DNA of 22,148 nt from a virus: IMG/VR virus record IMGVR_UViG_3300045996_000483, positions 1-22,148 of that record. One strand, given 5' to 3'. The position numbers and the translations under genes are program-made. Every line of letters begins with the position of its first letter. Position 1 is the stretch's first letter. The notes below the pieces were generated by a model, which searched no databases, was not told the DNA's origin, and saw only the letters and a list, made by a program, of their open reading frames with translations. This document shows positions 1 to 22,148 of this stretch, one piece after another.

Positions 1-404
1 CCCGTGGCGTTGTTTGCGCCGTCAGAAAAAAACGCATTCGCATTTGTCGGGGGATTATTTATTTCCGCGTCATTATTATTTCGCAAAACGTTTTCGCGAG
101 CGGTTTTTAATCCGAGCTCGCGCAACGCCTCGCCTAGTTCGCCGCCTGCCTTGCGGTTGCATGATGCATGGGCGGGTCGTACGCCGTCGTCGTCGCCGGT
201 TGCTAACGCGTGCGGGATGCCGACGTGGTCGAGGTCCCATGCCTGCCACGGTTCGACGGGGCGGGCGCATCGCGGGCATGGCATGGGGAGGCGTGTCTGC
301 CACCGTTGGCGCAACGCCGACCACGCGGCGGACGAGAGCTGTCGACCGTCGGCGTGGTTGTGGGCTCGATGGTTCGAGCGCTTGCGTGTCGTGGCGATAT
401 GCAA
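1..404 (-). CDS. HNH endonuclease (3' end cut by the window edge)
   Basis: The reading frame is open from a stop at about 423 to the left edge, giving about 134 residues. It holds a classic phage HNH pattern: CPRC, then WDLDHVG, then PAHASCNRKAGG. These are the zinc-holding CxxC, the catalytic Asp-His and the final His/CxxxN-type segment. The upstream part (SSAAWSALRQRW) is also typical of actinophage HNH proteins. The only start codon after the upstream stop is TTG at 404; no good ribosome site precedes it, so the start is uncertain. Beyond the HNH core the protein becomes Asn-rich with many AAT/ATA codons, clearly more AT-rich than its neighbours. Phage HNH proteins usually lie beside the terminase and help cut DNA for packaging. 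Here the terminase enters from the other window edge on the same strand, which fits that role. The fold call is firm; the packaging role is inferred. Confidence 0.85.
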   Translation of the reverse strand, partial: MHIATTRKRSNHRAHNHADGRQLSSAAWSALRQRWQTRLPMPCPRCARPVEPWQAWDLDHVGIPHALATGDDDGVRPAHASCNRKAGGELGEALRELGLKTARENVLRNNNDAEINNPPTNANAFFSDGANNAT

Positions 405-431
405 ACTATCTACCCGACTTCACCCTTTTGG

Positions 432-660
432 CTATCCATCGTTTCCGTTATCCACATTCCGCGCGCGCCCTACCTAAGCGGAACTAGCGACGGTAGGGAT
501 TGGTAGTCGGTTGGGTTTCTATTGGTATTCGTACTAACAGACTGCACACATACGTTAGGTGCCGAGTGCACACATACGTTAGGTCAGACTGCACACATAC
601 GTTAGGTAGAGGCTCGTCGGCGATAGTGGTTATCCACAGTTTCCACAGGCTGTGGATACC
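432..660. other. Putative replication origin (iterons plus DnaA boxes)
   Basis: This gene-free stretch between the HNH gene and the winged-helix gene holds a perfect DnaA box TTATCCACA at 448-456, another at 630-638, an inverted one (TGTGGATA) at 651-658 and a partial TTTCCACAG at 640-648. Three direct repeats (538-607) lie between the outer boxes. An inverted repeat CCCTACC (468-474)/GGTAGGG (492-498) sits inside. Iterons beside DnaA boxes are the hallmark of theta-type plasmid and some phage origins. No replisome gene is visible, so host DnaA-dependent initiation is plausible. The function is inferred; the repeats and boxes are directly visible. Confidence 0.6.
538..607 (+). repeat. Three iteron-like direct repeats
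   Basis: The 18-bp core TGCACACATACGTTAGGT occurs perfectly at 543-560, 567-584 and 590-607, spaced 24 and 23 bp apart, about two helical turns. Copies 1 and 3 match over 23 bp including the preceding CAGAC. Same-face spacing suggests cooperative binding of one protein. The winged-helix protein encoded just to the right (672-1061) is the natural candidate binder. The tail of the repeat (ACGTTAGGTAG) recurs at 5205-5215 in the central control region. Tandem operators are the alternative explanation. Confidence 0.85.
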
Positions 661-671
661 TAATGTCGTAC

Positions 672-1061
672 TCATAATGTGAGCTCGTAAACGGCGTTGT
701 TGTGGCGCTCACCATGCAACCGACCGACCTGTTTAATCAGCCCGGCGTCGACGAGCTCGCGTATCGCCCGCCCGACGGATGCCTCGGCGGCGCGGTCGTA
801 TTCGGTGCGCCCTAGACACGCCCGGGCGAGCCATTCCCACCCGCCCCAATATTGCGCGCGAGGCTTGGTTTTGGTGCCCGTGTCATGGGCGACGGATGCC
901 ATACCGAACAGCACGAGGCGCGCGGAATGGGACACACGCGCGGTACGCCCGGCGAGCCCGGCGCCCGCCGCCGCCGCCGTTAGCTCGTGTCCCACGACTA
1001 GGGATTTCGGCGTCGATAATGGCTCGCCCGCTCGACCTCTAGGGCCCGTACCAATTCGCAT
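672..1061 (-). CDS. Winged-helix DNA-binding protein, candidate replication initiator
   Basis: About 129 residues from ATG at 1061. The C-terminal 40 residues (SVGRAIRELVDAGLIKQVGR, then a short beta wing ending NAVYEL) form a convincing winged helix. The middle part (VAHDTG, YWGGWEWLARACLG) resembles actinophage helix-turn-helix proteins found in replication modules. It is the last gene of the leftward operon and its stop lies only 65 bp from the iteron array, so binding those repeats is a reasonable guess. The start is unsure: ATG at 1061 overlaps the upstream gene by 64 bp, while GTG at 995 would follow that gene's stop by 2 bp but would lose the residues TPKSL, which look family-like. Neither start has a clear ribosome site. 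The DNA-binding fold is fairly sure; the initiator role is inference. Confidence 0.75.
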   Translation of the reverse strand: MRIGTGPRGRAGEPLSTPKSLVVGHELTAAAAGAGLAGRTARVSHSARLVLFGMASVAHDTGTKTKPRAQYWGGWEWLARACLGRTEYDRAAEASVGRAIRELVDAGLIKQVGRLHGERHNNAVYELTL

Positions 1062-1267
1062 CGTTCGCACAATTGCCCGGGGTCGTTTTCCGCGCTCGTG
1101 AGGGTGCCGCATCGCGGGCACCTATTTCCTTGTCGGGCCCTATCGGCGTGCACTTCCCTTTTTAGGTGGCCGGTCGCGGTTAAACAGTCCTCGCCGGGCG
1201 CGGCATTACATACCGGGCAGGGATAGGAGAGGAATACCAATCGCCACGGGGAACGCTCGTTAACCAT
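998..1267 (-). CDS. Small protein with two zinc-binding motifs
   Basis: 89 residues, starting one base after the stop of the resolvase-like gene. Two cysteine clusters are visible. The first is C17-x2-C20 with C28 and H34/H40 (pattern CPVCNAAPGEDC...H), as in short actinobacterial zinc-finger proteins. The second is C50-x2-C53 ... C67-x2-C70, a four-Cys zinc ribbon. Such proteins commonly bind nucleic acid or act as adaptors, but no specific role can be read. It lies in the recombination/replication operon, between the resolvase-like and winged-helix genes. Confidence 0.75.
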   Translation of the reverse strand: MVNERSPWRLVFLSYPCPVCNAAPGEDCLTATGHLKREVHADRARQGNRCPRCGTLTSAENDPGQLCERCELVRALEVERASHYRRRNP

Positions 1268-1268
1268 T

Positions 1269-1640
1269 TCATTCCTCGCCCTCGTCGAGCTCGGTCGCCT
1301 TTCCCGGGCGTTTAGGTACCGGGATAGTGTCGATTTGTGGATATGACGTGTCGCGCCTTACTAGGTGGATATCGACGTACCCGCGTTTGGTTCGGGTCGC
1401 CATGACGGGACGGGCGCCCGCCGTGTGTGACGCCTCGACGAGGTCGGCACGTTCGCTCGGCGGTATCGAGGGCCCGAGCTTGCATGACACGAGTAAGGGG
1501 CGCATATCGCGTCGGAGGGCGACGAGGTCGGCGACGCCGAGCGAGCCTGCCGCGCGTACGACGATCCACCCGCACGCCTCTAGGGCGGCGCGTGTCTGCC
1601 TTTCGAGGTAGTCGCCACGTTGGCGGTTGCTATTCGGCAT
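1269..1640 (-). CDS. Holliday junction resolvase-like (Hjc-type) nuclease
   Basis: 123 residues. The N-terminus matches the PD-(D/E)xK layout of archaeal/phage Hjc-like resolvases: an early Glu (E13 in RGDYLERQ), the acidic strand GVADLVAL with D38, and a strand ending LVSCK with Lys54. The usual acidic or Gln residue two before the Lys is Ser52 here, so the active site is slightly atypical. The family cleaves branched DNA during recombination or replication. In this operon it would act on intermediates made by the exonuclease/RecT pair. It overlaps the upstream gene by 11 bp, and the C-terminal third is a charged tail. Fold confidence is good; activity is less sure because of Ser52. Confidence 0.75.
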   Translation of the reverse strand: MPNSNRQRGDYLERQTRAALEACGWIVVRAAGSLGVADLVALRRDMRPLLVSCKLGPSIPPSERADLVEASHTAGARPVMATRTKRGYVDIHLVRRDTSYPQIDTIPVPKRPGKATELDEGEE

Positions 1641-2010
1641 GACGCGCCGCCTCGACGACGGGCACGGGGTCGACGCTTACGTACCAATGTGCGGGGCGGG
1701 CGCCGGGCGCCGCCTCTAGGAAGGGCGACCACACATAGTTACGTCGGACACTTGTCCACGCGATGAGCCGAGCGCCCTCGATTGCCCTAAACCGGTACTC
1801 GGTTCGGTCGCACCTAAGGATTTCCATTGTGAGCCCGAGCGCGTCGCGGATCGGTACGTCGAGGTCGGTAAACCATGCGAACGTCGCCCACGGGATAGCG
1901 CCTATCGGCGAACCGTCGTCGCGTTGCTGTTTCGTGCCCGGGATAACGAGCCCGTCGTCGCGGATGCCCGGCGCTCGGTGCGCGCATGTGTAATGGAACA
2001 GGGCACTCAT
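1630..2010 (-). CDS. Conserved phage protein of unknown function (possible ADP-ribosyltransferase-like fold)
   Basis: 126 residues, start ATG at 2010 overlapping the RecT stop (ATGA). The N-terminus reads LFHYTCAHRAPGIRDDGLVI, followed by WFTDLDVP, ALGLTMEILRCDR and a C-terminal half with PAHWYVSVDPVPV. Similar proteins occur in actinobacterial phages without an assigned job. The opening H-Y-T, the helix and the D-G-L turn resemble the NAD-binding start of the DarT/Tpt1-like ADP-ribosyltransferase group. The residues needed for that activity cannot be confirmed by eye. It sits between RecT and the resolvase-like gene. Confidence 0.7.
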   Translation of the reverse strand: MSALFHYTCAHRAPGIRDDGLVIPGTKQQRDDGSPIGAIPWATFAWFTDLDVPIRDALGLTMEILRCDRTEYRFRAIEGARLIAWTSVRRNYVWSPFLEAAPGARPAHWYVSVDPVPVVEAARHAE

Positions 2011-3269
2011 GACGGCGGCGGCGTTCGGAGGTCGAGCACGCGCATACCTAGCGCGAGGTTGGTCGGGTCGACGTATTCCCAACCCGCTAAACCCTCGTCG
2101 AGCTCATCAAAGAATGCGAGCACGCGGTAACCCTCGGATCGGGTGAGGTCGGCGGATGATTCGACCGGGTGCCCGACGATTGCCGATAGCAGGGCGTGGC
2201 GTTCCTCGGGTGTGGCGACCGTGCCTAGTTGCCGCCGCAACCCGGCGCGTACCGCCTTTAGCGGGGCGACGCCGATACGGGGCGGCAGGGTCGCGCCCTC
2301 GTCGTCGGGCGCCTCGGGCTCGGGGTCGGGGAGCACGGGCGCCGGGTCGGTTGGGGATTCCGTCCCGACGCCCGCGAGCTCGTCGCCCTCGTCCCTATCT
2401 AAGGGCAAGGGCACGTCGCCCGGTATATACGCGGTTGGGTATGGCGGTTCGACGCTCGGCGGCGCGCTCGGCGGCGCGAGCTCGTCGTCGAGCATTTCGG
2501 CGTGCGCGGTCGCGATTTCCTCCGACTCGTCGAGCGTGCGTCGAGGCTTGGCGATATCGGCCTCGCGCAACGGTGGCAACGGTTCGGGCGTTTCGCCGGT
2601 TTGCGGGTCGAGGACGGTCGGCGGGCCCTCGACTACCGGCGTATCCTTCGGCGTGCGCCTACGGCGCTGTAGAGGCTTCCTAGGCGCCGGTACGGGTGCC
2701 TCGTCGCCGTCGGCGGGCGCCCATGCCTCTAGGGCGTCGGGCTCGTCCTCGGCGATGTAGCCGAGTCCTTTCACAATGTCGGGGAACAGCAGTCGAGCGA
2801 GGTCGCCGGTAGCTCGGGCGACGAGCATCGCGCGCGGGTAGCGCTGCCACGCCTGCCGCCCGAGCAAGCCTGCCGCCCGGGCCATATCAAGGGACCATTC
2901 GACGACGACGCGCTCGCTATCGGGGCGCCCCTTGCGTTGTCCCCAAACGCGGGCCCGGGTGCCTGTCATTTCGACGACGTGAAACGTGTGCCCGGCGCGA
3001 AGGATCATCGCGCGGGCGAGCTCGGCGCTCGGCGCGGGTCGCCCGTCGACGATATGGATTCCGGCGAGCGCTTGCATGGGCGTTAACCCGACCTCGGCGC
3101 CGTACAGGATCGTCGCGGCGACCGCTTCCCGGCGACCGCGCAACGCGCCGGGCACAAATTCGGTGTCGCTTACGGCGTCGGCGACTTGCGCGGCGAACAC
3201 GAGCACGCCGCCCCAATACGACACGTCGAGGGCGCGCGGGCCCTCGTCGACGGTTGCTAGCTCGGTCAT
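2007..3269 (-). CDS. recT: RecT-family single-strand annealing protein with long C-terminal extension
   Basis: 420 residues from ATG at 3269, which overlaps the upstream stop (ATGA); the longer open frame above it is not used. Residues about 15-190 look like the RecT core (ILYGAEVGLTPMQALAGIHI, GRPAPSAELARAMILRAGH, the Trp-rich ARVWGQRKG strand, YPRAMLVARATGDLARLLFP). RecT proteins coat ssDNA and anneal homologous strands. The partner exonuclease lies three genes upstream in the same operon. Residues about 205-335 form an acidic, Pro-rich linker, and the last 85 residues form a helical domain (LRRQLGTVATPEERHALLSA) also seen in other actinophage proteins. This extension is much longer than in the roughly 270-residue E. 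coli Rac RecT and may recruit partners. Confidence 0.85.
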   Translation of the reverse strand: MTELATVDEGPRALDVSYWGGVLVFAAQVADAVSDTEFVPGALRGRREAVAATILYGAEVGLTPMQALAGIHIVDGRPAPSAELARAMILRAGHTFHVVEMTGTRARVWGQRKGRPDSERVVVEWSLDMARAAGLLGRQAWQRYPRAMLVARATGDLARLLFPDIVKGLGYIAEDEPDALEAWAPADGDEAPVPAPRKPLQRRRRTPKDTPVVEGPPTVLDPQTGETPEPLPPLREADIAKPRRTLDESEEIATAHAEMLDDELAPPSAPPSVEPPYPTAYIPGDVPLPLDRDEGDELAGVGTESPTDPAPVLPDPEPEAPDDEGATLPPRIGVAPLKAVRAGLRRQLGTVATPEERHALLSAIVGHPVESSADLTRSEGYRVLAFFDELDEGLAGWEYVDPTNLALGMRVLDLRTPPPS

Positions 3270-3574
3270 TTCGTGCCTTTCCAAACGGTGAGCGCGGCGG
3301 CGTGCAAGGCAGGGCGGCGCGCGTTGCGGATGCCGACGCGCTCGATAAGGCGGCGGCGGGAAGCGGCGCTGAATATCGCGCCTACGGCGTTGTTCGTATT
3401 GGCGCCCTCGACGCGGCGCGGCAACCCGACGAGCTCGACTAAATCCTCGCTCGTGAACGGTTCGCCGTCGGCGGCGAGCTCGTGCATCGCGAGCCACGCC
3501 CGGGCCCGCCATTGCGCGGCGGCGTCGAGCGCCCGCGTCATGCCCTCCTGTTTGAGGGCGTCACCCGTCGGCAT
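3266..3574 (-). CDS. Small helix-turn-helix-like phage protein
   Basis: 102 residues from ATG at 3574. The chosen start keeps the segment ALKQEGMTRALDAAAQWRAR, whose pattern resembles related actinophage proteins. The alternative ATG at 3541 has AGGAGG only 2 bp away, too close, and loses that segment. The body (FTSEDLVELVGLP ... NNAVGAIFSAASRRRLI) looks like a helix-turn-helix that positions two helices around residues 40-85. Proteins of this type are common beside RecT or replication genes and are thought to bind DNA, but the exact role is unknown. Its stop overlaps the RecT start (ATGA). Confidence 0.75.
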   Translation of the reverse strand: MPTGDALKQEGMTRALDAAAQWRARAWLAMHELAADGEPFTSEDLVELVGLPRRVEGANTNNAVGAIFSAASRRRLIERVGIRNARRPALHAAALTVWKGTK

Positions 3575-3686
3575 CGTCGAGCGGGTAATCGGGCCCGGCG
3601 TTGCTCGGGTCGTACCCGTCACATGCCGGGCAACCCGGGCAATTGCAGTCGTGGCACTCACACGGGCCAACGCCGTACGGAATCAC
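3561..3686 (-). CDS. Cysteine-rich miniprotein (41 aa)
   Basis: A GTG start at 3686 overlaps the stop of the 48-residue gene (GTGA), and its stop overlaps the start of the helix-turn-helix-like gene. That leaves it filling exactly the gap between two operon genes. Six cysteines and a histidine fall in 14 residues (C9 to C22: CECHDCNCPGCPAC), followed by an acidic, Pro/Tyr/Asp tail. The density suggests a metal-binding knuckle or metallothionein-like cluster. No family is recognised. The reading is supported by the overlaps at both ends and by being the only frame that fills the gap. Confidence 0.6.
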   Translation of the reverse strand: MIPYGVGPCECHDCNCPGCPACDGYDPSNAGPDYPLDDADG

Positions 3687-3829
3687 GGCGCGCCCTTAGC
3701 CTCGATGAGCTCGGCGGTCCACCCGGCGACGAGTAGACAGACCTCGGCCTCGTGCACGCCCGCGCCGTTACGGAGCATCCGCACGGCGCGACGCACGCCT
3801 AGTTCTAAGGCCCGGTCGACGGCATCCAT
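3683..3829 (-). CDS. Small unknown protein (48 aa)
   Basis: ATG at 3829 overlaps the exonuclease stop as TAATG, and its stop overlaps the next gene's start (GTGA). The protein is a predicted helix pair (VDRALELGVRRAVRMLRNGA and VCLLVAGWTAELIEAKG) with basic and hydrophobic faces. No family is recognised. Its place directly after the exonuclease in a tightly packed operon argues that it is translated. Confidence 0.65.
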   Translation of the reverse strand: MDAVDRALELGVRRAVRMLRNGAGVHEAEVCLLVAGWTAELIEAKGAP

Positions 3830-4611
3830 TACGCGACCTCGGGCACGGGCAACGGCGCGCCGATAACGTCGTCGCGGCGTAGGCGGTTAAACGCGGCGAC
3901 CGGGATTGCGTGGCGGAATACGCCCCACACTCGGTTATCAGACTTGACCGGGATTAGCTCGTATCCGTCGGGGCGTAGCCACAGAACCGCGCAACGGTCG
4001 ACGGGCGGCATAAGCAAATCGCGGTCGCCGACGACGATATGCGAGGCGCGTGCGTATCCCGTTAGCTGTAGCGCGTTGTCGGGATAGGGCCCGCTCGGGC
4101 TCGTTTTGTAATCGACGAGCCAACGGTCGCCGCCGCGCATGACGGCGCAAAGGTCGAAACGCCCGGCGTAACGGTATTGCTCGTGGAATACGCATTGCTC
4201 GACGAGGGCGGTATCGGGCGACACGTCCCACGCGTCGAGGAACCGTGCCGCGTGCTCGCCCATGCGTATTACGTCGTCGCTGTACGGCTCGCCCGTGTCG
4301 GGGTCGGCGGGCGCGACGGGCTCGCCGAAAATCAGCCGCTCGGCGATGGAGTGAACCTGTGTACCGGTACGCCCGCCCGTGTCGCGCGCCTCTAGGTGAG
4401 CTCGGGCGGCGGCGCCGATCCACGCGCCCTCGCCCATGCTCGGGAGACTGTCGACGTTCGTCGCCGCCCACGATGCCGCGAGGCGGGCCGACCAGTTAAT
4501 CAGCCCGTCGTTGGGCGACACGTTGCGCACGATGCCCGACACGCTCGGCACCCATGCGCCGTCGAGCGTGTATCGGTGGTTTTTCGGTGAGTACACGAGG
4601 CGCGAGCTCAT
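3829..4611 (-). CDS. RecB/Cas4-like PD-(D/E)xK exonuclease
   Basis: 260 residues from ATG at 4611, which overlaps the upstream HTH stop (ATGA). The motifs of the RecB/Cas4/YqaJ nuclease group are in order: GTQVHSIAERL (H87, E91), YAGRFDL (D153), LVDYKTS (D167, K169) and ALQLTGYA (Q182, Y186). These residues bind the catalytic metal and the DNA end. No Fe-S cysteine set is evident. Together with RecT downstream it forms an exonuclease/annealase pair like lambda Exo-Beta: it would resect double-strand ends so RecT can anneal the exposed strands, for example to form concatemers or circles. Confidence 0.85.
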   Translation of the reverse strand: MSSRLVYSPKNHRYTLDGAWVPSVSGIVRNVSPNDGLINWSARLAASWAATNVDSLPSMGEGAWIGAAARAHLEARDTGGRTGTQVHSIAERLIFGEPVAPADPDTGEPYSDDVIRMGEHAARFLDAWDVSPDTALVEQCVFHEQYRYAGRFDLCAVMRGGDRWLVDYKTSPSGPYPDNALQLTGYARASHIVVGDRDLLMPPVDRCAVLWLRPDGYELIPVKSDNRVWGVFRHAIPVAAFNRLRRDDVIGAPLPVPEVA

Positions 4612-4916
4612 GACACGCCGCCCTCTGCCTCGTCGTCGTCGGCGACGATTCCTAGCACCCGTTCGCCCGCGTCGCGTCGCCACGCCTGCCCGATTTCGTC
4701 GGGGTCGACGGTAAGCATTTCGACGATCCTTGCGAGCTGTTCGTCGTTGAGGTAAATGCGCCCGCCCATTTTTAGGTGGGGCCATTCTCCGCGCTTGCAC
4801 TTTTCCCGCAACGTCGCGTGCGTTACATGCAGTCGGGGCGCCGCCTCGCCCGCCGTGTAATAGGTGACTGTCGACGGCTTCCCGTTCTCGTCTCGGTGTG
4901 GAAATTCGATAGGCAT
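4608..4916 (-). CDS. MerR/excisionase-type helix-turn-helix protein
   Basis: 102 residues, first gene of the leftward operon. Residues about 18-57 (YYTAGEAAPRLHVTHATLRE, then CKRGEWPHLKMGGRIYLNDE) are a typical HTH_17/MerR-like winged helix, in which a helix pair is followed by a GRIYL wing strand. This family includes excisionases, transcription regulators and replication-associated DNA binders. The tail is acidic. Its leader carries an inverted repeat right before the start, and it faces the plus-strand regulator genes across the central control region. It could control its own operon, be the recombination directionality factor, or both. Function within the family is undecided. Confidence 0.8.
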   Translation of the reverse strand: MPIEFPHRDENGKPSTVTYYTAGEAAPRLHVTHATLREKCKRGEWPHLKMGGRIYLNDEQLARIVEMLTVDPDEIGQAWRRDAGERVLGIVADDDEAEGGVS

Positions 4917-4923
4917 TCCTCTA

Positions 4924-4946
4924 GCGCCCTCCCGTGATTCGGGCGC
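4924..4946 (-). promoter_or_regulatory. Hairpin in the leader of the HTH gene
   Basis: A perfect 6-bp inverted repeat GCGCCC (4924-4929)/GGGCGC (4941-4946) with an 11-base loop lies 7 bp upstream of the HTH start. The 3' arm contains part of the purine-rich GGGAGG ribosome-site candidate. It could be an operator or an RNA hairpin that limits translation. Confidence 0.35.
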
Positions 4947-5042
4947 GTTTTGCTACACGCCCGAGCGTCTTTGGAACTAACCCGCATTGCTACTTTGGGA
5001 TGAGTCGCGAGGTCCGGGCGGCTCATTTCGGGTGATTCCCTC

Positions 5043-5078
5043 CACCTAGATTCCACCCGAGCTGTCAAGGGTTGGCAA
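5043..5078 (-). promoter_or_regulatory. Candidate promoter for the leftward recombination operon
   Basis: On the minus strand TTGCCA (5078-5073), a 17-bp spacer and TGGAAT (5055-5050) form a plausible promoter. A consensus TTGACA (5068-5063) lies inside, with TAGGTG 14 bp further on as a weaker alternative. It is about 130 bp upstream of the HTH gene. The same -35 hexamer TTGCCA occurs in the promoter before the integrase operon. The -10 match is imperfect. Confidence 0.35.
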
Positions 5079-5120
5079 GTAAAGGCAACGCCCAATCGTC
5101 GGCGTGTCGTGACTTTGTCG

Positions 5121-5150
5121 CGCTCCTCGGCGCTCCTACGCGCTCCTAAC
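5121..5150 (+). repeat. Three exact 10-bp tandem repeats
   Basis: CGCTCCT recurs at 5121, 5131 and 5141, exactly one helical turn apart, so all copies face the same side of the DNA. The array lies between the divergent promoter candidates of the leftward and rightward operons. The layout fits a regulator-binding site. No protein can be assigned. Confidence 0.6.
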
Positions 5151-5186
5151 CCCTCGAGCGCCCCACCAGTCACACGAGTAACAGGG

Positions 5187-5214
5187 TTGGACAACCTTTG
5201 GGTAACGTTAGGTA
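5187..5214 (+). promoter_or_regulatory. Candidate rightward promoter with overlapping palindromes
   Basis: TTGGAC (5187-5192), a 16-bp spacer and TAGGTA (5209-5214) form a candidate promoter for the plus-strand genes. The -35 lies in the inverted repeat GGTTG-GA-CAACC (5185-5196), and the spacer ends in the palindrome TAACGTTA (5203-5210). The ACGTTAGGTAG around the -10 also matches the end of the third iteron at the left of the window. Overlap of dyads with promoter hexamers suggests repressor control. Apart from this and the 10-bp repeats, I see nothing else clear in the gene-free stretch 4947-5265. Confidence 0.4.
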
Positions 5215-5265
5215 GGCGAGTCTCGGCAACCTCGCGCCGCGCCGCGCTCGCCAAACCCTCGACGA

Positions 5266-5355
5266 ATGAAACGAGGCATGGTTAACGTATGCAACGACAC
5301 GGCGGCAGTCGGTCGCCGTGAACCGGTACGCGCTCGGGGAGGGCACGGGGAATGA
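5266..5355 (+). CDS. Possible 29-residue leader ORF
   Basis: An ATG at 5266 (or the second Met at 5278, with ACGAGGC in front) opens a short frame whose stop overlaps the start of the zinc-ribbon gene as ATGA. The peptide is basic and Gly-rich with no recognisable domain. The stop-start overlap is the main support. It may act only as a translation coupler or may not be real. Confidence 0.3.
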   Translation: MKRGMVNVCNDTAAVGRREPVRARGGHGE

Positions 5356-5699
5356 GAACAGTACGGAGAGCAACGCAGGCGACCACGGTCGAGGATTTCG
5401 CCGCCGGATTGGGCGAGCGCGTTTTGCATTGCCGCGAGCTCGGGCACGTCTGGCGACCCTTGACCGTTCGTTGGGACAACGAGGCAAAGGCGTACGACCG
5501 GCGCCTACGTTGCTCGTCGTGCCGAACCGTGCGCGTACAGGTAGTCACAGGGAAGGGACACGTTTTGAGTAACCGATACGACTACGCCGACGGGTACCTC
5601 GCAACCGGCGTACAGGTCGGGCGAGGCAACCGCGACGTATTCAGGGCGGCGGCGTTGTCGAGGTTCCTCGACGCACACGCCGCCGACGAGGTCGCGTGA
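5352..5699 (+). CDS. Zinc-ribbon phage protein of unknown function
   Basis: 115 residues. A likely zinc site is made by C27 and H32 (LHCRELGHVW) with C54-x2-C57 (LRCSSC). The C-terminal part (NRYDYADGYLATGVQVGRGN, then RDVFRAAALSRFL) resembles small actinophage proteins found in regulatory regions. It is coupled to the zinc-finger gene by TGATG overlap. The pair is the only plus-strand operon in the window and faces the leftward operon. A regulatory or host-takeover role is inferred from position only. Confidence 0.75.
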   Translation: MRTVRRATQATTVEDFAAGLGERVLHCRELGHVWRPLTVRWDNEAKAYDRRLRCSSCRTVRVQVVTGKGHVLSNRYDYADGYLATGVQVGRGNRDVFRAAALSRFLDAHAADEVA

Positions 5700-6190
5700 T
5701 GAGTCAGAGAATCGTTATCGAATGCGACGAGTGCTTAGCGCTCGGCGAGGCGTCACGGGATGCGGTAACGGTCGAGGTTCGCGCTATGGGCGTCGAGGTC
5801 GAGGTCGACCTCTGCGACGTGCACGCGAAACCGCTCGCCGAAATGCTCGATAGGTTCGTCGAGCTCGGGCGTCGGCCCAACGAGGCGGGTCTATTGCGGG
5901 CGGCGTGTCCGCGTTGCGGGCGCAAGTTTGCCTCGCCGCAAGCGCTCGGGCGTCACGCGAAGGAGACGCACGGCGAGAGTGTGAACCAAATGCGCGGCAA
6001 GGCGGCGCCCGCCAATCCGGCGCCTGCGACGGGCGACGAGTACGCCTGCCCTGATTGCGGTCGAGGTTTCGCCACGCGGCAGGCTATCGCGGTCCACAGG
6101 CGCCGGGCGCACGGCGTACAGGGCGAATCTAAGGCGTCGGCGGCGCGGCGTCGGGCGCAAGGCGAGGACGGGGCGCCCTCGGGTGAATAA
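5699..6190 (+). CDS. Lsr2-like protein with two C2H2 zinc fingers
   Basis: 163 residues from ATG at 5699 (a GTG at 5696 is also possible). The first 60 residues (IVIECDECLALG ... GVEVEVDLCDVHAKPL) resemble the N-terminal domain of phage Lsr2-like proteins, with C9, C12, C39 and H42 able to hold a metal. Two C2H2 fingers follow: C70/C73/H86/H91 (CPRCGRKFASPQALGRHAKE) and C117/C120/H133/H138 (CPDCGRGFATRQAIAVHRRR). The tail is Ala/Arg-rich. DNA binding is very likely. Lsr2 is the AT-rich-DNA silencer of actinobacteria; fusion of a similar domain to tandem C2H2 fingers suggests a regulator or a mimic of host chromatin protein. Its end overlaps a convergent minus-strand ORF. Confidence 0.85.
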   Translation: MSQRIVIECDECLALGEASRDAVTVEVRAMGVEVEVDLCDVHAKPLAEMLDRFVELGRRPNEAGLLRAACPRCGRKFASPQALGRHAKETHGESVNQMRGKAAPANPAPATGDEYACPDCGRGFATRQAIAVHRRRAHGVQGESKASAARRRAQGEDGAPSGE

Positions 6191-6287
6191 CGCCCCGTAC
6201 AGCGTCGACGAGCTCGGGACTAGCGTCCGGCACGTCGGCGAGCACACGCGCGCTGTAGGCGGCGATTTCGTCGTCGAGCGTTTCCAT
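6129..6287 (-). CDS. Possible small phage protein (52 aa), convergent with the zinc-finger gene
   Basis: ATG at 6287 (or 6323) opens a frame with ETLDDEIAAYSARVLADVPD then ASPELVDAVRGVI, a pattern much like the short phage proteins with a LADAPPLTPEQ-type motif seen in many actinobacterial prophages. It overlaps the last 62 bp of the plus-strand zinc-finger gene, and its Pro/Arg-rich tail lies in that overlap. It is downstream of the integrase terminator, so it would need its own promoter. Reality is uncertain. Confidence 0.45.
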   Translation of the reverse strand: METLDDEIAAYSARVLADVPDASPELVDAVRGVIHPRAPRPRLAPDAAPPTP

Positions 6288-6338
6288 AGGGCGAGCGTGC
6301 GCCGCAATACCTACCGGGTGCAAACAGGGGCGCCACGC

Positions 6339-6406
6339 CCGAGCGGTATTTACTTCGCTCGGCGTGTCGGCAGAATGGCACCTAGCTAGACGCTTTGGGG
6401 AGCGTC
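6339..6406. other. Two inverted repeats downstream of the integrase (possible attP or terminator)
   Basis: CCGAGCG (6339-6345)/CGCTCGG (6356-6362) flanks the AT-rich loop GTATTTACTT, and GACGCT (6389-6394)/AGCGTC (6401-6406) flanks TTGGGG. Neither has a U-tract. This gene-poor segment beside the integrase is where an attP site could lie, since serine-integrase attP sites often adjoin int. The first repeat could instead stop the plus-strand operon. No core sequence can be proven without the host site. Confidence 0.3.
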
Positions 6407-6447
6407 GAGCAGCCTCGGGCCCATACGCTGTGGCCGGTAGGCACCAG

Positions 6448-6490
6448 AAAAAAACCCGGGCCCGTATCGCATAGCGGTACGGGCCCGGGT
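6448..6490 (-). terminator. Strong intrinsic terminator of the integrase operon
   Basis: ACCCGGGCCCGTA (6454-6466) pairs perfectly with TACGGGCCCGGGT (6478-6490), and the loop has a further CGC/GCG pairing. On the minus strand it is followed by seven T residues (the A-run 6448-6454). It lies 20 bp after the integrase stop. A 6-bp inverted repeat CGTGTC/GACACG (6491-6508) precedes it. Confidence 0.92.
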
Positions 6491-6509
6491 CGTGTCGGGA
6501 AGGACACGA

Positions 6510-8054
6510 CTACAGGTTAACGCGTACCTCGACCTCGACCTGTTCGGGTCGGAAGGGTCCGCGCCCGCCGCGCAACGCGACCCGCGTAAACAGCAGGTCG
6601 ACGAGGGCCCGGCGTCGCCCGAGCTCGGCGCCCTCCCATGCCGCCCGGGCGTGCTCGCGGCGCTCGTCGAGGCTCGCGGCGTCGTCGTCGAGTACGAAAC
6701 CGTCGAGCACGGCGAGCGGCTTAATCACCCGGTCGGCGTGCTCGCCGAGCTCGGCCTCTAGCTTGGCGCGGCGCTTGTCGAGCTTCGCGACGAGCGCTAG
6801 GTACCGCTCGCGGGTAATCGTCCCGTTCGCCCGATCTTCGTCGTGCTCGTCGAGCGTCACGTCGATTTGGCGCAACGCCTCCCGTACCGCCCGCGCGTCG
6901 TCCTCGACCGTGTCGTCGACGAGGGCGCCGGACATATCGACCATCGCGAGCCTGTCGATTACCAACCGCTCGACGACGCGGTCGACGAGCTCGACGGATC
7001 GGTGTACGTGCCGACCGGTCGCGCACGCGTACGCCCGCCCGCCGTAGGCGCCGCCCGCCTTTGTCTTAGTGCTCCCATGCAACGGGCGCCCGCGTAGGTC
7101 GGCGCCACACTCGGCACACGCGCCGAGCCCGGCGAGCAGATACACGCGGGCATTGTTCCCGCGATTGGTCCGGCGCTCGGGGTCGAGCAGCTTGCGGCGG
7201 ACGGCGTCGACGGTTTCCTCGTCGGTAAGCGCCTCCCATTGCCCGGGCCCGACTACCTCGCCCTTGTGCACGACGAGGCCCGCATATCGCTTGTTAAGCA
7301 GAATCAGCCGCACGGCGGGCGCGGTCCACTTGCCGCCCGCGATGGTCGGCACGTCGTTGGCGTCGAGCCACTTCGCGAGACTGTGCAACGTTTCGCCGCC
7401 GAGAAAACGCCCGACGAGGTCGCGGTAAATCTTCGCCTCGACCGGGTCGGCTTGCATATTGCGGGCCCGGTCGCCCTCGGCGTCGAGGTAGCCAAACCAC
7501 CGCTTACCGCCGTGCGGCAATCCGGCGTCGCGGCGAGCTTCCTTAAACCGGCGAATACGCTTACTCATCTTCTCGATTTCTAGGACGGCGACCGCGCCGA
7601 GAATGGTCGCGAGAAACACTGAGTCGGGGTCGTCGGGGTCGATTACCGTTCCCGAGCCCGATTGGACAATCACGGCGCCCGATTCGCGGCACGCCTTGAT
7701 TAGCGCGGCGCGGTCGGCGTCGTCGCGGATGATGCGGTCGAGCACCCACACCAGTACGTGAGTCACGCGCCCCGAACGGATTTCGTCGAGCAGGGCAAGC
7801 CACCGCTTACGCTCGCTCGTGCGGAACCTCGACGCCGAGCCCGTTTCGGTGAACCGCTCGCGGATGCCGCCGAGCTCGCGCGCGGCGTACTCGGCGTTGT
7901 CCTCGTGCTGCCTGTCGTTGCCTACCGTGATTTCGGGCGTGTACTCCTCGCGGCGGAACCGCGAAAGGCGGTCGTAAGAAACGGCGTACGCCTCGACGGC
8001 GGGCGCCGCCCGGCGCGAGGTACGCGCCGGGCGGGTGAGGGTCGGCGCGCTCAT
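6510..8054 (-). CDS. int: Large serine recombinase (phage integrase)
   Basis: 514 residues, a typical length for the family. The catalytic domain (about 20-170) has YDRLSRF with the nucleophile Ser31 and Arg29, then TETGSASRF, WVLDRIIRD and VFLATILGAVAVLEIEKMSK. The recombinase domain (about 180-290, GYLDAEGDRARNM to LILLNKRYAGL) follows, then a zinc ribbon (CAECGADL ... ACATGRH) and a coiled coil (about 390-450, LRQIDVTLDEHDEDRANGT, LVAKLDKRRAKLEAELGE). Such enzymes join attP and attB without host factors and need a directionality factor for excision. It is coupled to the gene before it (ATGA) and followed by a strong terminator, so the pair forms a separate transcription unit. Confidence 0.96.
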   Translation of the reverse strand: MSAPTLTRPARTSRRAAPAVEAYAVSYDRLSRFRREEYTPEITVGNDRQHEDNAEYAARELGGIRERFTETGSASRFRTSERKRWLALLDEIRSGRVTHVLVWVLDRIIRDDADRAALIKACRESGAVIVQSGSGTVIDPDDPDSVFLATILGAVAVLEIEKMSKRIRRFKEARRDAGLPHGGKRWFGYLDAEGDRARNMQADPVEAKIYRDLVGRFLGGETLHSLAKWLDANDVPTIAGGKWTAPAVRLILLNKRYAGLVVHKGEVVGPGQWEALTDEETVDAVRRKLLDPERRTNRGNNARVYLLAGLGACAECGADLRGRPLHGSTKTKAGGAYGGRAYACATGRHVHRSVELVDRVVERLVIDRLAMVDMSGALVDDTVEDDARAVREALRQIDVTLDEHDEDRANGTITRERYLALVAKLDKRRAKLEAELGEHADRVIKPLAVLDGFVLDDDAASLDERREHARAAWEGAELGRRRALVDLLFTRVALRGGRGPFRPEQVEVEVRVNL

Positions 8055-8524
8055 GCCGACGCCCGGCGACGACGCTCGGCCACGAGCTCGTCATACGCCG
8101 CCCATTGCGCGTCGATTGTCTGATTCGACTTGCCGCGCGTCACGGTTTGCACGAGCGACCATGCCGCGTCGATACGGGCGTCGAGCTCGGCGTCGGTCAC
8201 GACGGGCGACCCGTCGACGTGCACGAGCTCGGGTGAGTCGAGGCTAATCGCCGTGCACTCGACCGACGACGGGCAACCCGCGTGGTCGAGGTTCGGGTAG
8301 TGACCGCAATACGTCGACACGGCGGGCGCCTCGACGACAGGGCGGCGAGCCTTGCCGAAATGATGCAACGGGCCCGCGTGCGTACCGCCGTTGGAGAAGA
8401 AAATCTTGACGAGGTCGCGCGCCGACCCAAAGACGTGCACGCGCTCGACGGCGACCCATGCGCCGCCCGCGTATACCTCGTCACCCTCGACCGCGTCGAC
8501 GAGCTCGATAGTTTCGTACCTCAT
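8051..8524 (-). CDS. Unknown protein cotranscribed with the integrase
   Basis: 157 residues, with its stop overlapping the integrase start (ATGA). No family is recognised. The first 60 residues (VEGDEVYAGGAWVAVERVHV ... VKIFFSNGGTHAGPLHHFGK) look like a small beta barrel. A Cys/His cluster follows (YCGHYPNLDHAGCPSSVEC), and a helical C-terminus (ELDARIDAAWSLVQTVTRGK) ends basic. The coupling makes it a candidate integrase partner, such as a directionality factor or an integration-lysogeny regulator. That is inference from position alone. A promoter and inverted repeat lie just upstream. Confidence 0.8.
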   Translation of the reverse strand: MRYETIELVDAVEGDEVYAGGAWVAVERVHVFGSARDLVKIFFSNGGTHAGPLHHFGKARRPVVEAPAVSTYCGHYPNLDHAGCPSSVECTAISLDSPELVHVDGSPVVTDAELDARIDAAWSLVQTVTRGKSNQTIDAQWAAYDELVAERRRRASA

Positions 8525-8550
8525 GTTTTCGCCCTTCCCGGCTGTGTGTC

Positions 8551-8568
8551 CCGCTCGGTTTCGAGCGG
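8551..8568 (-). promoter_or_regulatory. Perfect hairpin in the leader of the integrase operon
   Basis: CCGCTCG (8551-8557)/CGAGCGG (8562-8568) with a 4-base loop GTTT lies between the promoter candidate and the start of the 157-residue gene. It has no T-run, so an operator or leader-RNA hairpin is more likely than a terminator. Confidence 0.4.
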
Positions 8569-8574
8569 AGCTCT

Positions 8575-8602
8575 AACCTAGCACACGGTCGCACATTGGC
8601 AA
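8575..8602 (-). promoter_or_regulatory. Promoter candidate for the integrase operon
   Basis: On the minus strand TTGCCA (8602-8597), a 16-bp spacer and TAGGTT (8580-8575) give a good match to a housekeeping promoter, with GC in front of the -10. It sits about 50 bp before the 157-residue gene and in the only sizeable gap between the lysis block and the integrase unit. Confidence 0.5.
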
Positions 8603-8637
8603 AACGTGGCCTCGTCCGCGTAGCGCGAATGTGCGAC
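8588..8637. promoter_or_regulatory. 10-bp inverted repeat overlapping the integrase promoter
   Basis: GTCGCACATT (8588-8597) and AATGTGCGAC (8628-8637) are perfect inverted copies 30 bp apart. The left copy covers the spacer and touches the -35 of the promoter. This is a typical operator layout for a dimeric regulator or a looped pair of sites; half-sites for the recombination machinery are another option. It could switch the integrase unit. Confidence 0.5.
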
Positions 8638-8651
8638 GGGTTGAGCGTGAC

Positions 8652-8798
8652 CTAGGCGCGGTCGCCTCGACGGCGCTCGGCCTCGACGCCTGCCGCAAGG
8701 GCGAGCCACGCGGCGCGCGTGTCCTCGTCGAGCTCGTTCCACGGGCCCAACAGGCGGGCGCCGTACCGAGTGAATATGTCGGGCGCGGGCTCGGTCAC
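8652..8798 (-). CDS. Small unknown protein (48 aa)
   Basis: GTG at 8798 overlaps the upstream stop (GTGA). The sequence (PDIFTRYGARLLGPWNELDE, then TRAAWLALAAGVEAERR) resembles short conserved actinophage proteins with two helices and a Trp-rich turn. No function is known. It is the last gene of the long late operon before the integrase control region. Confidence 0.6.
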   Translation of the reverse strand: MTEPAPDIFTRYGARLLGPWNELDEDTRAAWLALAAGVEAERRRGDRA

Positions 8799-8914
8799 GA
8801 GCGCGACCCTAGTAGGGCGACGAGCACGAGCACGAGCCCGACGGCGGCGAGCACGAGGCACAGGGCGGCGAGCATGTAGAGGCGCGTCGGCTCGCGGTAC
8901 GGCGCGGGCGTCAC
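8795..8914 (-). CDS. Tiny single-span membrane protein (39 aa)
   Basis: GTG at 8914 overlaps the upstream stop (GTGA). After a basic, Pro-rich start, residues 13-32 (YMLAALCLVLAAVGLVLVLV) form one clear membrane helix, ending in a short LLGSRS tail. Its place in the lysis block suggests a holin or accessory membrane protein, but one-span proteins have many jobs. Its reality is supported by overlaps at both ends. Confidence 0.6.
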   Translation of the reverse strand: MTPAPYREPTRLYMLAALCLVLAAVGLVLVLVALLGSRS

Positions 8915-9132
8915 ACGTTCACCCGTAGCGCCTCGACGGCGTCGAGCGGGGCGACGATCCTGTCGCCGTTGTGGGGCCCGCCTTGCACGGTCGCGGCGAC
9001 GTAGGCGCCTACGCCGTACGTCGTGGTCGGGCCGACCGTGAAGGATGCCGACGCGACCTCTACGTCGTGCACGTTCACCCATTCGCCGCCGAGCAACAGG
9101 GCGGCGATATCGGCGGCGTCTACGTCGATCAT
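8911..9132 (-). CDS. Small unknown protein (73 aa)
   Basis: ATG at 9132 overlaps the upstream stop (ATGA). The sequence alternates polar and hydrophobic residues (VNVHDVEVASASFTVGPTTT, then YVAATVQGGPHNGDRIV), which suggests an all-beta small domain. No cysteines and no membrane span are present. No family is recognised. It is linked by overlap to both neighbours. Confidence 0.65.
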   Translation of the reverse strand: MIDVDAADIAALLLGGEWVNVHDVEVASASFTVGPTTTYGVGAYVAATVQGGPHNGDRIVAPLDAVEALRVNV

Positions 9133-9302
9133 GCGGCGACCTCGACGACGGGCGCGTACGGGTTGAGGTTCTGCCATGTACGGGAAGCGAGCTCGGCGCG
9201 AATCGCGGCGGCGTCGTCGACGTGCCCGAGCTCGACACACCTAGCTAGGACGTGTTCTAGCTCGACGCGGGAGGTCGAGGCGAGCGGGAGGTCGAGCGCC
9301 AT
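9129..9302 (-). CDS. Small unknown protein (57 aa)
   Basis: ATG at 9302, ten bases after the stop of the 46-residue membrane protein. The peptide is mostly helical and acidic (STSRVELEHVLARCVELGHV, then DDAAAIRAELASRTW). No family is recognised. Its stop overlaps the next start (ATGA), which supports translation. Confidence 0.55.
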   Translation of the reverse strand: MALDLPLASTSRVELEHVLARCVELGHVDDAAAIRAELASRTWQNLNPYAPVVEVAA

Positions 9303-9311
9303 AGGGACACG

Positions 9312-9452
9312 TTACCGCTCGTCGCGGTCGCGTCGGTTGCGACGTTCCATGATGAGCGTTATCCCGTACCCGCGTACGACGGCGGCGAGCAGGACGAGCG
9401 CGAACGGCGCGACGACGAGCACGAGCACGAGCACGAGGGCGCGGTCGCTCAT
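9312..9452 (-). CDS. Small membrane protein with basic tail (46 aa), holin-like
   Basis: ATG at 9452 overlaps the stop of the EEP enzyme (ATGA). Residues 5-25 are strongly hydrophobic (ALVLVLVLVVAPFALVLLAA), and the last 12 residues are almost all Arg, Asn, Asp and Glu (ERRNRRDRDER). One membrane span with a charged cytoplasmic tail fits a small holin or antiholin. Lying in the lysis block supports this, but the assignment is inferred from form and place. Confidence 0.6.
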   Translation of the reverse strand: MSDRALVLVLVLVVAPFALVLLAAVVRGYGITLIMERRNRRDRDER

Positions 9453-10225
9453 CCTTGACGTGTCCACTTCCGTACGACGAGCTTATGGTCGCTCGCGGGC
9501 GTATCGAACGTTTTAGCGTCGCCCTCGGCTTTTACCTTTTGGCCCTTTATCCACCAGTCGTACGTCGATTCGCCGTGCGTATTGGGATAGGGCCCGCCCG
9601 CTAATACGAATTCGTTAGGCATCCAATCGTCGACGCGTTGCTTAAACCAATTGCATTCGCATTTCTGGTTCCAATCGGCGGCGATGATTGTCGACGCGCC
9701 CGCCCTATCCCATTTGTCGCGCAATCCCTGTAACCACGGCCCGAGCGCTTTCATGCTTTCGCGGAATTGGTCGCCGCGCGTACCGTCGCCCGCGTTATTC
9801 CACCAGACATTACAGCCATTGTTATCGGTTGTATTCGCGGGCAAATGCAGCGTCGCTATTAGCCAACGGTCGCCGTTGGATAGGCGGTGAAACAATCCGG
9901 CGAGCGCCACGGTATAGGGCGCCTTAGCGCCGCCCTCGCGGGTGTATCGCTTATCAGAGAGCTTTTTATGCGCCCTTTCCTCTAACGCCCATTGCGACGT
10001 ATCCCATGCAAATGCATTCTCGTCGGAACCGACCGGGTCGCCCTTTGGCGGTTGCCACGTATCCCAACCCAATTCGTCGAATTTCGCGCGCCCCGCTTTA
10101 GCGGCGTCGTCCTCGTGTACCTCGGTAAATGTGCATAGCGAGCATTTGTCGACGACGAGCTTTGCGGCTTTTCGGAATTGCTCGGGCGTATCGTCGAACC
10201 GCGAGGAATGGTGGCCGAGCATCAT
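9449..10225 (-). CDS. Endonuclease/exonuclease/phosphatase (EEP) family enzyme
   Basis: 258 residues. The EEP (DNase I-like) motifs are in order: TFTEVHE with the metal-binding Glu, LIATLHLP with the conserved His, STIIAADWNQK (the D-x-N motif), STYDWW with Asp, and PASDHKLVV (the SDH motif with the catalytic His). The family cleaves phosphodiesters or phosphate esters (DNase I, sphingomyelinase, inositol phosphatases), so the substrate cannot be fixed. It sits between two tiny membrane proteins in the lysis block, an odd place for a nuclease. There is no signal peptide. Its codons are noticeably less GC-rich than those of neighbouring genes, suggesting recent acquisition. Host DNA degradation is one option. 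Confidence 0.85.
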   Translation of the reverse strand: MMLGHHSSRFDDTPEQFRKAAKLVVDKCSLCTFTEVHEDDAAKAGRAKFDELGWDTWQPPKGDPVGSDENAFAWDTSQWALEERAHKKLSDKRYTREGGAKAPYTVALAGLFHRLSNGDRWLIATLHLPANTTDNNGCNVWWNNAGDGTRGDQFRESMKALGPWLQGLRDKWDRAGASTIIAADWNQKCECNWFKQRVDDWMPNEFVLAGGPYPNTHGESTYDWWIKGQKVKAEGDAKTFDTPASDHKLVVRKWTRQG

Positions 10226-10231
10226 AGGGAA

Positions 10232-10312
10232 TCACCTACGCATTAGTACCGCGACAATGGCGACGACGAGCAAAACCACGACGAGCACCCAAACCAATTC
10301 TTCGGTATTCAT
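10232..10312 (-). CDS. 26-residue membrane miniprotein, holin-like
   Basis: ATG at 10312 overlaps the endolysin stop (ATGA) and the frame ends 6 bp before the EEP start. Its final codons supply AGGTGA as the ribosome site for that gene. After MNTEE, residues 6-24 are one hydrophobic helix (LVWVLVVVLLVVAIVAVLM), ending in RR. The negative-outside, positive-inside layout would orient it with its C-terminus in the cytoplasm. The position right after the endolysin makes it a holin or pinholin candidate, though it is exceptionally short. Confidence 0.6.
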   Translation of the reverse strand: MNTEELVWVLVVVLLVVAIVAVLMRR

Positions 10313-10851
10313 TTCTGTAGCCTTTGCAGAATTTCGCGAAGCATTTGCCCCGCTGCCTTTTTGGTTTCCGACCCGTCCGGCTTATCGACGGGTAGTTTCT
10401 TTTCCCACATTTCCTCGCGGACGATATTCCTAATTCGCTTAAAGTCCTCGTCGTTCATTTCGTCCTCCCTTTCGAGCGGGAGGTCGACGCCGTTAATATC
10501 GCCGGTCCACCCTAAATACCGATATCCCCAATTGTTTTCGATCCACGCGATAACGTCCTCGGATACGACGCCCGAGCTCGGCATATCGGTACTGCGTATC
10601 TTTTGCGTGTCGGCGCCCGCGTTAATAATCGCGTGCCCGTAATTGCCGCCCTCGAAATACATTGGGGCGGCGAGCGGCGGCGTACGGTCGCCCGGGTGCC
10701 GCTCGACGGCGCCGTACCATGCGTCAATCGCCGAGCCGTACAGGCTCGCGACTTCCCACGCCGACCGCACGTATTTCTGGCAATACCCGGGCGGGTACGT
10801 CGTGACGGCGCGGGCGTTTGCTAGTGCTTCCTTCCCGCCCGACGCCGTCAT
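10309..10851 (-). CDS. Endolysin, Cys/His peptidoglycan hydrolase (CHAP/NlpC-like)
   Basis: 180 residues. The catalytic Cys is C24 (GYCQKYVRSAW) and the His is H73 (GNYGHAIIN), the arrangement of CHAP/NlpC-type amidases in actinophages. The segment GDRTPPLAAPMYFEGG leads into the His strand as in that family, and WGYRYLGWTGDINGVDL closes the domain near residue 125. The C-terminal 55 residues are a charged helical tail (FKRIRNIVREEMWEKKL ... MLREILQRLQK), possibly for wall binding or multimerisation. No signal peptide is present, so release would depend on a holin, and two or three candidates follow. It starts by ATGA overlap with the 62-residue gene. Confidence 0.85.
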   Translation of the reverse strand: MTASGGKEALANARAVTTYPPGYCQKYVRSAWEVASLYGSAIDAWYGAVERHPGDRTPPLAAPMYFEGGNYGHAIINAGADTQKIRSTDMPSSGVVSEDVIAWIENNWGYRYLGWTGDINGVDLPLEREDEMNDEDFKRIRNIVREEMWEKKLPVDKPDGSETKKAAGQMLREILQRLQK

Positions 10852-11036
10852 AGCGACTTCTTTAGGCGGACGAGGGCACGCCCGAGCGCGTCGATAGCTC
10901 GGCGCTTGTCCCGTGTCGACCGGTCGGGGTCGCGCACAATCGCCCGTAGGCGTTGCGCGGCGACGACGACGAGGTCGAGGTCGGGCGGGTCGGGCTCGTG
11001 CGGGCCCTTAGGCGGGTCGCTCGTCGCGTCGCTCAT
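10848..11036 (-). CDS. Small unknown protein (62 aa)
   Basis: ATG at 11036 lies inside the end of the preceding gene (29-bp overlap), and the stop overlaps the endolysin start (ATGA). The N-terminus is Pro/Asp-rich. The rest is a basic helix pair (LVVVAAQRLRAIVRDPDRST, then KRRAIDALGRALVRLKK). No family is recognised. Coupling to the endolysin suggests it belongs to the tail/lysis unit. Confidence 0.6.
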   Translation of the reverse strand: MSDATSDPPKGPHEPDPPDLDLVVVAAQRLRAIVRDPDRSTRDKRRAIDALGRALVRLKKSL

Positions 11037-11205
11037 CGTCGCCGCCCTCGGGTGCCTCGACGGGCGTTTCGTCGTCTGTAGCGCCCTCGTCGAGCTCGGC
11101 CTCTGTCGCGACGGGCGCCTCTGTCTCGGTCGTCGTGGTCGTCGTGACGCGGGGCGCCTCGTCCTCGCGGCGCTCGCGCTCGTCGTCGTGGTCGTGCTCG
11201 GTCAT
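11008..11205 (-). CDS. Small, highly acidic low-complexity protein (65 aa)
   Basis: ATG at 11205 has GGAAGGGAA in front as a ribosome site. The peptide is nearly all Glu, Asp, Arg and Thr, with a run of Thr (VTTTTTTETEAPVATEAE) between charged ends, so it is likely disordered. No function can be read. Its frame is favoured by the ribosome site and by directly following the stop of the 98-residue gene. Confidence 0.55.
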   Translation of the reverse strand: MTEHDHDDERERREDEAPRVTTTTTTETEAPVATEAELDEGATDDETPVEAPEGGDDERRDERPA

Positions 11206-11207
11206 GG

Positions 11208-11504
11208 TTAGTTCCCTTCCGTTGTGGCGGCGTCGACGAGCGTCGCGCCGTATGTGGGCCAAACAGCCTGTACGGCGGACACAAGGCCCGCGTCGTCGGT
11301 CGCGGGCGTCATGCCCGGTTCTGCCGCGACGAGCGGCACGAGCGGCGCCGCGTACATTTGCCCGGCGATAACGAGCTCGGCGAGCAATGCAAACTCGGGG
11401 CGCGCGTCGTTTACGAAAACCTTTGCCTGTTCCGTCGCGCACGCGTAAACGCGGTCACGAAAACCCGCATCGTTGGTTGTGGCGGCATCGTCGGCGTACG
11501 TCAT
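11208..11504 (-). CDS. Small phage protein of unknown function (98 aa)
   Basis: ATG at 11504 with GGAAAGG upstream. It is helical and Ala-rich (FRDRVYACATEQAKVFVNDA, AELVIAGQMYAAPLVPLVA). Short proteins of this type follow minor tail genes in several actinophages and may be virion or tail-associated. A membrane role is not supported because the hydrophobic stretch contains polar residues. No domain is recognised. Confidence 0.65.
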   Translation of the reverse strand: MTYADDAATTNDAGFRDRVYACATEQAKVFVNDARPEFALLAELVIAGQMYAAPLVPLVAAEPGMTPATDDAGLVSAVQAVWPTYGATLVDAATTEGN

Positions 11505-11519
11505 GGCGTGTGCCTTTCC

Positions 11520-11894
11520 CTAGGTTCCGTAGGCGACATAAGCAACCGTTACGGTCGTGTTTGGCAGCGTGCCGCCCGTCGTCGTGTAAACGCGCATAGC
11601 GGCGCCGGTTTTGTTCGACAGGGTCGGCTGATACTTGAGAATCAGGGGCCCTAGGCTCGCCGGGTTGCTCGCTTCCGTAACGACAATGGTCGTAAGCGTA
11701 TTGGGGAAGGGCGTCGCGAATGTGATTGTTCCGTCGCTACCGGCGTTTGTCGCCATGCCGACGACGCCCACGCGCACGAGCGGTACGACTACCTCGACCC
11801 GCTCGGCGAGCGCCTGTATCGCGTTATCGCCGTCGGCGACGCGGTCGGTACCGGTCGGGTACGGCAATTGGTACTTAGGCGTTGTGCCACCCAT
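11520..11894 (-). CDS. Short distal tail protein
   Basis: 124 residues. The N-terminus (TPKYQLPYPTGTDRVADGDN, AIQALAERVE) is the recurring opening motif of actinophage minor tail or fibre proteins. The rest is a beta-rich Thr/Val domain (TITFATPFPNTLTTIVVTEA ... VAYVAYGT) like the gpH-type receptor-end folds found in phage tails. It follows the large minor tail protein. Host recognition is likely, but the receptor is unknown. It is short for a receptor-binding protein. Confidence 0.75.
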   Translation of the reverse strand: MGGTTPKYQLPYPTGTDRVADGDNAIQALAERVEVVVPLVRVGVVGMATNAGSDGTITFATPFPNTLTTIVVTEASNPASLGPLILKYQPTLSNKTGAAMRVYTTTGGTLPNTTVTVAYVAYGT

Positions 11895-11916
11895 TACGTC
11901 GTCCTTTCCTTGATTG

Positions 11917-13698
11917 TCACCCTACGGGCGTATACGTGTCCCATGTAACGGTCGCGGGAATATCGTCCCAACGCGTCGAGGCGGGAATGGCGTCCCAAAT
12001 CTCACGCGGCGGCGTCGGGCCGAGACACGTCGCGTCATTCCATGTGAGCGACGGCGGAACCGTGTCCCATAGCGTCGCCGGGTTTACGTCATTCCAACGC
12101 GGCGGCGCGCTCGTGCGGCAGTAACCCGAAACCGCTAGCTCGATTTCGTGCACGCCGTAGGCGAGCCGTTCGCGCCAACCCTCGACCCAAAGGCTCGTGA
12201 CGGTCGGCGCCGTGCCAATCGTCGGGAATCCCGTCACCTGAATCAGCGAATGCATTTCGAGCCCGAGCGTTTGCGCCGTGCGGGCGGCGTCGAGCCCGTC
12301 GAGGTCGACGGGCAGGGCGGCGAGAATCCATACCGGCGACGCGTTGCGGACGAGGACGAGGTTCCCCATAGCGGCGGCGTCGGCGGCGGCGGCAAGCTCG
12401 CTCGTGAACGTGTACTCATAACGCCCATAGCGGGTGACCGACTCGACGGCGCTCGCGACGTAGCGCGGTTGTTCGCCGCCCTCCGGCGCGACGCCGTAAC
12501 CGATAGATACCTCGTTAACCAATCCCTCTAGGTTGCGCACCCATTGCGGCGACACGAGCACGTCGCACGCGTCGAGCAGTAGCGACGGCGCGATGCCGCG
12601 ACGATGCTCGGCGTCGGCGTATCGGAGCTCGCCGCCGCGTGTCTGCCACAGAATCCCGCCCGCCGATTCGGCGACGCCCGTCATTACGTCGAGGGCGTCT
12701 TGTGAGTCCACGTCACGGGCGAGGATTTGCACGGTTCCCGGGTCGAGCGAGCGCGGGTCGATTGGCTCGCCCGCGAGGTCGGCGACTCGTCCCATGCGGG
12801 CGCCGTCGAGCTCCTGCGGCCACGGCGTATCGCCGACGACGCGCCGGGCGAGGTCGGCGAGCAGGGATACCGCCATGATTTGCCCGACGCCCGCGTTAGG
12901 CGTCGCGTCGCCTGCGTCGTCCCACCCGAGCGCGATATCGGTTACGCGACCCGTGAACCGCGTAAACGCGCCGTCGGGCGTCGTCGTGGTGATTACGACG
13001 ACGGCGCCGATATCGACGAGCTCGGGCAACGGCTCGTCGGGCCCGACCGTGAAATCAATTGTGGCGGCGCTCGCGCTCGGTTGTCCCGACGCGCTATCGC
13101 GACCGTGCACGATAGATACCTCGTCGATCAAACACGACAGGTCGGCGCTCGTGCCCGTCGAGCGGTAGTGAACCTCTAATGAGTGAATCGCCGCCGTGAA
13201 CGTCACGCCCGGGATAGCGGGATAGGGCGTGACGGTCGCCGCGATTCCTAGATAGACGTACTCGGGCCCGGGCGGCGCGGTTTGCGGCAACAGAACCTCG
13301 AAAGCGGTATTACCCGGCGCGACCGTCACGGCGCCCCACGCCTGTACCGCGTCGGCGGGTCGCCAAAAGGGCCCGAGCGCCGCCGCCTCGCGCGTCTTGC
13401 CAAAGTAGAGGTTTAGAAACACGTTCGCCGCGTGCGACACGGTGACGCTAATTCGGGCCCGATACGTCGCGACGTTCGCCGGGCGGTCGATTGTCGCCGC
13501 CGTCGTGCGGATGAGCGCCGACCCGTCGCCGGTCGACGTGAGGGTCGCCGACTGCGACCCCCATACCCACGGGTCGTCGAACGGGCCCGGTTGCCACCCG
13601 TCGAGGTTCGTATCGAAGTAGCTATTTGTGAACAGGGGCGCGCCCCAACCCGCCGCGTTGCGGTCGGCGTAGGCGACGACGGAATGTGTACCGATCAT
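11917..13698 (-). CDS. Large minor tail protein
   Basis: 593 residues from ATG at 13698, overlapping the tape measure stop (ATGA). Residues about 20-205 form a carbohydrate-binding-like beta sandwich (FTNSYFDTNLDGW ... SLEVHYRSTG), typical of actinophage distal tail proteins. The middle region (VDIGAVVVITTTTPDGAFTR, FTGRVTDIALGWDD) resembles the baseplate-hub part of Dit/Tal-like proteins. The last 64 residues carry a repeated W-x-D/N motif (RWNDVNPATLWD, SLTWND, EIWDAIPASTRWDDIPATV). It likely forms the distal tail or hub that contacts the cell wall. The exact place in the tail tip is inferred. Confidence 0.85.
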   Translation of the reverse strand: MIGTHSVVAYADRNAAGWGAPLFTNSYFDTNLDGWQPGPFDDPWVWGSQSATLTSTGDGSALIRTTAATIDRPANVATYRARISVTVSHAANVFLNLYFGKTREAAALGPFWRPADAVQAWGAVTVAPGNTAFEVLLPQTAPPGPEYVYLGIAATVTPYPAIPGVTFTAAIHSLEVHYRSTGTSADLSCLIDEVSIVHGRDSASGQPSASAATIDFTVGPDEPLPELVDIGAVVVITTTTPDGAFTRFTGRVTDIALGWDDAGDATPNAGVGQIMAVSLLADLARRVVGDTPWPQELDGARMGRVADLAGEPIDPRSLDPGTVQILARDVDSQDALDVMTGVAESAGGILWQTRGGELRYADAEHRRGIAPSLLLDACDVLVSPQWVRNLEGLVNEVSIGYGVAPEGGEQPRYVASAVESVTRYGRYEYTFTSELAAAADAAAMGNLVLVRNASPVWILAALPVDLDGLDAARTAQTLGLEMHSLIQVTGFPTIGTAPTVTSLWVEGWRERLAYGVHEIELAVSGYCRTSAPPRWNDVNPATLWDTVPPSLTWNDATCLGPTPPREIWDAIPASTRWDDIPATVTWDTYTPVG

Positions 13699-15374
13699 GC
13701 GAGCCCGACCCGCCTGTCGTGCCCGGCGAGGATGCGGCGAATCTGCCGCGCGGTCGCCTCGGGGTCGATAGCGCCGTTTACGACGATGCTGTATGTCGGC
13801 GAGCTCGACGAGGCGGTCGCTCGGGGCGACGCGACGGCGGGCGAGGCGTACGTCGCGGTCGCGACGGTCGCGGGCGGCGGCGGCGCCATGAAAGGCCCGG
13901 GAAGATTGATCGACGGAACCTTGATACGGCCTAGCCAACCAATCAGGTTTTGCACGGCGTCGACGACGCGACCGATAGCGCCCGCCAACGTGTCGAATGC
14001 CGACGCGAAAACGCCCGGGATACTGATACGCCCGATAGCGCCGATAAGGTCGCCGACCTTATTCCACGCGCCCTCGACGGCGGTTTTGATTGTGCTAAAC
14101 GCGGTCGCGATAAAACCCGGCACGGTGATATTGCCGATTTTGGTAATGAGGTTCCCGACCCAATTCCACGCCGACTCGACGGCGGAACGGATTAGGTTAA
14201 ACCCTTCCTTGATTAGGCCGGGCACCGAAATGCTCGTGATTTTGTTGATAAGCCTGCCGACCCAATCCCACGCGTTTTCGACGGCGTTACGGATTGTGTC
14301 GAATGCCGCCTTGATAATCCCGGGCACGCTGATATTGCCGATACGGGTAATCAGGCGACCGACCGTGTCGATTACCGCGTCGATAGCTGCCTTTACGCCA
14401 TTCCAAACGCCGGTAACGATTCCGCGGAATGTCTCCGACTTTTTCCATAGCAATACGACGGCGCCGACCACGAGGACGACGGCGGCGATTACCAAAAGAA
14501 TCGGCAACAAGGCGGCGCCCCACGACGCCGCCGACACGATACCGGCGATAGTCGTGACCGTCGTGTAAATGGTGAGCGCGGCATTAGCAACGAGAATAGC
14601 GGCGGCGATAGCGGCAATCGCGCCCGCGATTACCAGAAATAGGGTCGTGTTTTCGCCAATCCATTTCGCTACGTCGACAAACAGCTCGGCCATTGTGGTT
14701 AGCACGGGGATTAGCGCCGTCCCGGCTTCTTCCTGTGCCTCGCTCATGGAATTTTGGAAGATTTCCATTTTGCCCGCCGCCGTGTCGGCGCTCGCCGCCA
14801 TAGCGCCGCCGGTTTGCTCGGAGAGCTCGCCCATAATCTTTTTCATGTTCCCCGACTCGATAGCGGCGTCGGAGAGCGTCGGTACCAATCGCTTTAGGGC
14901 GCCCGCGTTGCCGCCGTACGCCTTAGCCATTCCCTCGGTAACGGAGCCCAAATCCTTACCGGTCGCGGCGGACACATCCATAGCGACTTCCATCGCTTCC
15001 TGTGCCTTAGCGGCGTCGCCGGTCGCCCTCAATAGGTTTCCCATTGCGGGTCGCAATTGGTCGTCGGCGACGCCCGTCGCAAGCGTCATTTTGGAAATGT
15101 AATCTTCCATGCTCGCGACTTGCGCGTCGCTCGCGCCGGTCGTGTTTTTCATCGTCGAGGCGAGAATCGCTTGCGCCTGCTCGTCCTCTGCCGCCGCCTT
15201 AGCGGCGCTTACGGCGGCGGCGCCGACGGCGGCGAGCGCGACGGCGGCGGGCGCGGCGGCGGATCGGATACCGGCGCCCATTTTGCTTGTCTTAGTCGCT
15301 ACGTCGTCGACGCCCGACTGTGCATCCTTGGTATCGGCGACGATTTTAACGATGAGCTCGGCGACGTTCGCCAC
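13695..15374 (-). CDS. Tape measure protein
   Basis: 559 residues from a GTG start with GAGGA close in front. Residues 33-215 are Ala-rich helices with the TMP-type core (ASTMKNTTGASDAQVASMED, LGSVTEGMAKAYGGNAGALK). Residues about 243-310 hold hydrophobic spans (LFLVIAGAIAAIAAAILVA, LLPILLVIAAVVLVVGAVVL). Residues 348-483 hold four 34-residue repeats. It sets tail length and is ejected ahead of the DNA; at about 1.5 angstrom per residue the tail would be roughly 80-85 nm. It follows the frameshifted chaperone gene, as in most siphophages, and overlaps the minor tail gene (ATGA). Confidence 0.93.
   Translation of the reverse strand: MANVAELIVKIVADTKDAQSGVDDVATKTSKMGAGIRSAAAPAAVALAAVGAAAVSAAKAAAEDEQAQAILASTMKNTTGASDAQVASMEDYISKMTLATGVADDQLRPAMGNLLRATGDAAKAQEAMEVAMDVSAATGKDLGSVTEGMAKAYGGNAGALKRLVPTLSDAAIESGNMKKIMGELSEQTGGAMAASADTAAGKMEIFQNSMSEAQEEAGTALIPVLTTMAELFVDVAKWIGENTTLFLVIAGAIAAIAAAILVANAALTIYTTVTTIAGIVSAASWGAALLPILLVIAAVVLVVGAVVLLWKKSETFRGIVTGVWNGVKAAIDAVIDTVGRLITRIGNISVPGIIKAAFDTIRNAVENAWDWVGRLINKITSISVPGLIKEGFNLIRSAVESAWNWVGNLITKIGNITVPGFIATAFSTIKTAVEGAWNKVGDLIGAIGRISIPGVFASAFDTLAGAIGRVVDAVQNLIGWLGRIKVPSINLPGPFMAPPPPATVATATYASPAVASPRATASSSSPTYSIVVNGAIDPEATARQIRRILAGHDRRVGLA
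13926..14333 (-). repeat. Four 102-bp repeats inside the tape measure gene
   Basis: The four units encode residues 348-381, 382-415, 416-449 and 450-483. Each is exactly 34 residues and starts I-x-[VI]-PG (ISVPGIIKAAFDTIRNAVEN, ISVPGLIKEGFNLIRSAVES, ITVPGFIATAFSTIKTAVEG, ISIPGVFASAFDTLAGAIGR). A partial unit precedes them and IKVPS follows. The DNA copies have drifted, so this is an old duplication kept for structure. Confidence 0.9.
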
Positions 15375-15384
15375 GGTTCCTCGC

Positions 15385-15839
15385 CTACTTTCGTGCGGAT
15401 GCCTTGCGGATTTTGTCGGCGTTTATTTCGAGCACGTCGAGCGCCGTAGCGATTACCTCGTCGGTTTCGTCGTACCAATCGCGGGGCGCCGTTTGGGTCG
15501 CGACCGCTAGCTCGACGATGAGCCGTAGTCGGTCACCACGGCGAAAGGGCGACCGCCCTCGTCGTCGTCCTTATTCCTGTCGACGGTCGCGACCTCGATT
15601 GTTTCGGCCTCCCATTGCTCCCACCGATAGGTCGATTCGATAGCGCCGGTACGCCGTGCCGCCGCCCACGCGAGGAACGTCAACCACGTCATAGGCGCCT
15701 CGTCGAATTTGGGCCAACGATGCTTTACCCGCGTCTTTTCCCACAGGATCAAATCGCGGTTGTCGGTCTGTACCTCTAGCGGCTCGTGACCGTCGCGGGT
15801 AACGGTCACGCGCGGACTGTTAAGCCTCGTGTCGCCCAT
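15385..15839 (-). CDS. Tail assembly chaperone, frameshifted gpGT-type product
   Basis: The zero-frame product ends at 15507 (110 residues). A canonical slippery heptamer C CCT TTC lies at 15549-15543. A -1 shift there joins residue 99 to a second frame that runs to a stop at 15385, adding 52 residues: RRGDRLRLIVELAVATQTAP, then WYDETDEVIATALDVLE. This matches the conserved second half of lambda gpT-like chaperones. The full product would be 151 residues. The pair scaffolds the tape measure protein and tail tube during assembly. The position before the tape measure gene, the slippery site and the homologous frame together make programmed frameshifting convincing. Confidence 0.88.
15507..15839 (-). 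CDS. Tail assembly chaperone, short gpG-type product
   Basis: 110 residues. TWLTFLAWAAARRTGAIEST and YRWEQWEAETIEVATVDR give a helical core with a charged linker, as in gpG-like chaperones. The last eleven residues (FAVVTDYGSSSS region) lie beyond the slip site and are made only without shifting. It starts three bases after the gp10-like stop, with TTAGGA as ribosome site. It would be the abundant form, with the frameshifted form in minority. Confidence 0.85.
   Translation of the reverse strand: MGDTRLNSPRVTVTRDGHEPLEVQTDNRDLILWEKTRVKHRWPKFDEAPMTWLTFLAWAAARRTGAIESTYRWEQWEAETIEVATVDRNKDDDEGGRPFAVVTDYGSSSS
15543..15549 (-). promoter_or_regulatory. Programmed -1 ribosomal frameshift site (CCCTTTC)
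   Basis: On the minus strand the zero frame reads CGC CCT TTC. Slipping back one base lets both tRNAs re-pair (CCC and TTT), as required for an X XXY YYZ site. Downstream the -1 frame stays open for 52 codons with chaperone-like sequence. Confidence 0.85.
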
Positions 15840-15841
15840 TC

Positions 15842-16213
15842 CTAAGCGCCCTTCACTCTCGCGAGCGCCCGGTCGGCGTCCGCTCGGAAATAACCGGTAA
15901 TGACCGTGTCGGAGTAGTCGAGCGCCGGGCGTAAGTACGGGTGCGCGGGCGTGTGCGTCGAGCCAAATTCCTGTACGGCGGCGTACACGCCGACAGAGGG
16001 CCCGACGGATACCTCGACGCCCGAGCGTGTCGCCTTAATCGAGCGCTGTAGGGCGCCCGTCGCGTACGGGGCGCCCGAGCGGGCCCGTTGCTCGACGAGG
16101 CGCCCCGACGCGTCGAGGGCCGTCGACGGGTCGGCGAGCTCGTCGGCGGCGCGCGCGAGCGACCGGGCGAGCGCTTCGTCGCCCTCGACCTCGACGCGCG
16201 CCTTATCCGTCAC
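15842..16213 (-). CDS. HK97 gp10-like neck/tail completion protein
   Basis: 123 residues, start overlapping the tail tube stop (ATGA). The C-terminal motif AVQEFGSTHTPAHPYLRPAL is characteristic of the HK97 gp10-like family, and GAPYATGALQRSIKA matches its central strand. Members join head and tail. It lies after the tail tube gene, whereas in most HK97-like phages it precedes the tail terminator and tube. This order change is worth noting and does not affect the family call. Confidence 0.8.
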   Translation of the reverse strand: MTDKARVEVEGDEALARSLARAADELADPSTALDASGRLVEQRARSGAPYATGALQRSIKATRSGVEVSVGPSVGVYAAVQEFGSTHTPAHPYLRPALDYSDTVITGYFRADADRALARVKGA

Positions 16214-16692
16214 GCGACCTCGTCCTCGTCCTGTCGTGAGTCTGATTCCGCCGACAGGACGACGCCGCCGCCGAACGTGTAAACGGGTACGCCCACGACG
16301 GTAAACGTGAAATCGCTTGTCATGGTTTCGCCGGTCGTGTCGCCGCCGAAATCGAGCGGGTCGACAATCAGCTTTCCTGTCGCCGCCGTGCCCGCGTCGG
16401 TATTGGGCGTGAACGAAAAATCGAATTCCTGCCCGGGCGACGCCTGCGACAGAGCGAAGAAACCGGCGGGGTCGCCGATATCGGTATCCATATTCCCCGA
16501 AAGCTCGTACGTGTACGTCGGCTTAGGAACCTTGACCGTGCCGCATAGCTTTGTCTCCGAATCGCCTTGGTCCTTGCTCGCGGCAATCACGGCGTTATTC
16601 ACGAGACACGACACGTCGATAGGTGTCGCGGTCGCGCCGATAGTGAGCTCGCCCGCGCCGAGCGGGAATGTCTCGCCGACCATAGTCGTCAT
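16210..16692 (-). CDS. Major tail tube protein
   Basis: 160 residues of beta-rich sequence (TIGATATPIDVSCLVNNAVI, then TYTYELSGNMDTDIGDPAGF, DFTFTVVGVPVYTFGGGVVL), typical of the tube fold in siphophages. It precedes the chaperone gene by one gene and follows the terminator-like protein. The C-terminus is a short acidic tail (ESDSRQDEDEVA). It polymerises into the tail tube around the tape measure protein. Confidence 0.85.
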   Translation of the reverse strand: MTTMVGETFPLGAGELTIGATATPIDVSCLVNNAVIAASKDQGDSETKLCGTVKVPKPTYTYELSGNMDTDIGDPAGFFALSQASPGQEFDFSFTPNTDAGTAATGKLIVDPLDFGGDTTGETMTSDFTFTVVGVPVYTFGGGVVLSAESDSRQDEDEVA

Positions 16693-16701
16693 GTGCGTTT
16701 C

Positions 16702-17076
16702 CTATTCTGTGTCGACGCGTAGGCGTAAACCCGGCATCGTCTGGCGGTCGTTAAAGGTGATTTGAGCGGGCTCGGCGAACGTCACGCGCGCGACCTTAAA
16801 CAGGGCAAACGCGACCACGTCGCGGTAGCTATCGCCCTCGTCGACGGTTTGCTCGGCGTACGACGCGGGAAGCGTCACGAGGATTTCGTACGTGTCGCGC
16901 CCGAGCGTGTCGAGCTTGTTGGCGTAGGTGGTTTGCACCCATTTGGGCCACGCGGCGCCCGCCGTAGCTTGCGCGGGCGCCGTCCTGTACGCCTCTAGGC
17001 CGTCGACTGTGTCGAGGGCGGCGACTAGTTCCTCGCGCGCCGTGCGCGGTCGCGTGGCGGGCGTTGCGAGGCTCAT
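16702..17076 (-). CDS. Tail terminator-like protein
   Basis: 124 residues, start overlapping the connector stop (ATGA). Sequence such as RTAREELVAALDTVDGLEAY and DTYEILVTLPASYAEQTVDE matches the alpha/beta layout of gpU/tail terminator-like proteins, which cap the tube and set its final length. It sits between the connector and the tube, the usual place. Specific residues cannot prove it, so the call rests on fold pattern and position. Confidence 0.65.
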   Translation of the reverse strand: MSLATPATRPRTAREELVAALDTVDGLEAYRTAPAQATAGAAWPKWVQTTYANKLDTLGRDTYEILVTLPASYAEQTVDEGDSYRDVVAFALFKVARVTFAEPAQITFNDRQTMPGLRLRVDTE

Positions 17077-17390
17077 CCGAGTACCGGCGTTCGATAGGCG
17101 CGCTCGTGCTGTTCCACGAGCGCGTCATAGGCGGCGAGGCTCGACGGGCCATATTCGGCGCCGTCGAGTCCCACCATTCCGAGCGGAAGATTTCGCGCGG
17201 CGACCTCCCTTTGCACCCGACGCAATAACGCTTGATCGAGTGCCGCCACGCCCTCGGGGTCGGTCGGGACTGTGCAGCGTGCGGATTGGTCGGCGCGGGC
17301 GGCGTCGAGCATCCGCGTTAGGTCGGCGTCGGTTAGCAGGGTCGCGGGTACCTGTAGGTACCCGCGAACCGTTGCTAGGTCGAGCGCCAT
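17073..17390 (-). CDS. Head-tail connector protein
   Basis: 105 residues from ATG at 17390, overlapping the capsid stop as TAATG. The pattern ATVRGYLQVPATLLTDADLT, RMLDAARADQSARC, then helices with ALLRRVQREVAARNLP, is that of gp6-like head-tail connectors, which form a ring under the portal. It directly follows the capsid gene as usual. No separate head-closure (stopper) gene was recognised next to it; the terminator-like or gp10-like protein may do that work. Confidence 0.75.
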   Translation of the reverse strand: MALDLATVRGYLQVPATLLTDADLTRMLDAARADQSARCTVPTDPEGVAALDQALLRRVQREVAARNLPLGMVGLDGAEYGPSSLAAYDALVEQHERAYRTPVLG

Positions 17391-18625
17391 TAGGACCGAC
17401 GCCCTCCACCCGACGAGCTCGACGAGCTCGACACGACCGGCGCGGGAACCGTGAACTTTGTGTAGGCGGTCGGCATGACATTCAGGAACGCGCCGAAACC
17501 GGCGTAACCGACGAGCTGCCCGAGCACGTCGGGTTCTCCGACCTGCATAAGCCCGTCTACGTCCTCGTACCATTCCGCGTACCGCGAGGGCCCCTGAATC
17601 ATCGTCGACGCGGGGAAATTCTTGTCGACGACGAGCTTAAAGCCCATAGGCGACCCGCTCATCCCGCCCGGCGACATTCCCGGGAACAGGGCATTTCCCT
17701 GCGTCGTGGTGACGCCGCCGAGTCGACCCCAAACGTCCGGCGACACCCAAAGCGTGTCGGGCAGGGCGTTCACGGCGCCGAGCGACGTTGCCGCCGCGCC
17801 GTAAATCGCGGCGTAGATTCCCGCCGCGTCCCACGTCGCAATAGGCGCCGTCTGTACGACGCTCGCGGCGAAATCTTCGCACGCCTCGTTATCGGTGGCG
17901 TTCGCGTAGACGTTCGCGAAATCCTCGAAAACGATTTGGAGGATTCCCGGCGAGGTCCACTTAATATCCTGCCGCGAAATATTCAGGTGACCGGCGAACG
18001 TGTCCGCCACGACGGGAAGCTTCCCGATAAGCATTTTCTGCGACGCGGTTAGATCCTTTTCCGCGACCTGCTTATCAATAGCGACGTGCTGCGTTACGAC
18101 CGGGCGGTCGAATTGCCCGGCAGGCAACGGCTTACGCGTAATGGAATTGATAAAGGGTCGCGCCGCGTCGATATTCGACAGGACGGGCCCGAGCACGGGA
18201 CGAGGCACGATGCCCGGGTTGTCGGCTAGCTTCTGGTGCTCGGTCGCCCGGTCGAGCTTGGCGATAGCGTCGGGGTCGCGCATCGTCATAGCGCGGTGAA
18301 CCGTAATCGCGTAGTCGCCGACGGTCGGGAATTCCCGCGCAATGTCGTACGGCTCGGTTACCTCGACGGTCGAGGTACGGGTCGCGGCGGGCGACGCGGG
18401 CACGGCGCGCCGAACCTCGGCGACCTTGCTTGCCTGCGTTTCGAGCCCTGCATAGTGCTCGATTGCCTTCGCGAGCTCGTCAAGGCGACCCTTATCGCGG
18501 TCGACCTGCTTTGCCTCGTCGTCGTTTACGTCGCGCTTTTCCTCGGCGGCGCGGTTAACGAGCGCCTCGATTCCGTCGCGGATTTCGTCGTACTGCTGAT
18601 TGAGTCTGTCGAGATATGCACCCAT
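17390..18625 (-). CDS. Major capsid protein, HK97 fold, with N-terminal scaffold domain
   Basis: 411 residues. Residues 1-75 are a coiled coil (DEIRDGIEALVNRAAEEKRD, KGRLDELAKAIEHYAGLETQ), the delta-type scaffold removed by the prohead protease. The capsid core starts near 90 (TVEVTEPYDIAREFPTVGDY), and the later part has MSGSPMGFKLVVDKNFPAST and a final strand YAGFGAFLNVMPTAYTKFTV. A serine run ends the protein. It assembles the icosahedral shell with the portal and protease encoded just upstream. The start is set by the coiled coil. Cleavage probably falls near AVPASPA but cannot be fixed. Confidence 0.92.
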   Translation of the reverse strand: MGAYLDRLNQQYDEIRDGIEALVNRAAEEKRDVNDDEAKQVDRDKGRLDELAKAIEHYAGLETQASKVAEVRRAVPASPAATRTSTVEVTEPYDIAREFPTVGDYAITVHRAMTMRDPDAIAKLDRATEHQKLADNPGIVPRPVLGPVLSNIDAARPFINSITRKPLPAGQFDRPVVTQHVAIDKQVAEKDLTASQKMLIGKLPVVADTFAGHLNISRQDIKWTSPGILQIVFEDFANVYANATDNEACEDFAASVVQTAPIATWDAAGIYAAIYGAAATSLGAVNALPDTLWVSPDVWGRLGGVTTTQGNALFPGMSPGGMSGSPMGFKLVVDKNFPASTMIQGPSRYAEWYEDVDGLMQVGEPDVLGQLVGYAGFGAFLNVMPTAYTKFTVPAPVVSSSSSSSGGGRRS

Positions 18626-18657
18626 GACGGGCCACCTATTCGGGAGTCGTGAAATTC

Positions 18658-18747
18658 TCGACCGGGTGGCGGCTTAGCTCGTCTGTCGACCGGGTGGCGG
18701 TTTATTTCGACCGGGTGGCGGTTCGTCGACGGCGCCGGGTGGCGGTT
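18658..18747. repeat. Four copies of a CCGGGTGGCGG repeat between protease and capsid genes
   Basis: The core CCGGGTGGCGG lies at 18662-18672, 18690-18700, 18711-18721 and 18735-18745; the first three share TCGACCGGGTGGCGG. Spacings are 28, 21 and 24 bp. The array fills most of the 136-bp gap between protease and capsid genes, the largest gap in the late operon. Even spacing outside coding sequence suggests protein binding or RNA-processing signals rather than chance. It could tune the high capsid expression. Confidence 0.85.
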
Positions 18748-18761
18748 CTCCGATATCGAAT

Positions 18762-19340
18762 CTAATCGCGCTTTCGCAGACTGTCGAGGTATCCGCGCAA
18801 TTCGTCGAGCTTTGGCGTACCGCTCGGCGCGATAATGAGCTCGTGGTCGCGCGCGACGGTCACGCCCGCGCCCGCATATTGCGGCGTCGCGGTCGCGGCG
18901 ACGTGCGACAACCCGCATACCTCGCGCACGGTCACGGCGCGCCCGGCGTAATCGACGTTGGCGCGCGAGCGGTAAACGCGGCTCGATACCGACCAACCGC
19001 GAAGCTCGCCCGCGCGAGCTTCCTCGGCGAGCGGGTGCGAGCGGTCGAGGCGAAAGGCGCACACGAGCCCTGCCCTTTCCTCGCGGATACCGACGCAACG
19101 GCCTAGGTATCGGTCGCCGTCGTCGCCGTGGTGACCGACCATAAGATTTACCCACCGCCCGCCCTTTGTGGCGTCGCGGGAATAGGCGCCGTGCGTAAAG
19201 GCTTCCCAATACGTCGTGCGCCCGCCGTCGTCGCTTACCTGCTGTGGCACGTCGTACGGAACCGCCAAGCCCTCGACGGTCCACCCGTCGCCGGTCGCCT
19301 CTAGCGGCGCGGCGGATCGGTCGATAATTAGCTCGCTCAT
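18762..19340 (-). CDS. HK97-type prohead protease
   Basis: 192 residues from ATG at 19340, overlapping the portal stop as TAATG; the longer frame above it lies in the portal gene and is a shadow. The family pattern is clear: GWTVEGLAVPYD, FTHGAYSRDAT, NLMVGHHGD with candidate catalytic H70, LRGWSVSSRVY with S117, and REVCGLSHVA with E140 near the third catalytic position. The enzyme trims the scaffold from the capsid precursor. It sits between portal and capsid as in HK97. Confidence 0.9.
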   Translation of the reverse strand: MSELIIDRSAAPLEATGDGWTVEGLAVPYDVPQQVSDDGGRTTYWEAFTHGAYSRDATKGGRWVNLMVGHHGDDGDRYLGRCVGIREERAGLVCAFRLDRSHPLAEEARAGELRGWSVSSRVYRSRANVDYAGRAVTVREVCGLSHVAATATPQYAGAGVTVARDHELIIAPSGTPKLDELRGYLDSLRKRD

Positions 19341-20572
19341 TATTGCGGTACCTCGCTCGGCGTGAGGTCGGGCACGCCCGACGGCGTTTCGGTTTCCTCG
19401 ACGGATTGGTCGAGCGGCGCCCGCCCGATCATGGCGCGCGCCTCGTCGACGGTTAGCACGCCCGACGCGACGAGGGTCGCGAGGACCGTCGAGGTTTGGG
19501 CGGCGTCGGCGCGCATACGTCCCGAGTAATCCCACGCGACCGACGTGCCGCGCGGCATGAGCCATTTTGTAAACGCCTGTGACAAGGGCCCGGCGTACCG
19601 GTCGACGGAATCGCGCACAAACTCGATATCGGCAGACTCGATATTTTGGTACGTCATGCTCGCGCCGGGCAATCCGAGCTTATAGCTCGGTATCCCGAGC
19701 ATCATCGCGACGGCTTGCGCGTTCCACGTCCTCGACTCGACTAGTTGCGCCTGTTCCGCGTTCGACACAATCGGCGTCAAGACGTACCCGCTCGGCAAGA
19801 CGACGGGCTCGCGGTCGCTCGTCATGGTGCGCCATTTGCTTTTGAGCTCGGTCGCCTGTGCCTGTGTCAGAACCGTCGGCGACTGTAGGACGGCGGGCGG
19901 CAGGGCGGCGCCCGCGAAGTAGGCGCCCGCGTGCGTTTCGGCGGCGAGCGCGCCGCCCAACCATTCGGCGTACTGCCCGAGCACGCCGCGCCCTAGAACC
20001 TCGCCCGAGCGGTTACCCGCCGACACATGCAATAGCGAATCGGCGCCGACGAGCTCGCCCGCGACGGTAAACGCGTAGTCGCCGTTTCCCGGGTCGACGA
20101 TCAACCAAACGTCGTCGGCGGGAAGCGGCACGAGCCAACCCGGGCGCAACGTTCGATAATCGAGGTCGCCGTACAGGGCGAAATGGTTTCCGTACAGAAT
20201 CAAATCCTCGGTCGCCGACCAACGGTAATTCCACGGCGTCGAGCTCGGGTCGGGGTCGAGCAGGACGGCGGGTTGATCGGCGATACGCAACGCGACGCCC
20301 GCCTCGGCGTCCCACCGCATCGCGCGCCAATCGGTCCCGGCGACCGCGTTAGCGAGCAGGGCGACGCCGCGCCCGAACGGCGGCAGGCTCATCGCCTCGT
20401 GCTCGGTCGCCGGTACGGGCCCGTCGGGATAGGGCCCGCCCGTTAGAAATGTCCAATCGGTCGGGCTCGACAGGCGCCCCGACCGCGAGCTCGCCTGTAG
20501 TCCCGCGATGGTGCGACGACGGCGCGCCACGTCGCCGCGCGTCGCCCTCGCGATGCGGGTTGTCGAGGTCAT
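19340..20572 (-). CDS. HK97-family portal protein
   Basis: 410 residues from ATG at 20572. This start follows AGGAAG that overlaps the terminase stop; the open frame upstream of it is a shadow of the terminase gene. Family features include SLPPFGRGVALLANAVAGTD, NYRWSATEDLILYGNHFALY, VLGRGVLGQYAEWLGGALAA, then AMMLGIPSYKLGLPGASMTY and QNIESADIEFVRDSVDRYAG. Portal rings form the DNA entry vertex and bind the terminase. The Pro/Glu-rich end (ETETPSGVPDLTPSEVPQ) is a flexible tail. Confidence 0.92.
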   Translation of the reverse strand: MTSTTRIARATRGDVARRRRTIAGLQASSRSGRLSSPTDWTFLTGGPYPDGPVPATEHEAMSLPPFGRGVALLANAVAGTDWRAMRWDAEAGVALRIADQPAVLLDPDPSSTPWNYRWSATEDLILYGNHFALYGDLDYRTLRPGWLVPLPADDVWLIVDPGNGDYAFTVAGELVGADSLLHVSAGNRSGEVLGRGVLGQYAEWLGGALAAETHAGAYFAGAALPPAVLQSPTVLTQAQATELKSKWRTMTSDREPVVLPSGYVLTPIVSNAEQAQLVESRTWNAQAVAMMLGIPSYKLGLPGASMTYQNIESADIEFVRDSVDRYAGPLSQAFTKWLMPRGTSVAWDYSGRMRADAAQTSTVLATLVASGVLTVDEARAMIGRAPLDQSVEETETPSGVPDLTPSEVPQ

Positions 20573-20585
20573 GGCGGTCGGCTTC

Positions 20586-22148
20586 CTAGTAGACGAAAAA
20601 CGCGAGCGGTTCGGCGGTCGAGGTCGACGATTCGGCGACACACCACGCGGCGGCGTGCAGCAGGTCGGCCCTAACGCCCCTGTGTGCCTGCTGGAGGGCC
20701 CCTGTAGCGGTCGGGAGTAGTCCGACGGTGGTGACCTGCGTCGCGAGGCTGTCGTCGCCGCTATGGGCAATTTTCCCGGTACGGGCGAGCGAGCGAAGCA
20801 AGGGCAACCCGGCGCCCGTCGCGCCCGCCGCGACCCGCTCGACGCTCGCGCCGGGCAACCAGTCGCGCGCCTCGCTCTCGACGAGCGTTCGCCCGAGCAG
20901 CACCCGACAACCCTCGCGCCGCCCGACGGTGAAGCTCGCCCACGCGTACGCGTCGCTCGCCGAGTCGAAAGCGCCGCCCCACACCAGTAGGCGACCGTCG
21001 GCGAGCTCGACGCACGCGGCGGCGGCGGCGCGTAGACCTAGGTAGTCGTCGACGGCGACGACGAGCGGCACGCCCTCGGGCGGCGACGCGTACAGGTCGG
21101 CGAGGTTGCCCCAAAGCTCGGCGTCGACAAGCGGCTCGGGTACCGCGTTCGACACGATCCGACGACGCGGCCACACATTCAGGAATTGCGCCCTAAACGA
21201 CGCCTCGGGGTCGTCCTCGTCGGGGTCGATCGACTGCCCGGCATTCACCCGGGCGAGCTTGTTCTCTAGCAACCGTTCCCGGGCAGGCGACCAATACGGC
21301 GACGCCATGCGCCACGCGTCGCGGTCGTCGATAGCGGCGTCGGCGGGCGCCGACCATTCGACGATGAGCGACGCCGTCGGCGTGTCGCTATGTCCGTTAT
21401 TAAGCGACGCGAGCAACGCCGCCCGGCGTACCGGCACGAGCGCCGTACAACGACGATGCGCCGTCGAGAACAGCACGAGCTGCCCCGACTCGATTTCGAC
21501 CAACGTCGGCTCGATACCGTCCTCGACGATAGTCGCCTCGACCGCCCACGCCTCGTCGAGTAGCGCGAGCGTCGACGTGTACCCGTACACGCTGCCCTGT
21601 GCACGAATCAGCCACCGCGATTCGCTCGGGCTCCTGATTTCTTCCTGCGCGTTCGTCTCGCGGACGATCCACCCTTGCTCGCGCGCCCACGGTCGCGCCC
21701 GGCGCTGGATTTCCCGGCATACCGCCAAATCCTTGCCCGTGTGCAAAACCAGTTGCTCACCGCTAAACACGTCCTCGGCCACCATGCGCCACAACGCGAG
21801 CTCGCGAAGGGCGTACGACTTCCCGACCTGCCGCGCCGTCGACACGAGGGCGTCGATCCACACCAGTACGCCGTCCGCGTCGTGTTCCAAAAGGCGCGTT
21901 AACGCAAGGCGTTGCCAATAACGCAATTCGATACCGCGATTAGCGGCGAATTCGATAACCAATTCGCCATAACTACCGACGGCGTTTTTATGCGGCGGCG
22001 ACATAAGCCTCGGCCACGTCGCATTATCGGGAACGTCGAGAAAAGGGATAAGCCAATCGGCGCTTTTCCAAATAGCGTCATTAGGGCCCGGCGTAATCGG
22101 GTCGGGCTCGTCGTCAAATGCTGAATTCGGGGGGATAGAGAGCCCGGG
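20586..22148 (-). CDS. terL: Large terminase subunit (5' end cut by the window edge)
   Basis: The frame is open to the right edge, giving 520 visible residues. The ATG at 22004 is probably internal, because the 48 codons in front of it read as protein (IPPNSAFDDEPDPITPGPND, then WKSADWLIPFLDVPDNATWP) and resemble the usual terminase N-terminus. The ATPase domain has the Walker A-like ARQVGKS and Walker B LALLDEAW. The nuclease domain has VAVDDYLGL and the late acidic segment RADLLHAAAWC. It drives DNA packaging and cuts the concatemer. The stop overlaps the portal ribosome site. No small terminase gene is visible; it may lie beyond the edge. Confidence 0.93.
   Translation of the reverse strand, partial: PGLSIPPNSAFDDEPDPITPGPNDAIWKSADWLIPFLDVPDNATWPRLMSPPHKNAVGSYGELVIEFAANRGIELRYWQRLALTRLLEHDADGVLVWIDALVSTARQVGKSYALRELALWRMVAEDVFSGEQLVLHTGKDLAVCREIQRRARPWAREQGWIVRETNAQEEIRSPSESRWLIRAQGSVYGYTSTLALLDEAWAVEATIVEDGIEPTLVEIESGQLVLFSTAHRRCTALVPVRRAALLASLNNGHSDTPTASLIVEWSAPADAAIDDRDAWRMASPYWSPARERLLENKLARVNAGQSIDPDEDDPEASFRAQFLNVWPRRRIVSNAVPEPLVDAELWGNLADLYASPPEGVPLVVAVDDYLGLRAAAAACVELADGRLLVWGGAFDSASDAYAWASFTVGRREGCRVLLGRTLVESEARDWLPGASVERVAAGATGAGLPLLRSLARTGKIAHSGDDSLATQVTTVGLLPTATGALQQAHRGVRADLLHAAAWCVAESSTSTAEPLAFFVY

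Follow-up and report, generated by a model that had tools for sequence, protein, structure and literature searches.

A probable lambda-type iteron replication origin beside a winged-helix gene in a temperate siphovirus of about 22 kb

The intergenic segment between an HNH endonuclease gene and a small winged-helix gene was analyzed in an entire IMG/VR virus record (22,148 bases; hereafter the window), which is the near-complete genome of a temperate siphovirus of ~22 kb. Read on the minus strand, the genes follow the order terminase large subunit (TerL), portal, major capsid protein, tape measure and tail genes (tail genes being named by eye). The other genes are those of a serine integrase, an exonuclease, RecT, an Hjc-like resolvase, a zinc-finger protein, the winged-helix protein and HNH (Table 1). 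The sequences of most relatives found by TerL begin close to a run of C, at most some tens of bases upstream of TerL, and L014 and L028 span the HNH/TerL junction with HNH upstream. On these grounds the cos end probably lies between HNH and TerL, at the window edges, and the window represents about the full genome. HNH runs directly into TerL in the window, L014 and L028, with no small-terminase-like gene found between them. Cultured phages with related TerL proteins are phages of Gordonia, Arthrobacter, Corynebacterium and Curtobacterium, and the host is therefore probably an actinobacterium. No match was obtained by megablast of the window against phages, nor with its RecT as query. An earlier note on this DNA, made from the sequence alone, had pointed to a serine integrase and to a lack of phage replisome genes. 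The integrase is indeed present, here as in all five (near-)complete genomes of the set. The second statement holds with a rider: using positive controls, we found no DnaB, DnaC/IstB or ParA-type ATPase in these five genomes, window included, while recombination genes (RecT, YqaJ-like exonuclease, Hjc-like resolvase) are carried by the window.

Three repeat units of 23 nt are located at 538-560, 562-584 and 585-607 (spacing 24 and 23) and share an 18-mer core, TGCACACATACGTTAGGT, which is perfect in all three. They start ~65 nt past the stop codon of the winged-helix gene and form the strongest tandem array of the window genome, with a score of 54/54, whereas 60 dinucleotide shuffles of the whole window did not exceed 41. 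The repeat is weakly palindromic, and its exact sequence had no match elsewhere in the IMG/VR viral collection. Both perfect TTRTCCACA-type DnaA boxes of the window fall in the 432-660 region. The looser motif TTWTNCACA has three matches in the window compared to 0.22 expected, a number reached by none of 100 shuffles. The description in the earlier note, i.e. three perfect 18-bp repeats at 23-24 bp spacing with two perfect DnaA boxes and an inverted one, is thus confirmed, with one mismatch in the inverted box. Iterons, DnaA boxes and, judging by sequence, a candidate unwinding element are all present in the window, as in iteron plasmid origins.

Table 1. Positions of the putative origin elements and neighbouring genes in the window
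Feature	Positions	Strand	Basis
HNH endonuclease gene, truncated by the window edge, after the putative origin	3..404	(-)	
Distal DnaA box TTATCCACA, perfect	448..456	(+)	
CGCGCGCG tract beside the distal DnaA box	461..468		
A/C-rich strand with ACCAA repeats, candidate DNA-unwinding element	488..532	(-)	
Iteron 3	543..560	(+)	
Iteron 2	567..584	(+)	
Iteron 1, closest to the putative initiator gene	590..607	(+)	
DnaA box TTATCCACA, perfect	630..638	(+)	
Weaker DnaA box TTTCCACA	640-647		
DnaA box GTATCCACA, one mismatch, inverted	651..659	(-)	
Winged-helix gene, putative initiator, 107 aa, GTG start	672..995	(-)	alignment of 11 homologues, PHROGs, AlphaFold2
Small zinc-finger protein (Phage_zn_bind_8), immediately upstream of the putative initiator gene	998..1267	(-)	
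Terminase large subunit (TerL)	20586..22148	(-)	

The winged-helix gene can also be read as 672-1061, as the earlier note had it, or as 672-1121. Its start is most likely the GTG at 995 and not 1061, because the corresponding M/V-G is the first position in all relatives and because the zinc-finger gene upstream extends to 998. The AlphaFold2 model of the resulting 107-aa protein is a winged helix (pLDDT 89), with which the protein ends: there is no C-terminal helicase-loader domain and the genome has no P gene. Among 11 members of the family, the most-matched PHROGs are those of replication initiation, namely phrog_270 (8 members) and the O-like phrog_391 (4 members, E 3e-4 for the window) and phrog_678 (4 members). 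E-values of these matches are modest, and no TerS PHROG is among them. Direct profile comparison with lambda O was not significant, and no Rep_3/RepA-type Pfam match was found. Foldseek of the model against the PDB returned generic winged helices, mostly regulators and none with E below 0.001, an IclR regulator was the sole match of the profile to PDB sequences, and tblastn of the protein gave no match in viral contigs and phage records. On sequence criteria, the 107-aa protein is plausibly an iteron-binding initiator.

Relatives were gathered with HNH and TerL profiles, and eleven distinct phages possessing the winged-helix gene, window included, were compared. In nine of them an array of three to four units at 22-25 bp spacing directly follows the ~107-aa winged-helix gene. 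Conservation of the repeats in related phages was what the earlier note had made its reading depend on; the array does recur, at the same place and spacing, with a different sequence. It is clear in the window, L053, L054, L056, L057, L059 and L061 and weaker in L052 and L060; its identity score exceeds chance in seven phages and stays within the shuffle range in the latter two. The array detector gave nothing clear in L055, where palindromes are visible in an irregular arrangement, or in L058, where none are visible. The unit sequence differs from genome to genome, and most units are palindromic (in relatives, for example, CCTGACAACAGTGTCAGG, GGTTCACGCCGTGAACCC, GGGGCCAACCATTGGCCCC and GGTGGGTGATGACCCACC). 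The shared order is winged helix, array, ACCAA strand, often CGCGCG, in some genomes a DnaA box, then HNH, inferred cos and TerL.

Motif frequencies were tested after the sequences had been seen, and the p-values are accordingly descriptive. ACCAA occurs 16 times in the 600 nt following the iterons compared to 34 times in 32.4 kb (10 genomes pooled, p 4e-16), and the CGCGCG tract CGCGCGCG is enriched in the putative origin regions (pooled, p 8e-9). All nine occurrences of the DnaA box TGTGGAYAA in 136.8 kb fall in the 5.6 kb of putative origin segments (p 3e-13), and all nine have the same orientation. A DnaA box within one mismatch is absent from 5 of the 11 phages (L054, L057, L059, L060 and L061). 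DnaA therefore cannot be the universal loader, and phages devoid of good boxes must either follow another loading route or contain degenerate boxes. Phages with more similar recognition helices also tend to have more similar iterons (Mantel r 0.26, p 0.03; partial p 0.05); the helix block had been picked by eye beforehand. The clearest pair is L052/L054, in which the helix is 80% identical, the rest of the protein 30%, and the half-site CTGACA is common to both. As for GC skew around 430-660, a comparison proposed in the earlier note, three of four genomes have their minimum no more than 620-740 bp away from the site, but a significant amplitude was obtained for a single genome.

When the protein profile was the only query, 395 actinomycete genomes yielded six homologues. 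In all six cases the homologous gene has the best three-unit array of the 3.3-kb locus next to it or within it, and a perfect TTRTCCACA-type DnaA box (TTATCCACA/TTGTCCACA) is near the gene in three. The full series of iterons, A-rich segment, CGCGCG (CGCGCGCG) and TGTGGATAAC is present in L074 and L077. The integrated element L074 encodes a tyrosine integrase and an SSB, and no TerL or HNH match was found in the 17 kb read; tblastn of the window proteins in loci L073 to L078 detected no TerL, and HNH in L073 only. Since the unit occurs in L074 without packaging genes nearby, the putative initiator-iteron unit appears to be independent of packaging and of a late operon. In the homologue L067 (252 aa) the repeats are located within the gene and follow its winged-helix part, as in lambda O. 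More distantly, a Nocardioides prophage encodes a 266-aa initiator-like protein (L041:8873-9673) with 24-bp repeats in the gene, which stands directly before HNH. As a side observation, L074 and L077 are small integrated actinobacterial elements, possibly satellites.

The arrangement was compared to known systems. In ori-lambda, as in the window, iterons of ~18 bp follow a winged-helix domain at steps of 20-24 bp (the lambda iterons being 20, 24 and 23 bp apart), and an asymmetric segment adjoins them; the window protein has a modest match to O-like PHROGs. The lambda iterons are imperfect palindromes, as are those of most window relatives. Unlike those of lambda O, the window iterons lie outside the gene; among the relatives, L067 and the more distant L041 alone have repeats inside it. 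Furthermore, in contrast to lambda, the putative initiator of the window has no C-terminal helicase-loader-binding half, there is no P, and DnaA boxes are added. Iteron plasmid origins (P1 oriR, pSC101, RK2) likewise combine repeats, DnaA boxes and an unwinding element, and host DnaA and helicase would be expected to act in both. They differ in that the window protein is not of the Rep_3/RepA type, that partition genes are absent and that most window relatives have palindromic rather than plain direct iterons. On the whole, the arrangement resembles lambda O/ori-lambda, an origin used in lytic replication, more than it resembles the Rep_3 origins of plasmids. The cluster AN phages (Courtney3, Decurro) resemble the window by an O-like winged-helix gene near HNH at the right end of the genome. 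This gene, gp23, is labelled replication initiation O-like in NC_028692 and contains palindromic repeats spaced by 20/25 bp, after which comes an A/C-rich strand. In contrast to the window, the cluster AN protein has 222 aa and a cysteine-rich (zinc-ribbon-like) tail, and there is no integrase; its sequence does not match that of the window protein. According to the paper on the cluster AN Arthrobacter phages, the way in which they initiate replication is unclear (PMC5679792). A cluster EE phage and RRH1 exhibit weak or ambiguous repeats only. We found no account of the winged-helix/iteron arrangement in the literature searched, and other journals may have one.

The 430-672 region is thus very probably where DNA copying starts in the window phage. 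Judged from its sequence features, it is likely to be a replication origin of the lambda iteron type, with an initiator reduced to DNA binding and with DnaA helping in some members. The sequence shows the elements, their order, their recurrence in relatives and their statistical excess. The 107-aa protein would bind each of the three iterons, spaced by ~23 bp, probably as a dimer, and would strain the adjoining A/C-rich ACCAA segment until it opens. Host DnaA on the boxes flanking the iterons would then bring in the host helicase and replisome, so that DnaA would apparently have taken over the task of the missing helicase-recruiting half of O, in the manner of iteron plasmids. For the lytic cycle we infer theta replication by the host replisome, RecT, exonuclease and resolvase presumably serving the later, recombination-dependent formation of concatemers.

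Three other explanations were considered. One is a packaging site, with the winged helix as small terminase subunit and the repeats as R sites of the cosB kind close to cos. A winged helix is common in small terminases, no small-terminase gene separates HNH from TerL, and ~540-610 bp lie between the repeats and the inferred cos end. We nevertheless regard this explanation as unlikely: the PHROG matches are to replication initiation and not to TerS, DnaA boxes are concentrated at the repeats, in L074 the gene-array unit is accompanied by integrase and SSB, the 17 kb read having neither an HNH nor a TerL match, and the repeats of L067 are inside the gene. As no recognisable small terminase was found, part of the job of the winged helix could still be packaging. 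Somewhat more doubtful is a transcriptional role, in which the winged helix would regulate the late HNH-TerL operon through three upstream operators. The intergenic location between early and late genes would suit it, as would a fold whose nearest solved structures are mostly regulators, though none with E below 0.001. Against it, the array is inside the gene in L067 and beside the gene in chromosomal elements lacking the late operon, and DnaA boxes and an ACCAA strand are unexpected for an operator. Finally, origins of the P1 or pSC101 type combine iterons with DnaA boxes, and the earlier note had proposed a plasmid-like origin of a phage switching between integrated and episomal states. Its iteron/DnaA-box origin leaning on the host replisome is retained, but a plasmid-type origin of an extrachromosomal prophage is very improbable, given the absence of a ParA-type ATPase from five genomes, the serine integrase in 5/5 of them, the closer likeness to lambda O/ori-lambda and the fact that in the extrachromosomal mycobacterial prophages described so far parABS replaces the integration cassette (PMC7157519).

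Beyond the window, we propose only tentatively that a widespread, undescribed class of origins may exist in actinobacterial phages and small integrative elements, with a one-domain DNA-binding initiator, fast-diversifying iterons and helicase loading wholly by host factors (DnaA where boxes exist, otherwise e.g. DciA). A lambda-type origin at 430-672 would provide a concrete, testable origin-initiator pair for small actinophages such as cluster AN. It would also belong to a natural series from lambda O, with repeats within a two-domain initiator, to plasmid-like origins with a DNA-binding domain only, repeats outside the gene and DnaA boxes. The varied protein-iteron pairs would form a natural data set on winged-helix specificity.

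Some minor observations concern other genes. Small HTH proteins upstream of HNH in distant prophages (L032, L039, L042 and L043) were considered as TerS candidates and rejected: they had no PHROG match, and the L042 protein, the only one compared, showed no significant similarity. A 258-aa protein of the window (9449-10225), with no Pfam match, appears by eye to be an enzyme of the endonuclease/exonuclease/phosphatase fold. In L076, a tyrosine-integrase-like protein (8557-9837) matches the Lsr2 DNA-binding domain (PF23359). A 164-aa window protein (5696-6190, plus strand) combines an Lsr2 dimerization-like domain with two C2H2 zinc fingers; it is near the integrase, is transcribed opposite to its neighbours and is a candidate repressor or silencer. 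By eye, it is resembled by the product of L012:6106-6576 (minus strand).
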